A stretch of DNA of 64,000 nt, taken from contig QQUE01000015.1 of NCBI GenBank assembly GCA_008501765.1, positions 1-64,000 of the forward strand. The letters run 5' to 3'. Shown here in pieces: positions 1-64,000 of the stretch. Made by a program: the position numbers and the translations under genes. The number at the start of each line of letters is the position of its first letter. The stretch's first letter is position 1. The DNA is from Calditrichota bacterium. Its GTDB lineage: Bacteria; Zhuqueibacterota; Zhuqueibacteria; Zhuqueibacterales; Geothermadaptataceae. The notes beneath the pieces are model-generated. The model saw only the letters and a program-made list of their open reading frames with translations. It did not search any database and had not been told where the DNA came from.

Positions 1-288
1 ACTTTTTCGCTAAAAAAAGTCCGCATCAAGCTCATTTCTCACATGGCATTATGTACGCTATACTTTCAAAGAACAATAAAACTTCCCACTAAAACCCGCT
101 AAAATACGCAGACCAAAGCAAGACAATCAATATAACTATATAGAACGTAACTGTCAAAACATTTCTATTATTGTTCGTACTAACTTTGCTCTAAATCAAA
201 TTGCACGAACGTTCATAAAAAAGCAGCATAAATATAAACCTTTTTCATTTCCATGCAAATGATTTATTCATTTTTTTTATCAAAAAAA

Positions 289-1524
289 TTATCGGCTAAT
301 TTTCACCAAATGAAAACGCTTTTTTCCTGCCCGAAGAAGAACATCGCCAGATTTGAAATCGGCAGCTGTAACCAGGTATCTTTCGTCTGACACGCGCTCA
401 TCTTTGAAGTACAACCCGCCGCCGCGAATCATGCGTCGTGCTTCACTGGAAGAAGGCGCCAAACCTACTTTGGCAAACAGGACTGTAATTGGCATGCCAT
501 CACCCAATTCAGTATCAGTCAAAACTGTTTCGGGCGCCCCTTCTTTTGCGCCGCCCTGGCCAAAAAGTGCAGCCGCTGCACTTTGCGCTTCTTCGGCAGA
601 ACTCTTATCGTGAATAAAAGCGGTTAGTTCGTAAGCCAGTTTTTGTTTTGCTTTGCGCAAATCAGCTCCTTGCATGGCTTCAAAAGGTGCAATTTCTTCG
701 GGTGAAAGCATCGTAAACAACTTCATAAAACGAATGACATCCTGATCATCAACATTGATCCAATATTGGTAAAAGTCATAAGGTTTGAACCGGTCTGGAT
801 CGAGCCAGACAGCCCCCTGAGCAGTTTTGCCCATTTTTTGGCCGGCCGAGTTGGTGACGAGCGGTGTGGTCAGGGCATAAACTTCGTTACCTTCCATGCG
901 GCGAACAAGATCGATGCCAGCAACGATATTGCCCCATTGGTCGCTGCCACCCATTTGCAATACACACCCGTAACGCCGATTGAGCTCGAGATAATCATAA
1001 GCCTGCAAGATTTGATAATTAAATTCGATAAAATTGAGCCCGGTCTCCAAACGCATTTTATAAGACTCTGCAGCCAGCATGCGATTGACACTAAAATTAC
1101 GGCCAATATCGCGTAAAAACTCGATATAACCGAGCCCTAAAAGCCAGTCTGCATTATCAACAGCCGTGGCAGTTCCACCCCCGGAAAAATCAATATATTT
1201 CCCAATTTGTTTTTTTATGCACGCACTATTGGATTCAATTTTTTCCCGTGTCATCATCTGCCGTAGCTCGGTTTTGCCGCTGGGATCACCAATCATTGTG
1301 GTGCCGCCCCCGATGAGCGCGATGGGATGATGCCCATACTTCTGCATGTGATACAACGCCAATATTTGCACAAGATTACCGACGTGCAGACTGTCCGCAG
1401 TGGGATCAAATCCAATATAGCTGGTAACTTTTTTTTCGCCGAGTAAATCCCGTAACGCATCTTCATCGGTCGATTGTTCGATAAATCCGCGGTATTTTAA
1501 CTCATCAAAAACATTTTCAAACAT
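289..1524 (-). CDS. tyrS: Tyrosyl-tRNA synthetase
   Basis: Charges tRNA-Tyr in the cytoplasm. The class I synthetase signatures are visible: a HIGH-like HVGN near residue 50 and a KMSKS-like KMGKT near residue 230, followed by a C-terminal S4-type RNA-binding region that ends the protein. Length (about 411 aa) is normal for bacterial TyrS. An ATG five codons further upstream (1539) gives a longer frame, but the start at 1524 has GGAG 9 nt upstream, whereas the upstream ATG has only AAGG 2 nt away, so 1524 is preferred. It lies 38 nt downstream of smpB on the same strand and is probably co-transcribed with it. The identification is family knowledge applied to clear motifs and is secure. Confidence 0.96.
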   Translation of the reverse strand: MFENVFDELKYRGFIEQSTDEDALRDLLGEKKVTSYIGFDPTADSLHVGNLVQILALYHMQKYGHHPIALIGGGTTMIGDPSGKTELRQMMTREKIESNSACIKKQIGKYIDFSGGGTATAVDNADWLLGLGYIEFLRDIGRNFSVNRMLAAESYKMRLETGLNFIEFNYQILQAYDYLELNRRYGCVLQMGGSDQWGNIVAGIDLVRRMEGNEVYALTTPLVTNSAGQKMGKTAQGAVWLDPDRFKPYDFYQYWINVDDQDVIRFMKLFTMLSPEEIAPFEAMQGADLRKAKQKLAYELTAFIHDKSSAEEAQSAAAALFGQGGAKEGAPETVLTDTELGDGMPITVLFAKVGLAPSSSEARRMIRGGGLYFKDERVSDERYLVTAADFKSGDVLLRAGKKRFHLVKISR

Positions 1525-1562
1525 TATATATTTCTCCATTTCCTTGTCGTCGAGATTGCACC

Positions 1563-2012
1563 TTAATGTTGCTTCATTTTTCGGGCAATCTCCCGGTCCG
1601 CATCCCGTTTGGCGATATCCTGCCGTTTATCAAATTTTCGTTTACCGCGGGCTAAGGCAATTTGTACCTTGGCTTTTCCTCTTTTAAAATATAGTTTGAG
1701 TGGAACCAGCGTCAGGCCAGCCTCTTCAACCCGGCCGATGAGCTTGCGAATTTCTTTTTTGTGCAAAAGTAGTTTCCGGTCACGTTCGGGATCGTGATTA
1801 TTGTACGTCCCGTGAGAATAGGCGCTGATATGCACGCCGAAAAGCCATAATTCCGCATTGCGAATCCGGGCGTAGCTATCTTTGAGATTGGCTTTGCCAT
1901 TTCGCAGCGATTTGACTTCGGTACCCAACAGCACAAGACCCGCCTCGAACGTATCGAGAATTTCATAATCGTGTCGTGCTTTACGATTGACTGTAATTAT
2001 CTTTTCACTCAT
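1563..2012 (-). CDS. smpB: SsrA-binding protein SmpB
   Basis: SmpB binds tmRNA and brings it to stalled ribosomes for trans-translation. The protein starts with the family pattern NRKARHDYEI, carries the LGTEVKSLR segment of the beta-barrel core, and ends in the basic tail KRDADREIARKMKQH that enters the mRNA channel. Its 149 aa are typical. It is the first gene of a two-gene unit with tyrS. No tmRNA gene was recognised in the window. No strong ribosome-binding site is visible before the ATG. Confidence 0.96.
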   Translation of the reverse strand: MSEKIITVNRKARHDYEILDTFEAGLVLLGTEVKSLRNGKANLKDSYARIRNAELWLFGVHISAYSHGTYNNHDPERDRKLLLHKKEIRKLIGRVEEAGLTLVPLKLYFKRGKAKVQIALARGKRKFDKRQDIAKRDADREIARKMKQH

Positions 2013-2387
2013 ATCTATTCAATGTGGTTATTTCAACAATGTATTGGTTCGGCATTTCATTTTTTTGAAAAAATAAATTTGCTCGGAACATAAATCGAAA
2101 GAATAAAGTTAACCTAAAAATCAGGATGTGAATTATAGATAAAATCGGATAAAAAAGCAAGTACAGGGAGAACTATTACGCAATTAATCAAAAATCGAAC
2201 CTAAAGAAAAAATGTCCGGTAAGCTGAATATTTTCTCAGTTTACTGTAAATGAATAATAATTGCACCTTTTCTTAAGAAGTTCTATATTAACGCTCGATA
2301 TTTTTAAATCAGCGCCTTCTTGGGAATTTGAAAATCCAATTTCCGGTTTTATAAACCAATAATCAAAACAATAACTCCGATTGGCTA
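2013..2387. other. Divergent intergenic region smpB / porU-like
   Basis: This AT-rich gap separates the divergent smpB and PorU-like genes and must hold promoters for both. A sigma-70-like pair TTGAAA (2328-2333) and TATAAA (2350-2355) with a 16-bp spacer sits 33 nt before the PorU-like ATG. A 60-codon minus-strand frame across 2236-2418 overlaps the PorU start and has no support as a gene. No RNA gene or repeat is seen. Confidence 0.4.
2328..2355 (+). promoter_or_regulatory. Candidate promoter of the porU-like gene
   Basis: TTGAAA at 2328-2333 and TATAAA at 2350-2355 are 16 bp apart and end 32 nt before the start codon. The match is by eye to the sigma-70 consensus; AT-rich sequence makes chance matches common. 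Confidence 0.35.
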
Positions 2388-5300
2388 ATGAAAAAACAAA
2401 TTTTTGCTCTTTTATCAAGCATCTTTTTGATAGCGATTAATAATGCAAATGCCGAAAATAATATCTCCGTTTTAAGTAAAAACAGCGGCGGCCTCATTTT
2501 CCAAATCACCAATGATATTCCTCAACTTGACACGGTTTCGGTGGCTGGGAAGCAATTTCTGAATGTAAACTTCACCAGGCAAACAGGAGTTTATAATTAT
2601 GCAGATCAGGCTTTCCCGGAAATTACCACGATTCTGGCTATTCCCCCAACAGAATCAACGGTTCAAATTTCATTATTAAATGCCAACTGGCAGCCATGCG
2701 GAACAAATTTAGCTCTGAATAATGCGCCCAAAAGCATGCCACCTGCAGAAAAAATTTCAATTGTCAGTTTGGCCGGATCCGGCTGGGTGCGTGATACGCG
2801 TATTGCACAAATCCGCATGATTCCGCTGCAATTTAATAACGATCAATGGTACTACCTTGCCAGTGCAGAAATTCAAGTGCAGTGGCCGGTTTATAATGCA
2901 CCCCCCACTTTATTAAATCAGATACAGAATGACAGCAGCACACTCAATGTGCTCAATAAATCTGATATTGCCCAATTCAGGAAACAACATAAAAGACCGT
3001 TTATAGCAAAAAAATTCCAGCAAACCGGACTCGAATTTATCCGGCTTGAGGTTGAAGACAATGGATTGTACCGTATTTCCGGTGCCATGCTGACACAAGC
3101 AGGATTGTCGATCAGTTCCATCGATCCGGCTCAATTGCGAATGTACAGTGGCGGTGGCCGAGCATTGCCGGAAAGAGTCACAGATCCCCGGGCAGGTGCG
3201 CTCACCGAAATACCGATAATTTTAATGGACAACCAGGACGGCCGCTTTGACAATACCGACGCGATTATCTTTTTTGGGCAATCGGTAAATGACTGGGAAT
3301 ACCTCCCTTCGCAGGACAATTGGGCGCATTATACAAATCCCTATGAAACGAAAAATGTTTACTGGATTTCCTGGGATACAAAATCCAATCCGGCGCTGCG
3401 CCATCAAGCGGAAACGGCGAGCGGCAGTGTGAGCCCTGTTGAGCACGCACTGCAATTGCATGCCATTGAAAATGAATTTAACAAGATATTTCACTCTGGC
3501 CGCAACTGGTACGGCAACCCGCTTTCTGCCGGGGACAGTGAAAATTTCACTTTTTTATTTAAAAACCCACGCCGTTCCAGCGCCCAAATTCGACTTCGCG
3601 TAACTTCAGATAACAGGGGAAATCCCAATACATTAGGGCTACGTCTAAATAATGGAACCGAACGGATTTTTTCATTTAACAGTCCGGGGCTTAATGATGA
3701 AGCCTACATCAATATTGGTTCGATCATTCCATATTATGATCAATTTGAGACTGAAACACCTGGTAACAATACACTGCAAATACAATATAAAAGCACGACG
3801 GGCAATGCCAAAACCTACGTGGACTGGATCGAACTCATCGTTGATGATTCTTTACAAGCCCAGAACGGCGAGCTCAGTTTTGCCACCCGTTCGTCCAATG
3901 AAATGCGATCGTTTTCAATGGTTGATTTCAGCAGCGAACCAGTGGTATTGGAGATTTCAAATCCGACGGCGCCCCGGCAGCTTTCAGTTCAACAGCAAGG
4001 CTCAGCCTGGCAGTTCACCGATGCTCTAATCGATACGACAGGCCGACGCTATTTCGCCGCAACTCAGCTCAAAGAACCAACAAATCTGGCAAAATATACT
4101 TTTTCAAGTTTGAGGGACAGCGGAAACCGGGCAGATATGATTATCGTTGTTCCTGAGATTTTTAAGGCGGCCGGGAATCGGCTGGCAGAGCATAAACGCA
4201 GCTTTCGTGGGATGGAAGTTGAAGTGGTTGATATCAATAAAATTATCAATGAATTTGGTTGGGGACTTAATGACCCGACTGCCCTGCGTGATTTTATCGC
4301 TTACGCCTATCATAATTGGCAAATACCACCACGTTACATTGTCCTGCTGGGCGATGGGACTTACGATTATAAAAACATATCATCCGCCGGCGCCGATAAT
4401 CACCTCATCACATTTCAGACAACTGAATCCGCTGAGCTCAGCAATCGCAACATTGAAGCCTACTATGTTTATGTGTCCGGCGATGATCGATTGATGGATT
4501 TGGCAATCGGGCGCATGCCGGTACAAACTGTTGCTGAAGCTGATTTATTTGTGGATAAAATAATTCAGTACGAGGCCAATCCGCAATTTGGTGTCTGGCG
4601 CAACAAAGTCACCATGGTGGCCGACGATGAATACGTTAGCAACGGCACCGCAACACAGGTTGACCAAAGGCTGCACACACCTCAGGCTGAGGGATTAATG
4701 CAAAATGATATTCCGGATTATCTTATTCAGCAAAAAATCTACCTGATGAATTACCGCGCCATTCGCAATTCAGCCGTACTCGGTATCCGCAAACCGGATG
4801 CACAAAATGCCTTGATAAATGCAATAAATTCCGGTTCACTTATTATTAATTATGTTGGCCACGGCAATCCAACCGTGTGGGCGCACGAGCGAATTTTTGT
4901 GCAAAATGAAGATATCGCCAAAATTGAAAACGGGGCAAAACAGGCATTTTATATAGCAGCAACGTGTGATTTTGGCCGCTTTGATGATCCCCGCCGTCAG
5001 AGTTTCACCGAAGATTTATTGCACATGGATAACGGTGGCGCCATCAGTTTTCTGACCTCAAGCAGAGTTGTTTTCTCAACCTCAAACGCGCAAATAAACA
5101 GCCAGTTCTTCAAACAATTATTTGCAGATGGTCAAAATTTACAAACGGTCGGCGATGCGCTCATGAATGCCCGCCTGTACACAAATAATATCACGAACGA
5201 CGAAAAATATACCATTATCGGTGATCCATCCCTCATTTTAGCTGTGCCCACTTCCATTGCACGGATTGGTGCCGTGAATCCTGACACCTTGCTCTCACTC

Positions 5301-6296
5301 AGCACGACTTCTGTAACCGGTGATCTCTTTCTCGGCACCGGCGAACGCATAACCACGCCCGGGCAAGTCGACGTCCTCGTTTACGATGACGATCGTGCAG
5401 TAAATTATATTTCGAACATGAATATAACAACCAGCTATACCATGCCGGGCAATATCATGTTTCGTGGCCGCGGCAGCGTTGAGAATGGCAAATTTGACCT
5501 CAATTTTATCGTGCCGAAAGACATCACTTACGGCGGCAACAACGCCAGCATTAATGTTTATGGCACCGGTGAAAATTGGGAGGCTGCCGGCTCGGTCGCT
5601 AACCTGCCAATCAGCCTGAAATCAGCTGTTTTACTTGATAATGAAGGGCCGGAAATCGACATTAATTTTTCCGGGCGGGAAACGTTCAGCAACGGCGATC
5701 CGGTACCAGCCAATGCCATGCTTTCGGCCACATTGCGCGACGAGATTTCCGGAATAAACGTCACCAGTGAAATTGGTCACAAAATAACGCTTACAATTGA
5801 CGGCGATACTGAAAACCTGTACGATTTAACCCAGGATTTTATCTATTTTGAAAACGATTACCTTGCAGGAAAAGTCGTCACCCAATTGCCGGAGTTGGAG
5901 GTCGGATTTCATGCAGCAGAGTTGAAAGTGTGGGATAATTCCAATAATTCATCAAAGTTAACTTTTGATTTTCAAATAACCGAGGCGGGTGAATTGGTTT
6001 TGCGTGAAGTATTGAATTACCCCAACCCTTTTCGTGAAAATACGACATTCACATTCCTATTAAATAATGATGCAGAAATTGATGTGTCAATTTACACAGT
6101 TTCCGGCAGAAAAATTCGCAAACTCGAAGGGATTACAGGAATTCCGGGATACAATGAAATTTTCTGGGATGGCCGTGACGCTGAGGGAGATCAATTAGCC
6201 AATGGTATTTATTTATACCGAATTCAGGCGAAAGCGGAAATCGATAACAAAACACAAAAAACAGAGTTTATCGGCAAAGCTGCGTTAAATTATTGA
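2388..6296 (+). CDS. porU: PorU-like gingipain-family (C25) cysteine peptidase of the type IX secretion system
   Basis: PorU is the surface sortase of the T9SS: it removes the C-terminal sorting domain of secreted cargo and attaches the cargo to the outer surface. The 1302-aa product has a signal peptide (MKKQIFALLSSIFLIAINNANA) and a long N-terminal region ahead of a C25 peptidase core. The catalytic His is His825 (YVGHGNPTVWAHE) and the catalytic Cys is Cys860 (AATCDFGRFDDP). A C-terminal region starting NYPNPFRENTTF resembles the T9SS sorting domain, which PorU itself retains. The full-length size and domain order suit PorU better than a secreted gingipain, but no porV neighbour is present to confirm. 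Three likely substrates end in sorting domains elsewhere in this window (29684, 36378 and 40698). No ribosome-binding site is apparent. Confidence 0.88.
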   Translation: MKKQIFALLSSIFLIAINNANAENNISVLSKNSGGLIFQITNDIPQLDTVSVAGKQFLNVNFTRQTGVYNYADQAFPEITTILAIPPTESTVQISLLNANWQPCGTNLALNNAPKSMPPAEKISIVSLAGSGWVRDTRIAQIRMIPLQFNNDQWYYLASAEIQVQWPVYNAPPTLLNQIQNDSSTLNVLNKSDIAQFRKQHKRPFIAKKFQQTGLEFIRLEVEDNGLYRISGAMLTQAGLSISSIDPAQLRMYSGGGRALPERVTDPRAGALTEIPIILMDNQDGRFDNTDAIIFFGQSVNDWEYLPSQDNWAHYTNPYETKNVYWISWDTKSNPALRHQAETASGSVSPVEHALQLHAIENEFNKIFHSGRNWYGNPLSAGDSENFTFLFKNPRRSSAQIRLRVTSDNRGNPNTLGLRLNNGTERIFSFNSPGLNDEAYINIGSIIPYYDQFETETPGNNTLQIQYKSTTGNAKTYVDWIELIVDDSLQAQNGELSFATRSSNEMRSFSMVDFSSEPVVLEISNPTAPRQLSVQQQGSAWQFTDALIDTTGRRYFAATQLKEPTNLAKYTFSSLRDSGNRADMIIVVPEIFKAAGNRLAEHKRSFRGMEVEVVDINKIINEFGWGLNDPTALRDFIAYAYHNWQIPPRYIVLLGDGTYDYKNISSAGADNHLITFQTTESAELSNRNIEAYYVYVSGDDRLMDLAIGRMPVQTVAEADLFVDKIIQYEANPQFGVWRNKVTMVADDEYVSNGTATQVDQRLHTPQAEGLMQNDIPDYLIQQKIYLMNYRAIRNSAVLGIRKPDAQNALINAINSGSLIINYVGHGNPTVWAHERIFVQNEDIAKIENGAKQAFYIAATCDFGRFDDPRRQSFTEDLLHMDNGGAISFLTSSRVVFSTSNAQINSQFFKQLFADGQNLQTVGDALMNARLYTNNITNDEKYTIIGDPSLILAVPTSIARIGAVNPDTLLSLSTTSVTGDLFLGTGERITTPGQVDVLVYDDDRAVNYISNMNITTSYTMPGNIMFRGRGSVENGKFDLNFIVPKDITYGGNNASINVYGTGENWEAAGSVANLPISLKSAVLLDNEGPEIDINFSGRETFSNGDPVPANAMLSATLRDEISGINVTSEIGHKITLTIDGDTENLYDLTQDFIYFENDYLAGKVVTQLPELEVGFHAAELKVWDNSNNSSKLTFDFQITEAGELVLREVLNYPNPFRENTTFTFLLNNDAEIDVSIYTVSGRKIRKLEGITGIPGYNEIFWDGRDAEGDQLANGIYLYRIQAKAEIDNKTQKTEFIGKAALNY

Positions 6297-6504
6297 CCGA
6301 TACACCGTTCGCAAAAATTGTGGGTTCGATTAATTGCACAAATTTTGCATTAAATGTCACGCCGGTTTGCGTTTTTATGCAATACCGGTGTCTCCCTGGT
6401 CTAAGCTTCTCGTCAGGAGTTCCGGGTGTTTCATGCTGTTAAAACCAGGATGAAGTATAGGCCAACCCTGACAGAGCCAGTAGCCATGTTAGGATTGCAG
6501 AATA

Positions 6505-6540
6505 TAAAAAAAGCCAACTCAAATGAGCTGGCTTTTTTTG
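6505..6540 (-). terminator. Rho-independent terminator after tRNA-Leu
   Basis: AGCCAACTC (6512-6520) and GAGCTGGCT (6525-6533) form a 9-bp stem with one G-U type mismatch and an AAAT loop. There is a run of seven A on the left and of seven T on the right, so it can terminate in both directions. For the tRNA on the minus strand it begins directly after the gene's 3' end. Confidence 0.85.
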
Positions 6541-6624
6541 TGCCGAAGGTGGGACTCGAACCCACACGGAATTGCTCCCACACGGCCCTGAACCGTGCGC
6601 GTCTACCAATTTCACCACTTCGGC
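6541..6624 (-). tRNA. tRNA-Leu (anticodon CAG)
   Basis: The reverse complement folds as a long-variable-arm tRNA. The acceptor stem is GCCGAAG/CTTCGGC, the anticodon stem CACGG/CCGTG encloses the loop TTCAGGG (anticodon CAG), a variable arm TGGGAGCAATTCCG follows, and the T arm GTGGG/CCCAC encloses TTCGAGT. The discriminator is A, and CCA is not encoded (the next bases are CAA). The large variable arm with anticodon CAG gives leucine. Confidence 0.96.
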
Positions 6625-6662
6625 AAAACAGGTGAAAAAGATAATCGCTGCTGGGTAAAAAG

Positions 6663-6866
6663 TCAAGCTGTTTCTTTGTTTTTCTCCTGCGTTAAATTGG
6701 CCCTGCAGTAAGGGCAACATTGCCACTCTTTTTCTATTTCAGCCTGGCAGGAAAAGCAGACGACCTGCGCCAAATCATAACTGCATTGCGGACAGTAGCG
6801 ACCGTTCTCTGGTAGTTTTGTGCTGCACTCCGGGCATAGCAATACCTGATATTTTTTCGGCCGCAC
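6663..6866 (-). CDS. Small double zinc-ribbon protein
   Basis: About 67 aa with four CxxC knuckles arranged as two zinc ribbons: CPEC and CPQC, then CFSC and CPYC. The tail is short and charged. Such double ribbons occur in small nucleic-acid- or protein-binding bacterial proteins; no specific role can be given. The only usable start is GTG at 6866. The frame is open for twelve more codons upstream without ATG, so the true start is uncertain. It lies 38 nt upstream of the tRNA-Leu gene on the same strand and may share its transcript. The regular Cys spacing is the main evidence that it is a real gene. Confidence 0.6.
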   Translation of the reverse strand: MRPKKYQVLLCPECSTKLPENGRYCPQCSYDLAQVVCFSCQAEIEKEWQCCPYCRANLTQEKNKETA

Positions 6867-7239
6867 GATGAAGCTCGCAAAATCCCCGTGGAATAAAATT
6901 CATACTGACTTTCGATTCACTCACCCCCTGCCCGCAACAATGAATATTTTCTGAACTTTCACATCGTTAACGTTCCCTTCCATTTTGTCGATACTTCACC
7001 TGGAAGAAACCCGGAAACAAACTGCCTTCCGGACCTTAAATTAACGTGAGTTCGATATAAGAAGAATTGGGACAAAACGAAATACTTATAGGATATAGTG
7101 CGAAGGCGTCCCGCCGAGGATAACGCACGAAACGCTCGGCGAGACGCCTTCGCTCTATTTTAATTATGCTTTGTAAAGTATGTTACAGTTTACATCGAAC
7201 TCACCTTAAATTACATTTGAATTAAGACAATTGTGAATC
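6867..7239. other. Intergenic region with a palindromic repeat
   Basis: No gene is seen between the divergent zinc-ribbon gene and pilB. It contains the long hairpin described at 7095-7158. The remaining sequence has no recognised RNA or clear promoter. Confidence 0.5.
7095..7158. repeat. 24-bp-stem inverted repeat (REP/MITE-like)
   Basis: Left arm 7095-7118 (core GCGAAGGCGTCCCGCCGAG) pairs with right arm 7135-7158 (core CTCGGCGAGACGCCTTCGC). There are two mismatches, and the loop is 16 nt. It is GC-rich in an AT-rich spacer and has no T-tract. The form fits an interspersed palindromic element; no second copy was noticed in this window. Confidence 0.7.
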
Positions 7240-8808
7240 ATGGACAGCCCCAAATCATCAAAAGAAATTATCGCGAAACTGCTGAAATCTGAGGGCATAG
7301 AAACCGTCAATCTCTCTGATATCGGGTTAATCGAACAAAGTACGATTGAGTTAATCCCCGATGAGATTGCGCTCAAACATAAAGTAATCTCATTTGCGCA
7401 GAATGAAGAATACGTGTATTTAGCGACCGCAAATCCGTTTGATATCTACACGCAAGATGCTGTTCGCGAACTCATGCACGCCAAACCAATCTTTCACTAT
7501 TCCCTGGAATCACAGGTTGAAGAGAGTCTGAGAAAATACTACCTCCACGAAGATGTGATGCTGGATGACCTTGATGAAATGGGGGACGGTGATGAAGATG
7601 AAGATAGCAACAGTATCGAGGCGCTCAAAAGTCAGGGTGAAGAAGGCCCGGCGATCCGCTACGTCAACAATATTTTGCTCAATGCAATTCAGGAGCGCGC
7701 CAGCGATATTCACATCGAACCACACGAAGACAAGCTCAAAATTTTGTATCGTGTTGACGGTGTGCTGCACCACGCTTCGACGCATTCCAAAAAATTACAC
7801 CCCAGCATCGTTTCGCGCATTAAAATTCTAAGCGCATTGGATATTGCTGAACGCCGCCTGCCGCAGGACGGCCGGACGCGCGTCAAGATTTTTGGCAGGG
7901 ATATCGATCTCCGTGTTTCGAGCTTACCAACGATTAATGGCGAAAAAATCGTTTTGCGGATTCTTGACAAAGACCTGCACTCATTAAATATCGCTGATAT
8001 TGGTTTAGAGGGCGAATTACAGGAAAAATTTAAAAAATCGCTGCAGGAACCGCACGGTATGATTCTCGTCACCGGCCCGACAGGCAGCGGCAAAACGACG
8101 ACTTTATACTCCGCCCTCAATTATACCAACAGCAATGAAAAAAATATAATCACTGTTGAAGACCCGGTGGAATACCAACTTCAGGGCGTCAACCAGGTGG
8201 AAGCCAAGCCGGATATCGGCTTGACCTTTTCGGCCGGATTACGCTCAACCTTACGCCAGGATCCGGATATTATAATGGTGGGAGAAATTCGCGACTTGGA
8301 AACCGCGGAAATCGCCATGCGTTCATCTTTAACCGGACACCTTGTTTTCAGTACGTTACACACCAACAGCAGCACGGCTTCCATCATGCGGCTCATCGAC
8401 ATGGGAATCGAAAGCCATCTTTTGTGCTCCTCCCTGCTCATGGTGGTGGCGCAACGTCTCGTTCGCCGGATTTGCCTGCACTGCAGCGAAGAATACGAAC
8501 CTGACTTATCACAGATCAGTACATTTGTAAAAAACAAGCACCTGTTGGAAGGCGTTAAACTTTACAAAGGGACCGGCTGCCAACACTGCGGCAATACAGG
8601 TTATTGGGGGCGTGTCGCGCTGTTTGAACTGCTCTCGTTCGACAATGCGCTGCGGGAAATGATTTTGAGTTCGGAAAGCCAGGATGTCATCCGCCGCAAA
8701 GCCGAAGAAATGGGCATGGAAACTCTATTAACAAACGGATTGAAAAAGGTAATCGAAGGCATGACCACTATCGATGAAGTCATGCGCGTCACCTCTGAAG
8801 TTTTTTAG
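7240..8808 (+). CDS. pilB: Type IV pilus / type II secretion assembly ATPase (PilB/GspE)
   Basis: Hexameric cytoplasmic ATPase that drives pilin polymerisation from the inner membrane. The 522 aa contain an N-terminal GspE_N-like domain (about 1-130) and the secretion ATPase core. The Walker A motif GPTGSGKT is at residues 279-286, followed by an Asp box region and a Walker B region (DPDIIMVGEIRD). The tetracysteine zinc motif (CLHC ... CQHCGNTGYWGR) marks PilB/GspE and is absent from PilT. It is the first gene of a nine-gene plus-strand pilus operon. Whether the machine is a pilus or a T2SS-like pseudopilus cannot be settled, though the PilMNO genes point to a pilus. Confidence 0.94.
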   Translation: MDSPKSSKEIIAKLLKSEGIETVNLSDIGLIEQSTIELIPDEIALKHKVISFAQNEEYVYLATANPFDIYTQDAVRELMHAKPIFHYSLESQVEESLRKYYLHEDVMLDDLDEMGDGDEDEDSNSIEALKSQGEEGPAIRYVNNILLNAIQERASDIHIEPHEDKLKILYRVDGVLHHASTHSKKLHPSIVSRIKILSALDIAERRLPQDGRTRVKIFGRDIDLRVSSLPTINGEKIVLRILDKDLHSLNIADIGLEGELQEKFKKSLQEPHGMILVTGPTGSGKTTTLYSALNYTNSNEKNIITVEDPVEYQLQGVNQVEAKPDIGLTFSAGLRSTLRQDPDIIMVGEIRDLETAEIAMRSSLTGHLVFSTLHTNSSTASIMRLIDMGIESHLLCSSLLMVVAQRLVRRICLHCSEEYEPDLSQISTFVKNKHLLEGVKLYKGTGCQHCGNTGYWGRVALFELLSFDNALREMILSSESQDVIRRKAEEMGMETLLTNGLKKVIEGMTTIDEVMRVTSEVF

Positions 8809-8954
8809 AGATTCCCGGATTCTTTTTGCTGCTCCAGCCATTCGTCCGGATTGAATAAGTCACCTCAATTTCGAGACGACGATTGATAATATATCACAGA
8901 TAAAAGTGCAAGAATTTGCATTATTAACCATCTTATTAACAAGCAGATAAAGTT

Positions 8955-10163
8955 GTGAGTACAAATAATATAACCATCCGCCCCGGCAAACAATTAAAAA
9001 AGAAACACGGCCGCAAAACACCGGTTACGAAGCAGGGGCAGCCACGTGTCAATTCTGCAAAACAGTCATCATTTAAGGATTTTTTCACGCTGGATTTAAG
9101 TGGTGGGAGCAGCAAAAAATCCATTAATAAAAAAGTAAAACTGGAAGAACTGCACACGTTCGCCAACCAGCTTTCGGTGTTGCTCAGTTCAGGCGTTCCA
9201 CTGCTGGCTTCCTTGAATATTTTAGCCGACCAGACGCAAAATCAGCAATTTAAGTCGGTGATAATTACCATCGTCGAAAATATCAACAATGGACATACAT
9301 TCCATGAAGGGTTGTCAGAATTCCCAAAGGTATTTCCGAATATATTTATTTCACTGGTAAAAGCGGCTGAAATGAGTGGCGGTCTTCCTGAGGTGTTAAA
9401 GCAAGTCGCAAGCTACCTGCGCGAGCAGGATAAAACACAGAAACGCATCAAGTCAGCCACGGCTTATCCACGATTTGTCTTCTACTTTTTTCTGGTCATT
9501 CTGGTGGCCGTTATTTACGGTCTGGTGCCTAAATTTCAGGAAACCTTCGAATCTTATAATGCCGAACTGCCAATGATAACCGAATATTTACTCGCTGCCA
9601 GCAATGCAGCATTGCGCTATATTTATTTTGAAATCGGAGTCCTTGTTATCGGTATTATGGCCTACAAAAATTTCTTAAAAACTCCCAAAGGTCGCTATTT
9701 CGAAAGTTACCTGCGGCTGAAAATTCCAGTCATGGGGGACATAATAATGAAAGACATCATCTCGCGGTTTTGCAGGACTTTATATGTATTGATTAAAAGT
9801 GGCGTCCCGCTGGTCAACGCGCTGGAAGTTTCAAGTGAAACCGCCCAAAACGTATTGTATGCTCAAGCCCTGCGCAACATTAAACAGGGCATCATTAGCG
9901 GGGATACTTTTTCCCGGCAATTGGCATTCTACCCCGTGTTTCCATCCATGGTGGTAAAAATGATCGCGACCGGCGAACAATCCGGTGCATTGGATACCAT
10001 GTTAAAAAATATTTCAGACCTTTATGATGCCGATGTTGAATCAAAAATTGCCGGGATTTCGAGCGTCATCGAACCGGTTTTGATGGTCGGTCTGGGCATT
10101 ATTGCAATATTCGTAATTTTAGCGCTTTACCTGCCGATTTTCAAAATGGGCAGTATCATGTAA
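8955..10163 (+). CDS. pilC: Inner-membrane platform protein PilC/GspF
   Basis: Membrane platform on which PilB acts. The 402-aa protein has the duplicated T2SS_F domain: one copy around residues 60-185 beginning FANQLSVLLSSGVPLLASL, the second around 265-390 beginning FCRTLYVLIKSGVPLVNAL. Three hydrophobic segments are visible (about 170-195, 215-235 and 370-395). The start is GTG at 8955, since no ATG lies nearby in frame. The first 60 residues are basic and of unknown function. Confidence 0.93.
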   Translation: MSTNNITIRPGKQLKKKHGRKTPVTKQGQPRVNSAKQSSFKDFFTLDLSGGSSKKSINKKVKLEELHTFANQLSVLLSSGVPLLASLNILADQTQNQQFKSVIITIVENINNGHTFHEGLSEFPKVFPNIFISLVKAAEMSGGLPEVLKQVASYLREQDKTQKRIKSATAYPRFVFYFFLVILVAVIYGLVPKFQETFESYNAELPMITEYLLAASNAALRYIYFEIGVLVIGIMAYKNFLKTPKGRYFESYLRLKIPVMGDIIMKDIISRFCRTLYVLIKSGVPLVNALEVSSETAQNVLYAQALRNIKQGIISGDTFSRQLAFYPVFPSMVVKMIATGEQSGALDTMLKNISDLYDADVESKIAGISSVIEPVLMVGLGIIAIFVILALYLPIFKMGSIM

Positions 10164-10281
10164 CCCAACAAAATTTTCTAAAAGTTGTAACATAAGTTTG
10201 AAAATTAAGAGATTAACCGATTTAATAATATCGATGAAATATCTCATTTAATACTGGATCAACATTCAAGGAGTTTAACCG

Positions 10282-10683
10282 ATGAAAAAGGTCATCAAAT
10301 CAATGCGCGGGTTCACTTTGATTGAACTGATGGTAACGATCATAATTATTGGCGTTTTGGCCTCAATAGCAATCCCGATGTACCGGGCAAATGTTCAGCG
10401 GGCGATCAAATCTGAAGCCGACGCAAATATGGGAACTATCCGAACAGCCTTGCGGGTTTATTACGCTGAATTTGGAAATTACCCGACGGCAACGGCGGCC
10501 AAACCCTGGAATATCAGTAATTTGAATATCGATTCAACTGATGTGATCGGAAAATACTATGCGGCATCAACCTACACTGTTACATCCACCAGTTCAGCAT
10601 ATACTATTTATGCCACAGGTTCCGGTGAATCAGATGGGCTGGATAGAAAAATGGTCACCGATGGAACCATTTCCGATCAGTAA
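10282..10683 (+). CDS. Major type IV pilin / GspG-like prepilin
   Basis: Structural pilin subunit. A short basic leader MKKVIKSMRG is followed by the class III prepilin cleavage site G^FTLIELMVTIIIIGVLAS, with the conserved Glu at position +5. The mature N-terminal helix is followed by a globular domain of about 110 aa. The protein is small (133 aa), as in GspG-like and short PilA pilins. A good AGGAG ribosome-binding site lies 8 nt before the ATG, the best in the operon, which suits a highly expressed subunit. The gap before it (118 nt) and the hairpin after it suggest separate control of pilin dosage. Confidence 0.92.
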   Translation: MKKVIKSMRGFTLIELMVTIIIIGVLASIAIPMYRANVQRAIKSEADANMGTIRTALRVYYAEFGNYPTATAAKPWNISNLNIDSTDVIGKYYAASTYTVTSTSSAYTIYATGSGESDGLDRKMVTDGTISDQ

Positions 10684-10704
10684 TCAATGGTAAAATCCAT
10701 TGAT
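10683..10704 (+). other. Hairpin directly after the pilin stop codon
   Basis: ATCAATGG (10683-10690) and CCATTGAT (10697-10704) form a perfect 8-bp stem around a 6-nt loop, beginning at the last base of the TAA stop. No T-run follows, so it is more likely an mRNA-stabilising or attenuating structure than a terminator. Confidence 0.5.
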
Positions 10705-10869
10705 AATCGAAATGGGAAATATAACCCGTAATTTTCCAGTTTGAGAATTAATGGATACCACACCTCCTTTCCGGAATAATGAAATTAAAGTATTTATTAA
10801 GTTAATTTTATAGATGAAAAGATGAATTGCTGTTCTGTGTAAACGCAATTTTTCATCACAAAGAACGAA

Positions 10870-11949
10870 ATGAAAAATTCCTTGTTCGCATCATTGCAGA
10901 AAAAACGTGTTGCTATCGATTTGGGCTCTTCCCTGGTGAAAGTCATCGCTGGCAGCACCCGAAAAAAGGGCGTGCAGACCGACTTTGCTGAACTCATCGA
11001 TCTTGTCTCCGAGTATAAAATGGGTTCAAGTGACGAAATCACAGATGATGTCTACACGGAATGCCTGAAAAAATTGGTTTGGCGATATAATTTCAAGGAA
11101 GCCGCCGTCACTTTACCTGCGAACGAAGCCATTATTCAGAGTATGACTTTTAGCACCAACACCTCGGAAGAAGAAATGCTGGAAGCCATTCAAGAGGAGA
11201 TCGCCTCACAAACATTTGATGATATCGACGATTTGCAGATTGCCTGCTGCGAGCTGGATTCCCACAAAAATTCAGATAAAAGTATCGACTTGCTTGCCTG
11301 TGCAGTACCAAAATCATTGATTGATCGCTATAAATCGATTTTTAAGTATTCCGGGCTAAAACCAACTTTGTTCGATCTCGATATTTTGGCCATTTATAAT
11401 TGTTTTTATTATTCGACTGGCAAACTGCTGCAGCGGCCCGCAATTCTCTTGCACTGCGGCGCTGAATTTTCTTATTGCATTATTTTGCATAAAAAAAGGC
11501 AACCCTTTTTTCGAATTTTAAGCACCGGTGGAAATCATATCGTCACCCGGCTGATGCAGGAAACAGAGCTCAAACTTAACGAGGCGGAAAACTACAAACG
11601 CATGTTCCTGTCGGATTTAATAAAATACGATAACTCACTGGAAAATTTGAGCATTGTAGAGATTTATTGTGAGTTTGCCGCACAGTTGATCGGTGAAATG
11701 CGGCGATGTTTACAGCACTACCAGGTCGCAGAGGGCATCACTGAATTTGATAGCATTCATATCACCGGAGGCGAAGCCAGAAACACACTTTTGGCGAATC
11801 TGATCAACCATGATCTCAATATTAAAACGCAGGTCTGGAATCCGATGAAACAACTGCAAATTCACCGGGCAAAACACGACACCAGTGATGATGATAAAAT
11901 TGGCTTGCACATGGCTTCGGCCATCGGCGCGCTGGTGCACGGAGAATAG
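10870..11949 (+). CDS. pilM: PilM-like actin-fold pilus assembly ATPase
   Basis: Cytoplasmic FtsA/actin-like protein that binds the N-terminus of PilN and links it to the pilus platform. The 359-aa product opens with the phosphate-binding pattern VAIDLGSSLVKVIAG (residues 15-29). The second actin-family signature DSIHITGGEARN lies near residue 297. The position between pilin and PilN is the standard PilMNOPQ order. The family assignment is firm from fold motifs and context. Confidence 0.88.
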   Translation: MKNSLFASLQKKRVAIDLGSSLVKVIAGSTRKKGVQTDFAELIDLVSEYKMGSSDEITDDVYTECLKKLVWRYNFKEAAVTLPANEAIIQSMTFSTNTSEEEMLEAIQEEIASQTFDDIDDLQIACCELDSHKNSDKSIDLLACAVPKSLIDRYKSIFKYSGLKPTLFDLDILAIYNCFYYSTGKLLQRPAILLHCGAEFSYCIILHKKRQPFFRILSTGGNHIVTRLMQETELKLNEAENYKRMFLSDLIKYDNSLENLSIVEIYCEFAAQLIGEMRRCLQHYQVAEGITEFDSIHITGGEARNTLLANLINHDLNIKTQVWNPMKQLQIHRAKHDTSDDDKIGLHMASAIGALVHGE

Positions 11950-11953
11950 TGTT

Positions 11954-12643
11954 TTGATTAGAATAAATTTCATTGAACAGGAAATTTCGCAAGAAATAAA
12001 CCGGCAAACCCGCAAGATGAGTTTGTTGTTTTACCTGGGTTTATGGATAATTTCCCTGCTATTTTTGTGGATTATCTTTATCGGAAATCAACGCGAGCTG
12101 CATTCATTTGCGCGTGAATTAGTCAAGGTTCAGGAAAACATTTTTCACTCGCGGCCACAATTGATGGACGCCATCAGCCTGTATAAAAAAAGAGAAAAAC
12201 TTGAGAAAAACCTATCGAGTTTTCTCAACAAAACCGTGGAATCGCAATTTATTGTCGAGAATCTTCGTGGCTTGACAAACGCCATCCCGGACAATCTGTG
12301 GATAACTGAATTTCGGATTTTCAATAATGAATTTGAGAAACCAAAACAGGGCACCCCGAAAACGGGCAAAATAGAGAAAGTTGGTATTTCAACGCGAGTC
12401 AAGGCAAACATCCTGCTCAATCTTGAAGATGAAAATGCGACACAGTTGAATGATTTTCAGTATGCGGTGCATCAACAAATACCGTTTCATGATGCTGAAA
12501 GTGAACTTGTTCTCGATTATATAAAATTACACCGGGACAGCACTGCATATTACCACGATTTTGAAATAGAATTTAGATGGTCCGAAAAACGGGCACTCAA
12601 CGCCAAAGGCCAGACACGCTATGCAGTGGATTTTAAATATTAG
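11954..12643 (+). CDS. pilN: PilN-like inner-membrane pilus assembly protein
   Basis: Bitopic inner-membrane protein of the PilMNO alignment complex. The start is placed at TTG 11954. It gives (M)IRINFIEQEI, the conserved PilN N-terminal peptide that docks into PilM, and has GGAG 9 nt upstream; the longer frame from 11885 would overlap pilM. One transmembrane segment (about residues 25-45, LLFYLGLWIISLLFLWIIFI) is followed by a coiled region and an alpha/beta periplasmic domain. It starts 4 nt after the pilM stop and overlaps pilO by 23 nt. Confidence 0.83.
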   Translation: MIRINFIEQEISQEINRQTRKMSLLFYLGLWIISLLFLWIIFIGNQRELHSFARELVKVQENIFHSRPQLMDAISLYKKREKLEKNLSSFLNKTVESQFIVENLRGLTNAIPDNLWITEFRIFNNEFEKPKQGTPKTGKIEKVGISTRVKANILLNLEDENATQLNDFQYAVHQQIPFHDAESELVLDYIKLHRDSTAYYHDFEIEFRWSEKRALNAKGQTRYAVDFKY

Positions 12644-13184
12644 AACCGTTTTGTCGATGAAAATACTTTTTCTTGCTGCCACCGCCCTGGTTGTTGGAAC
12701 GATTGGTATTTATTTTATAATAATTCAACCACAGATTGATACGACCCGGGAATTCAAGGAAGAATTAGCAATACTAAATGATACGCGATTTCTTTTGCGA
12801 ACAACCAATATTGACAGCATAATGCAGATTCTGCAAAAGGATATCCATAAATATACGGCACGCGAAAAACGGTTTCTTAACCAGCCTCTCAGGCTGGAGC
12901 AAGTCCCGCTATTTATATCAAAGTTGGAAAAAGAAGCCATCGATAACGGGCTTGTTACAAGCAGTGAATTGCAGAAGCCAAATACCGATGACAAAGATTC
13001 AGCCAATAAACGCCATATTACACTTTTGCTCGAAGGCACTTTTCTCCAGGTGATGGCGTTTTTAGAGAACATCAACAACTGGGAGCGCGCCGTCTTGGTT
13101 GAAGAATTCAAGTTGAGCCAAAATATAAAAAGCAAAGAACTTTTGGTCGGAGTTGTGGACATTGTTGTAACGATTGCCAAATAG
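12621..13184 (+). CDS. pilO: PilO-like inner-membrane pilus assembly protein
   Basis: Partner of PilN in the periplasmic alignment complex. One transmembrane helix (ILFLAATALVVGTIGIYFII) is followed by a coiled-coil stretch and a small alpha/beta domain, the PilO/GspM layout. The frame opens at ATG 12621 inside the pilN gene; an in-frame ATG at 12657 gives a product of 175 aa whose membrane segment starts at once and is an equally likely start. The call rests on topology and gene order more than on sequence motifs. Confidence 0.75.
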   Translation: MQWILNIRTVLSMKILFLAATALVVGTIGIYFIIIQPQIDTTREFKEELAILNDTRFLLRTTNIDSIMQILQKDIHKYTAREKRFLNQPLRLEQVPLFISKLEKEAIDNGLVTSSELQKPNTDDKDSANKRHITLLLEGTFLQVMAFLENINNWERAVLVEEFKLSQNIKSKELLVGVVDIVVTIAK

Positions 13185-13276
13185 TTTCTATCGGGCAAAG
13201 TGGTGGTTTTTTAAAATGATTCAAATTAAGTTGTTGACTTAAAATTTGAAACAGAACCTTAAAATTCAGGTTAAAG

Positions 13277-13774
13277 ATGCGAAAAAGTCTGCTCTATATT
13301 TTATTACCCGGGATTCTGCTCTTGGCGATTATGTTTGGCTATACAGGATTGATCCCGGCGCTGAATATACCATTGAGCGGCAAAAGCAGCCAGGAATACC
13401 AGCTTAATGATTTTGAGATCAGGTACTTGAAGCTATTTGACCGTCTCAAACCGGAAGTGCTGCAAGAGCATGAAACCGAATTGTTAGACCCGCTCGCAGC
13501 AACTTTTCGTGAGAATCCATTTCTGAAGCCGGATTTCGACACTTTCCGTTTTGATTCGGAAGAGAATACGCAACTGAATGCAATCCGTTTGCAGGGTATT
13601 TTGTGGGATAAAACTATCCGGCGGGCAATTATAAATGAGACGGTCGTGAAACCGGGGGATCGCCTCGGCCAGTACAAAATCGTAGAAATAAATCCTGATA
13701 ATGTCGTTGTGCAAGATGAGATGGGCGCTATCGTCTTAAATTTGACGAAAACATGGACGGTCATTTCGGAATAA
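13277..13774 (+). CDS. PilP/GspC-like periplasmic pilus protein
   Basis: A 165-aa protein with an N-terminal signal anchor (residues 5-25) and a C-terminal beta-rich domain containing AIINETVVKPGDRLGQYKI. This is the homology region typical of GspC and PilP, which connect the inner-membrane complex to the secretin. AGG lies 7 nt before the ATG. The order PilO, this gene, secretin is what is expected of pilP. No lipobox is seen, so GspC-like anchoring is more likely than a PilP lipoprotein. Confidence 0.68.
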   Translation: MRKSLLYILLPGILLLAIMFGYTGLIPALNIPLSGKSSQEYQLNDFEIRYLKLFDRLKPEVLQEHETELLDPLAATFRENPFLKPDFDTFRFDSEENTQLNAIRLQGILWDKTIRRAIINETVVKPGDRLGQYKIVEINPDNVVVQDEMGAIVLNLTKTWTVISE

Positions 13775-13790
13775 ACCAAACAGGACTATC

Positions 13791-15146
13791 ATGCAAGGAA
13801 TTGCACTAAAAACTTCGCGCACCTACAAATATAATATGCTATGTTTCCTTCTGTTTATTCTATTTGTCGACTTCGGTCCAGAGTATTCTGCCCAGGCACA
13901 GCAAAACCCGAATACGATGACCTTGAATTTGCGTGACGTCTCACTCAAAAACTCGCTGGAAATGCTTGCTGACAGGCTGGGAAAAAACTTGTTGCTCGAT
14001 GCCAGTGTTCCTGAAATCACGCTGAATATGTCCCTTGAAAACATCACGCCAAGGGAGGCATTTCAGGCTATTTTAGAATCGAATAACCTTGGTTATAAAG
14101 TGATGAACGGTGGTGTTTATTATGTTGCTGCCGCCGAAAAAATTGGTCTGAAAACTGAACTGCGCAGCATCGCATGCAAATATGCCAAAGCACCTGAGCT
14201 GGAAAAAATACTCAAAACGATGGTGGCCTCCGAATCGAGCGCGGTCATGGCAGATGAGCGCACTAACACGCTTATTTTTCGCGAAAGCCCGGAAGTTGTC
14301 GAAAAGATGATTCAACTGGTTAAATCGTTGGACAAACCAACAAAACAAGTCTATATTCAGGCGGAGATTGTCGAGATTTCCTCCACGGATGGGCAGGAAT
14401 TCGGGCTGGAGTGGATGGCCAACGATTCGAAAAATAAGATCGATGTGCAAGTTCAATCCGACATGAATTTGAGTTACACGCCCGCCGATGGCACCGAAGG
14501 CACGGGCACCAATGCAACGTCAACTTCAGGTTTGCTGCCTTTTGCGGTCGGCTCCGGTCTTGGCATTGGCATTTTCAACACCAATGCCGAAGTATTGCTC
14601 AAAGCGATCAGCGACGTCAACAATCTCAATTTATTGTCCCGCCCGAGAATTGTTGCGATGGACAATCAGGAAGCGACTATCGAAGTCGGCGATCAAATTC
14701 CATTTCGCGTACTCAACCAGTTTGGCGTCACCTCTTTTGAGTTCAAGGATGCCACCGTACAACTTGTGGTAAAACCCCACATAATTGATTCAACGTACAT
14801 GACGCTGGAAGTATCACCCAAGGCAGATTTTCAAAATGGTTTCACCCCCGACGGCACGCCGATCATATCGACGAGAAAAGCGACGACCAATGTTAAAATT
14901 CGGAATGGTCAAACAATCGTCATCGGTGGCTTGATCCGTGACTCAATTCTGAAATCGGAAAAGAAAATCCCACTTTTGGGTGATATTCCATTGTTGGGTT
15001 ATTTATTCAAAAAGACAGTCTCAACCAAACAAAAAACCGAGTTAATCGTGTTTATCCGCCCAATAATTATGAAAGATCAATTTGAAAAAAACCTGTTTGA
15101 GTACGATTTCAATGTCAAAGAAAAAGTAAAAAACAACCTCAATTAG
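13791..15146 (+). CDS. pilQ: Secretin (PilQ/GspD-like)
   Basis: Outer-membrane pore of the pilus or secretion machine. The protein has a signal segment (residues 18-37), an STN/N0-type domain (about 40-110), one further N domain (about 120-190), and a C-terminal secretin domain with the family pattern KIPLLGDIPLLGYLFKK near residue 395. At 451 aa it is short for PilQ or GspD: only N0, one N1-like domain and the secretin core are seen, without AMIN domains. AGGA lies 5 nt before the ATG. Confidence 0.9.
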   Translation: MQGIALKTSRTYKYNMLCFLLFILFVDFGPEYSAQAQQNPNTMTLNLRDVSLKNSLEMLADRLGKNLLLDASVPEITLNMSLENITPREAFQAILESNNLGYKVMNGGVYYVAAAEKIGLKTELRSIACKYAKAPELEKILKTMVASESSAVMADERTNTLIFRESPEVVEKMIQLVKSLDKPTKQVYIQAEIVEISSTDGQEFGLEWMANDSKNKIDVQVQSDMNLSYTPADGTEGTGTNATSTSGLLPFAVGSGLGIGIFNTNAEVLLKAISDVNNLNLLSRPRIVAMDNQEATIEVGDQIPFRVLNQFGVTSFEFKDATVQLVVKPHIIDSTYMTLEVSPKADFQNGFTPDGTPIISTRKATTNVKIRNGQTIVIGGLIRDSILKSEKKIPLLGDIPLLGYLFKKTVSTKQKTELIVFIRPIIMKDQFEKNLFEYDFNVKEKVKNNLN

Positions 15147-15162
15147 CCGGGAACTTGTTTAA

Positions 15163-15567
15163 ATGCAAAGTAAAGACAAAAATACCATCATCGTAGCGGA
15201 CGATGACTTAGTTACCCTAAAGTACTTTCAAGGCATGTTCAGGAAAATGCCCTATACGGTGTTTTATGCTAAAAATGGTCAGGAAGCCATTTTAAAAGCA
15301 AAAAAACATAAAATCGATCTGGCTTTCATCGATATTGAAATGCCCATTATGAATGGATTTGAAACAATGGTCGCCCTGAAAGAACTGCAGCCGAATGCCC
15401 AGGTTATAATTATGTCCACTTACAATGATGAAGCTACGGTGCGCCGGGCCATCAAAGAAGGCGCAGACACATATCTTTTTAAACCAACAAACCGCGCTGA
15501 TGTATTTTCGCTGGTATCGAAACGATTCCAGGATGTCAACAGCAGTGACGTCATCACTTTCAAATAA
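15163..15567 (+). CDS. Stand-alone response-regulator receiver (CheY-like)
   Basis: A single REC domain of 134 aa with no output domain. The acidic pocket (VADDD, residues 11-15), phospho-acceptor Asp57 (FIDIEMPIMNG), Ser85/Thr86 and Lys107 (YLFKPTN) are all present, so it should be phosphorylatable. It starts 16 nt after the secretin gene at the end of the pilus operon, suggesting that it acts on pilus function or positioning by protein contact. The cognate kinase is not evident. Confidence 0.85.
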   Translation: MQSKDKNTIIVADDDLVTLKYFQGMFRKMPYTVFYAKNGQEAILKAKKHKIDLAFIDIEMPIMNGFETMVALKELQPNAQVIIMSTYNDEATVRRAIKEGADTYLFKPTNRADVFSLVSKRFQDVNSSDVITFK

Positions 15568-15904
15568 AAAAAGTTTTTGGGGTGTGGTCATATTCAGGCA
15601 ATCAGGCGTGGTGGAGCTTCAATATTAATTTTGTGAGTTGCACATTGTGATGCATTCACTTTCTTAATTGGGAGAAAAGGTTCGTATTTCTGAGTGTACC
15701 CTGTCAGCAAATGGGTGTTTTCAGAGCACGCTCTGAACTACCAGCTTATGCGCTAAACTTAAAAGTAAAGCATCCGCGTTTTTAAACTTGAAAGACAAGT
15801 AGTTTACTTCATACTTCAGATAATCGATTCAAAATAGTCGAAGGTCTGAGCGCACACCTTAATCGGTATCTTTAATTATTGTTTCTCGATACAAAAATGT
15901 GGAT
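15568..15904. other. Intergenic region between convergent pilus operons
   Basis: No gene is seen. It contains a perfect short palindrome TTCAGAGC-AC-GCTCTGAA (15720-15737), which may form a hairpin between the two convergent transcripts. No T-tract follows it, and nothing else is recognisable. Confidence 0.4.
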
Positions 15905-16468
15905 TTAATCACTATTTCGAAAAGCGTGATTTAACGTATCTGTGAGCACCCAACCTCCCTGGACAAACGAATACTCCGTCTGAATAAATGATGTTTGATC
16001 GACAAAATTCAGCTGATCAACCGTTCCCTGAATTAAATTCTGCGTAATGCCATTTTCATCAATGACTTTAAAATCAGAATCATCTTTATAAATTATCACA
16101 GAATCCGGACCGCTAAACAGCAATTTTAAGCAACTCCCGGATGTTTGGGCAGATTGACTGGCTTGATAGGCAGCATAATTGGTAAATATTTCCTGGTCTC
16201 CTTTTAAGCTCGCCTTAATTTTACGGCTGAGTAGCTGTTCGATCAACGAAAGATCCTGCTGCAACTGAATTTTCTTGCGCCCGTCAAAATAGAAATCATA
16301 AGCACTGCCGACGATTATGCTGATAGAAGATAGCAAAATGATTCCCATGATCAGGGCGACGATGAGTTCAACCATCGTAAATCCATGGCTTTGGCCCGGC
16401 GCACTACTATTTTTCAGCGTTTTCGAAAGAAATTTTATGCAATTCTTCCTTTGCCAGAAACTGTTCAT
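15905..16468 (-). CDS. Minor prepilin (PilW-like)
   Basis: A 187-aa prepilin-like protein. After about 28 basic and polar residues it has the cleavage site G^FTMVELIVALIMGIILLS with Glu+5, followed by an extended globular region. It is the last gene of a three-gene minus-strand minor-pilin set and overlaps its upstream neighbour by 4 nt, implying translational coupling. The PilW name is by position and leader only. Confidence 0.8.
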   Translation of the reverse strand: MNSFWQRKNCIKFLSKTLKNSSAPGQSHGFTMVELIVALIMGIILLSSISIIVGSAYDFYFDGRKKIQLQQDLSLIEQLLSRKIKASLKGDQEIFTNYAAYQASQSAQTSGSCLKLLFSGPDSVIIYKDDSDFKVIDENGITQNLIQGTVDQLNFVDQTSFIQTEYSFVQGGWVLTDTLNHAFRNSD

Positions 16469-17511
16469 TTTATTTCTGACCAGGTAAAGATTTGTAAATC
16501 TCCGCTTTCAAATTGATAATCAATACCCATTATATCCTCCACATACTTTTTCTTGTACTTTATATTTGTCTCTGAATTATTAGAATTTTTTCGTATCAAT
16601 CCTTTTGTAATAATGGAACCATCGAGCTCCAACTTTTGACAATTTATCAGAGTTTGCATGTACACCGGGTTTGTCCCCAAATTAAAGATTGATCCTTCGA
16701 TTTGAATTTCATTTCCCATAAAGTAAATGAGCCGCTCGGCTATAATTGCCGGCAACGAATCGGGAGCTTCAATTGTATTTTTAGATCCAAATAAATACAC
16801 TGAATTTCTCGAAACCAATGTCCCTTCCAATCCCTCATAATTCCACATATAAATAGGACCCTCACAATACCAAATACCATCCCCAGTCTCATAACTCGTG
16901 TTCAAAATCAAATAACCGGTTCGATATTTCCCTTGAGCAATAGCCGCCTGCTTATAATAATCCCAATCAACCGTTGGTACATCGACTGCAGGAGGAGCGA
17001 CTGTTTGATCACCATCAACATCATGGCCACTAATTGTAATCGAAGTATTGGAATGAATATCCCCTTTGATTTCTCCGTCGCCTTTTGTAAACTCGATTCC
17101 CTGGGTGTCTGAATAGAGCACATAAGGCCAAATATCTTCGCCACCACTTCCCTGCAAAGTAACGCGTACTATCCGTTCATTTTGCCCCGATGTCCCCGTC
17201 GCTGTCATTATTTTTGTGGTCGAATCATAAACGACATTCACTGTACTATTGGAAAATGTTGCGGCGGATAATGAAACCTTGTTTGCGAGCCAGATGCCGC
17301 GATTTATGCCTGCCTCGGCATTATAAAATGCCTGGACTTTATGGGAATATCTGGCTGCAAAAACACGCTCGTCACCGGCCATTTCCAGGATTGACAGGCC
17401 AATGATAGAAAAGATTAAAAAGAAGATCAGCACCATGCCTAAAACATAGCCTTTTTCTTCTTTTAATAGATTTATACCAGAGTTTATGGGCATGGTTTTC
17501 ATGCTATTCAA
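16465..17511 (-). CDS. PilX-like minor pilin component
   Basis: A 348-aa protein with an N-terminal leader and membrane helix GYVLGMVLIFFLIFSIIG. No Glu is present at +5, as in PilX/GspK-type proteins. The next segment, SHKVQAFYNAEAGINRGIW, is the typical PilX_N 'AEAGI' signature. The rest is beta-rich. It overlaps the PilV-like gene upstream by 8 nt and the PilW-like gene downstream by 4 nt. Its likely role is priming assembly at the pilus tip, inferred from the family. Confidence 0.78.
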   Translation of the reverse strand: MNSMKTMPINSGINLLKEEKGYVLGMVLIFFLIFSIIGLSILEMAGDERVFAARYSHKVQAFYNAEAGINRGIWLANKVSLSAATFSNSTVNVVYDSTTKIMTATGTSGQNERIVRVTLQGSGGEDIWPYVLYSDTQGIEFTKGDGEIKGDIHSNTSITISGHDVDGDQTVAPPAVDVPTVDWDYYKQAAIAQGKYRTGYLILNTSYETGDGIWYCEGPIYMWNYEGLEGTLVSRNSVYLFGSKNTIEAPDSLPAIIAERLIYFMGNEIQIEGSIFNLGTNPVYMQTLINCQKLELDGSIITKGLIRKNSNNSETNIKYKKKYVEDIMGIDYQFESGDLQIFTWSEIK

Positions 17512-17923
17512 TCACAAAAGTTGACAATGAATAGGATTGCTCCCGGCTATCGGACCAGGCGATTTCTACGGCGATCATTTTGTAATCCAACGTGTTGCCA
17601 TCGCTGTCGGCGCCGGCCTGGCCATCGGCAGCGTCATCAATATATGTGATTGTCGTACTGCGTGTTCCACTGCGGTTTCCCAAATCGATCGTGACATCCG
17701 TTTCGTTCAGGCTCGACGAAAGGGATGAATAATCCAGTTTTACCAGCGATTCCATTTTATGGACTGCAGCAGCCACGGCCAACCGTTGTAATTTTCCATA
17801 AGCCATTACCATATGGGAACGGGCAAAATAGGAATGGCCGCCGATCATAATTATCATGAAAATTACAATCGCAATCATCGCTTCAACTAAAGAAACACCT
17901 TTTTGATTTGGGGGAATAAGCAT
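17504..17923 (-). CDS. Minor prepilin (PilV-like)
   Basis: A 139-aa prepilin with leader MLIPPNQKG^VSLVEAMIAIVIFMIIMIGG; Glu+5 is present and the +1 residue is Val rather than Phe. The globular part is small. It is the first gene of the minor-pilin operon. The PilV-like call comes from leader type and position. Confidence 0.78.
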   Translation of the reverse strand: MLIPPNQKGVSLVEAMIAIVIFMIIMIGGHSYFARSHMVMAYGKLQRLAVAAAVHKMESLVKLDYSSLSSSLNETDVTIDLGNRSGTRSTTITYIDDAADGQAGADSDGNTLDYKMIAVEIAWSDSREQSYSLSTFVIE

Positions 17924-18144
17924 ATTTTTGCCTGCGGTAATTAACTGGTGGAGAATTGTGAATAGTGATTTTTTTCACTAAAACTTACATTATTTCAAGT
18001 TGGACAGCTATTAGAAATATCGTAACATTTTAGGCTATTATTGAGGAATTTACAGAGAGGACACGAACAATTTAAACTCGATTCTTCATAAATCGGTTAA
18101 AATGTTCCGCGCACTTAGCCTGAATTATTCATTAAGCGCAGTGG

Positions 18145-18548
18145 ATGTGCCTGGCACTTAGTTGATTTTTACAAATTTAAATTAGCAAAGTACTGGCTAT
18201 CCAGTTAGCTCAGCAAGCGGTGAATATGTCACCCCTCCGGGGTTCTTCGGTTTTTTTGAGTTCACCGGGTTATAACCATAGCACCCCTCCGGGGTTTACA
18301 AAGCCAAATTAAACTCATTTCAAGTTTTTTAATCCCGGAGGGATATCATGATTATAAAAAACGAAAAACCAAGTATTTAAACCCCGGAGGGGTGACATTA
18401 TTTTATAAATATCTTGAAACGATATTTTATTAGCACTATAAGTAACATTCTGTTTTAACAGGATGTTGAAATTGCTGAGTTAACTGGATAACCAGATAGC
18501 AAAGTAGCTTTTAGGTGTTTTTAAAACTTGTAGCAGTACCAGGCACAT
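18145..18548. repeat. Outer foldback with GTGCCTGGCAC-type ends
   Basis: ATGTGCCTGGCACT (18145-18158) on the left is matched on the right by AGTACCAGGCACAT (18535-18548), an inverted pair with one mismatch. The core is related to the hairpins at 43195-43227 and 44824-44856. Here the two half-sites lie about 400 bp apart with the inner element between them. Confidence 0.55.
18193..18496. mobile_element. Candidate MITE of about 300 bp with 23-bp terminal inverted repeats
   Basis: Left end 18193-18215 (CTGGCTATCCAGTTAGCTC then AGCA) and right end 18473-18495 are inverted copies differing at two positions. The direct repeat TAGCAAAGTA lies immediately outside the left end (18183-18192) and one base outside the right end (18497-18506), as expected of a 10-bp target-site duplication. 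Inside is a second perfect 19-bp inverted pair (18226-18244 and 18380-18398, core CACCCCTCCGGGGTT) and two partial copies (18282-18297 and 18331-18344). No transposase is encoded, so it would be non-autonomous. Confidence 0.65.
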
Positions 18549-18696
18549 TTTTACCAGTTTATGAATAGATTAGGTTAGTTGATTTGATTAAAAATGAGGA
18601 GCTAAATATAATTCTTGCTCTTAACAAAAAACAAATAAATGCGCGGCACATCAGACAACACTTATGAATCAAGCAGGTTAAACGGGTTGAAGTTTT

Positions 18697-18734
18697 AAAA
18701 AAAATCCCCAGGCAGATAAATCGACGTGGGGATT
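18697..18734 (-). terminator. Terminator of the methylmalonyl-CoA mutase operon
   Basis: On the minus strand AATCCCCA and TGGGGATT form an 8-bp stem around a 16-nt loop, followed by a run of eight T, about 20 nt after the large-subunit stop codon. This is a classical Rho-independent structure. Confidence 0.85.
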
Positions 18735-18753
18735 GTAATTCTTCTCGGCAGCC

Positions 18754-20931
18754 TCAGGAAATGCGCAGAAACAATTCATCCAGCACTTTTTTAGCCGCCA
18801 CCGGTAAAACTGTACCCGGGCCAAATATGGCGGATGCTCCATTTTTGCGTAAATAATCGTAATCCTGTGCCGGAATGACGCCACCAATGACCACCATAAT
18901 ATCTTCACGGTTGAGTTTTTTCAGCTCGGACACCAGCGCCGGCAACAGGGTTTTATGCCCAGCGGCAAGCGAGCTCATGCCGATGACATGCACGTCATTT
19001 TCCACCGCTTGCCGGGCTGTCTCCTCCGGCGTTTGAAAGAGAGCGCCAATATCGACATCAAATCCGAGATCAGCATAGGCTGTGGCCACAACTTTGGCGC
19101 CGCGATCATGGCCATCCTGCCCCATTTTTGCGATGAGAATACGTGGCCGCCTGCCTTCGATTTTCTCAAATTCTTTGGTTTTTTCAAGCACCATTTGAAT
19201 ATAGCTATCTTCCCCGAATGCGCTGCTGTAAACACCGCTAATCGTTCGAATCACGGCGCGATGACGGCCATAAACTTTGTTCATTGCATCCGAGATTTCG
19301 CCGAGAGAGGCTCTCGCCCGGGCCGCTTCTATCGATAATTGTAGCAAATTGCCATCTTTATTTTCAGCAGCCTGCGTCAAGGCGTTTAATGTTTGCTGAA
19401 CACGGGTCTCGTCACGATTGGCGCGCAATTTTTCCAGCCGTTTGAGCTGCGCTTCGCGCACAGCGCTATTGTCAATTTCAAGAATTTCGATCGGGTCTTC
19501 CTGTGCCAGCCGGTATTTATTCACGCCGACAATCGTCTCATGATCGCTATCGATGTGTGCTTGCCGCCGGGCTGCTGCTTCTTCGATACGCATTTTCGGA
19601 ATTCCCGTTTCGATGGCTTTTGCCATGCCGCCTAAAGATTCCACCTCGGCAATATGATTCCAGCCACGCTGCAGCAATTCATTCGTCAGAGATTCGACGT
19701 AATAGGAACCACCCCACGGATCGATGACCCGGCAAATGCCCGTCTCTTCCTGCAAAAATAATTGCGTATTTCGGGCAATTCGCGCTGAAAAATCCGTCGG
19801 CAACGCGATCGCTTCGTCCAACGAATTGGTGTGCAGCGATTGCGTGTGCCCAAGGGCCGCGGCCATGCCTTCGATGCAGGTTCGAGTGACATTATTGAAG
19901 GGATCCTGCTCGGTGAGCGACCAGCCGGAAGTCTGTGAGTGGGTGCGCAATGCCATCGACTTTGGATTTTTGGGATCAAATTGTTTAATCATTTTTGACC
20001 AAATGAGCCGGGCTGCGCGCATCTTTGCAATTTCCATAAAATAATTCATTCCCTGCGCCCAGAAAAAACTGAGACGCGGTGCAAATGCATCGACATCAAT
20101 TCCGGCGTTAATGCCGGTGCGCACGTATTCCAATCCATCGGCCAGCGTGTACGCCATTTCCAAATCAGCCGTTGCCCCGGCCTCCTGCATGTGGTAGCCG
20201 GAAATACTGATACTATTGAATTTGGGCATAAATTTCGAGGAGAACGAAAAAATATCCGCGATGATGCGCATACTTGGCCCCGGTGGATAAATGTAGGTAT
20301 TGCGCACCATGTATTCTTTTAAAATATCATTTTGGATGGTGCCGGCAAGCTGTTCCATGCTGACGCCCTGCTCCTCCGCCGTTGCGATATAAAATGCCAT
20401 GATTGGAAGTACAGCGCCATTCATCGTCATCGAGACGGATATTTGATCCAAAGGGATGCTGTCGAATAAAATTTGCATATCGAGGATGGAATCGATCGCC
20501 ACGCCGGCTTTGCCGACATCGCCGATAACACGCGGATGATCGGAATCATAACCACGGTGGGTCGCGAGATCGAAGGCCACAGAAAGGCCTTTTTGCCCGG
20601 CTGCCAGATTGCGGCGATAAAATGCGTTTGATTCTTCTGCCGTTGAAAATCCGGCGTATTGCCGCACCGTCCACGGCCGCATGACGTACATCGTTGCGTA
20701 GGGCCCGCGAAAAAACGGGGGAATTCCAGCGACATAATCGAGGTGATCGATTTTCTCATTATCCGCTTTCGTGTAAAGCGGTTTCACGGCGATTTGCTCG
20801 TTGGTCATCCAGTTCAATTTATCAAAATCCTGGGATACGATCTTGGCCGTTTTTTCGCGCCACTCCTTATCAGAACTGGGTTTATTTTTGAGATTGAGAT
20901 TTATTTTTGTGAAATCAGGGTGCTGGCTCAT
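18754..20931 (-). CDS. mutB: Methylmalonyl-CoA mutase large (catalytic) subunit
   Basis: Adenosylcobalamin-dependent mutase that interconverts methylmalonyl-CoA and succinyl-CoA. The 725 aa comprise the substrate-binding TIM barrel (about 40-560) and a C-terminal B12-binding domain. That domain carries the intact DxHxxG motif (Asp606, His608, Gly611 in [11 protein letters not shown]). The early pattern [19 protein letters not shown] is typical of the catalytic subunit. It overlaps the small-subunit gene by 4 nt and is followed by a strong terminator. No epimerase or MeaB-type chaperone gene is adjacent. The pathway role (propionate metabolism or succinate-propionate interconversion) is family knowledge. 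Confidence 0.96.
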
Positions 20932-23039
20932 TTCGTACCTCCCAACTTTTTCATCAGCCCGGACAGGATTTCATAGGCATTGGCGCGGATGTGAACGAAA
21001 TCATCGATTCCACTTTCTTTAAATTTTTCGATAAATTCGTTGGGGTATCCGGCTAAAAGTACGGTGACATCCGATCGTGTTTCTTTTAATTTTCCAACAA
21101 AATCAGGCACCAATTCCGGATAGGATTTATCCGTACTGCACAATACAACAATCGCAGCCTGTGATTCTACTGCAGCAGCAACAGCTTCTTCGGTGGAGGA
21201 GAAACCGGCCGGGCTAATCACCTCAAATCCGGCAATTTGAAAAAATCCTGCAGAAAAATCAGCGCGTGCTTTATGTTGTGCCACCGGTCCCATATTCGCC
21301 AGAAATACTTTCAGGGCAGCGCCACTTTTTGTTTTGTATTTCTCCATTGCCAAACGCAATTTTTCAAATGGCTCGGCCGTGCGATGAATTTCCAGTGGCA
21401 GAATGGAAATCCCGGATGATTTTTCATGCCGTGCCCGGGATAGCGAGCCAATCGTCGCGCCGCTCAAAACCGCCTCGATCAATTCGGCCATTTTCTCACT
21501 CGAACCACCTGCAACTGAAACTGATTTTTTTCGCCAGTCGCTCAGATATTTTGACCGTCCGGCACTGAACTTTTTCAGGTCGATTGGCCGTTTTTGCAAC
21601 TTTTCCTCAGTCATGTTCGCGTAAACGTTTGTGCCCACAGATTTGTCTTTTCGCATAGCCAGATTATTCCAGCGTGCAGCCGCAGTGGCCGCAGTTTCAG
21701 ACTGCGGGACATTCTTTTCCAGCGCTGCAAACATGCCGCCGTCTGCTTCAATTTTCTGAAACAATTCCCATGCTTTGCCGGCTAATTCATTTGTGAGATT
21801 TTCGATATACCACGAGCCGCCCGCCGGATCGACAACTCGATCGAAATGACTTTCTTTATCTAAAATAATCTGCGTATTGCGTGCGATACGGCGCGAAAAA
21901 TCATCGGCAGGGCGGATGACCTCATCAAACGGGCCGACATGCATGCTGTCAACCCCGCCCAAAACACCGGAAAACGCTTCGGTCGTCGTGCGCAGCATAT
22001 TCACATAAGGGTCGTAAATTGTTTTATTGAGTGAACCTGTTTTTGCATGAATGACGATTTTCTGTGCCTCCTCGCCCCCGCCAAAAGCAGCGACAACTTG
22101 CGACCATAAAAGTCGGGCCGCCCGCAGTTTGGAAACTTCCATAAAAAAATTGCTGCCAAGGGCAAAAGTAAAACACATTTTGGGGGCCACATCATCGACT
22201 GCTAAACCGCGGGTAGTCATTTCACGCAGGTACTGCACCCCGGTCGCCATGGCGAATGCCAACTCTTGCACTGCTGAGGCGCCGGCATTCAAATAAGCTG
22301 CAACATCAACACCGCAGGTCGCGATATTTTGTGCATTCGAAAGCGCCCATTTTGTGGCGTTGGCTAAATCATTCATCGCTGCGGAAAATGAAATTGGCAG
22401 CTTACCTGTCTCGGCTAATTCTGCTAACGGGTCCGCAGAAACACTGCCCTGCACTTGCTGCATATCCAAGCCATTTTTTTTGCATAATGCCGCCAGCATG
22501 GCACTCAAACCAAGCGACGAAACACCGCAAGATATGTGCAAAGGAATATTTTGCAGATCAACATTTTTAAGGGCTATTTCGAGGTCTTCAAGTGTGGAAA
22601 TCGCAACGCCATTTTGCCCTGCATCGCTGGATTCATCGGAATCCTGCCCGGCTTTGGTTGCTTTGTCAACAATCAAATTTACCGCTGTTTGCCCCGCCCG
22701 TAAATCTGCCAACAAGGCCCGGTTAAATTCCTGTGCTGCGGGATAGCGGATTTCTTGCGCAATTTCTCTATTTTTTTGCAAATATCCCAATGGACGCGTG
22801 CCGCGAACGTAGGGCGCCTCACCTGGTTTAGCCTGCAGATAATCGATTCCGGCCATATCTTCTTTGCGATACATCGGCTCGAGTGTGATTCCCTCGTACG
22901 TTTTCGTCGGCATGATTTTATCATAAGGCGCGCCTTTGAGCAGTTTTTCAACCGCCTGCCGCCACTCCTCATAACTTGGGAGATCAAAATCATCCAACAA
23001 GTTTATCGATTTGGGAAATTTATTTTTGTTTGGTTCCAT
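20928..23039 (-). CDS. mutA: Methylmalonyl-CoA mutase small subunit
   Basis: Non-catalytic partner of the heterodimeric mutase. It is homologous to the large subunit along its length, but the B12-lower-axial motif is degenerate: where DxHxxG is expected there is [13 protein letters not shown]. The start is placed at ATG 23039, which has GGAG 6 nt upstream; a frame from 23060 adds seven residues without a better site. It is the first gene of the two-gene operon. No cobalamin riboswitch was recognised upstream. Confidence 0.94.
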
Positions 23040-23700
23040 ATATGACTCCGTTCGTAGCACAAAACTTGATTTATTTTACTGATAAAAGCGAGGCTTTAGT
23101 TAGTATTAAAAACCTCATGTTCAATTATTCAAACGCCAATCCTTAAAACAAGCCGTCAATATAAGTATTATCGGTAAACAGAACAATAGGAAATGCCGGT
23201 CTGACGATCAAACAAATTTTAAGTTTTTATAGTCAAATAGAGAATTAGTTGGCGCCGAGGACATTTGAAAAAAAGGAAAAATTGCCGAGTAAATTCTATT
23301 TCAAAATTATCAAGATATTGCATAAAATTTTTTATTGCCCGTGTTAAAGATAGCAAGCCAACGAATACAGGGAAAAATTGTTTAGGGATTTCCCGATTTA
23401 TTTTCTACCACATCGAATGTTTTGATTTTTACACTAAATACATTATTTTAAACGAAAGTGTCCACCAGAAAACACGCTATCTGTTATCATGAATGAAATG
23501 ATTTGGCTAAAGGGCATGTTTTTTAGTGTGCAGATTTATTAACTCGATTGCTCTCGAATAACCGCTCGGATGGACTTTTATTTATAAATTTTCATATCCC
23601 GTTGTGTATAATCCAATAAACATCATGCGTTGTAATCCTGAAGGAATCTTTATAAAGGTTTTTTGCACAGCGGGACAATTCATAGAACATATAAGCGAAC
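23040..23700. other. Divergent intergenic region, no gene recognised
   Basis: This AT-rich 660-bp spacer lies between the divergent mutase operon and the cupredoxin-like gene. A 75-codon plus-strand frame at 23265-23492 has unremarkable composition and no ribosome-binding site, and is not accepted. A perfect TATAAT (23607-23612) lies 88 nt before the cupredoxin start but lacks a good -35 element. No cobalamin riboswitch or repeat was seen. Confidence 0.4.
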
Positions 23701-24396
23701 ATGGATTTGAACCGTATGAGATTCTTGAATGAAATGATCCAAATACCTGTTTGTACTTTCATCTTTATCTGGGTATATGCAGTGAATGTGAGCGCCGGAG
23801 AGATAAAAGGCGTTGTGCTTTTCTCACCCCAATCCGTAAAAACACAAGCCAGGCAAACAATGCCACGCTACCCTCATGGTAAATCCCGGGAGTTGCCAAT
23901 GCATGGAATCGGGAATACCACACAAGCTGTTGTTTATATTACTGGAAAATTTCCTGATAGCACGTTTTCAACTCCCGATACCCAACCCATAATGGACCAA
24001 AGAGATGAACAGTTCATACCCTATATTTTGCCGGTGCTCGCAGGCACGACAGTCAATTTTCCAAATAACGACCGAGTTTACCATAATATTTTTTCATTCT
24101 CAAAAGCCAAAACGTTCGATTTGGGGAAATATCCAACAAAGACATCAAAAAAAGTAAAATTTGATCAAACAGGGGTGGTTAAAGTTTATTGCGAGATTCA
24201 TGCCCATATGAATGCCTTCATCCTCGTCTTGCCAAATCCATATTATTCAGTTGTGAATCAGGATGGAAAATTCAGCATCCCAGATGTCCCAGCGGGTACA
24301 TATCAACTCAAAATTTTTACAGGGCGGGGTACTGAAAGTGAGAAAAAAATTATCGTAAACGACAACAGGACAACGCTTGTTGAATTTTCCTTATAG
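23701..24396 (+). CDS. Cupredoxin-like periplasmic protein with C-terminal carboxypeptidase-regulatory-like domain
   Basis: A 231-aa exported protein (hydrophobic segment about residues 15-33) with a plastocyanin-like fold. The putative type 1 copper ligands are His in DRVYHNIFSF and the cluster VYCEIHAHM (Cys, His, Met), an arrangement seen in methylamine-utilisation (MauL-like) and related cupredoxins. Residues about 180-231 form a beta-sandwich (PDVPAGTYQLKIFTGRG) of the carboxypeptidase regulatory type. It starts a co-directional block; the porin-like gene follows 9 nt later. A copper electron-transfer or copper-sensing role is inferred. Confidence 0.75.
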   Translation: MDLNRMRFLNEMIQIPVCTFIFIWVYAVNVSAGEIKGVVLFSPQSVKTQARQTMPRYPHGKSRELPMHGIGNTTQAVVYITGKFPDSTFSTPDTQPIMDQRDEQFIPYILPVLAGTTVNFPNNDRVYHNIFSFSKAKTFDLGKYPTKTSKKVKFDQTGVVKVYCEIHAHMNAFILVLPNPYYSVVNQDGKFSIPDVPAGTYQLKIFTGRGTESEKKIIVNDNRTTLVEFSL

Positions 24397-24405
24397 GAGT
24401 GCTGC

Positions 24406-25530
24406 ATGAAATTGAAGCTACTTTTTCTCATATTATTTTATTTAGCCTTGCATGCATACGCTTCCGCACAAATGAATACAAGCGGGCGCATGGAGTTGGT
24501 GTTTGTTGACGCGCAGAATGGAAGCCAGGGAGAACCGTCTCAGAATATTCCCAACAAAGGCTATCCCGGTTTTATATGGCAGCTTCGTTTGTATTTGGAT
24601 ATGCCTGTTTCAGAACGCTCAACCATATTTAGTGATCTTCGCCTTCGTTCCGATGGGTTAAATGTTGATTTCGCTGCCATACGGCTTTATTTAAATGCCG
24701 CAAAAACAATCGTTCTGCAGGCCGGTGTGCTCGGAACACCAATTGGCAATGTTACTGCCCGCCGGTCGTCAAAATTTAATCCCCTCATCCATCTACCAAT
24801 CATGTACGATTATCGAACCTCACTTCCGGCACGTCCGATTGCTGATGAAGCAGAATTTCTCGCAAACAGGGGGACCGGCTCCGGCCTGCGAATTTTAAAC
24901 CTGGGCGTCTACAGTCCCGGTGTTGAACTGCGCGGCACGCTTGCTGAGGTATTTGACTTTAGTTTCGCTTTATTCAACAGCGCCCCTTCGAGTTTAAAAT
25001 GGAAAAATGAAACTGAGCGGTTGAACTTTACGCAAAGGATAGGTGTAAGACCCCTTCTCGGATTAAATATCGGATTTTCCATAAGCAACGGACCTTATTT
25101 GGGGCAGGAAATCATTGCCATGCTGCCGCCAGAGAAAGATTTAAGCAGCTATTTGCAAACGCTTTATGATTTTGACTTTTCTTTTGAGCGGGGCCATCTG
25201 TCCATTTTCGCCGAAGGAGTCATCAACAAATGGGAAAATCCTGTTCATCCGGATGCACTAAAAGTTTCTGCTTATTATCTGGAAACCAAGTATAAATTTT
25301 TACCTCATTATTTCGCGGCTTTGCGAATCGGACATTTATTATTTGAAAAGATAGATTTTCAAAATAGCAAAAGTGTTCGATGGGACGACAACATTCAACG
25401 ATTTGAAATTGGCCTGGGCTATTATGTCGCCCGGGAAACGTTAGCAAAGCTGGTCTACCAAAAAAACAACACCAGCAGAATCGATATCAAGGACGACTAC
25501 ATTGCTGTGCAACTTTCTTCTGGATTTTAA
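24406..25530 (+). CDS. Outer-membrane beta-barrel protein (porin-like)
   Basis: A 374-aa product with a clear signal peptide (MKLKLLFLILFYLALHAYASA). Alternating amphipathic strands run to the C-terminus, which ends in aromatic/hydrophobic Phe (IAVQLSSGF), as in outer-membrane barrels. GGAG lies 8 nt before the ATG. No specific substrate can be assigned. It is sandwiched between the cupredoxin-like gene and the sensor kinase, whose start overlaps its stop codon by one base, so all are probably one transcript. Confidence 0.7.
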   Translation: MKLKLLFLILFYLALHAYASAQMNTSGRMELVFVDAQNGSQGEPSQNIPNKGYPGFIWQLRLYLDMPVSERSTIFSDLRLRSDGLNVDFAAIRLYLNAAKTIVLQAGVLGTPIGNVTARRSSKFNPLIHLPIMYDYRTSLPARPIADEAEFLANRGTGSGLRILNLGVYSPGVELRGTLAEVFDFSFALFNSAPSSLKWKNETERLNFTQRIGVRPLLGLNIGFSISNGPYLGQEIIAMLPPEKDLSSYLQTLYDFDFSFERGHLSIFAEGVINKWENPVHPDALKVSAYYLETKYKFLPHYFAALRIGHLLFEKIDFQNSKSVRWDDNIQRFEIGLGYYVARETLAKLVYQKNNTSRIDIKDDYIAVQLSSGF

Positions 25531-27317
25531 TGAACTATTTGCGTCTAAATTTTCGTAACAGGATTTTTTCTCACTTCGCCGGTTTAATATTTTTTGCAAT
25601 CATACTTATTATCTGGGCCGTCAGCACACAAGTTAAGCATAAAATGAAAACAACCCTCAATGCGGAGCTCCATAATACAAATACTATTTTACATGAATAT
25701 CTCCAGGCGAGACTTGATTTATTGCAAGCCAAAGGCACTTTATTGGCCGAAGAACCACGCTTAAAAGCAGCAGTCGATACAAACGATCCGCTGACGGTTA
25801 AAAGGGAAGCCGAAAAACTGCTTTCCCTGATAGAAAGTGATTTTCTTCTGGTGACGAATCATAAAAATGAAATACTGGCTCAACTGGGAAATTTACGCAT
25901 TGCACAGAACAGCATCGAAAACATTGCATCGATCAAAAATGCCATCAGCTTTCAGCAAACCAGTGCAATGACTATCTTGGACGCGCAGGTTTTTCAAATC
26001 ATCTCGACACCGATTACAATCAAAAATCAATTTGGTGAACTTGTGATTTTGGGGACTGCATCGATTGGTTTCAAAATTGACGTTGTATTTTTAGATCAAT
26101 TGCGTGAGCTCACTGGTTGTCAAATTGGCTTCGTGAATAAAACCGGGAACGATGTTTCAAACCAGGCTTTTTTTTCTTTCCAGCCCGAAAAGTTAGAACT
26201 ACTGCAATCACAAAAAAACATAGAATTATTAATGCAATGCGCCATTGGTGGGCAGGATATCCGGGAAGTTCAAATGGGAGATGAAAAATACCTCCTATTA
26301 TCCACGCAATTCAATAAAAATACCGGAAATTCACTTCTATTGCTGTTAAAATCATTAAATGAGGCCATGCAACCCATTCTCAAACCGACGTTAAATATGC
26401 TACTGACAATCGGTGTGATCGCCATTCTCATATCGCTTGTGCTGAGCTATTTTCTGGCCTACGGGGTTACAAAACCGGTGAGTAAACTGGCGCTTGCCAT
26501 CAACCGGGTCAGTACTGGCGATCTGGAAAGTTCGATCCCGGTAGAGGGTTATGATGAGGTTGCGCATCTGGCGCAAAGCTTTGAACAGATGCGGCTTTCT
26601 CTGAAAAAAAATATTGAAGAGCTGGAAAGAACTTTTACTCAATTGGTGCAATCTGAGAAACTGGCCACCACTGGCCGGCTAATGGCCCAACTTTCACACG
26701 AGATCAATAATCCCGTGCACAACATCCGCAGCGCACTGGAATCAGCTCTAAAAAAACCAAGGGATGCAGAAAGTGCTGCTACCCTGATCGAAATCGCCCA
26801 TGAAGAAATCCTGCGCCTGTCGAAGCTGCTGCGCCAAACGCTGGATTTTTACCGCCCGGGATCAGTAGAGCGGGTGGCCCTCGATGTTAATAAAGTGATC
26901 GAAGAGTTGATAGCCGTTTCGGAAAAGAATTTTGCCAAAAGCGGAATCAAAATTCGCAGCCGCTTGCAACCGGATTTGTGCAAAGTCATCGCCAATCGCG
27001 ACCAGCTTAAACAAGTTTTTTTAAATATCATGCTCAACGCCAAAGAAGCCGTGGCAGGGACGGGAGAAATTTTCATTGCAACCACAAACTTGAATAAGTC
27101 TATTCGCATTGAAATTGAAGACACCGGTGGTGGCATCGAACCGGAGTTACAGCATAAAATTTTCGATGCTTTCGTCACCACAAAATCAAAGGTAACCGGA
27201 GTAGGATTGGGACTTTCCGTGAGTTATGAAATTATCCAGCAACATAAAGGGGATATTCGGGTCGAGAGCACGATAGGCGAAGGCACACGATTTATAATTG
27301 AATTACCCGCAGAGTAA
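25530..27317 (+). CDS. Membrane sensor histidine kinase (Cache-like sensor, HAMP, HisKA, HATPase)
   Basis: A 595-aa inner-membrane kinase. Transmembrane helix 1 spans about residues 12-32. A periplasmic sensor of about 250 aa with Cache-like features follows (coiled N-terminal helix, then SDFLLVTNHKNEILAQLGN). Helix 2 is at about 288-310, followed by HAMP (KPVSKLALAINRVSTGDLE). The HisKA phospho-acceptor is His390 (QLSHEINNP), and the ATPase domain has the N box (NIMLNAKEAV), G1 (EDTGGGIEP) and G2 (GVGLGLSV) boxes. All catalytic motifs are intact. It lies 11 nt upstream of an NtrC-type regulator, its evident partner. Confidence 0.93.
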   Translation: MNYLRLNFRNRIFSHFAGLIFFAIILIIWAVSTQVKHKMKTTLNAELHNTNTILHEYLQARLDLLQAKGTLLAEEPRLKAAVDTNDPLTVKREAEKLLSLIESDFLLVTNHKNEILAQLGNLRIAQNSIENIASIKNAISFQQTSAMTILDAQVFQIISTPITIKNQFGELVILGTASIGFKIDVVFLDQLRELTGCQIGFVNKTGNDVSNQAFFSFQPEKLELLQSQKNIELLMQCAIGGQDIREVQMGDEKYLLLSTQFNKNTGNSLLLLLKSLNEAMQPILKPTLNMLLTIGVIAILISLVLSYFLAYGVTKPVSKLALAINRVSTGDLESSIPVEGYDEVAHLAQSFEQMRLSLKKNIEELERTFTQLVQSEKLATTGRLMAQLSHEINNPVHNIRSALESALKKPRDAESAATLIEIAHEEILRLSKLLRQTLDFYRPGSVERVALDVNKVIEELIAVSEKNFAKSGIKIRSRLQPDLCKVIANRDQLKQVFLNIMLNAKEAVAGTGEIFIATTNLNKSIRIEIEDTGGGIEPELQHKIFDAFVTTKSKVTGVGLGLSVSYEIIQQHKGDIRVESTIGEGTRFIIELPAE

Positions 27318-27328
27318 AGGTAAATTTA

Positions 27329-28675
27329 ATGCAAAATAAAACGAAAATTCTCATCATAGATGACGATAAAGCATTCCGCGTTGTCACACAATCGTTATTG
27401 GAAGATGAGGGATTTTCAGTAGAAACTGTCGCAGACGCAGACAGCGGTTTAAACTCCGTAAAAGAAAAAACATATGATTTAATCCTCTCCGACCTGATGA
27501 TGGAAGGCAAAACCGGCATTCAGTTTTTGCAGGAAATAAAACAATGGAATCCCCAAATCCCTGTCATAATGGTCACGGGATACGGTTCCATCCAAACGGC
27601 TGTTGAAGCCATGAAGCTTGGCGCTGAGGATTATCTGACCAAGCCCAGCGGCAATGATGAGCTGATTCTCAAAATCAATCGGGTGCTGGAAAAAAAACAG
27701 AATTTGGAAGAGTTGGAACGGCTGCGAACAGAAGTGACAGAGCGTTATGAATTTAGCAAAATAATCGGTAAAAGCCGCGCTATGCAGGAGGTATTTTCGC
27801 TTATTGAGTTGGTCGCAGATACCGATTCTACCGTAATCATTCGCGGCGAGACCGGAACAGGCAAAGAACTGGTGGCCAAAGCAATCCACTACAACAGCCC
27901 GCGCCGGGAAAAACCATTCGTAACGGTAAACTGTGCCGCTTTGCCGGACAATCTGCTGGAGAGCGAATTATTCGGCCATGAAAAAGGCGCCTTTACCGGA
28001 GCAATTCGACAGAAACAGGGGCGTTTCGAAAAGGCGAACGGCGGCACATTATTTTTGGATGAATTGGGCGATATCCCACCGGCAGCGCAGGTAAAATTAT
28101 TGCGTGTTTTGCAGGAGCGAACTTTCGAACGCGTTGGTGGGGATGAAACAATTCATACTGATATTCGCCTGATTTCGGCCACCAATAAAAATCTGGAACA
28201 GGAAATCCGAGAGAGCAATTTTCGCGAGGATTTATATTTCCGTATCAACGTCATGCCTGTCACGCTTCCTCCGCTGCGGGATAGGAAAGAAGATATCCCG
28301 CTGTTGGTCTCCCATTTTTCCCAACACTTCAATAAACGAAGCGCAAAAAAGGATTTTTTTGCCTCTGAATTGGCGATGAATCGTTTAATTCACTACCACT
28401 GGCCCGGCAATGTGCGCGAGTTGCAAAATGTTATCGAGCGAGCTGTGATTCTGAGCAAAGGAACAACGATCGAGGTCGAGCATCTTCATTTCACAGACCA
28501 GCAGGAAGTCTTACAGTTACTGCAATCATCAAAAGGGCAAAATCTTTCTGAGCAGGCGGTTGCAGAACTCTATGCACGGCTCATACTCAATAAATTCGAC
28601 GGCAACAAAAAGGCAACATGTGCGGCATTGGGGATAAATTTCAAAACCCTGCAAAAACGATTGGGGGAGCAATAA
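27329..28675 (+). CDS. NtrC-family sigma-54-dependent response regulator
   Basis: A 448-aa regulator with a receiver domain (Asp55 in LILSDLMMEG), an AAA+ domain and a C-terminal Fis-type helix-turn-helix (NKKATCAALGINFKTLQKRL). The AAA+ domain has Walker A GETGTGKE at 173-180 and the sigma-54 contact loop GAFTGA at 220-225. It should activate sigma-54 promoters when phosphorylated by the adjacent kinase. By eye no convincing -24/-12 site (GG-N10-GC) was found in the neighbouring spacers, so its targets remain open. Confidence 0.95.
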   Translation: MQNKTKILIIDDDKAFRVVTQSLLEDEGFSVETVADADSGLNSVKEKTYDLILSDLMMEGKTGIQFLQEIKQWNPQIPVIMVTGYGSIQTAVEAMKLGAEDYLTKPSGNDELILKINRVLEKKQNLEELERLRTEVTERYEFSKIIGKSRAMQEVFSLIELVADTDSTVIIRGETGTGKELVAKAIHYNSPRREKPFVTVNCAALPDNLLESELFGHEKGAFTGAIRQKQGRFEKANGGTLFLDELGDIPPAAQVKLLRVLQERTFERVGGDETIHTDIRLISATNKNLEQEIRESNFREDLYFRINVMPVTLPPLRDRKEDIPLLVSHFSQHFNKRSAKKDFFASELAMNRLIHYHWPGNVRELQNVIERAVILSKGTTIEVEHLHFTDQQEVLQLLQSSKGQNLSEQAVAELYARLILNKFDGNKKATCAALGINFKTLQKRLGEQ

Positions 28676-29200
28676 GCTTCGGTATTTTTGTAAATGGATG
28701 CTGCAGGCTGGGATGTTTTTCCATTTATTGCACACATCCAATTTGATCCACCTGACCTGCCCCGTTTTCTTAACACGGAAGATCGCCGACCTCTTTGGAT
28801 TAGAAAAATTCCCATCTCATTTATCTGCAAATTGTAAAAAATCCAACTCCTGCCTTTAATACCTCTTCTGTTCAATCCATCTAACCAATTAATTACAAAA
28901 CAGTTAATCCGTTTTTAATTATGGTTTCAATTTATGGTATGGCTGTTGTATTCCATTGGTCAAATGTATGGCGGTGAAAATCCGGCTGCTGATGGGATGA
29001 TTTATAATCGGATTGAATTACTAACGCAGAGTGGCTCAATCTACTTTTATAAACTAAGTTGCGTATTACATCTTCCTGAAACTCCCCATGAAGGGAGACT
29101 GATTTGCATACCATTGAAATCAATCCGAAGGATGTTTAACGCATCAAAAGTTGATATTGAGCAATTTATGAAAAAACCAGACGGATTAAGTGGATCGAAA
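28676..29200. other. Intergenic region upstream of the haem lipoprotein
   Basis: The plus-strand frame of the lipoprotein extends back to 28934, but this upstream part encodes no signal peptide or family-like sequence and is treated as untranslated. No terminator, repeat or RNA gene is seen. It probably contains the promoter for the four downstream genes. Confidence 0.4.
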
Positions 29201-29653
29201 ATGACAGAGAAAATGATGAGTTCTAAAAAATACAATAACACAATTGTGGCAGCTTTGATAGTTCTGAACATATTGCTTTTATCCTGTGATACAGAAACAA
29301 GCCTCGAACCGGCCAAAGATGATTCTACAAGGCTCAAGGCGGAATTCAGTTCGATTCAAACAAGTATTTTTCAGAACCGGTGCGCAACCTCGGGTTGTCA
29401 CAGTTCGCAAACTAAAAGTGCTAATCTGGATTTGAGCGCGGCCAATGCTTACAGCAATCTTGTGGGTGTGCAGGCCTTACTGAGCACACAAGGCTTTAAG
29501 AGAGTGGAGCCGGGAAACAGTGAATCCAGTTTTCTGATAAAAGTATTGAATGGCAGCGATCCGACGCAAATGCCGTTGAACCGCGCCCCACTGGATGCGG
29601 CGAGCATTGCTATCATTGCGCAGTGGATCGATGCGGGTGCGAAAAACAATTAA
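29201..29653 (+). CDS. c-type cytochrome-like lipoprotein with CxxxxCH motif
   Basis: An exported lipoprotein of about 150 aa. The N-terminal hydrophobic segment ends in the lipobox LLLSC. A haem-binding-like motif CATSGCH (four residues between the cysteines) follows, and near the C-terminus there is a Met in QMPLNRAPLD that could be the sixth haem ligand, then IIAQWIDAGA, typical of small cytochrome c domains. ATGs at 29213 and 29216 are alternative starts and give a more compact signal peptide. It heads a block with the five-repeat protein, the YceI protein and the DUF5777-like barrel. Confidence 0.75.
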   Translation: MTEKMMSSKKYNNTIVAALIVLNILLLSCDTETSLEPAKDDSTRLKAEFSSIQTSIFQNRCATSGCHSSQTKSANLDLSAANAYSNLVGVQALLSTQGFKRVEPGNSESSFLIKVLNGSDPTQMPLNRAPLDAASIAIIAQWIDAGAKNN

Positions 29654-29683
29654 CAAACATATATTAACTAACTGGAGAGAATT

Positions 29684-31663
29684 ATGTACAAAAAAATCCT
29701 ACTGTTGCTACTGATTGCTTTGAGCCCGCTTTTTGCGCAAGGGCCTGTTTTAACCCTGTCATTTCAGGGCATGACACCTCACGTTGGGCAGACACTAAAT
29801 GTGCGTATTGTGGACAAATACGATAGCCGGGAGGTAACACGGCAAACATTGCAAGAAATTCCCGGTTCGGAATTTATGATGACTTTTAACGGAATCAAAC
29901 AGGGCGGCAGCTATACAATCGACTTCTATTCTGACCATAATGGCAACGGCCGTTATGATGATCCCCCGTCCGACCATGCATGGCGCGTGGCAGTCGATGC
30001 TGTTCAGGGTGACACAACTGTTACCTTTTCTCATAATACCAATTTTACACCACTTAATTGGCCGCACGCAGTGCATCTCGATTTTCAATCGATGAATCCG
30101 CATGTCGGCCAGCAGTTGGAAGTGCGGCTGGTAGATAAAAAAACCATGTTGGAAATAAGCCGCGATTCGTTAACTGCTATCCCATCCGCAGCTTTTGAAA
30201 TGATTCTGCCCGGTATCCAAAGTGATAAAAGCTACTTTATCGATTTCTATTCAGATCACAATGGCAACAAACTATACGATGCTCCACCGGCGGATCATGC
30301 CTGGCGTCTTGAATTGGAAAAACCGGCAAGTGATACAACTCTGGTTTTCTCGCACAATACCAGTTTTGTCGATATCCAATGGCCCTATTTGCTCTCTTTG
30401 CAGCTAAGCGGTATGACGCCGCACGTAGGCAAAGGATTTCATATCCGGGCGATCGATTTACTGAGCCGCAAGGAAATTGGCCGGACTGAAATCGCAGCAA
30501 TCCCTCAGTCTGATTTCGAAATCAGTGTCAGTGGCTCGCAAGCTTCAGGGAAATATCGCCTGGAATTTTTTGCCGACCACAATAGCAATGGTTTGTACGA
30601 CAACCCACCAAGCGACCACACATGGAGCCTCGATCTTGAAGCCGTTGCAGGAAATGCGGCAGCAGCCTTTCAACACAATATTAATTTCGCACTGCTCGAT
30701 TGGAATTACCGGCTCTTTCTTGAACTGCGCGACATGACGCCGCACCTCAATAAATTGCTGGAAGCACGCGTCGTCGATAAAGCAACCGGTATCGAGGTTG
30801 GTCGCAAGCGTCTTGGCGCAATTTACGATAATGAGATTACCCTGATAATACCCGGAATTCAGCTTGATACAGATTATGATGTAGACTTTTACGCTGATCA
30901 CAATGGCAATGGTCGCTACGACGCTCCACCGACCGATCACGCCTGGCGTGAAACCTATAATGCCGGTGATGATGGTGATAACGATCTGAGTTTTTCCCAC
31001 AATACCAATTTTGTCGATATATCCTGGCGTTATAACTTTATGCTCAATCTCACAAATATGGTGCCGCATCTCGGCCAATATTTTGAAGTGCGATTGATCG
31101 ATGCAGCCGCGCAGCAGGAAGTCGGACGCATCGCTGTCGATGCCATTCCAGCGGCAGACTTCACTGTTTCGATCGGTGGATTGGAGCCGGGCAAAGAATA
31201 CAATGCCGATTTCTTTTCCGATCACAATGGGAATGGCGCTTATGATGCACCTCCGGTTGATCACGCCTGGCGTGAGATATTCACGGCAGCCAATTCGGAC
31301 ACGATAATTGATTTCACCCACAATACAAACTTCGTCGATATCGATTTGTCTACCGGCATCAGTGGCGAGGCCGTAAGCGTTGTCGGTGAATTTCGATTAT
31401 TTGACAGCTACCCCAATCCGTTTAATCCAAGCACAACCATCAGTTTTAATCTGCCCCAGGCAGCTTTTGTTGAGCTAACGATTTACAACATTCAGGGACA
31501 AAAGGTCCGTACATTAGTGCAACAACAACTTACATCGGGCGGGCATCGCTTTTTATGGGATGGATTAAATGAAAATGGTCAGAAAGTCAGCAGCGGTGTT
31601 TACCACTACCGACTTGCAGCCGGAGTTTTTCACGATGTCAAGCAAATGACACTGATAAAATAA
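29684..31663 (+). CDS. T9SS-exported protein with five His/Asp-rich repeats
   Basis: A 659-aa secreted protein with signal peptide MYKKILLLLLIALSPLFAQG. Five tandem repeats of about 110 aa span roughly residues 22-560. Each carries the same landmarks: an M(T/N/V)PH(V/L)G-like start, a DHNGNGRYD-type loop resembling a calcium-binding DxNxNGxxD loop, PP(S/A/T/V)DHAW, and (F/S)HNTNF. A T9SS type A sorting domain follows (YPNPFNPSTTISF to VKQMTLIK). The conserved His and Asp in every repeat suggest metal binding, but this is inference. AACTGGAGAG lies just before the ATG. It should be processed by a PorU sortase. Confidence 0.8.
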   Translation: MYKKILLLLLIALSPLFAQGPVLTLSFQGMTPHVGQTLNVRIVDKYDSREVTRQTLQEIPGSEFMMTFNGIKQGGSYTIDFYSDHNGNGRYDDPPSDHAWRVAVDAVQGDTTVTFSHNTNFTPLNWPHAVHLDFQSMNPHVGQQLEVRLVDKKTMLEISRDSLTAIPSAAFEMILPGIQSDKSYFIDFYSDHNGNKLYDAPPADHAWRLELEKPASDTTLVFSHNTSFVDIQWPYLLSLQLSGMTPHVGKGFHIRAIDLLSRKEIGRTEIAAIPQSDFEISVSGSQASGKYRLEFFADHNSNGLYDNPPSDHTWSLDLEAVAGNAAAAFQHNINFALLDWNYRLFLELRDMTPHLNKLLEARVVDKATGIEVGRKRLGAIYDNEITLIIPGIQLDTDYDVDFYADHNGNGRYDAPPTDHAWRETYNAGDDGDNDLSFSHNTNFVDISWRYNFMLNLTNMVPHLGQYFEVRLIDAAAQQEVGRIAVDAIPAADFTVSIGGLEPGKEYNADFFSDHNGNGAYDAPPVDHAWREIFTAANSDTIIDFTHNTNFVDIDLSTGISGEAVSVVGEFRLFDSYPNPFNPSTTISFNLPQAAFVELTIYNIQGQKVRTLVQQQLTSGGHRFLWDGLNENGQKVSSGVYHYRLAAGVFHDVKQMTLIK

Positions 31664-31833
31664 AAGCGCCGGTGAAACTGAGATAGAGCTATTGGAAACA
31701 TAGTAAATTGAATCTCACTGGATAACAATTACGCTGTTTCCGCTCTAATCCAAACATCTGTAATTCAATTGGCCATGGACTATTCTGTGGCCTTTTTACG
31801 CTATTTTAATTCACGTTACCACCGGGAGACGCA

Positions 31834-32412
31834 ATGCGATTTCATAGTTTAAAATTAGTTATCATACTGCTATTTTCCGCAAGCCTGCATGCTGGTGAGT
31901 GGCAGGTAGATAAAAAAGCAAATAATTCCGTCATCTTTTCATCGACAACAACCCTTCTCGATTTTCAGGGAAAAACGAGTGCAATCGATGGTTATTATTA
32001 TAATGAGGGGGATTCACTTTTTGGTGAAAAGAACGAGCTCTATTTTGAAGTTCAGTTAGCGACATTCGATACCGGCAATGGCAAACGTGATCGCGACATG
32101 CGTGAGGACGTCCTGGAAACGGACAAACATCCCTTGTCTTTCTTCAAAGGCACAATTTCAAAAGTGCATCAAGCAGAAGAGGGGTACACCGTCACCGCTG
32201 TTGGCGATTTGTCTTTGCACGGCATTGTTCAAAAAATGGCAATAATTGCACAGGTGGTGGAAATGGACAATGGAATCAAAATCAGCAGTGCATTCAGTTT
32301 CCTTTTAAAAGATTTTAAAATTGCTGCGCCCAGCTTGCTCGCATTTGTAAAAGTAGCTGAAAAAATAGAAATAGAAGTCAACTTTGAATTGAAAATAATG
32401 GACAAAAAATAG
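31834..32412 (+). CDS. YceI-family periplasmic protein
   Basis: A 192-aa protein with signal peptide (MRFHSLKLVIILLFSASLHA) and the YceI lipocalin-like beta-barrel pattern: WQVDKKANNSVIFSSTTTL, then a region with RDRDMREDVLETDKHP and the strand pair GDLSLHGIVQKM. YceI proteins bind isoprenoid-type lipids; the role here is not known. GGGAG lies before the ATG and the DUF5777-like gene follows after 8 nt, indicating co-transcription. Confidence 0.88.
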   Translation: MRFHSLKLVIILLFSASLHAGEWQVDKKANNSVIFSSTTTLLDFQGKTSAIDGYYYNEGDSLFGEKNELYFEVQLATFDTGNGKRDRDMREDVLETDKHPLSFFKGTISKVHQAEEGYTVTAVGDLSLHGIVQKMAIIAQVVEMDNGIKISSAFSFLLKDFKIAAPSLLAFVKVAEKIEIEVNFELKIMDKK

Positions 32413-32420
32413 GTATAAGA

Positions 32421-33308
32421 ATGAAAAGATTGTCTTCCATCCTCCTCCTTTTTCTGCCCGGACTGTTGTTAGCCCAGCCGTCGTGGAAACGGACAACCCT
32501 TGCTACACCCGCGGAAGTTGAGCTCTTTCACATTTCGCAAACGGCTAATTTGCCAACGACTGAGACCTTGAGAAAAGGCGGGTTCATGTACGAAATTTCA
32601 CATCGCTTCGGTCCTGTCTCTTCTGGTTATTCCAGTCTTTATGGATTGGATGGCCCTGTAAACATGCGCACCGCACTGAGCTACGGCCTGAGTAATCATC
32701 TAATGTTCACAATTGGACGCAGCACTGTACAGGATAATCTCGACTTGCGTCTGAAATACAAATTTCTGCAATTTTCCAATAAGTCCGTGCCCTCCGTTAT
32801 CGCTGTGCAGGCTGGCATGGCTTTCAATACCGAAGCCTACGCAGGCCTGGATAAGCGTAGCGCTTTTGACGGTAATAGTACCCAGTTCTACGGCCAATTG
32901 ATTTACAATGCAATGCTCTGGGATAAAAAATTCGGTTTCGGCGCAGTACCCTCACTTGTTTACAATAGTTTCATTTATGCCAACAATTATAGAGCAAATA
33001 CAAAATACAGCTTATCATTGCCGGTTTACGCCCAGTGGTATATCAACCGTATGTGGAGTTTTTTTGGTGAGTTCACGCCAGTAGTCAAGGGCTGGGAGGG
33101 AAACATTTTTTATACTGCCGATGAAAATAGCCGATCGTACAAGTCACTTGGATTCGGTGTCGCGATAGAGACTGGTGGCCACGTCTTTTATCTTTTCACT
33201 ACCAACAGTGGCCGTTTAAATCCGACACAATTTCTCCTCGGTGCAGACTCTTCTTTTGAAGAAAAAGACAGCTGGCGGCTGGCCTTCAGTATCACCCGTG
33301 AATTGTAG
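32421..33308 (+). CDS. DUF5777-like outer-membrane beta-barrel protein
   Basis: A 295-aa protein with signal peptide MKRLSSILLLFLPGLLLAQ, then the pattern ETLRKGGFMYEISHRFG and a predicted barrel. The sequence resembles the DUF5777 family, a beta-barrel family common in Bacteroidota-related lineages. It ends the block that contains the cytochrome lipoprotein, the repeat protein and YceI, and is followed by a large foldback that may end the transcript. Confidence 0.72.
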   Translation: MKRLSSILLLFLPGLLLAQPSWKRTTLATPAEVELFHISQTANLPTTETLRKGGFMYEISHRFGPVSSGYSSLYGLDGPVNMRTALSYGLSNHLMFTIGRSTVQDNLDLRLKYKFLQFSNKSVPSVIAVQAGMAFNTEAYAGLDKRSAFDGNSTQFYGQLIYNAMLWDKKFGFGAVPSLVYNSFIYANNYRANTKYSLSLPVYAQWYINRMWSFFGEFTPVVKGWEGNIFYTADENSRSYKSLGFGVAIETGGHVFYLFTTNSGRLNPTQFLLGADSSFEEKDSWRLAFSITREL

Positions 33309-33337
33309 AAAGATAACATAAAAATGTAAGCCAAAGA

Positions 33338-33424
33338 CTCACCCCAGCTCCATCCCAGGCTCTGCCTGCGGATGGAGCTGGGGTGAGCCTGGGATGGAGA
33401 TAGAGGCAGAGTCTGGGACGGAGC
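33338..33424. repeat. Foldback element with two alternative pairings
   Basis: CTCACCCCAGCTCCATCC (33338-33355) pairs perfectly over 18 bp with 33370-33387. The overlapping arm 33346-33367 can instead pair with 33403-33424 (AGGCAGAGTCTGGGACGGAGCT reduced here to its core GGCAGAGTCTGGGACGGAG), with two mismatches over 22 bp. The two hairpins exclude each other. No T-tract follows. Confidence 0.7.
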
Positions 33425-33552
33425 TCCCTTGAAGGTGAAAAGATAAATCATCTGCCTTCGTTTTGCGTGCACGGCATAGCAATCAGATCATGGGAGAAGA
33501 TGTTCTGTGACTGTCTTTGCAGGTCGCGGATTTTGTGGATTTAAAAAAAGTC

Positions 33553-33604
33553 TTGACATTAGCACGAATCTGTTTATTTTTAACATCAATACTACATTGT
33601 AACA
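33553..33604 (+). promoter_or_regulatory. Promoter and BlaI-type operator-like dyad
   Basis: TTGACA (33553-33558) and TATTTT (33575-33580) are 16 bp apart. Just downstream, TACTACATTGTA (33590-33601) contains TACA and TGTA half-sites separated by one base, close to the TACA/TGTA dyads bound by BlaI/MecI/CopY repressors. Its position over the start of transcription suits autorepression by the adjacent gene. Confidence 0.5.
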
Positions 33605-33632
33605 GATGATTTGTTTTGTAAAAGGATTTCAA

Positions 33633-34019
33633 ATGAAGAAAAAATCCATCCCCGATCTCTCGCGGGCCGAATACGACATCCTCAATATTTTATGGCGTGA
33701 AGGGCGGCAGAGCGTACGGGAAGTGCACGATCACCTGACCGAAGTTTATTCCTGGGCTTATTCGACAACGAAAACCACCATGGACCGCATGGCGCAAAAA
33801 GGACTGCTCGAACGGGAAAGTTTTCACGGCGTATTTCTCTACGTGCCACAAATTTCAAAACCCGCAGGCATGGCGAAGTGGGTGCGTTTTTTTGCTGACC
33901 GCGTATTGCAAATGGAAATGGGCGCCGTCATGTCGATGTTCGCGCACAGCAACTCGCTCACACCGGCTGAAATAGTGGAACTGCAAAAATTATTAGACTC
34001 CGAAGCAGATAAAGGATAA
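33633..34019 (+). CDS. BlaI/MecI/CopY-family transcriptional repressor
   Basis: Winged-helix repressor of about 128 aa. The family opening LSRAEYDILNILWREGRQSVREV and the recognition helix region WAYSTTKTTMDRMAQKGLLERE are evident, followed by a dimerisation tail. The start is at ATG 33633 with AAGGA 6 nt upstream; a frame from 33606 adds nine residues without support. It is followed after 3 nt by the M56 protease gene, the classic pairing in which the membrane protease causes repressor cleavage and derepression. Confidence 0.92.
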   Translation: MKKKSIPDLSRAEYDILNILWREGRQSVREVHDHLTEVYSWAYSTTKTTMDRMAQKGLLERESFHGVFLYVPQISKPAGMAKWVRFFADRVLQMEMGAVMSMFAHSNSLTPAEIVELQKLLDSEADKG

Positions 34020-34022
34020 ATC

Positions 34023-36041
34023 ATGCCTGAAATCTTTCAATTTTTTTATCAACCGGCAAATGCTTTCATCGATTTTATGCGAACGGAGCTCATTTATTCG
34101 GCTGTTATTTTTGCCATCGTCTTCGTTGTCACCCGATTTACCCGTACATTTTCGCCTGCTTTAAATTTTATGTTGTGGCTGCTGGTTTTTATCAGACTCA
34201 TTCTGCCGACAAATTTTTCACTGCCCATAAGCGCGTGGCAATTCCTGCCAGACTTCAAAGGCAAAGTTCTGAGCGAACTCAGCGCGCCGCAAATTGAGAA
34301 TCTAATAACAAACCCGGGATTTTCCGAAAATGTCATCGAAAGCGGAGCAGCCGTCGTAAATCTGGATAACACAGAAAGTGCCGCAAATCAGGCTGTGCCA
34401 TCTCAAGAATCTTCAACAAAATGGCCTGTAATTGTCTTTCTCGCCTGGCTTGCAGGTGTATCGTTTCTGGTTTTCTTTTATATCCGAGAATTATTTTTAT
34501 TCCACAATCGGACACGGCGGGCACAGCCAATTACAGATTCTAATCTGCTTGAGTACCGCGACTACTGGCAAAACCGAACCGGTGTCACGCGCCCTGTGCA
34601 GCTCAAATCTTCCGACGCTTTCCTCTCTCCTTTTACGCTGGGAATCTTCCGCCCGGTCATTTTCCTGCCGCGGCAGTTGCTTGCAGAAGCAAATTTAGCC
34701 ACTTTGAATACAATCATCGCCCACGAAATGGTGCATATTCAACGTTTTGATGATTTATGGCTGAAACTGCAAAATTTAATTCAGATTCTGTATTTTTTCA
34801 ATCCCCTGGTCTGGTTTGCAGCAGCCGAGCTCAACCAGGAGCGTGAACGATTGTGCGACAACCGCGTGCTGGCCGAAGGCAGTATTTCACGCACAACTTA
34901 CGGTGAAAGCATGCTGCGAGTTCTCAAACTTAATTTGTTCGGCTTCGATGGCGTGGCGCTTCTGCCCGGGTTTGGCAGCGAAAAAAAACGCTTCGCTTCC
35001 CGATTGCAATCAATACTCAAAAATCAGAAACAAGCGAGGATTTCAATGATTTCAATAATTCTGATATTTCTTGGCAGCAGTACATTTCTTCTCCCGATGG
35101 CCAATTATGAAAAGCCGGCAAAAGCAGGCTCTATAGCAGGAATTACGGAAGAAAAAACAGGCGCCGTTTTGCAAAGCACTGCATTGAATTTTCACGATCC
35201 ACTGCAAGGTGTAGGTTTTATCACCGCCCGCTACGGTAAAATGAAAACGCCATTCTCCGATGCAGCAACATTCCACACAGCAACGGATATCAAGGCAAAA
35301 ATGCACACGCCAGTTTTTGCAGCGGAAGCGGGAATTGTAACCAAAGCGAGAACGGACTATGTGATTGACAAAGGGTTTGGCCGTCTTGTTGAAATACAAC
35401 ACGCAAATGGATTTGTAAGCCGATATGCCCACTTGAAAAAAGTACTGATTGAGGTGGGACAAGAGGTAAAAGCCGGGACTCAAATCGGCTCTGTCGGTAC
35501 CACAGGCAAATCGACCGGCCCACATTTGCATTTTGAAATTCTAAAAAGCAGCGATAATCTAAATCCGGAATTATATGTTGGATTCAATCAGGAATTAAGT
35601 AAAAAAGCCCAAAAACAATTTGTGATTCGAAAGAAATCCAAAATCAGTTTTGCACAACCAGTGCAAGGCCGAATTACAAGTAATTTTGGCGAAAGAAGGG
35701 ATCCATTCACAAAAGAGAATCGCAAACACCGCGGGCTAGATGTTGCCCAAAAGCATGGTACGCCTATTCTCGCCACGGCGGCTGGCAGAATTAGCAACAT
35801 CGTTTTGGATAATTCGGATAGTAACAAACATGGGCATTTTGTTGAAATCATCCACGCGAACGGATTCCTCAGCCGTTACACACATATGGACCAGATCAGC
35901 GTTAAACCAAATCAAGAGGTAAAATCGGGGGAAATAATCGGCACAGTCGGCAATACAGGACTGTCGACAGGGGCTCACGTACATTTTGAAATTGAGCTTG
36001 ATGGCGCGTTTGTAAATCCGATGGAATTTATTAACAATTAA
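34023..36041 (+). CDS. M56 (BlaR1-like) membrane protease with two C-terminal M23 endopeptidase domains
   Basis: A 672-aa inner-membrane protein. Helices lie near residues 23-40, 45-62 and 134-155. The zinc protease motif HEMVH (234-238), with ELNQERERLCD as the downstream ligand segment, faces the cytoplasm in BlaR1-type proteins. A further helix (341-358) leads to the periplasmic part, which in BlaR1 is a beta-lactam sensor. Here it is two tandem M23/LytM-type domains with complete ligand sets: His418-x3-Asp422, His470, His501-x-His503; and His569-x3-Asp573, His621, His652-x-His654. It likely senses or cuts peptidoglycan and relieves repression by the upstream BlaI-type protein. Combined M23/M56 architectures are known in related bacteria, but their function is poorly described. 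Confidence 0.88.
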   Translation: MPEIFQFFYQPANAFIDFMRTELIYSAVIFAIVFVVTRFTRTFSPALNFMLWLLVFIRLILPTNFSLPISAWQFLPDFKGKVLSELSAPQIENLITNPGFSENVIESGAAVVNLDNTESAANQAVPSQESSTKWPVIVFLAWLAGVSFLVFFYIRELFLFHNRTRRAQPITDSNLLEYRDYWQNRTGVTRPVQLKSSDAFLSPFTLGIFRPVIFLPRQLLAEANLATLNTIIAHEMVHIQRFDDLWLKLQNLIQILYFFNPLVWFAAAELNQERERLCDNRVLAEGSISRTTYGESMLRVLKLNLFGFDGVALLPGFGSEKKRFASRLQSILKNQKQARISMISIILIFLGSSTFLLPMANYEKPAKAGSIAGITEEKTGAVLQSTALNFHDPLQGVGFITARYGKMKTPFSDAATFHTATDIKAKMHTPVFAAEAGIVTKARTDYVIDKGFGRLVEIQHANGFVSRYAHLKKVLIEVGQEVKAGTQIGSVGTTGKSTGPHLHFEILKSSDNLNPELYVGFNQELSKKAQKQFVIRKKSKISFAQPVQGRITSNFGERRDPFTKENRKHRGLDVAQKHGTPILATAAGRISNIVLDNSDSNKHGHFVEIIHANGFLSRYTHMDQISVKPNQEVKSGEIIGTVGNTGLSTGAHVHFEIELDGAFVNPMEFINN

Positions 36042-36377
36042 TCAATTCAACTTGATAGATTTTTACATGAAAAGTGAATAATAATAGAGAGATAGAATAA
36101 TCAGGAAAAAGAGTGTGTGTTTTCCTATTCGATTTGATAAAAAAAGCCCCGAATATCGGGGCTTTTTTGTTTACCAGATTCAAATGCACAACCAAACCTA
36201 TGATAAAATATCACCTGTAAAATTTTTAAAAATTATCCAGATTCTGGCCAATCCCAAAATCCTTCCACATTTTTAAAGTTAAGCCTGGTTAAAATTGCTG
36301 CAAAATAATTCCTCCGCCTGTATATTTTTAAGACATCATAACACGTGCGCGAATATAAAGAATCAGAGGAGAAGTTG
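36042..36377. other. Intergenic region with terminator
   Basis: It contains the strong terminator at 36139-36169. The remaining sequence before the CBM9-like gene holds no recognised gene; GTG at 36345 opens the frame of that gene, but the supported start is 36378. Confidence 0.5.
36139..36169 (+). terminator. Rho-independent terminator after the M56 protease gene
   Basis: AGCCCCGA and TCGGGGCT form a perfect 8-bp GC-rich stem with a 3-nt loop, flanked by A and T runs, about 100 nt after the protease stop codon. The symmetrical A/T runs make it potentially bidirectional. Confidence 0.9.
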
Positions 36378-38351
36378 ATGAGAGTCGTTAGGACATTTTT
36401 AATTTTTTCAATTCAATTTATAATATCACAGGCTCTTTGGGGTCAAAACTGGGTTGTCGAAGATTTCGAAATCCAGACGAACGGACTCGGAGATTACGCA
36501 GGATTGTGGGGATCCGCCAACGTCGCAACGCGCTGGGCTTTTGACCCATCTGGCTCGTCAACCGGCGTTATGGAGATGGTTTGCAACACCGGTGGCGACA
36601 AAAATTTGAATGCAGCATTTGGAACAGAATACATTAATATTATTGTGGCTGGAGATACAGCGACCGACTGGAGCATCGATGTTTGGGTTCCGAATGATTT
36701 TCCTACAGATGGCTTTTTAAAAATTTTTGGTCAGAGCCAAGCAACAGCACGCCTGGAATCAAAAATTGTTCAAACCACAGACTTGAGCATCGGTGGCTGG
36801 ACAACTATCAGTTTTGACATCGCCAAACAAGTAAATACTTTTGAAAATTTCGATATCTCCAAGGGTCTGACCATTGGAGTTGAGTTCAATTTTAAATACG
36901 GGACGATCTGGAACGGCTCAGTCTACGGCGATAATGTGACCCTGGTGGGGCTGCACGATCCAATGGCCGGTTTCGAGTTAAGGCCGCCTGTAATTGCGGT
37001 CGAACATATGCAAAATCAAGTTTCGCCCTACAATGCAGAAGAAATTATCTATCACAACAAAATTACCTGGGAAAACTTGCCCAAGGGCGGCACAGAGAAA
37101 TACCATCTGTACGCCAGCAAACAAAATCCAATTGTCAATACTTTCGCCAATGATGTCATTCAGCTTTCGCCGACCAGTGGATTTGATCGCGGAGTGCAGG
37201 AATTCAGGCATTGGCTGCATTCAAAAAACAGCGATGGCCAAACGTGGTATTATGCCATCACCGCTGCCGGCATCGATCCGGTCACCCGGGAGCACCGGGA
37301 AACTGAAGTCGGAGGCGATGGCAACGCAGGGCCGATCGCCAGCGCAACGGCGCGACCCCATGTTATCCCGCTCGTAAGTGGTTTCAATTTTAACCCCGAC
37401 GGAAATTTATCCGAATTTGTTGCCATTGGCCAGCAATATTCAGGCTCGATACTGCAAAATGAAGTAGCCGAAGGCCCGGCAGCCGAAGAGTGGAACAGCA
37501 GCTCGAACGATGCCAATTTCAGCATGTACGTTATCATGGATAACCAGCATATTTATGTCGGCGCTGAAGTTATCGACGACAACCCGAACGGGATCGGTGA
37601 CGTTTGGCTTGGGGATGCCATCGATTTATTTATTGGCTTTTTCAATCCCGATTTTATTCTTGAATACGATTCGCAGCCAACTTTTCAGGTCGGATACGCG
37701 ATAAATGCCCCAACTGCGGCAGACCGGGTACAGGTTGGTGGTTTTAGTAGAAATCAGGTTGCAAACACAAGTCACGATGTCCATTTCAAGGACAACAGCT
37801 ATGTGGTCGAGATGAAAATACCGTTTTCATCGATTGGGCCTGCGAGTCGTTTTATACCACAAGATGGTGATTTCATCCCACTACGTATTACTGTCAACGA
37901 TAATGATGGCGAAGATGACCACGGTGGCGGACGTTCGCTGATGCTGACTCACGGCGGCGGCGACACCGAAAACTGGAATGCAGCCTTGTTGCCACAAACC
38001 TGGCGCTGGCACCTGATTTCAAGCACGCCTGACAATGCTTCATCGGTTGGCAAAGAAGAAATTATTGTGCCTGAAAAATCCGGATTGCTCGGAAATTATC
38101 CCAATCCTTTCAATCCCGCGACGACAATTTCTTATGTGCTTTCTGCTGATCAAAACGTCAAAATTACAATTTATGACGCACTTGGCAGGGATATTTTCCA
38201 CCTTGTGAATGAGCAGCAATCAGCCGGGGAACATCACAAAATTTGGCGAGGTGTGGATTCAAAGGGACGGCAGGTAGCGACCGGAATTTATTTTATCCAA
38301 TTTATCACCGACGGAGTTTCTGAAGTTCGAAAAATGCTGCTGACGAAATAA
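36378..38351 (+). CDS. Secreted T9SS protein with CBM9-like domain
   Basis: About 657 aa with a signal peptide (MRVVRTFLIFSIQFIISQALWG). The N-terminal beta-sandwich region is unassigned. A segment near residues 240-330 resembles a fibronectin-type fold. A carbohydrate-binding family 9-like domain lies at about 350-560 (pattern SMYVIMDNQHIYVGAEVIDD, then GDAIDLFIGFF), and a T9SS sorting domain follows from NYPNPFNPATTISY to VRKMLLTK. No catalytic domain is recognised. AGAGGAG lies 8 nt before ATG 36378, which decides the start over an upstream GTG. It is probably a surface or extracellular polysaccharide-binding protein. Confidence 0.8.
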   Translation: MRVVRTFLIFSIQFIISQALWGQNWVVEDFEIQTNGLGDYAGLWGSANVATRWAFDPSGSSTGVMEMVCNTGGDKNLNAAFGTEYINIIVAGDTATDWSIDVWVPNDFPTDGFLKIFGQSQATARLESKIVQTTDLSIGGWTTISFDIAKQVNTFENFDISKGLTIGVEFNFKYGTIWNGSVYGDNVTLVGLHDPMAGFELRPPVIAVEHMQNQVSPYNAEEIIYHNKITWENLPKGGTEKYHLYASKQNPIVNTFANDVIQLSPTSGFDRGVQEFRHWLHSKNSDGQTWYYAITAAGIDPVTREHRETEVGGDGNAGPIASATARPHVIPLVSGFNFNPDGNLSEFVAIGQQYSGSILQNEVAEGPAAEEWNSSSNDANFSMYVIMDNQHIYVGAEVIDDNPNGIGDVWLGDAIDLFIGFFNPDFILEYDSQPTFQVGYAINAPTAADRVQVGGFSRNQVANTSHDVHFKDNSYVVEMKIPFSSIGPASRFIPQDGDFIPLRITVNDNDGEDDHGGGRSLMLTHGGGDTENWNAALLPQTWRWHLISSTPDNASSVGKEEIIVPEKSGLLGNYPNPFNPATTISYVLSADQNVKITIYDALGRDIFHLVNEQQSAGEHHKIWRGVDSKGRQVATGIYFIQFITDGVSEVRKMLLTK

Positions 38352-38427
38352 AAATACTAGCACACTTAAATTTGATTTGGAGTGCATTGCCTTTATGCAA
38401 TGCGCAGCAATCCATTTACGGATTTTT

Positions 38428-38478
38428 AAACGGCCCTGCCTGAGTAAGAATTCATCTTGCCGGTATGGCCGTTTTTTC
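38428..38478 (+). terminator. Possible terminator after the CBM9-like gene
   Basis: AAACGGCC (38428-38435) and GGCCGTTT (38467-38474) can pair across a long loop with a few inner pairs, followed by TTTTTT. The loop is long, so the call is weak. Confidence 0.35.
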
Positions 38479-38586
38479 TTTGCACGATCCCATAAAACAA
38501 TCGCAAAAATCGCTTGCCGTTTTTTCACAACATCGTATTTTATCCCAGCAGATTTATCTACATTTAAAATATTTCATACTTCACCA

Positions 38587-39030
38587 ATGCTGGAAAACAT
38601 GATTTTATTAAACCACAAAGAATGCACTGCGATTGAGATCCATGCTGAAAAGACGTATCCATATGAGTGCTGTGGCTTTCTTCTCGGAATGCGCAGAGGA
38701 GAAGATGATTTCGTCGTTTCGGAAATCATTCCTGCTGAGAATCAATGTAAACCGGCGCCCGGCAAACAATTTAAAATCCATGCAGGTGATTTTTTTAACG
38801 TGCAGAAATACAGCAAAAAAAAGGATAGTGCCGTCATCGGGATTTACCATTCCCACCCTGATTCACCAGCGCTGCCATCAAAAAAAGATTTGGCCGCCGC
38901 ATGGCCCGGTTTTATTAACGCAATCTGTGCAGTCCGCAGGGGATTGGCAATTGACACCCAAATATTCAAACTTTCCAAAGATCGCACTTCTTTTGAACCA
39001 ATAAAAATGAAAATAGTGGAGCCTGTGTGA
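38587..39030 (+). CDS. JAMM-family (M67) metallopeptidase
   Basis: A 147-aa single-domain MPN/JAMM protein. The zinc motif is complete: Glu27 (ECCGFLLG), His88-x-His90, Ser98 and Asp101 in HSHPDSPALPSKKD. Bacterial members remove C-terminal extensions from ubiquitin-like sulfur carriers (ThiS/MoaD/CysO type) so that an E1-like enzyme can adenylate the exposed Gly-Gly. The stop codon overlaps the GTG start of the E1-like gene by 3 nt, so the two are translationally coupled. A second ATG at 38599 is an alternative start. No sulfur carrier gene lies beside it. Confidence 0.86.
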   Translation: MLENMILLNHKECTAIEIHAEKTYPYECCGFLLGMRRGEDDFVVSEIIPAENQCKPAPGKQFKIHAGDFFNVQKYSKKKDSAVIGIYHSHPDSPALPSKKDLAAAWPGFINAICAVRRGLAIDTQIFKLSKDRTSFEPIKMKIVEPV

Positions 39031-40154
39031 ACTTAACCAAAAACGAAATTGAACGCTATAGCCGCCAGCTCGTATTACCGGAATTCGGCATCGCCGGGCA
39101 GGAAAAATTAAAAGCTGCCAAGGTTTTATGCGTTGGAACCGGTGGTTTGGGTTCATCCCTGCTGCTTTATCTCGCGGCATCCGGGGTTGGCCAGCTCGGA
39201 ATTGTCGATTTTGATGTCGTCGATGCCTCCAACTTACAAAGGCAGATCATCCACGGCACCTCTTCAATCGGTAAATCGAAAGTGGAAAGCGCAAAAGATG
39301 CTATTTTTGAAATTAATCCACTCGTAAAAACAGACATTTATGATGCGCCATTCACGACCGGAACTGCGTTGGATCTCGTCAAAAATTACGATGTCATCGT
39401 CGACTGTACAGACAATTTTCCGACGCGCTATCTGATAAATGATGCATGCGTACTCGCCGACAAACCATTTGTCTACGGTTCTATTTTCCGCTTTGAGGGG
39501 CAGGCATCGGTTTTTAACTATCAGGATGGTCCCAATTATCGCGACCTCTACCCTACTCCACCGTCGCCATGGCTGGTGCCCAATTGTGTAGTCGGTGGCG
39601 TGCTCGGCATTCTGCCGGGTACAATCGGATTAATTCAGGCAACCGAAACAGTGAAAATTCTTATTGGAAAAGGAGAAACGCTCTCGGGCCGGCTTCTGCT
39701 CTATGATGCCATGAATATGCGTTTTCGTGAGCTCAAGTTGAAAAAAAATCCGGCACGCGAGCCGATAACAGAACTTATCAATTACACTGAATTTTGTGGT
39801 ACGCAAAGCCCCGGCGATACGGCCGTGGAAATTGATCCGGCACTTGAAATTACTGCAACCGAGCTGGCAGAAAAACTTAAAACCGAAGACATTACCTTGA
39901 TCGATATTCGAGAACCGTTGGAGTGGGAAATCTGCCATTTACCGGGATCCACGCTCATTCCTTTGAGCCAGCTTGCAGAAAAAACGAAAGAAATTGACAA
40001 AGCGAAAAAGATTGTGGCATGTTGCCGCAGCGGCGTCCGTTCCGTGGAAGCATTGCATATTTTGCACAAAGCCGGCTTTACCGACGCTGTGCATTTACGC
40101 GGAGGCGTGCATGCCTGGTGTGATGAAGTCGATCAGACGATGCCCAAATATTAG
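39027..40154 (+). CDS. MoeB/ThiF-like E1 adenylyltransferase fused to rhodanese
   Basis: A 375-aa protein. The N-terminal E1-like domain has the ATP-binding GTGGLG (37-42), NLQRQIIH (69-76), CTDNFPTRY and the conserved PNCVVGGVLG (Cys187). The C-terminal rhodanese domain has active-site Cys333 in CCRSGVRS. It should adenylate and thiolate a ubiquitin-like sulfur carrier. The zinc-binding Cys pairs of classical MoeB are missing: NYRD (170-173) stands where CYRC is usual, and NPAREP (241-246) where a CPxC motif is usual. The start is GTG, inside the end of the JAMM gene. Confidence 0.9.
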   Translation: MNLTKNEIERYSRQLVLPEFGIAGQEKLKAAKVLCVGTGGLGSSLLLYLAASGVGQLGIVDFDVVDASNLQRQIIHGTSSIGKSKVESAKDAIFEINPLVKTDIYDAPFTTGTALDLVKNYDVIVDCTDNFPTRYLINDACVLADKPFVYGSIFRFEGQASVFNYQDGPNYRDLYPTPPSPWLVPNCVVGGVLGILPGTIGLIQATETVKILIGKGETLSGRLLLYDAMNMRFRELKLKKNPAREPITELINYTEFCGTQSPGDTAVEIDPALEITATELAEKLKTEDITLIDIREPLEWEICHLPGSTLIPLSQLAEKTKEIDKAKKIVACCRSGVRSVEALHILHKAGFTDAVHLRGGVHAWCDEVDQTMPKY

Positions 40155-40697
40155 TTGTGTCCATTGATCAACGAATGAACAGTCACATGCCGGGATAACA
40201 CAATCTAAAATTTATACAGTCCATCGCATCGACATCCAATTTATTATTTCACCGGAGTTCTTCTTTATTCTGCCAGCAAAACAGGCAGCGTGACCGGGGG
40301 TATGTTTGATTTACTACCAGTGCTTCACAAAAATCGAGATTTACACAAAATCCAAATGAAAGCGCACATTCGCGAATATTTTTGAGACTTCTTGCCTGCT
40401 TCAGACTGCTGAAATGTACCGGCAATCGCTTTTCCTAAATTATTGAAGCACTTCCAAAAATAAGTGGGAAATTTTTAAGAGAACTGTAGCAGTCTTGATT
40501 TGCCATTGAAGCTGCAGAGTTTTCAAAAGCTGGATGCGTTAAAAAGTATGATCTATCACACAAAATTTTAATGCATTGATCCAAGTGATTACAAGCAACT
40601 GCATGCGCACTATGGTGATTCACCTTTTGTTTTTGTGCAGTAATTTTATACTTTCATGCAAAACAGAATCCTGCAGAATAATACCGAGGCCGGTTGC
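40155..40697. other. Intergenic region without recognised genes
   Basis: A 540-bp spacer. A 62-codon minus-strand frame (40435-40623) lacks a family match, ribosome-binding site or plausible context. The frame of the GH18-like gene extends back to 40656 without a signal peptide. No repeats or RNAs were seen. Confidence 0.4.
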
Positions 40698-43190
40698 ATG
40701 AAAAAGCGCATTCTTCTTCTATTTTTAGCACTTTACTTGAATTCGAATTTGATATCGCAAGAAATGAGCCCCCATTTTATTGATCTCCAGCGTCACAAAA
40801 ACACCCCCACAACCCCGGAACTAATTGGCGACCACATGCAGCAAATCCTGCCTTTGCAGTCGCGATTAAAAAAAATAGCCACCCCGGAAGTCACTGTTTT
40901 TGGCTACCTCCCGTACTGGATTCGCAGCCAGGCTTATGCGCACTTGCGATTCGATTTATTGACCCACATCGCCATTTTTTCTATCGAAGTCAATGCCGAT
41001 GGTTCGCTGGGAAATGCCCACGGCTGGCCCTGGAATGATGTCATAAATCGAGCGCACAGCGCCGGGGTAAAAGTGATTCTCACGGCTACGCTTTTTAGCG
41101 GTAGCGATATTTTAACGCTGATCAGCAATCCGACCTACAAGCAGCGATTTTTCGAGGGCATAAAAGCGAAAATGGTCGGTGGTCAAGCCGATGGTGTGAA
41201 TATCGATTTTGAGGGCGGGCGATCTTCGGGTTGGCCGGCAAAGATCAATGCATTTATGGCCGAATTGACCGATTATCTGCACCGTGAAATACCGGGATCT
41301 GAAGTCAGTTTTGCCGCCCCGGTGATAAATTGGGGGCAGGATTTTGATCTGCCCGGTCTCGCACAATCCTGCGATTATCTCTTTATTATGGGTTACGCTT
41401 TCTGGGGTTCGTGGAGCACAACGAGCGGCCCCAATTCGCCTCTCACAGGCCCTGGACATAATATCAGCTCTTCGCTCAATTCCGACTACAATATTGTTGT
41501 GCAAAACACACCTGATCGGTTGGTTCTCGGTCTGCCCTACTACGGTCATCACTGGAAAACCGCCACCGGAGACGCCGGATCGTCAGTCATCGAGTTTATG
41601 GCCTCGACTTTTTTCTCTTCATCGCAGCCAGGGTCGGAAACCTACGGTCTGCTCTGGCACGAAAGCTCACAAACACCGTGGTATAAATATCACGATGGCG
41701 ATACCTGGCATCAGGTTTGGTTTGATGACGACTCCAGCCTTGGTTTGAAATATGATTTTGCCATGAGCAAAAACCTGCGTGGCGTCGGCATGTGGGCATT
41801 GGGTTACGATGGCGCCCGGCAAGAATTGTGGAATTTAATCGATTTCAAGTTTGGCTCCGGACAACAACCTGTTCCAACGATGCCACTATCGTTGCGGATT
41901 TTGCACAATGATGCAACCAGCGTAAAAGTCGAATTTGAAGCTGCAACAAGGGCAACAGGCTATTTTATTTATCGCAGTTCCGACGGCCTGACATTTACCG
42001 ATTCGCTTTATCAGCCGGGTACAAGTGGCGTGGTTGATAATCTACAGGCGGATTCTCTTTACTTTTTTCGAATGCGGGCTGTTAATGCCACCGGACTTTC
42101 AGCACCCACAGAAGTACTGGCCGCCGTGCCAAAAAATACTGTTTTTCAAACGTTAGTCGTTAATGGCTTTGACCGCACAGCCGGGACAAACAACACTTTG
42201 GATTATATTCGCCAGCACGCGCAGGCGATCCATGCGGCCGGGTTCGGGTTTAGTAGCGCCAGCAACGAAGCCATTTACCGCAACCAGGTTTCGCTATGCG
42301 ATTTTAAGGTGGTTGACTGGATTCTCGGGGATGAAAGTACGGCGGATGATACGTTTAATTCCATCGAGCAGGACAGTATCAAAGTCTTTCTCGATTCCGG
42401 TGGACGACTCTTCGTTTCCGGCTCGGAAATCGGCTGGGATTTGCAGGAAAAGGGCAGTTCGGCCGATCGCGATTTTTACCATAATTACCTCAAAGCAGAT
42501 TATGTGGACGACGCACCGAATGGACAAAAAGCGACCTATTACAGCCTGAATCCTGTTGGAAATTCCGGCATTGGTGGCAGCGAAATTTTTACATTTGATG
42601 ACGGCAGTCAAGGCACTTTCGAAATCGATTGGCCGGACGCCATTCGCCCGATGAACGGCAGTGATTTTTTTATGGAATACACCGGTGTGGTTAGCGCAAG
42701 CAGCGGCGGCGCCGGAGTCTTGTTCAAAGGGCTGTTTCCAGGCGCAACTGCCGACACCGGTGCTGTGGCCACATTGGCTGTGCCTTTCGAAACTATTTAT
42801 CCGCAGGAAAAAAGAGAAATGCTGATGGCTGATATTCTCGAATTTCTCAGCAGCGGGATTGAAGATTCCGATAATTCCAATACGGATAAAGTACCCGATT
42901 CATTTTCTTTGCTGCAGAATTATCCCAATCCATTCAATTCGAGGACAACAATTGCGTATGAATTGCCGCTGCCAGGTTCTGTTGAGCTCGTCCTGTTTAA
43001 CATTCGCGGGGAAAAAGTTTGGCGCACAACGCAAAACCACGAATCAGGTGGGCAATACTCCATAAAATGGCATGGCCAAAACAGCGCAGGATTGACTGTG
43101 AGTAGCGGGATTTATTATTATCGCGTGCGTTTTGCAGCAGAGAATGGGCAGATTTATCGTCAAAGTCGCAGGATGAGTTTCTTGAAATAA
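40698..43190 (+). CDS. Secreted GH18-type glycoside hydrolase with T9SS sorting domain
   Basis: About 830 aa. The signal peptide is MKKRILLLFLALYLNSNLISQ. A family 18 TIM barrel spans about 55-395: VFGYLPYWIRSQ opens it, and the catalytic motif DGVNIDFE places the acid/base Glu at 172. The N for D in the motif is common in spore-peptidoglycan YaaH-type members. A fibronectin type III-like domain (about 400-485), an unassigned domain with a flavodoxin-like start (LVVNGFDRTAGTNNT), and a T9SS sorting domain (NYPNPFNSRTTIAY to RRMSFLK) follow. It could cut chitin, peptidoglycan or another N-acetylglucosamine polymer. The start at 40698 has GAGG 8 nt upstream. Confidence 0.85.
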   Translation: MKKRILLLFLALYLNSNLISQEMSPHFIDLQRHKNTPTTPELIGDHMQQILPLQSRLKKIATPEVTVFGYLPYWIRSQAYAHLRFDLLTHIAIFSIEVNADGSLGNAHGWPWNDVINRAHSAGVKVILTATLFSGSDILTLISNPTYKQRFFEGIKAKMVGGQADGVNIDFEGGRSSGWPAKINAFMAELTDYLHREIPGSEVSFAAPVINWGQDFDLPGLAQSCDYLFIMGYAFWGSWSTTSGPNSPLTGPGHNISSSLNSDYNIVVQNTPDRLVLGLPYYGHHWKTATGDAGSSVIEFMASTFFSSSQPGSETYGLLWHESSQTPWYKYHDGDTWHQVWFDDDSSLGLKYDFAMSKNLRGVGMWALGYDGARQELWNLIDFKFGSGQQPVPTMPLSLRILHNDATSVKVEFEAATRATGYFIYRSSDGLTFTDSLYQPGTSGVVDNLQADSLYFFRMRAVNATGLSAPTEVLAAVPKNTVFQTLVVNGFDRTAGTNNTLDYIRQHAQAIHAAGFGFSSASNEAIYRNQVSLCDFKVVDWILGDESTADDTFNSIEQDSIKVFLDSGGRLFVSGSEIGWDLQEKGSSADRDFYHNYLKADYVDDAPNGQKATYYSLNPVGNSGIGGSEIFTFDDGSQGTFEIDWPDAIRPMNGSDFFMEYTGVVSASSGGAGVLFKGLFPGATADTGAVATLAVPFETIYPQEKREMLMADILEFLSSGIEDSDNSNTDKVPDSFSLLQNYPNPFNSRTTIAYELPLPGSVELVLFNIRGEKVWRTTQNHESGGQYSIKWHGQNSAGLTVSSGIYYYRVRFAAENGQIYRQSRRMSFLK

Positions 43191-43194
43191 TTTT

Positions 43195-43227
43195 AGGTGC
43201 CAGGCACTTTTGAAGTGCCTGGCACCT
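43195..43227. repeat. Perfect 15-bp hairpin, GTGCC palindrome copy A
   Basis: AGGTGCCAGGCACTT (43195-43209), loop TTG, then AAGTGCCTGGCACCT (43213-43227). It fills the 41-bp gap between convergent genes and may terminate or stabilise both transcripts, although a T-run is missing. It is almost identical to copy B at 44824-44856. Confidence 0.85.
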
Positions 43228-43231
43228 GAGA

Positions 43232-44710
43232 CTATTTCCGGCTGGCTGCAATTCGGGCATATTTTTTCGCACGTGGCAAACTGTGGCGGGCGTTTTCATA
43301 TTTTGGATCGATGGACAGGCATTTTTCCCACGCATCCGCCGCCTGCTGCCACTGCCGCAATTTCCAATGACAGAGACCGAAGTTGTACCACGCGCTGGTA
43401 TTTTCCGGCTCGCGGGTGATTATCCACTGAAAATCTTTCGAAGCACGGGGATATTCTTTGAGTTTGATCAAACACAGGGCTCGATTCTGCACATAGGTCA
43501 CATTGCTCGAATCAACTCCAATTGCATGAGTAAAATCATCAACAGCTGCCGCGTAATTTTGCAGATTTAAGTGGCACATGGCCCGTTTAAAATAGGCATG
43601 ATCCGAAACGCTGCTGGCAATGGCCGCATTAAATTCAGGAATGGCCGATTCATATTTCTGTTGCTGCATGAGAGCGACACCCCAATAATAATGCAGTTGC
43701 TGAAAAGCCGGATCGATTCTGGCAGTAATACTCAAATCACGCAAAGCGGATTCCGGATTGTGGCTGGAAAGATAGCAGACCGCCCGGTTAAAATGGGCCG
43801 TGGCATTTTGCGGATCGAGAGCGATTATTTGCGAATAGAGTTCGAGTTTCTTTTGCAGATCACTACTTTCCGCTGCCTCCCGAAACAAGCCGGTCAATTG
43901 AGCGATAAACCGCTCGTACTCCGTGTCTATTTTCGGACTGGTTAAATACAATTGCTCCGGCTCGACCGGCTTGTATTTTGTCTTTTGCTTGCGAATTCTT
44001 TTTATGACTGCTATCACATATTTATCGTTTGCTGAGATTTTTTTCTGCTTATCTAAAAAAGCAGTAATGGCTTTGCGCGGTACCCTCGCCCCCAGCGGAC
44101 TGCGCTGAATCTTTTTATTGCCTTTTTCCGAATTGCGCCAATCGATGCTCGCCAGCATCTTTTCAATGGCCTGCCAGCACCGGTGTTTATTTTGTGCCGT
44201 TTCAGCACTGGCGAAATACAAAACTTGCAGCAGCAACTCCCCTTTTAACAAGCCATATTCATTATTATCAACCGTAAACTTTAGCATATTTTGCAGCCGG
44301 TCATCATTGCCCAGATTATAATATTTTTGATACAGCCTGGTTTGTGCTGCATTGAGATAGTGGAATTGAAATTCAAGAAAGGAAATTTTCACTTGAAAAT
44401 CGGCATTGGACTGGATACTTCTTTTTAATCGTTTATCAAAAACCAACGAGGAATTGATTTTCTTTGACAGTTGAATGAAACCAATATCTTCAGGAACGGT
44501 GAAGCGCAAAGTGGAAATGCTATCCCAAAATACGGTCTCCAAAAAATCAGAGTTCTGAGAACTAGAATCGCCCAAAACAGCAACGAGTTGATCCTCAATT
44601 TCAAAGGCGTTGGCGGAATTTTGGTGAAAAACAGGCTGCTGCTGTGTTGAGGCGCACGAACTGGTGAGAATAGCAAAAATGAACAGGGGAACCCGTTTTA
44701 TAGTCTGCAT
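43232..44710 (-). CDS. TPR-repeat lipoprotein
   Basis: A 492-aa protein with a lipoprotein signal peptide (FIFAILTSSC, Cys19). The N-terminal half has no recognised domain. From about residue 275 to the end there are about six tetratricopeptide repeats (for example ATAHFNRAVCYLSSHNPESA, then FKRAMCHLNLQNYAAAVDD). TPR lipoproteins scaffold envelope protein complexes; the partner is unknown. The gene stands alone, bracketed by the two hairpin repeats at 43195 and 44824. Confidence 0.8.
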   Translation of the reverse strand: MQTIKRVPLFIFAILTSSCASTQQQPVFHQNSANAFEIEDQLVAVLGDSSSQNSDFLETVFWDSISTLRFTVPEDIGFIQLSKKINSSLVFDKRLKRSIQSNADFQVKISFLEFQFHYLNAAQTRLYQKYYNLGNDDRLQNMLKFTVDNNEYGLLKGELLLQVLYFASAETAQNKHRCWQAIEKMLASIDWRNSEKGNKKIQRSPLGARVPRKAITAFLDKQKKISANDKYVIAVIKRIRKQKTKYKPVEPEQLYLTSPKIDTEYERFIAQLTGLFREAAESSDLQKKLELYSQIIALDPQNATAHFNRAVCYLSSHNPESALRDLSITARIDPAFQQLHYYWGVALMQQQKYESAIPEFNAAIASSVSDHAYFKRAMCHLNLQNYAAAVDDFTHAIGVDSSNVTYVQNRALCLIKLKEYPRASKDFQWIITREPENTSAWYNFGLCHWKLRQWQQAADAWEKCLSIDPKYENARHSLPRAKKYARIAASRK

Positions 44711-44823
44711 AGGCCAGTCCCATGATTTTGTAGGATATTGATATTTTATTGGATCAGACTATGGTAAAATGCACGCGATCGGCATTGGTTTCAATTTAAT
44801 GGTACAAGCCGAGGTAAAATTTA

Positions 44824-44856
44824 AAGTGCCAGGCACTTTGGAAGTGCCTGGCACTT
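44824..44856. repeat. Perfect 15-bp hairpin, GTGCC palindrome copy B
   Basis: AAGTGCCAGGCACTT (44824-44838), loop TGG, then AAGTGCCTGGCACTT (44842-44856). Compared with copy A the second base pair changes from G-C to A-T on both arms, so pairing is kept. It lies 114 nt upstream of the TPR lipoprotein start. Confidence 0.85.
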
Positions 44857-45034
44857 GGACTGATCTTAAGAAGACTGATGCAGTCATGCATAAAAACATA
44901 CTTATATGATAGAAAAATTGCACGTTTCCATGCTCTGCCTGGAAAGCGCATTTCTCAGTGCGCCGCGTCCATTTTTTTAAGTGAAGATGAAGAATAACGA
45001 ATAGGTTGCGAGCATCCCGAAAAACGTTAAATAA

Positions 45035-45917
45035 GATGGAATCGCTCGATGTGAGCAAGAGTTATTGATAACATCGCAAAAGCAGCGATCTTATCAAATG
45101 GCATGGCGCTGCAATCACTCAAAGTGATGGAAGCGCTCAATTTTTGGGAGATTTATTGATAACATCGCAAAAGCAGCGATCTTATCAAATGGCACGGCGA
45201 TGCAATCACTCAAAGTGATGGAATCGCTCGATGTGAGCAAGAGTTATTGATAACATCGCAAAAGCAGCGGTCTTATCAAATGGCACGGCGATGCAATCAC
45301 TCAAAGTGATGGAATCGCTCGATGTGAGAAAGAGTTATTGATAACATCGCAAAAGCAGCGATCTTATCAAATGGCACGGCGATGCAATCACTCAAAGTGA
45401 TGGAATCGCTCAATTTGCGCGAGAGTTATTGATAACATCGCAAAAGCAGCGATCTTATCAAATGGCATGGCGCTGCAATCACTCAAAGTGATGGAATCGC
45501 TCGATGTGAGAAAGAGTTATTGATAACATCGCAAAAGCAGCGATCTTATCAAATGGCACGGCGATGCAATCACTTAATGTGATGGAAGCGCTCAATTTGC
45601 GCGAGAGTTATTGATAACATCGCAAAAGCAGCGATCTTATCAAATGGCGCTGCGATGCAATCACTCAAAGTGATGGAATCGCTCAATGTGCGCGAGAGTT
45701 ATTGATAACATCGCAAAAGCAGCGATCTTATCAAATGGCATGGCGATGCAATCACTTAATGTGATGGAATCGTTCGATTTGTGGGAGATTTATTGATAAC
45801 ATCGCAAAAGCAGCGATCTTATCAAATGGCATGGCGATGCAATCACTCAAAGTGATGGAATCGCTCAATTTGCGCGAGAGTTATTGATAACATCGCAAAA
45901 GCAGCGATCTTATCAAA
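45035..45917. repeat. Tandem array of nine 91-bp structured units (plus partial ends)
   Basis: Units begin at 45062, 45153, 45244, 45335, 45426, 45517, 45608, 45699 and 45790, each exactly 91 bp. A 27-bp partial copy precedes the first, and a 37-bp partial copy (45881-45917) follows the last. Each unit has a hairpin at offsets 4-16/24-36 (TTGATAACATCGC with GCGATCTTATCAA, one mismatch, loop AAAAGCA) and a second at offsets 45-49/71-75 with inner stem 53-58/62-67 (ATCACT/AGTGAT). The final 14 bases of the unit vary among about six related versions. The array ends 3 nt after the carB stop codon. Since 91 is not divisible by three, it cannot encode a continuous repeat protein. Confidence 0.95.
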
Positions 45918-45920
45918 GTA

Positions 45921-48900
45921 CTATTCCCAGTATTCATCCCAGCTTTTGATATGGAGCTCGTCGTCTGATTTCATCAGCACAGCTTCGAGAAAGCGGCGGG
46001 CGAGGCGGCCCTCGGTGATTAGTGGCACGGCAAAATCCACGGCCTTGCGGCGGATGATATAGTCGTTGGTGAGCTCTTCTTCCTGGAAATTTTTCGGGAT
46101 ATTGATTACCAGATCAATTTTTCCTTCGCTGATATAATCGGCAGCATTGGGTTTCTTTTCTTTTAAAGGCCAGTGCAGCGTTTCGGCTTCGATGTCGTAT
46201 TGCTGCAGAAAGCGCACGGTGCCACCCGTTGCATAAAGTTTGATCCCCTTCGCATTAAGTTTACGCGCAACTGAAATAAAGTCCGGTTTTTGCTCCAATG
46301 GCCCTGCTGAGAGCAGCACCGATTTGATCTGTTTTTTAAATCCCACTGACAGCATGGCTTTTAAAAAGGCTTCCTGAAAATCATCGCCGAGACAGGCAAC
46401 TTCACCGGTTGAACTCATTTCCACGCCTAAGGTCGGATCAGCGCCGAGCAGGCGGGTAAACGAGAAGTGCGGCGCTTTCACACCAACGTATTCCAAGTCC
46501 ATGTAGGAGCGCTCCACCGGTGCCACTTCCTCGCCCAAAATCACCCGTGTGGCAATGTCGATGAAGTTGACGTTATAAACTTTAGAGACAAACGGAAAAC
46601 TGCGCGACGCCCGCAAATTGCATTCGATCACTTTCACTTTGTTATCGCGGGCGATAAATTGCATGTTGAACGGTCCGGTGATATGCAATGCTTTGGCTAT
46701 TTTCCGGGCGCTGACGCGAATTTGCCGCAGGGTTTCGATAAATGTGCGCTGCGGTGGCAAAACCAGGGTTGCATCGCCGGAATGCACGCCGGCATTTTCG
46801 ACGTGTTCGGAAATAGCATGGCACACCAGCTCGCCGTCTTTGGCGACGCCGTCAAATTCGATCTCTTTGGCATTTTCGATGAATTTACTGATGACCACCG
46901 GATGTTCCTGGGAAATATCCACGGCTTTGCTGAGAAACTTTTCCAGCTCACGGTCGTTGGAAGCCACCGCCATCGCGGAACCGCTCAAAACGTAGGATGG
47001 GCGGATGAGCACAGGGTATTCTACTTTTTCTGCAAAGCTTTTTGCCTCCGCCATCGAGCTTAATTCACTCCATTGCGGCTGATCAACACCAAGGGTGTCG
47101 AGCAGGCTGGAAAATTTATGTCGATCCTCTGCCTGGTCAATTTTTTTCGGGCTGGTGCCGAGTACACGCATGCCTGCCTCGTGAAATTTGAGCGCTAGAT
47201 TGTTGGGCGTTTGCCCGCCCATGGCGATAAGAATCCCGAGCGGGTTTTCTTTTTCGTAAATGTCGGCCACCGTTTCAAAGGTCAATTCTTCAAAATACAG
47301 GCGGTCACATTCATCGTAATCCGTGCTAACGGTCTCCGGATTATAATTTATCATCACCGTATTGTAGCCCATTTTTTTCAGCGTCATCACCGCATTGACG
47401 CAGCACCAGTCAAATTCCACCGAAGAGCCGATGCGATAAACGCCGGAACCCAGCACGATCACGGTTTTTTTCTGGCTGTCTCTGATGTCATTTTCTTCGC
47501 CATTGTAAGTCAGATAGAGAAAATTTGTGCGTGCCGGATATTCTGCAGCCAGCGTATCGATTTGTTTTACAACCGGTGCAATGCCATAATTTTTGCGCAT
47601 GGCGGCTACTTCACGGGCGCCAACATGCAGCATATCGGCGATTTGAATATCGGAAAAACCGACCTGTTTCGCGGCCAGCAAAGCGCTCTTCGGACAAATT
47701 CCCTTCGCGTAAACTTCAAGTTTTTCGCCGGTGTCGAACATATTTTTAATTTTATAGAGAAACCAGCGGTCGATGTGCGTCAGTGCATGAATTTCATTGA
47801 CGGACATCCCCATTTTCAGAGCAGCGGGGATGGCAAAAACCCGTTCGTCGGTGGGATTTTTCAGCTCTGATTCAATATCATCGAAGGTGATGTGTTCGTT
47901 TCCAATCAATCCGTCAACACCGATTTCCAGCATGCGCAGCGCCTTTTGCAGCGTCTCTTCAAAATTGCGCCCGATGGCCATTACCTCGCCCACCGATTTC
48001 ATGCTGGAGCCAATTTGCTTGGAAACCATACGAAATTTTTTCAGATCCCAACGGGGAATTTTCACCACGATATAATCCAGCGCCGGTTCAAAACAGGCCA
48101 TTGTCGTCTGCGTAACCGCGTTTTTCAAATCGACAAGACTGTGTCCAAGCGCTAATTTTGCAGCGATAAAAGCCAGCGGATATCCCGTCGCTTTGGAGGC
48201 AAGGGCGGAACTGCGGGAGAGGCGGGCATTGACTTCTATCACACGGTAATCATCCGATTTGGCGTCGAGTGCGTACTGAATATTGCATTCCCCGACGATG
48301 CCGAGATGGCGAATCACCCGGATAGCGATTTCACGCAGTTTGTGGTATTCGTGGTTGCTCAAAGTCTGGCTCGGAGCGACAACGATACTCTCGCCGGTGT
48401 GAATGCCCATGGGATCAAAATTTTCCATGTTGCATACGGTGATGCAATTGTCACAGCTATCGCGCATGACTTCGTACTCGACTTCCTTCCAGCCGTGCAG
48501 GTATTCTTCGACGAGAATTTGATTTGTGTAGGCAAATCCTTTCGATGCCAATTCGCGAACTTCTTCTTCGCTTTGGCATAATCCCGAACCCAATCCACCC
48601 AATGCATATGCGATGCGAATCATCACCGGATAGCCGATTTTTTCAGCGACTTCGACGGCAGCTTCAACACTTTCCACAGCGACGCTGCGAGGTACCTTTA
48701 CATCGATTTCTGCAAGTTTCTCGGCGAAAAGCTGGCGATCCTCTGTTTCTTCGATGACGGAAACTTGGGTGCCAAGTACAGCGATTTTATATTTTTCGAA
48801 AACTTTATTTTTCGCTAACTCGACACCGCAATTCAACGCAGTTTGCCCGCCAAATCCCAATAAAATTCCGTCGGGTTTTTCCTTCTCAATGATTTTTTCG

Positions 48901-49112
48901 ACGAAATAGGGCGTGACCGGTAGAAAATAAATTTTATCCGCCAAATGCTCAGAAGTCTGAATAGTTGCGATATTTGGATTTATCAGAACGGTTGCGATGC
49001 CTTCTTCTTTCAGCGCTTTTATTGCCTGGCTACCGGAATAGTCAAATTCACCGGCTTCGCCAATTTTTAGCGCCGAACTCCCGAGGATGACAACTTTTTT
49101 TATTGTTTGCAT
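45921..49112 (-). CDS. carB: Carbamoyl-phosphate synthase large subunit
   Basis: Makes carbamoyl phosphate from ammonia, bicarbonate and two ATP for pyrimidine and arginine synthesis. The 1063 aa include two carbamoyl-phosphate synthase halves, each with an ATP-grasp domain; both begin with a matching dinucleotide-like pattern (VVILGSSALKIGEAGEFDYS and TVIVLGSGVYRIGSSVEFDW). A C-terminal MGS-like allosteric domain follows (KLYATGGTVRFLQQYD). Length is normal and no key segment is missing. It follows carA by 170 nt on the same strand. The tandem array begins immediately after its TAG stop codon. Confidence 0.97.
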   Translation of the reverse strand: MQTIKKVVILGSSALKIGEAGEFDYSGSQAIKALKEEGIATVLINPNIATIQTSEHLADKIYFLPVTPYFVEKIIEKEKPDGILLGFGGQTALNCGVELAKNKVFEKYKIAVLGTQVSVIEETEDRQLFAEKLAEIDVKVPRSVAVESVEAAVEVAEKIGYPVMIRIAYALGGLGSGLCQSEEEVRELASKGFAYTNQILVEEYLHGWKEVEYEVMRDSCDNCITVCNMENFDPMGIHTGESIVVAPSQTLSNHEYHKLREIAIRVIRHLGIVGECNIQYALDAKSDDYRVIEVNARLSRSSALASKATGYPLAFIAAKLALGHSLVDLKNAVTQTTMACFEPALDYIVVKIPRWDLKKFRMVSKQIGSSMKSVGEVMAIGRNFEETLQKALRMLEIGVDGLIGNEHITFDDIESELKNPTDERVFAIPAALKMGMSVNEIHALTHIDRWFLYKIKNMFDTGEKLEVYAKGICPKSALLAAKQVGFSDIQIADMLHVGAREVAAMRKNYGIAPVVKQIDTLAAEYPARTNFLYLTYNGEENDIRDSQKKTVIVLGSGVYRIGSSVEFDWCCVNAVMTLKKMGYNTVMINYNPETVSTDYDECDRLYFEELTFETVADIYEKENPLGILIAMGGQTPNNLALKFHEAGMRVLGTSPKKIDQAEDRHKFSSLLDTLGVDQPQWSELSSMAEAKSFAEKVEYPVLIRPSYVLSGSAMAVASNDRELEKFLSKAVDISQEHPVVISKFIENAKEIEFDGVAKDGELVCHAISEHVENAGVHSGDATLVLPPQRTFIETLRQIRVSARKIAKALHITGPFNMQFIARDNKVKVIECNLRASRSFPFVSKVYNVNFIDIATRVILGEEVAPVERSYMDLEYVGVKAPHFSFTRLLGADPTLGVEMSSTGEVACLGDDFQEAFLKAMLSVGFKKQIKSVLLSAGPLEQKPDFISVARKLNAKGIKLYATGGTVRFLQQYDIEAETLHWPLKEKKPNAADYISEGKIDLVINIPKNFQEEELTNDYIIRRKAVDFAVPLITEGRLARRFLEAVLMKSDDELHIKSWDEYWE

Positions 49113-49282
49113 TTTATGATTCCACTTTTAATGGAGAACTTTTTCTATTAAATTTTTTATCGGTACCTGCCCACGCTTGCAATTGTAATCCTCTCGTTTT
49201 TGTAATCGAAAAGTTGGAGTACCAAGAGGAGGATTGAATAATACTTCCCAGTCCGGTTTTGACTTTGCTCAACTTTCGTGTT

Positions 49283-50338
49283 TTACAACATTCCGACAAA
49301 ATCATCGAATATAAAATTGGTGTCTACCGGTCCCGGAGATGCTTCCGGGTGAAATTGCACGCTCATAAACGGTCGTGAATTATGACGAATTCCTTCGTTA
49401 GTGCCGTCATTGGCATTAAAAAACCAGGGCGACCAGCCATCGGGCAGGGTATTTTCATCAACTGCGTAACCGTGATTTTGCGAGGTGATAAAACAGCGTT
49501 TGCTGCCGACTTGAATACAAGGTTGGTTCTGGCTGCGATGACCGTATTTAAGTTTGTAGGTTCGGGCACCCGCTGCCAGGGCCAGTATATGGTTGCCCAT
49601 ACAAATTCCCAAAATTGGTTTGTCGGCGTCGAATAATTTTCGCACTGTTTGTACGGTTTTCTCAGCTTGCACCGGATCGCCGGGGCCATTGGAAATGAGC
49701 ACGCCATCAAATTCTTCCTTCTCTGCCGGCCAATTCCAGGGAACAACGTGCGCTTCAATTCCGCGCCCAACCAGCGAACGGATGATATTATTTTTACAGC
49801 CGCAATCGAGAACGAGAACACGTTTTTTGCCTGTCCCATAAATTTGCGGCACTTTGCGGCTGGCTTTGGCCACGAGATTCTCGCTGTTCGGATCAAAAAA
49901 CTCGAGGTATTCTTCGCGCATAATCAATTTCCCCAGCATTGATCCGCGACTGCGCAGCATTTGTGTCAGCTTCCGCGTATCAATTCCATAAATTCCGGGG
50001 ATATTTTGCTCGTGCAGCCAGGTATCGAGACTGGTTTCGGCGTTCCAATGGCTGTATTTTTTCGATAATTCTGAAACGATGAGGCCGTTAAGATGAATTT
50101 TTTCAGACTCAAAATATCGATGCATATTATCTATCAATGAATGATCGGAAATGCCATAATTACCAATCAGTGGATAAGTTAAAACAAGTATTTGGCCGGT
50201 ATAAGAAGGATCGGTGAGTGTCTCGGGATATCCCACCATTCCTGTATTAAAAACAACTTCTCCAATTGCAGATTCCGTTGCACCGAAGGCGGTTCCAAAT
50301 AGTATTGTTCCATCTTCGAGAATAAGTTTTGCACTCAT
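49283..50338 (-). CDS. carA: Carbamoyl-phosphate synthase small subunit
   Basis: Glutamine amidotransferase subunit that supplies ammonia to CarB. The 351 aa comprise the N-terminal CPSase_sm domain (ILEDGTILFGTAFGA) and a class I amidotransferase domain with the nucleophile Cys in LGICMGNHILA and the His/Glu pair in QFHPEASPGP. It is first in the carA-carB unit. The 170-bp spacer to carB is longer than usual and has no evident gene. Confidence 0.96.
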   Translation of the reverse strand: MSAKLILEDGTILFGTAFGATESAIGEVVFNTGMVGYPETLTDPSYTGQILVLTYPLIGNYGISDHSLIDNMHRYFESEKIHLNGLIVSELSKKYSHWNAETSLDTWLHEQNIPGIYGIDTRKLTQMLRSRGSMLGKLIMREEYLEFFDPNSENLVAKASRKVPQIYGTGKKRVLVLDCGCKNNIIRSLVGRGIEAHVVPWNWPAEKEEFDGVLISNGPGDPVQAEKTVQTVRKLFDADKPILGICMGNHILALAAGARTYKLKYGHRSQNQPCIQVGSKRCFITSQNHGYAVDENTLPDGWSPWFFNANDGTNEGIRHNSRPFMSVQFHPEASPGPVDTNFIFDDFVGML

Positions 50339-50618
50339 TTATATTGAGGTCTCCACTATAATGAAAAACGAATCTTGACAGGTAGATAAAAATTACCACG
50401 TATTTATGGAAGAAATACAAGCGGGAAAATCATCTGTTTATTTATCGACAGGTCGCTGAATAACAATGACTTAAATTTCTAAGAAAGAATTCGGTTAAAG
50501 AATAAAAAAATGAGGTAAAATGCAAGCGTAAATTCTGTGACAATTGGCGAGCAACGAAGACGGGACCGGAGCTTTGCGTTCGAAAGGCCGTCCGGAGATT
50601 TAGATATTATTTGAGGAA

Positions 50619-53216
50619 TTAATGCAGTGTTGGCTGATTGTGCAAAAGTGCTTTTTCCAGCGCTTTCACCAACTTATCTTCATTCAGAAATTCCTCTTCT
50701 TTGCCAAGTTCTTTATAAACCGCGCGCAAGCCACGATGGGCTTCAATATCATCCGGGGCAAACTCGAGTATTTTGCGATACCACTTGCCGGCCTTGTTAT
50801 AAAATTTCCGTTCCACCTGCACTTCTGCAAATTTTAACAGGAAAACACGGTCGCTATAAAAGCTTTTTCGAATATTGCGCAAAATGCTGTGCGCTGCTGT
50901 CAGATCGCCGGTTTTTTCTAACAGGAGTGCTTGATAATAGTCTAGTTTTTCAGAGGTCGGTGCTAATTCACGCGCTCTTTTGAGGTAAATATTCGCGGTT
51001 GAAACATCGCCTTTCATCAGGCCAGCCCGGAGCAAATTAATCCAGATATCCACAGAATCGCTGTTCAATTTTGCAGCCTGCAAAAAAGCACGCTCTGCTT
51101 CCGGCCATTGTTTTTGTAGAAAAAGGGCAATCCCGTAATTCGACCAGATTTGAAATTTATCTTCAGCCAGCCCATTATTATCAAAACTTTTCCGCTTTTG
51201 TTCTGCCAAAGAAAGGCGAATCAATTTTTCAGAGACTGTTTTTTGTTCGGTGTTGTGAGCGGAAGCGGAGTTAAGTCCAGTCGTTCCATCGGCACCTTTC
51301 ATTGTGAAAAGTGGTTCCGATTGTGACCGGCGATGGCGTTGTTTTAGACGAGTGGCAACCACCAGTTCCGGTCCACAATTTTCCGGTATTTGAAATTTAA
51401 AACTCACCAACTCCGAGGTCAGCGGCGCAATCCGATGATCGAAGCGCATTTTTCCGGCAGAAAATCCGTGCGGCCACTCAATTCGTTTTCCATTATCGTC
51501 CTCATAAAACGTACCCCAAAAATGGGCTTGCGGATCAATACGATTAAAATCATCCATGGCGCCGGATTTAAAAACTGTGCGCCCGAGATTATCCTCGACC
51601 ACAACCTGCAGCCAGGTATCGATGGATTCGCTGAAGCGGCCGGGGAAATCATGCCCAACTTCGTTTGACTGAACGAGAACATCCATCTGGATAGTGTTGC
51701 CGCGCTTAATATTGACTGCATCATCTTCAAAAAATGCCAGATTATGCAAATCAGAATTCTCATCCCCACTGCGAATTGCGACGACATCTATCTTGATTGG
51801 GCTAATGGTGTAGCGGTCAATGACGACCGAATTTGAGTCTTTCCGAGCAATTTCACGAACGTGGTAATTAAACGAATGATCGTGTACCGTGCCGTCTTTT
51901 GCTGCAGGATCTGCCATTTTCAGCCGCGGCATGTGGCAATCAGCACAATCGTGTTCACGAACAGAAAAAAAGGAATCTACACGATCGCCTGCAAACGGCC
52001 CTTTTTGCCATGAATCATAATTGTCCATGCCGCCGATGGCGAGATCGTTTGTCTGCCGGACAGCGCTGTTCAATTTATGACAACTTGAGCAGAATTCCGA
52101 GTTTTGGCGAGTCATGAATGGTTTGAGAAAGAAATTTTTATGGGGTTCCGGATCGACGTGAACCTTAAACGCGAACAAATCGCGAACTGTTTTGACCGTT
52201 GAAGACATATGGGCATAAGAGCGCGGCCGCTGCAGCACAAAGTCCCCATTTCCGAGTGTATTGTTGACTCTTTTCACCGCATGGCAGGCATTGCAGCCGA
52301 TCCGGGCGCTGGCGATATAGTGCTCTGAAAGCGAATCCACCGGAATTATCGATTCGTTTGACAGCAACAATCCCGGTGCATGGCAACCGGAACAAAAATT
52401 GACTGTTGATTGCTGGCCACGCTGCTGCAATGTCTGGATTGATGAGCGATACCATTTATTTTCAAGCGCCGACTGCCAGTGTGTCGATTTTTTCCATTGC
52501 GAATAAATACCTGTGTGGCAACCGCTTTGACCGCACGATTCCGAGTCATTTATAAAGTCTGTATCGATGACATCCGCCGAAGAAGTTGAAGCGGGACTGG
52601 CAAAAAAATGATTATAAACCTGCGCATCAGTCAGGCCGTACATCAAGTTTTTAGCGAGATCATTATTATGAATGTAGTGATTCAGCGTTGGAAAAACCCA
52701 GCGTACACCAAGGCCTAAAACCGGCAACATGCCAGCGATCACGAAAATGACCAGACCCCAGCGGCCGGCGTTGGTATAAACGTTATCCACACTTATTTGA
52801 TAGCCAGCACGGCGTACTGAACTGATTATTGCCAAACAACCAAAAACACTAAAACCGATATGTGAGTAGAAAATCCAGATTTCCCGGGACATCTTTCCCC
52901 GGAACAGAAGAATGAGGCCAAATAAAAAGCCCAACATTATCGTGGCAAAACCAAGATTTCCCATCAGCCGCCCAAAGCTTTTACCAAACTGTACATCCTG
53001 TTGTAAATATTTGAAGGTATAGCGGGTAAAAGGAATTATTATGGCGAGGCCAAGGAAAATATGAAACAGTACGTTGAGAAAATAAAAGGTGCTTACTTCA
53101 TTAAAAGTAAAAAGATATCCCGAGTTTGCCATGATGAGTAAAAATCCAATAACCAGATATTTTACCCAACGTGAACGGGGCTCTTTATAAATTTCATGGG
53201 GATGTCTTTTTTGCAT
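50619..53216 (-). CDS. Membrane multihaem cytochrome c fused to TPR repeats
   Basis: An 865-aa protein with about five transmembrane helices in residues 18-175. A periplasmic region with five haem motifs follows: CGQSGCH (228-234, four residues between the cysteines), CSGCH (275-279), CNACH (308-312), CSSCH (376-380) and CADCH (424-428). A beta-rich segment lies at about 470-650, and TPR repeats from about 690 to 850 (for example YGIALFLQKQWPEAERAFLQ). The haem part resembles the cytochrome c554-like multihaem families. Electron transfer between the quinone pool and periplasmic partners is likely, but substrate and partners are unknown. It stands alone. Confidence 0.82.
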   Translation of the reverse strand: MQKRHPHEIYKEPRSRWVKYLVIGFLLIMANSGYLFTFNEVSTFYFLNVLFHIFLGLAIIIPFTRYTFKYLQQDVQFGKSFGRLMGNLGFATIMLGFLFGLILLFRGKMSREIWIFYSHIGFSVFGCLAIISSVRRAGYQISVDNVYTNAGRWGLVIFVIAGMLPVLGLGVRWVFPTLNHYIHNNDLAKNLMYGLTDAQVYNHFFASPASTSSADVIDTDFINDSESCGQSGCHTGIYSQWKKSTHWQSALENKWYRSSIQTLQQRGQQSTVNFCSGCHAPGLLLSNESIIPVDSLSEHYIASARIGCNACHAVKRVNNTLGNGDFVLQRPRSYAHMSSTVKTVRDLFAFKVHVDPEPHKNFFLKPFMTRQNSEFCSSCHKLNSAVRQTNDLAIGGMDNYDSWQKGPFAGDRVDSFFSVREHDCADCHMPRLKMADPAAKDGTVHDHSFNYHVREIARKDSNSVVIDRYTISPIKIDVVAIRSGDENSDLHNLAFFEDDAVNIKRGNTIQMDVLVQSNEVGHDFPGRFSESIDTWLQVVVEDNLGRTVFKSGAMDDFNRIDPQAHFWGTFYEDDNGKRIEWPHGFSAGKMRFDHRIAPLTSELVSFKFQIPENCGPELVVATRLKQRHRRSQSEPLFTMKGADGTTGLNSASAHNTEQKTVSEKLIRLSLAEQKRKSFDNNGLAEDKFQIWSNYGIALFLQKQWPEAERAFLQAAKLNSDSVDIWINLLRAGLMKGDVSTANIYLKRARELAPTSEKLDYYQALLLEKTGDLTAAHSILRNIRKSFYSDRVFLLKFAEVQVERKFYNKAGKWYRKILEFAPDDIEAHRGLRAVYKELGKEEEFLNEDKLVKALEKALLHNQPTLH

Positions 53217-53443
53217 TCAAACCTCAGAAAACGATATTTACCAGAAAACCTTTAGCCGGTTCGAGTTTAGAATTTATTCAAATTTTAGAGATGAAGAATT
53301 ATTGCCGCTTTAACAATTTGGGAAGCGCAAGCAAATTGGCTGCATGAAATCCTTTGTTAAAAAGTACACCCTGAATGTTTTTTCTGCGCATGATTTACAC
53401 AGGAAAATCGCAAGTATTTTAGGATTTCTTCATAAATTCTCAT

Positions 53444-54484
53444 TTACACACATATTTTGTAGAGCCAATCTTTGTATATCCGGAATATCCTTCGATTGAA
53501 AAGCTGAATATGCGGCAAAGGAATTTTACCAAGACCACCGCGGCGGTTTCTGGCGAGCGAACTAAAATTATTTATGGTGTGGCGAATAAGTGAGAGTGTA
53601 AACATTTTATGATGCCGGACATCCGGATTGCCATAGCCTTCAAGAAACTTATTCTGCAGCAAATAAATTAGATTTTCGCGGAAAACTGGCTTATGGAGAA
53701 ATCCCTGCAAGCGATGGTAAAAATAAGTTAAATCCACATATGGCGAGCCTGTTTTATACGAGGTAAAATCAGTCAGCGTGATCTCGCCGTCCCGTACGAG
53801 CACGTTAAACGCTCCAAAATCGCTGTGCACACCGCAAACTTGACATTCATCATCTCCGACTTTTGGCACTTCTTTTTCGATAAATTTCAGCACCAGATTG
53901 CGATCTTTTTCTGTGAAAGGCGCCCGTTTATTTTTTACAAGCCGCTGCAAGCGAATATCCACATATTCGACGACCTCGCCAGGATCGAACACTTCTTCTG
54001 TGCGGGTGAATTCCTGCAACCGGGCCAACGCTTTGCCACTTTTAAAAACGTAATCCGCTAATTCGTCGTCATTGTTCGGGTTGGACCATTTCCGGCCATT
54101 TTTATCGATGAGGTCGCTGAGTGGCTTTCCCTTGCTTTCCCATGTAGCAACGGCGCCAAACTGGGGCAAAACAGCGAGCGGAGAAACAACATGCGTATCC
54201 GGCATCGAATCAAAAGCATGCTGCAGTTTTTGAGTTATATCAAATTCTGTCTGCAAACGGGCCAAATATTTATCCGCCATTTCCTGAAAATTATTCGGCA
54301 CTTTGAACATTTTTACCCAAAAGAAATCCGCCGATCCATTCTGTCCGGCCTGGATGCGATAAACCCGGCTGTATGGACGCCAGATTTTCTTCACCACTTT
54401 GAAGGTGCTGGAAACGCCATGCGGCAGGTATTTCGCCTGATTCTCACTTAAATCCGAAAGAACATTTTCAATGCCAATTTTCAT
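53444..54484 (-). CDS. Phosphotransferase-like (APH-fold) protein of the polysaccharide cluster
   Basis: A 346-aa kinase-like protein. The catalytic loop HSDFGAFNVL matches HxDx4N of aminoglycoside/choline kinase-fold proteins, and TDFTSYKTGSPYVDL follows as the metal-binding Asp segment. In polysaccharide loci such proteins can phosphorylate sugars or lipid carriers. An antibiotic-resistance role is not suggested by the context. It is the last gene of the minus-strand cluster and overlaps the glycosyltransferase by one base. Confidence 0.75.
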   Translation of the reverse strand: MKIGIENVLSDLSENQAKYLPHGVSSTFKVVKKIWRPYSRVYRIQAGQNGSADFFWVKMFKVPNNFQEMADKYLARLQTEFDITQKLQHAFDSMPDTHVVSPLAVLPQFGAVATWESKGKPLSDLIDKNGRKWSNPNNDDELADYVFKSGKALARLQEFTRTEEVFDPGEVVEYVDIRLQRLVKNKRAPFTEKDRNLVLKFIEKEVPKVGDDECQVCGVHSDFGAFNVLVRDGEITLTDFTSYKTGSPYVDLTYFYHRLQGFLHKPVFRENLIYLLQNKFLEGYGNPDVRHHKMFTLSLIRHTINNFSSLARNRRGGLGKIPLPHIQLFNRRIFRIYKDWLYKICV

Positions 54485-55899
54485 CAGTGTCCCAAAAGTT
54501 CGGCTAAAAGCTGGTGCAGTTCTTTGGTTTGATTGCGCCCGTTAAATTTATTGTACGCCCCGTTTAAATTGATCTGCAATTTATTCTGCCGCCATTTTTG
54601 AATAAGATTTTTCAGCTCATTTTTCAATGCATCAAAATCTTGTGGATCCACGACAGTGCCCAAGTGATAGTTTTTAACCAAATCCGCTGTCGCACCCGGA
54701 ATCGTTACTGCAAAAATATACTTTTTCAAAGCAATGTACTCAAATATTTTACCCGGAATACTGAGGTCGGTACCCGGTTGCAATGCGAGCAAAACATCCG
54801 CCCGTGATTGAAAACCCAACGCCTCTGCATGATTTACCGGCGGATAAACTTTTATTACTTCTTCGAGATGGGAGAGGCCGGAAAAACTGTTGTAGAGTTC
54901 ACGCGCAATTATTCCGACAAAACTGACCTCAATTTCTTCTTTCTTGATTGTACCATCTTCAATCACCTGATTGAGTGCCTGAAAAAATGCACCCGGATCG
55001 CGCATGCGATAAAGTGCTCCTGTGTGTGTGATACGCAATTTTTCCGGCAACGGCTCGTGACTGCCAAAATTAAAATTTTCGAAATCTTCGGGATCAAATC
55101 CATTGTTGATGACGGTAAATTTTTCACCCAATTTGCCTTTATAAAACTGGAGAAATTCCTTTTGGGCCCAATCCGTATTTAAAATTATTTTGTCGGCATT
55201 TTCGATAAACTTGCGCTCGAAAAAATGGATTGCCCGGCCACGAAATGTGCCACTCAATTCCTTCTTTTTCATCGGCGCCCTCGCCCATGGATCACGAAAA
55301 TCGGCTATCCAGGGTTTTTTTGAGATTTTTTTTAAAAGCAGGGCCACAAGATGGTCAGTAAACGGGGGGGCGGTAGAATAAATTATATTGAAGGCATTTT
55401 TCCGATGCAATCGCCAGCCACGCCACAAAGCGTACGGCAGCCAAAAGACTTCTTTGTCCGGCAGCGTGAACAGATCAAAGATAAAATCTTTAAAAACCTG
55501 TTTTTTAGATTTTTTATGGGCTTTTTTTTCCGGTTTTGTTTTCGCCGCAAGCGAAGACAATTCTGCATGGGTGATCGGTGCTATTGACTGCTGGTCGCGC
55601 TCATCTTTCAATGAGCCGGATTTATTTTTTCCCAATTTTACTTTTAGATTAAACAATTTGTACATGCCCTGAAAAACCGCTGTCCGCGAAATAGTCACAC
55701 CTTCGGGAATTTTGTTGTTTAAACCATGATCGATTGGCGTTTGCGGCGGATAATATTTTTCATCCGGCGTCAAAACGGAAATTTCCCAACCCAGTTCTTT
55801 CAGATAGCGGACAAAACGCACACTGCGATGCACCCCGGCACGCGCCATCGGAGGGTAAATAAATGCGATGGCTAATAATTTTTTATCAAACTCGGTCAT
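54484..55899 (-). CDS. Glycosyltransferase family 4-like protein
   Basis: A 471-aa GT-B glycosyltransferase. The N-terminal acceptor domain starts LLAIAFIYPPMARAGVHRSV, with ELGWEISVLTPD after it, and a C-terminal nucleotide-sugar domain has ALQPGTDLSIPGKIFEYIAL, the usual place of the donor-binding Glu. A basic insertion of about 40 residues (around 115-155) separates early segments. It transfers a sugar to a lipid- or polymer-linked acceptor; the sugar is unknown. Confidence 0.85.
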   Translation of the reverse strand: MTEFDKKLLAIAFIYPPMARAGVHRSVRFVRYLKELGWEISVLTPDEKYYPPQTPIDHGLNNKIPEGVTISRTAVFQGMYKLFNLKVKLGKNKSGSLKDERDQQSIAPITHAELSSLAAKTKPEKKAHKKSKKQVFKDFIFDLFTLPDKEVFWLPYALWRGWRLHRKNAFNIIYSTAPPFTDHLVALLLKKISKKPWIADFRDPWARAPMKKKELSGTFRGRAIHFFERKFIENADKIILNTDWAQKEFLQFYKGKLGEKFTVINNGFDPEDFENFNFGSHEPLPEKLRITHTGALYRMRDPGAFFQALNQVIEDGTIKKEEIEVSFVGIIARELYNSFSGLSHLEEVIKVYPPVNHAEALGFQSRADVLLALQPGTDLSIPGKIFEYIALKKYIFAVTIPGATADLVKNYHLGTVVDPQDFDALKNELKNLIQKWRQNKLQINLNGAYNKFNGRNQTKELHQLLAELLGH

Positions 55900-55944
55900 A
55901 TCATTCCTGTTTATTCATTTTGGTAAAGATTGTCCTGGCAAAAC

Positions 55945-56961
55945 TCATTTTGAAAACTCGATTCCCGCAACCGTTTCCACGAGCGAGGGCACGGTGCGCA
56001 CACGTTTGATAGCAAAAAAATCATTGCCGGAATCCGCGAAACCGGCCGCACTGGTGACCGCCGAAATATAACCGGATTTCTCCACCATTTCGCGAATCGC
56101 AGGGGTAAAATATTCATACGGTCCACTATTTGGATAGGAAAAATGCTGGATTGGAGAGCCAAGTTTTTCTTCCATAAAAGATTTGCATTCGGATATTTCA
56201 GCCAACGCATCTGCGGGCTGTGCGTTTGGCAAATTGAGATGTGTCAAAGTGTGGGCGCCAAAAATCATCCCACCGCCCTGCATTTCTTTTATCTGCTCCC
56301 AGGTCAACATGAGCTTGTTCAATTTTTCTTCAAAAACAGCTTCTCCGAGCTGGCTGCGCACCTGGTGACGCACAGATTCGCGTGTTTCACGATCATTACT
56401 TTTGATGAGTCGAACTATTGCGCGGATTGCCCGCCAGCGCTGAACAATATTTTTCAGATTGTAAGTTTGTTTTTCTCCAGGGTGATCAATTGTAAAAGAA
56501 GTTTTTACAGTCCCTAAAATTAATATTGTAATCTCAGCCAACCAGAAATTCTCCCGGCGATCAATGGCATAGGCAGTGAGATAAATCGTAGCGCCTGCTT
56601 CATATTTTTTCAAAATTTTATAGGCTTGATAGTTATCCGCATAACCATCATCGAAGGTAAAAACAACAGAATTTTCTGGGATTTCCTGGCGGTTTCGCAA
56701 AAGCTGCACCGCTTCATCGAGGGAAATTACATTGTATTTTTGGGTAAAATAACGCACATGTTTTTCAAACTGGCGTGGCGAAATGGCGATGGACGGGCTG
56801 GTATAATCGTTCTTCGCACGCTCAACCACTGCGTGATAGCGCAAGATTGCAATTTTTTTATTGGGCTTGCGACGGCGCATTATAGCAAAAAATCCCGTAT
56901 AAAACAGGATAGATTTTATGAAAAAGGAAATTTTCATTTTGATAAAACGAAAGACAATCAT
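55945..56961 (-). CDS. Polysaccharide deacetylase (NodB-like)
   Basis: A 338-aa carbohydrate esterase family 4-like protein. Motif 1 is FTFDDGYADNY and motif 2 is the zinc-binding HxxxH in GAHTLTHLNLP, so metal binding looks intact. An N-terminal hydrophobic segment (about 10-25) may anchor it in the membrane. An ATG eight codons in (56937) is an alternative start. It likely removes acetyl groups from the nascent polysaccharide. Confidence 0.87.
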   Translation of the reverse strand: MIVFRFIKMKISFFIKSILFYTGFFAIMRRRKPNKKIAILRYHAVVERAKNDYTSPSIAISPRQFEKHVRYFTQKYNVISLDEAVQLLRNRQEIPENSVVFTFDDGYADNYQAYKILKKYEAGATIYLTAYAIDRRENFWLAEITILILGTVKTSFTIDHPGEKQTYNLKNIVQRWRAIRAIVRLIKSNDRETRESVRHQVRSQLGEAVFEEKLNKLMLTWEQIKEMQGGGMIFGAHTLTHLNLPNAQPADALAEISECKSFMEEKLGSPIQHFSYPNSGPYEYFTPAIREMVEKSGYISAVTSAAGFADSGNDFFAIKRVRTVPSLVETVAGIEFSK

Positions 56962-57004
56962 AATTGCAGCAATGGCATATTTTTAGTTCAAGGTTGGTAG
57001 TTAT

Positions 57005-58147
57005 TTATTCCCGCACTGTGTTCCAAAATGTATATGTGCGGCCGAAATAATTCTCGATTATTCCCTTTAAGCTGGCAAAGTTAACCAGCGAAAAATAATA
57101 AGGAATATAAAACAAGGCCGGTGTTTTTTCCCGTCCCTGGTATAATCGCCCGAAAAAAGCGAAGAGATAAAATATAACTTGTACAGCAAATATCCCATTG
57201 TATAAAATATTTTCACCGTACAGAAACAAATTACTGAAAAAAGCCAGGATCATGAAAACTGGAACCAGCCAGCGCAGCAATTTGTGGGAGAGCGCCTGAA
57301 TAGCAAAAAAGCCGAATCGGAACGGATTTAAAACGTGCCGCATCGTCATCATTCCCCGCCAGGCCCGATTAACTATTCGGACTTTGCGCCGGAATTCCTT
57401 TTCAAAACTTTCGCCACCTTTTTCGTAGGAAAAAGCCTCCGCTTCATAAACATTGCGATAGCCCATGCTGACGATTTGCAGCGGGTTAACAAAGTCAGAT
57501 AAATCTGATTTTTGCATCGGTCTGTAGAGGGAGTGGCGAATTGCGTAAATCGCGCCATCGCCACCGACAAGCGATCCGATATCACTCTCCAACTGCTTCA
57601 AAGCAAGCTCATAGCGCCAATAAAGATTTTCATTTTCGGTGGAATAATCGCCCGCGTCGATCGCATATCTGGACTCACCAGTGACAACGCCGACTGTGGG
57701 ATCAGCAAAATTTTGCACGACTTTGCGCACCACGTTTTTATCGTATATTGCATTGGCATCGGAAAATATAACAATTTCAGCATCCAGTTGCGGGATAACT
57801 TCGTTCAACCCAGCCGTTTTCCCCCCGCGTTCATCCAAACGATAAAGTTTTATATTTTGTGTATCAAAGGAAGAAACAATTTTATCGGTATCGTCCTCAG
57901 AACAATCGGAAATGACAACGATGTCCAATTTCTCAGCCGGATAATCAAGAGCACGTGAGTTTTCCAGTTTCCCGGCAATGACTTCTTCTTCGTTGTATGC
58001 CGAAATAACCAACGCAACTTTGGGTTCAGAATTCTTTTTATCTATATATTTCCGCCGCCCGGTTTTTTGCACCAGCAGCAAAAGCACAGGATAACCAGCA
58101 TAAACATAAATAATCATTCCGATATTAAACCAGAGAAGCCATTCCAC
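57005..58147 (-). CDS. Membrane glycosyltransferase family 2
   Basis: A 380-aa GT2 enzyme. An N-terminal helix precedes the nucleotide-sugar domain (VALVISAYNEEEVIAGKL, DIVVISDCSEDDT, FSDANAIYD as the metal-binding DxD equivalent, and VGGDGAIYAIR). C-terminal helices (about 275-365) resemble those of processive synthases. The QxxRW motif of cellulose-type synthases is replaced by RIVNRAWRGM. It probably builds or starts the polysaccharide at the inner membrane. Confidence 0.87.
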   Translation of the reverse strand: MEWLLWFNIGMIIYVYAGYPVLLLLVQKTGRRKYIDKKNSEPKVALVISAYNEEEVIAGKLENSRALDYPAEKLDIVVISDCSEDDTDKIVSSFDTQNIKLYRLDERGGKTAGLNEVIPQLDAEIVIFSDANAIYDKNVVRKVVQNFADPTVGVVTGESRYAIDAGDYSTENENLYWRYELALKQLESDIGSLVGGDGAIYAIRHSLYRPMQKSDLSDFVNPLQIVSMGYRNVYEAEAFSYEKGGESFEKEFRRKVRIVNRAWRGMMTMRHVLNPFRFGFFAIQALSHKLLRWLVPVFMILAFFSNLFLYGENILYNGIFAVQVIFYLFAFFGRLYQGREKTPALFYIPYYFSLVNFASLKGIIENYFGRTYTFWNTVRE

Positions 58148-58174
58148 AGATTTGTCCTTTAAAACCGTTTAAAC

Positions 58175-58190
58175 GTTTGAACGTTCAAAC
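58175..58190. promoter_or_regulatory. Perfect 16-bp palindrome in the GT2/FemAB spacer
   Basis: GTTTGAACGTTCAAAC is a perfect palindrome preceded by a second, overlapping one (CGTTTAAACG, 58166-58175). It sits in the 54-bp gap between the FemAB-like gene and the GT2 gene. It could be an operator or a small RNA hairpin. Confidence 0.35.
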
Positions 58191-58201
58191 AGGTGAAGTT
58201 T

Positions 58202-59227
58202 TTACGGTATATTTTTAACTATCGCCGGGCCAATTATTTTTGTGACCGGCAACGGTATTTTTTGCCATACTTTAATTGCTGCCTGAAATTTCGCGTTTTT
58301 CGGACTGATATCCGGCAAAGCGCCACCATGTGCCAGCCAATATTCCCAATTCAGGGGCAGTGGTTCCGCACCCCACTGGGCCTTAAATTTATAAGTTCCT
58401 TCATTTGGTGTGCTGCGGCCAAAATCGAACTTCCGGTATCCTTCATCGAGAGCAAGTTTCAGGGCCTGCCAATACATCATCATATTTCCGGAGAGCCGGT
58501 TGTACTCGCGTAGCGATGAAGCCCATGGAATTTCCATCATTTCACCGAATCCGACGACGAAGCCGGCGGCAACAGGCAATTTATCTTTGTAAACACAAAT
58601 GATCCAGGCATTGTCGGGAAAAGAGTGCAGCATATTTGCGAAAAGATATTTTGAATAAACCGGCGTGCCGAGGTCGCGCATATTTACCGTAAAAATGGAG
58701 TAAAAATGGCGCAGCAGTTCCATTTTACCAATCTGAACAGTCAATCCCTCTTTTTCAGGCTTGCGAATCTGGCTGCGCAGCTTGGACTTAAAACTCTGCC
58801 AGAGCTTCTCAGAATCTTCAGGCAAATCCAAAATCATGGCAACTTTGTGGCTTTTCCCTGGTAACTGTGGGTAAATTTTCTCAACATGGCGCAATTCGAG
58901 ATGGCTGGCCTGGCGTTCCTTTGTAATTCGGATGGCTTCTTCCAACATAGCGTTGGTTGCTGCTTCATTTTCTGAACAAACACCGCCATAATTAAAAAAC
59001 GGCACCGAAATAACAAAATTCCCAAACAACCGGTTCTTCATGTGAACCAATGGCAATACGCCACAAACATCATCCCCTTCTTTGGCCTGTAAATAGATTG
59101 TTTCATGGCCAAAAGTATTTTGGATAAGTCTTTGAATTTCAGGAAGATGATATATTTTTCCACCTGGGGCAGATTGGATAAATTTCTCTGCTGCCCCATT
59201 GGGTGAATACAGTTGTTCAATTGTCAT
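58202..59227 (-). CDS. FemAB-like (GNAT-fold) protein of exosortase-associated type
   Basis: A 341-aa protein with the duplicated GNAT-fold layout of FemAB proteins. Features are EVQRL-like N-terminal segments, FGNFVISVPFFNYGGV, LRSQIRKPEKEG, and late GMMMYWQALKLALDEGYRKFDFG reduced here to the signature YRKFDFGRSTPNEGTYKFK. This subgroup accompanies polysaccharide loci with exosortase/PEP-CTERM systems. It lies between the deacetylase and the GT2 gene. It probably adds an aminoacyl or acyl group to the polymer; the substrate is unknown. Confidence 0.8.
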   Translation of the reverse strand: MTIEQLYSPNGAAEKFIQSAPGGKIYHLPEIQRLIQNTFGHETIYLQAKEGDDVCGVLPLVHMKNRLFGNFVISVPFFNYGGVCSENEAATNAMLEEAIRITKERQASHLELRHVEKIYPQLPGKSHKVAMILDLPEDSEKLWQSFKSKLRSQIRKPEKEGLTVQIGKMELLRHFYSIFTVNMRDLGTPVYSKYLFANMLHSFPDNAWIICVYKDKLPVAAGFVVGFGEMMEIPWASSLREYNRLSGNMMMYWQALKLALDEGYRKFDFGRSTPNEGTYKFKAQWGAEPLPLNWEYWLAHGGALPDISPKNAKFQAAIKVWQKIPLPVTKIIGPAIVKNIP

Positions 59228-59272
59228 GGAATTTAATTTTGAATGTTTGTAAAACTTTTTGAGGTAATAGAA

Positions 59273-60172
59273 TCATTGCACCATTTTTGCGTATGAATTC
59301 CACTCGGGCTTTGTCTTTGGCCAAAGTTCAAATTCACTCCGTCCCTGCAACACCTGCAAAACGGTGGTAAAATCGAAATTCTTGAGCAGAGAAATAATGC
59401 GGTCTTCCATCAGAGTCAGGTTTCCATAGTGGCGGAGATGTTTCATGTTTCCAACGTCAATACGGGGAATTTGCGGATCGATTTCCCAGGGATGAAAATA
59501 GATAATCGTCGGTTCACCGGCCTTGTTCACCTTCTTAATCCCTTGCTTAAAAAACCAATAGGGCCACAAACGCAAGTATCCGCCCCCGGCTATCGGGACA
59601 TTTTTTCCGATAATTTTGGTTGTTGAAATAGGAAATTCAACGATACTGCCTTTGTCGGCGATATTAATTTTGAATGGAAATCGGGGGGCATCGGCTACGC
59701 CGTAAACATCGTGGCGAATGGGAAAAATACTGGAATCGTATTCAATACCCAATTCGATCAATTTTTCCAGTGCCCAGAGCGTGTCCCTGGTGATGGAATA
59801 ACTTGGCGCACGGTATCCCTTTATTTTCTCGCCGGTTATGCCTTCCAAAATTTCAATGGAACGGCCAACATCGTCTTGAAACTCATTCGGCGATTGTTCA
59901 AAAACCATACTATGACCATAGCCGTGCGAAGCAACTTCATGCCCATTTTTCTGCATGGCCAATACCAGTTCAGGATAGCGTTCAGCAACCCAGCCGAGTA
60001 CAAAAAATGTCGCTTTTACATTATGTCGGGAAAATATATTGAGAATTCGTACGGTATTATCCGTAACCGTACTCTCCATTTTATCCCAATCTGAATGACT
60101 TATGTGATGTCGGAAAAGGGAGACGTGAAACCAGTCTTCGACATCCACCGTTATTGCGTTGAGGACTCTCAT
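59273..60172 (-). CDS. Polysaccharide deacetylase of the exosortase-associated (DUF3473) type
   Basis: A 299-aa enzyme. The opening AITVDVEDWFHVSLF, zinc motif SHGYGH (HxxxH) and segment GYRAPSYSIT are characteristic of the deacetylase subfamily with a C-terminal DUF3473 region (here YFHPWEIDPQIPR). It is a second deacetylase in the cluster, distinct from the one at 55945. These usually sit next to FemAB-like genes, as here. Confidence 0.9.
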   Translation of the reverse strand: MRVLNAITVDVEDWFHVSLFRHHISHSDWDKMESTVTDNTVRILNIFSRHNVKATFFVLGWVAERYPELVLAMQKNGHEVASHGYGHSMVFEQSPNEFQDDVGRSIEILEGITGEKIKGYRAPSYSITRDTLWALEKLIELGIEYDSSIFPIRHDVYGVADAPRFPFKINIADKGSIVEFPISTTKIIGKNVPIAGGGYLRLWPYWFFKQGIKKVNKAGEPTIIYFHPWEIDPQIPRIDVGNMKHLRHYGNLTLMEDRIISLLKNFDFTTVLQVLQGRSEFELWPKTKPEWNSYAKMVQ

Positions 60173-60258
60173 TGATGCTCGTTCTGTGCGGTGAAGTGAG
60201 AAGATATGACATCCGTGCGCGAATTAATCTTGTCATCCGTGACAAAATTTACAATGGA

Positions 60259-61221
60259 TTATGCAACTGCAGTAATGATTGAGCTTTCAAAAATACTCTT
60301 ATAATAGGCAACTGTTCGGCGCAATCCCTCATCGAATTTAACTTGAGGTTCGTAGTTGAGCAGTTTTCTGGCCAGTTCAATTCCTGCCTGGGAATGTTTT
60401 ACATCACCGGTGCGGCTTTCGACGTATTTTGCGTTGGCTTTTACGTCGAGAATAATCTCTAATTTTTCGATCAGACTGTTTAATGTTAGCCGGTCGCCGC
60501 AAGCCAGATTCATGGCATTTCCTGAGGCCAAATCACTCTCACAGGCGAGTAAATTGCCGTGAACAACGTTTTCAATAAATGTAAAATCACGCGATTGCTC
60601 ACCATCCCCGTGAACGATTGGTGCTTCTCCGCGTAACAGGGCATTTATAAAAAGTGGAATAACCGCAGCATAATGCGATTTTGGGTCTTGCCGCGGTCCG
60701 AAGACATTAAAGTAGCGAAAAGCAACAGTCGGCACGCCGTAAACTATATTAAAACTCATAGCATAGCGCTCTGCCGCCAATTTTGAAACAGCATATGGTG
60801 AAAGCGGCAATGTCGGCATTTCTTCGACTTTCGGGAGCGTTGGGGTATTTCCATAAACGGAAGAACTCGAGGCCATGACAAAACGTTTGACTTTTTGGTC
60901 GCGCGCAGCGATGAGCATATTTAAAGTACCAGCAACATTGACAAAATTGGATGCAGCGGGATTTTCGATTGATCTTTGTACCGAGGGAAGCGCGGCTTGA
61001 TGAAGAATAAAATCAACGCCTTGGGCGGCTTTTTTTACAGTTTCTTCATTGCAAATATCACCCTCAATAAATTCAAAATCCCCTTTTGTTTTTTCAAGAT
61101 TCTCAATCCGACCCGTGCTCAAATCATCCAAAACACGGACGCTGTCCCCATTTTCAAGAATTTTGTGGGTAAGATTTGAACCTATAAACCCGGCACCACC
61201 TGTCACTAAAAACATTGCCAT
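60259..61221 (-). CDS. NAD-dependent epimerase/dehydratase (UDP-sugar 4-epimerase-like)
   Basis: A 320-aa extended SDR protein. The NAD-binding pattern TGGAGFIGSNL (7-17) and the catalytic Tyr-x3-Lys in YAVSKLAAERY (near 142-146) are intact, with Ser in MASSSSVYG upstream. The sequence is closest to UDP-glucose/UDP-GlcNAc 4-epimerases that supply nucleotide sugars to surface polysaccharide synthesis. Substrate preference cannot be read from the sequence. Confidence 0.9.
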   Translation of the reverse strand: MAMFLVTGGAGFIGSNLTHKILENGDSVRVLDDLSTGRIENLEKTKGDFEFIEGDICNEETVKKAAQGVDFILHQAALPSVQRSIENPAASNFVNVAGTLNMLIAARDQKVKRFVMASSSSVYGNTPTLPKVEEMPTLPLSPYAVSKLAAERYAMSFNIVYGVPTVAFRYFNVFGPRQDPKSHYAAVIPLFINALLRGEAPIVHGDGEQSRDFTFIENVVHGNLLACESDLASGNAMNLACGDRLTLNSLIEKLEIILDVKANAKYVESRTGDVKHSQAGIELARKLLNYEPQVKFDEGLRRTVAYYKSIFESSIITAVA

Positions 61222-61273
61222 TCGACATGCTCCTTTGTAAATTTAAACAACTCTCTCTTCATCACAAAAACGG

Positions 61274-61987
61274 TTAGAAAAATTTTTCTTCTGTCGTGCC
61301 GGGAGTGTAGTCATAACCGTAATATTTGTGATCATAATAATAAGGCAAAACGCCTTTCATATTATTAACAATTACTCCTAATATATTCAAGCCCGAATTT
61401 CGCATTAATTCAACTGCGCGGTTGACAATCTGTTTTTTTGTGTCCCCGGCCTTGATCACCATGATTGCTCCATCCATTTCCGTGCTCAAAATCAACGAGT
61501 CTGTCACTGGAATGATGGGTGGTGTATCAACAATCACTGCATCAAAATAGAATTTTATTTCAGAAAACAAATCTTTCATTCGTGGTGAATTAAATAATTC
61601 TGTCGGATTATCAATAACACCACCCGATGTTAATACTTGCAAATTATCAATTGGGCTGGGTTTGAAACAGGCGTCAAGGCTGCGCCGGCCTGTCAAAACA
61701 TCGGCCACGCCATCGTCTTTTGGCAAACCAAACAGGCTGTGCACACGCGGACGGCGTAAATCACAATCAACAATTATTGTTTTGGTATCCCTGTAACGAG
61801 CTACGGTGCAGGCAAGCAACGCAGCCGCGGTACTTTTGCCTTCGCTGATTGTTGCACTGGTGATCAGCACATTTTTGAATTCCTGTCCACCATGCAGGTT
61901 CAACATTTTTGAATGCAACCGGCGAAATTCAGTTGCTTCGGGTGATTCGTCCTTGAAATAATCGAGAATACTTCCACCGAAATCCAT
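61274..61987 (-). CDS. CpsD/CapB-type tyrosine autokinase
   Basis: A 237-aa cytoplasmic BY-kinase. The Walker A-type loop is SATISEGKST (44-53), Walker A' is IIVDCDLRRP (71-80), and Walker B is VIVDTPP (151-157). The C-terminus has a tyrosine cluster, YYYDHKYYGYDY (216-227), the expected autophosphorylation tail. The Wzz-like membrane adaptor found fused in Wzc proteins is absent, so a separate partner is needed and is not seen in the window. It regulates polysaccharide chain length and export. Confidence 0.92.
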   Translation of the reverse strand: MDFGGSILDYFKDESPEATEFRRLHSKMLNLHGGQEFKNVLITSATISEGKSTAAALLACTVARYRDTKTIIVDCDLRRPRVHSLFGLPKDDGVADVLTGRRSLDACFKPSPIDNLQVLTSGGVIDNPTELFNSPRMKDLFSEIKFYFDAVIVDTPPIIPVTDSLILSTEMDGAIMVIKAGDTKKQIVNRAVELMRNSGLNILGVIVNNMKGVLPYYYDHKYYGYDYTPGTTEEKFF

Positions 61988-62015
61988 AAATATTTCCCAA
62001 TCAGTTTTAATGTCT

Positions 62016-62039
62016 ATTTGCCAGGTTAATCTGGCGAAT
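62016..62039 (-). other. Hairpin in the TPR-kinase spacer
   Basis: ATTTGCCAG and CTGGCGAAT pair over 9 bp with one G-U, around a 6-nt loop, between the TPR gene and the tyrosine kinase gene. No T-tract is present; it may be an mRNA-processing or attenuation structure. Confidence 0.35.
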
Positions 62040-62076
62040 ACTGCGTTGCAATGATTCCGTTCGTTGCAGCGCAGTT

Positions 62077-63198
62077 CTATTTCAAAATGGCGTCAAAAAG
62101 GAGTTGAATTCCTTTTTGATCGTACTCGGCAAGGCGCTGATTGCGTTTTGCCCGGATAAATTCAGGATTGATTTCCAGCGCTTTGTCAAATTGCAGCGAT
62201 GCTTTATTATTGATAATTTTACTCAATATAACGTAGGCTACGCCCAAATGGTTATACAGGTCAGCATAATTTGGATATTTTTTCAGATTTTTTTCGATCT
62301 GCTTGATGTGGCGTAAAACCATCCCACTCTTGAGTTTATTTTCATTGTGTAAAACGCGCAAATAAAAATCGAGAATAAATGGAAAATCGGTTGTTGGGGC
62401 AACATAGCGCTTGCCTTTTTCAAATTCTGAAAATGCCTGTTCAAACTCTTTATTGCGCAAAAGTGCCTCTGCCCGGTCAAAATTTTCATTTCGATAGGCC
62501 GGGTTGATTTTAATAGCCTTTTCCATGCATTCCATGACTTTGACATAAACATTAACCGACAAATTAAAATCTTCTCGCTTATGGGCATTTAAAACGAAGG
62601 CGAGGCCTAAATTATAAAATGCTTCAGCGTAATATGTATTGATTTCAACAGCCTTTTCGAAGCACTCAACACCGCGTTTGCACTGCCCTTTTTTCAGGTA
62701 CGCAAGTCCGAGATTATTATGCACGTCGGCAAATTGCGAGCGCAGTTTGATCGCCATACGCAAAACTTTCGTCGCTTCATCAACTCTGTCAACGCCGAGA
62801 TAAGCACGTCCCAGGCTATTGTAAATAAGAGCGTTATCTTTATCTAAAACAGCGGCTTCTTCAAATTCTTGCACCGCTTCCTCAAACATGCCACGGCGCA
62901 AAAATGCCAGCCCTAAAAGATTTTTGGTTTCAACCTGATCCGTATCCCGCATTTTTTGAGAGAGACCAAGCAGGGATTGCACTTCCGCTTTTTTCTCGTC
63001 ATGAAAAGTGCGGGTTTGCTGCAATAATTGCTCACCTTTGACAGCTTTATCATATTCCTTAAATTGCGTATTTATTAAAGCGCCATTGCGAAAAAACGAT
63101 GATATGATACGGTTTTCATATTCACTGTTTGCCGTTTTCAGAAAATATTCGCTATTTTGATTTGACCGAATAACATCGTTAAATATAAAATCACCCAT
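62077..63198 (-). CDS. TPR-repeat protein of the polysaccharide cluster
   Basis: A 373-aa protein without a signal peptide. Tandem TPRs run from about residue 100 (NLLGLAFLRRGMFEEAVQEF, YNSLGRAYLGVDRVDEATKV, NNLGLAYLKKGQCKRGVECF) to the C-terminus. It is upstream of the tyrosine kinase gene on the same strand. It is likely a cytoplasmic scaffold; no enzymatic role is visible. Confidence 0.8.
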   Translation of the reverse strand: MGDFIFNDVIRSNQNSEYFLKTANSEYENRIISSFFRNGALINTQFKEYDKAVKGEQLLQQTRTFHDEKKAEVQSLLGLSQKMRDTDQVETKNLLGLAFLRRGMFEEAVQEFEEAAVLDKDNALIYNSLGRAYLGVDRVDEATKVLRMAIKLRSQFADVHNNLGLAYLKKGQCKRGVECFEKAVEINTYYAEAFYNLGLAFVLNAHKREDFNLSVNVYVKVMECMEKAIKINPAYRNENFDRAEALLRNKEFEQAFSEFEKGKRYVAPTTDFPFILDFYLRVLHNENKLKSGMVLRHIKQIEKNLKKYPNYADLYNHLGVAYVILSKIINNKASLQFDKALEINPEFIRAKRNQRLAEYDQKGIQLLFDAILK

Positions 63199-63288
63199 TT
63201 TTTTTACCCATTTTTAACGTGTTGTCTTTCCATGTTGTTTACTTGTCATTGTCGTTGTCCGAAAGTCTGCAATATCGAGGATTGTCCA

Positions 63289-64000
63289 TCATGTTCTGTG
63301 AGATTGCGCAAATTCAATTCGTTTATTTCGTGTGCTCAAGTCGATCTCATTTAATTTTTTAAAAATCATCGACCTGGTCAGGGTATTTTCAGCATGTCCC
63401 ATTTTAATGAGTGCAAGTCGTATTCCGCTTGGACCATAAGTTGGATTCGCAACAATTATGCGCATTATATTTTGCAACAAAGCGTCGCCGCGTACATTGC
63501 GTGTCGGTGTTCCAAACTGGCTTGAACGCTGCATACTTTGCGCACCCAAAGGATTGCCATGTTTCCGGAGCGGCCGTTCAGTTTTTGGGCCCGGCGTACC
63601 AAGTGGGCGGCCAAAATAGAATTCTGTATCAAAAAACTTGCCTCGGGAACTCTTGCCTTCAACGTCTTTCTCTTTTTGATTCGCCACTGCCCGCTTCGAC
63701 GGTTCTACGACGCTGGCGTCAGGTTCTTCTTTCTCTTCCGCGATGGTGGAATGCCGTGCTACATCAGGTGACTGATTTTCCTTGGTGGAACTTGGTTGAT
63801 CTTCCGTTTTCTTATTTTGCTCCGCCAATTCTTCGTCACTCTCATCAGGTGCCGGTTCATCAAATCCCATGGTTTCATTTTCAGAAATTTCCATTTGATC
63901 GGGTTGTTCGGCATCACTTTCTTCCTCTTTGTCCTGCGGAATATCTTCCTCCAGCGATTCATTTTCTTCTTCAAATTCATCATCTGAAGGCAATTGAAAT
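63289..64000 (-). CDS. Acidic low-complexity protein with C-terminal helix-turn-helix-like domain (5' end cut by window)
   Basis: The frame is open to the window edge; the first candidate start inside is TTG at 63993, and the gene probably begins outside. The visible 235 aa have an N-terminal half dominated by Glu, Asp, Gln and Ser. A basic linker and a C-terminal segment follow (ALLQNIMRIIVANPTYGPSG, then IRLALIKMGH), which resembles the winged or helix-turn-helix domains of IS481/IS3-type DNA-binding proteins. It is adjacent to and co-oriented with the TPR gene. Function is unknown; a regulatory role for the polysaccharide genes is possible. Confidence 0.6.
   Translation of the reverse strand, partial: FQLPSDDEFEEENESLEEDIPQDKEEESDAEQPDQMEISENETMGFDEPAPDESDEELAEQNKKTEDQPSSTKENQSPDVARHSTIAEEKEEPDASVVEPSKRAVANQKEKDVEGKSSRGKFFDTEFYFGRPLGTPGPKTERPLRKHGNPLGAQSMQRSSQFGTPTRNVRGDALLQNIMRIIVANPTYGPSGIRLALIKMGHAENTLTRSMIFKKLNEIDLSTRNKRIEFAQSHRT

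Follow-up and report, generated by a model that had tools for sequence, protein, structure and literature searches.

The closest described counterparts of the array analysed here are the REP palindromes of E. coli and their clusters. In BIME-2 and atypical BIMEs, two different palindromes alternate in tandem, the inter-REP segments are unique to each cluster, and the E. coli RAYT gene has BIME-2 on both sides (PMC2817692); REP clusters have also been described as dimers reiterated together with their flanking DNA (PMC3733652). In Bacteroidetes, PMC6006769 presents the REPtrons of TnpA_REP subclass 2.6 (Bertels group 5) as RAYTs that carry NHxH and YIHxNP motifs and lie between atypical hairpins, which lack GT[AG]G and have copies elsewhere in the genome. 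REPINs, in which a short spacer separates two REPs in inverted orientation, are miniature two-hairpin derivatives that a RAYT could mobilize in trans. REPs may also act on messages: work cited in PMC12306157 reports ribosome stalling and lower translation for E. coli REPs lying directly past the stop codon (<16 nt), and puts the share of REPs near stops at anything from 11% (446/4,072) to about half (260/496). Among open papers, no stop-adjacent palindromes with tandem repeats were found for Bacteroidetes.

The array that follows carB in the window (the whole stretch of 64,000 nucleotides under analysis, from a Calditrichota bacterium) is a tandem cluster, recently grown, of a REP-like family, best read as an atypical REP/BIME array and not as a new class. 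The initial annotation could match it to no class it could name; that view gives way to REP-type palindromes, a BIME-like tandem cluster and a RAYT inside a sister array. There are a number of differences from the described systems: (i), compared with BIME-2, the two hairpins (H1 and H2) have no GTAG/GTGG tag, their stems are broken by conserved triplets, arrays run to as many as 14 copies, and H1 and H2 are not clearly inverted copies of one palindrome (H1 and the reverse complement of H2, rcH2, partly share a GCGAT-NNN-ATCGC pattern, with different triplets and loop); (ii), compared with subclass 2.6, the W motif of the RAYT reads LFQ, not WQ, and tandem two-hairpin arrays are not described there, as far as the accessible part of PMC6006769 goes; (iii), compared with REPINs, two different palindromes are arranged in tandem with locus-specific linkers; (iv), compared with the stop-near REPs of E. 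coli, nearly every H1 site is involved, in a single orientation. H1 and H2 are not canonical REPs, because neither GTAG/GTGG nor CGTC occurs within 6 nt on either side of any of the 26 H1 sites. Motif comparison makes atypical REPs of subclass 2.6 the apparent best fit.

The carB array and its hairpin family

The single array called by TRF (Table 1) shows 91% matches and 0% indels, which bears out the claim that nine units keep exactly 91 bp each. On the plus strand a unit reads H1 (33 nt), 8 nt, H2 (31 nt) and a 19-nt linker. Just as first described, the array lies three bases (45918-45920) from the carB stop codon (45921-45923) and closes on a partial unit at the end of a hairpin. Since carB is on the minus strand and is transcribed into the array, a point that escaped the initial annotation, its mRNA would carry the reverse complements, rcH1 first and then rcH2. 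Such a read-through transcript, for which about nineteen hairpins had been forecast, contains 19 complete ones in the hairpin scan (10 H1 and 9 H2) and has a folding z of -6.5. This density, 19 per 0.9 kb, is far above chance because scanning 1 Mb of Markov sequence in the same way yielded 29 matches in total. Variation is uneven along the unit, with 1/33 varying columns in H1 and 7/19 in the linker (Fisher p = 0.002), and the variants form a mosaic, common to non-neighbouring units, which suggests exchange between units. CRISPR arrays have short repeats and unique spacers; here, whole 91-bp units are about 91% alike. The unit has no match among plasmid and phage sequences, and the proposed Rfam check drew a blank, with no family at or near the gathering threshold across 44500-46500.

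Table 1. Features of the carB array, its surroundings and its sister arrays (C, contig; coordinates without prefix refer to the window)
Feature	Position	Strand	Basis or remark
Tandem array, period 91 bp, 9.7 copies	45035-45917		TRF and hairpin scan
Nine complete 91-mers	45065-45883		
Partial first unit (right half of H2 and linker)	45035-45064	+	
Partial last unit	45884-45917		Ends where the strong hairpin H1 ends
H1, first of ten	45065-45097	+	Hairpin scan; H1 covariance model, 53-59 bits each
Other H1 starts	45156, 45247, 45338, 45429, 45520, 45611, 45702, 45793, 45884		91-bp spacing
H2, first of nine	45106-45136	+	Hairpin scan; H2 covariance model, 51-61 bits each
Other H2 starts	45197, 45288, 45379, 45470, 45561, 45652, 45743, 45834		
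19-nt linker, one per unit	First at 45137-45155	+	Locus-specific; most variable part of the unit
rcH1 met first by the carB transcript	45884-45916	-	4 nt past the carB stop codon
carB, carbamoyl-phosphate synthase large subunit	45921-49112	-	TIGR01369, 1522.9 bits
Separate REP-type palindrome AGTGCCAGGCACTT	44823-44857		Terminator-like on the minus strand; type flanking the C10 RAYT
Sister array, 125-bp period	C16:155.9-158.2 kb		At DUF1207 gene; encloses RAYT
Sister array, 112 bp x 14	C3:411.6-413.1 kb (about L100:7071-8633)		Behind reverse transcriptase gene
Sister array, 124 bp x 10	C3:562.3-563.7 kb		
Sister array, about 185 bp x 3	C3:493.8-494.2 kb		
RAYT ORF, 191 aa, inside the C16 array	L031:2225-2800	Opposite to H1/H2	

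A search of the unit against the genome (a 5.9 Mb draft in 21 contigs, with mechanically predicted ORFs) recovered four further arrays built from the same two hairpins with other linkers. At a cut-off of E<=0.1, the H1 covariance model finds 76 matches, 50 in the five arrays and 26 elsewhere, and the H2 model a similar number of places. In all there are about 30 loci, nearly all intergenic, of which about 25 are single sites. H1 (33-35 nt) and H2 (31 nt) thus fall within the 20-40 nt expected of imperfect REP palindromes and occur as dispersed extragenic copies, modest in number compared with E. coli, and the five arrays are tandem clusters with cluster-specific linkers, as in BIMEs. Period and linker are private to each array, except that C16 and C3:562k have a 50-nt linker in common without a single difference. 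Units can therefore move from one array to another as well, although these two arrays are close to contig ends, where arrays may be collapsed in the draft, and may be neighbours. Given that every array has its own fixed length, the exact 91 bp is best explained by recent duplication of one founding unit, and selection on spacing is not the best explanation.

The covariance modelling suggested at the outset revealed strong covariation of the stems. In one H1 per locus plus one orthologue from a congener (29 sequences), 96.8% of stem cells are paired and both sides have changed in 6/12 pairs. Double changes occupy 27 cells compared with 6.2 in shuffles (0/500 shuffles), a control that keeps relatedness in, so that these counts overstate the number of independent events; sliding the pairing partners abolishes the signal. 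On most of these measures H2 behaves similarly. To judge from these substitution patterns, H1 and H2 are under selection as hairpins. The internal GAG/GTT triplets are also conserved, along with a T-rich loop and a T after the hairpin in 26/26 H1 sites. Triplet pairing is better in the mRNA sense, with G-U and A-U pairs and one G-G mismatch.

In the window, GTGCCAGGCACTT palindromes stand on either side (43195-43227 and 44824-44856) of a TPR gene (43232-44710). The C10 RAYT is flanked by this palindrome, of which the genome holds only four exact paired copies; TPR gene and pair are a possible passenger of a RAYT element, or the palindromes could be terminators. On C3, the 112-bp array sits between a reverse transcriptase gene and cas1-cas2 (L100 = C3:404500-424400), the reverse transcriptase stop codon falls inside its first rcH1, and two CRISPR arrays (about 37-bp repeats) lie a few kb to either side.

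RAYT genes and the history of the arrays

The RAYT of the C16 array was discovered by reading the sequence between the array parts. It matches NCBIfam NF047646 (E 7e-14) with a score of 51.9, under the curated cut-off of 80, and does not reach the Pfam PF01797 profile. A phmmer search pairs it with 4er8 (E. coli TnpA_REP, E 8.5e-4), and this same entry, a RAYT bound to its REP hairpin, is the best PDB match of its predicted fold (pLDDT 87.6, E 3.6e-8). With a conserved HxH and tyrosine motif, the ORF has the HUH motif, the catalytic tyrosine and, in its model, the TnpA_REP fold by which RAYT/TnpA_REP proteins are recognized. It occupies an H1-to-H2 gap, with rcH2 52 nt upstream and rcH1 12 nt downstream, and this is the only locus of the genome where H1/H2 flank a RAYT. 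The other RAYTs of this genome and those of Winogradskyella are each flanked by palindromes of their own, which makes a RAYT with private palindromes the rule in the group. The nearness of one H1 to the C4 RAYT is judged incidental, because palindromes private to the C4 RAYT border it left and right and because this H1 lies 3 nt past the stop of a converging gene.

A RAYT within two-hairpin tandem arrays is seen twice. In another genus of the family (G005), a RAYT 42% identical to the C16 protein is bordered on both sides by 129-bp tandem units (L084:498-790 and 1454-1738), whose two hairpins, with stems ACTCTGCCAGCG and CCTGGCAGGG, are unrelated to H1/H2; this pairing is an independent replicate of the C16 arrangement. 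Viral contigs contain no relative of the C16 RAYT, and a wider contig scan returned only Winogradskyella RAYTs, with other palindromes. In three Winogradskyella species (L097, L098, L099, about 3977-5485) the RAYT frame runs stop-free into a gene that, by eye, we take to be hemF (coproporphyrinogen oxidase), which may be a RAYT-HemF fusion whose linker is REP-encoded.

The 60 relatives searched are essentially devoid of H1 (two weak single matches), and H2-like palindromes occur in 12 genomes with up to 91 matches per genome. This maximum is reached in another family of the class (G048, e.g. L137-L156), where the REP-like palindrome CTGATTCCATCGCTNNNAGCGATGGAATCAG is sequence-related to H2 and shows no stop adjacency. 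In three other genera of the class the H2-like palindromes are dispersed, and 6/38 lie within 15 nt of a stop compared with 7.5% of random positions, so that the class as a whole does not share the stop adjacency. The congener (G001, 97% complete) has a CarB segment with 91% identity, and past its carB stop the sequence is unrelated, with no array; most of the other host genes found there are also without a hairpin. One host gene nevertheless retains H1 in place, with two compensatory changes in the inner stem (L102 vs L117), H2 is retained at two, and two more carry apparent half-elements. At the DUF1207 gene, the site of the 125-bp array in this genome, the congener has one degenerate rcH1, a 51-nt linker and rcH2, and the linkers of the two genomes align almost without gaps (P = 0.02 in linker-only shuffles). 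This single unit supports local array growth from one unit, which would explain the exact, private period of each array; arrays seem to grow in this way.

Stop codons and competing readings

The start of rcH1 falls -7 to +14 nt from a long ORF's stop codon (median 3 nt) at 22/24 H1 loci, and each time rcH1 reads in the same direction as the host gene. Random placement and orientation in the same gaps would give about 1.7 such cases, by a rough null built on ORF-predicted gaps. Three of the five arrays start at a stop likewise (those behind carB, the reverse transcriptase near cas1 and the DUF1207 gene); the C3:562k array has the opposite orientation and lies 150 nt from a stop, and the C3:493k array starts with H2, 14 nt from one. 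The position of rcH1 within 15 nt of the stop, like that of many E. coli REPs, makes an effect on the message likely: by analogy, the carB array would probably alter translation of CarB or the 3' end of its mRNA, and both the modular two-hairpin view of the initial annotation and its idea of an effect at the mRNA 3' end would fit these results. Among the host genes of single H1/H2 sites (at loci L042, L043, L049, L104, L109, L110, L111, L116 and others), an apparent T9SS sorting domain is C-terminal in 12/35 (10 of the 12 checked by HMM), compared with 4/45 window genes (Fisher p = 0.01). Recombination of this C-terminal domain may carry the hairpins along.

We consider it probable that the carB array is a BIME-like cluster of REP-type hairpins tied to a RAYT, in which a founding unit was duplicated at the carB stop and acts on the message. 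The H1/H2 family would be tied to RAYT (TnpA_REP-like) single-strand transposases, by which we infer that the hairpins were moved. A founding H1-linker-H2 unit beside the carB stop would then have been duplicated head to tail, fixing the period at 91 bp, while arrays with private linkers and periods arose at other loci and compensatory changes maintained the pairing of the stems. In the mRNA, a stable hairpin against the edge of the ribosome could slow termination and lower CarB output; alternatively or additionally, rcH1 could be a 3' barrier against exonucleases. The observations behind this reading are the family and its covariation, the RAYT in an array, stop adjacency in a fixed orientation, the empty carB site in the congener and the single ancestral unit. 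Against it, the array on C16 could have been there first and acquired its RAYT by chance.

We regard one alternative as possible, if less than probable: rcH1 (and H2) might be a lineage-specific regulatory RNA of mRNA 3' ends, with an incidental RAYT link and arrays that strengthen the effect. The tight, gene-sense placement at stops would suit such an element, as would the conserved triplets, loop and following T with their better pairing in the mRNA sense. The orthologue with compensatory changes points the same way. Some hairpins have not left their sites after divergence from the congener, which resembles a retained 3' element more than a mobile repeat. In its more specific form, rather doubtful in our view, rcH1 would be a dedicated genus-level, stop-proximal element tuning termination or 3' decay, and carB-type arrays its evolvable amplifiers. 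However, most sites are empty in the congener, the hosts (carbamoyl-phosphate synthase, a sugar kinase, an SDR, a reverse transcriptase, T9SS proteins) share no common pathway, and mobile REPs of E. coli show a similar stop adjacency (PMC12306157).

It is unlikely that the array serves as duplex DNA to bind a protein such as gyrase, IHF or Pol I. This idea borrows from E. coli, where BIMEs/REPs are reported to bind all three (PMC2817692), and a tandem placement past a transcribed gene would suit supercoil control, but the covarying stems and conserved internal triplets point to a folded single strand and not to a fixed duplex site. Also improbable, in our judgement, is a neutral satellite produced by slippage or unequal crossing-over, with meaningless hairpins. 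The initial annotation had proposed that the same unit at unrelated sites, with variable length, no covariation and no expression, would argue for it. The outcome is mixed. The first two signs are indeed present, as hairpins occur at unrelated sites and unit length, like the linker, differs from array to array; the mosaic of variants and the lack of an array at carB in the congener would also fit. The third fails: strong stem covariation over 29 loci renders a plain neutral satellite insufficient, and H1 is nearly invariant while linkers vary, with the same hairpins found singly at stop codons. Neutrality is thus already contradicted for the hairpins, while the carB array itself has likely grown by recombination. 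Finally, stacked Rho-independent terminators after carB are very improbable, since, despite hairpins directly past the stop codon, no T run follows rcH1 and no terminator-like site is called within the array on either strand, the only calls being the separate palindrome at 44824-44856 and two weak sites further down.

Read as a REP/BIME cluster, a formerly unexplained structured array now joins the REP/BIME world, and does so in a lineage with GTAG-less REPs. At one site the congener seems to preserve the state that preceded array expansion, making BIME growth from a single unit traceable. Strict stop adjacency, one orientation and compensatory orthologues together provide a natural test of whether stop-near REPs owe their place to selection for a translational effect or to mere tolerance. 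By their placement near stops, and by analogy with E. coli, H1/H2 could damp or stabilise the messages of their host genes.
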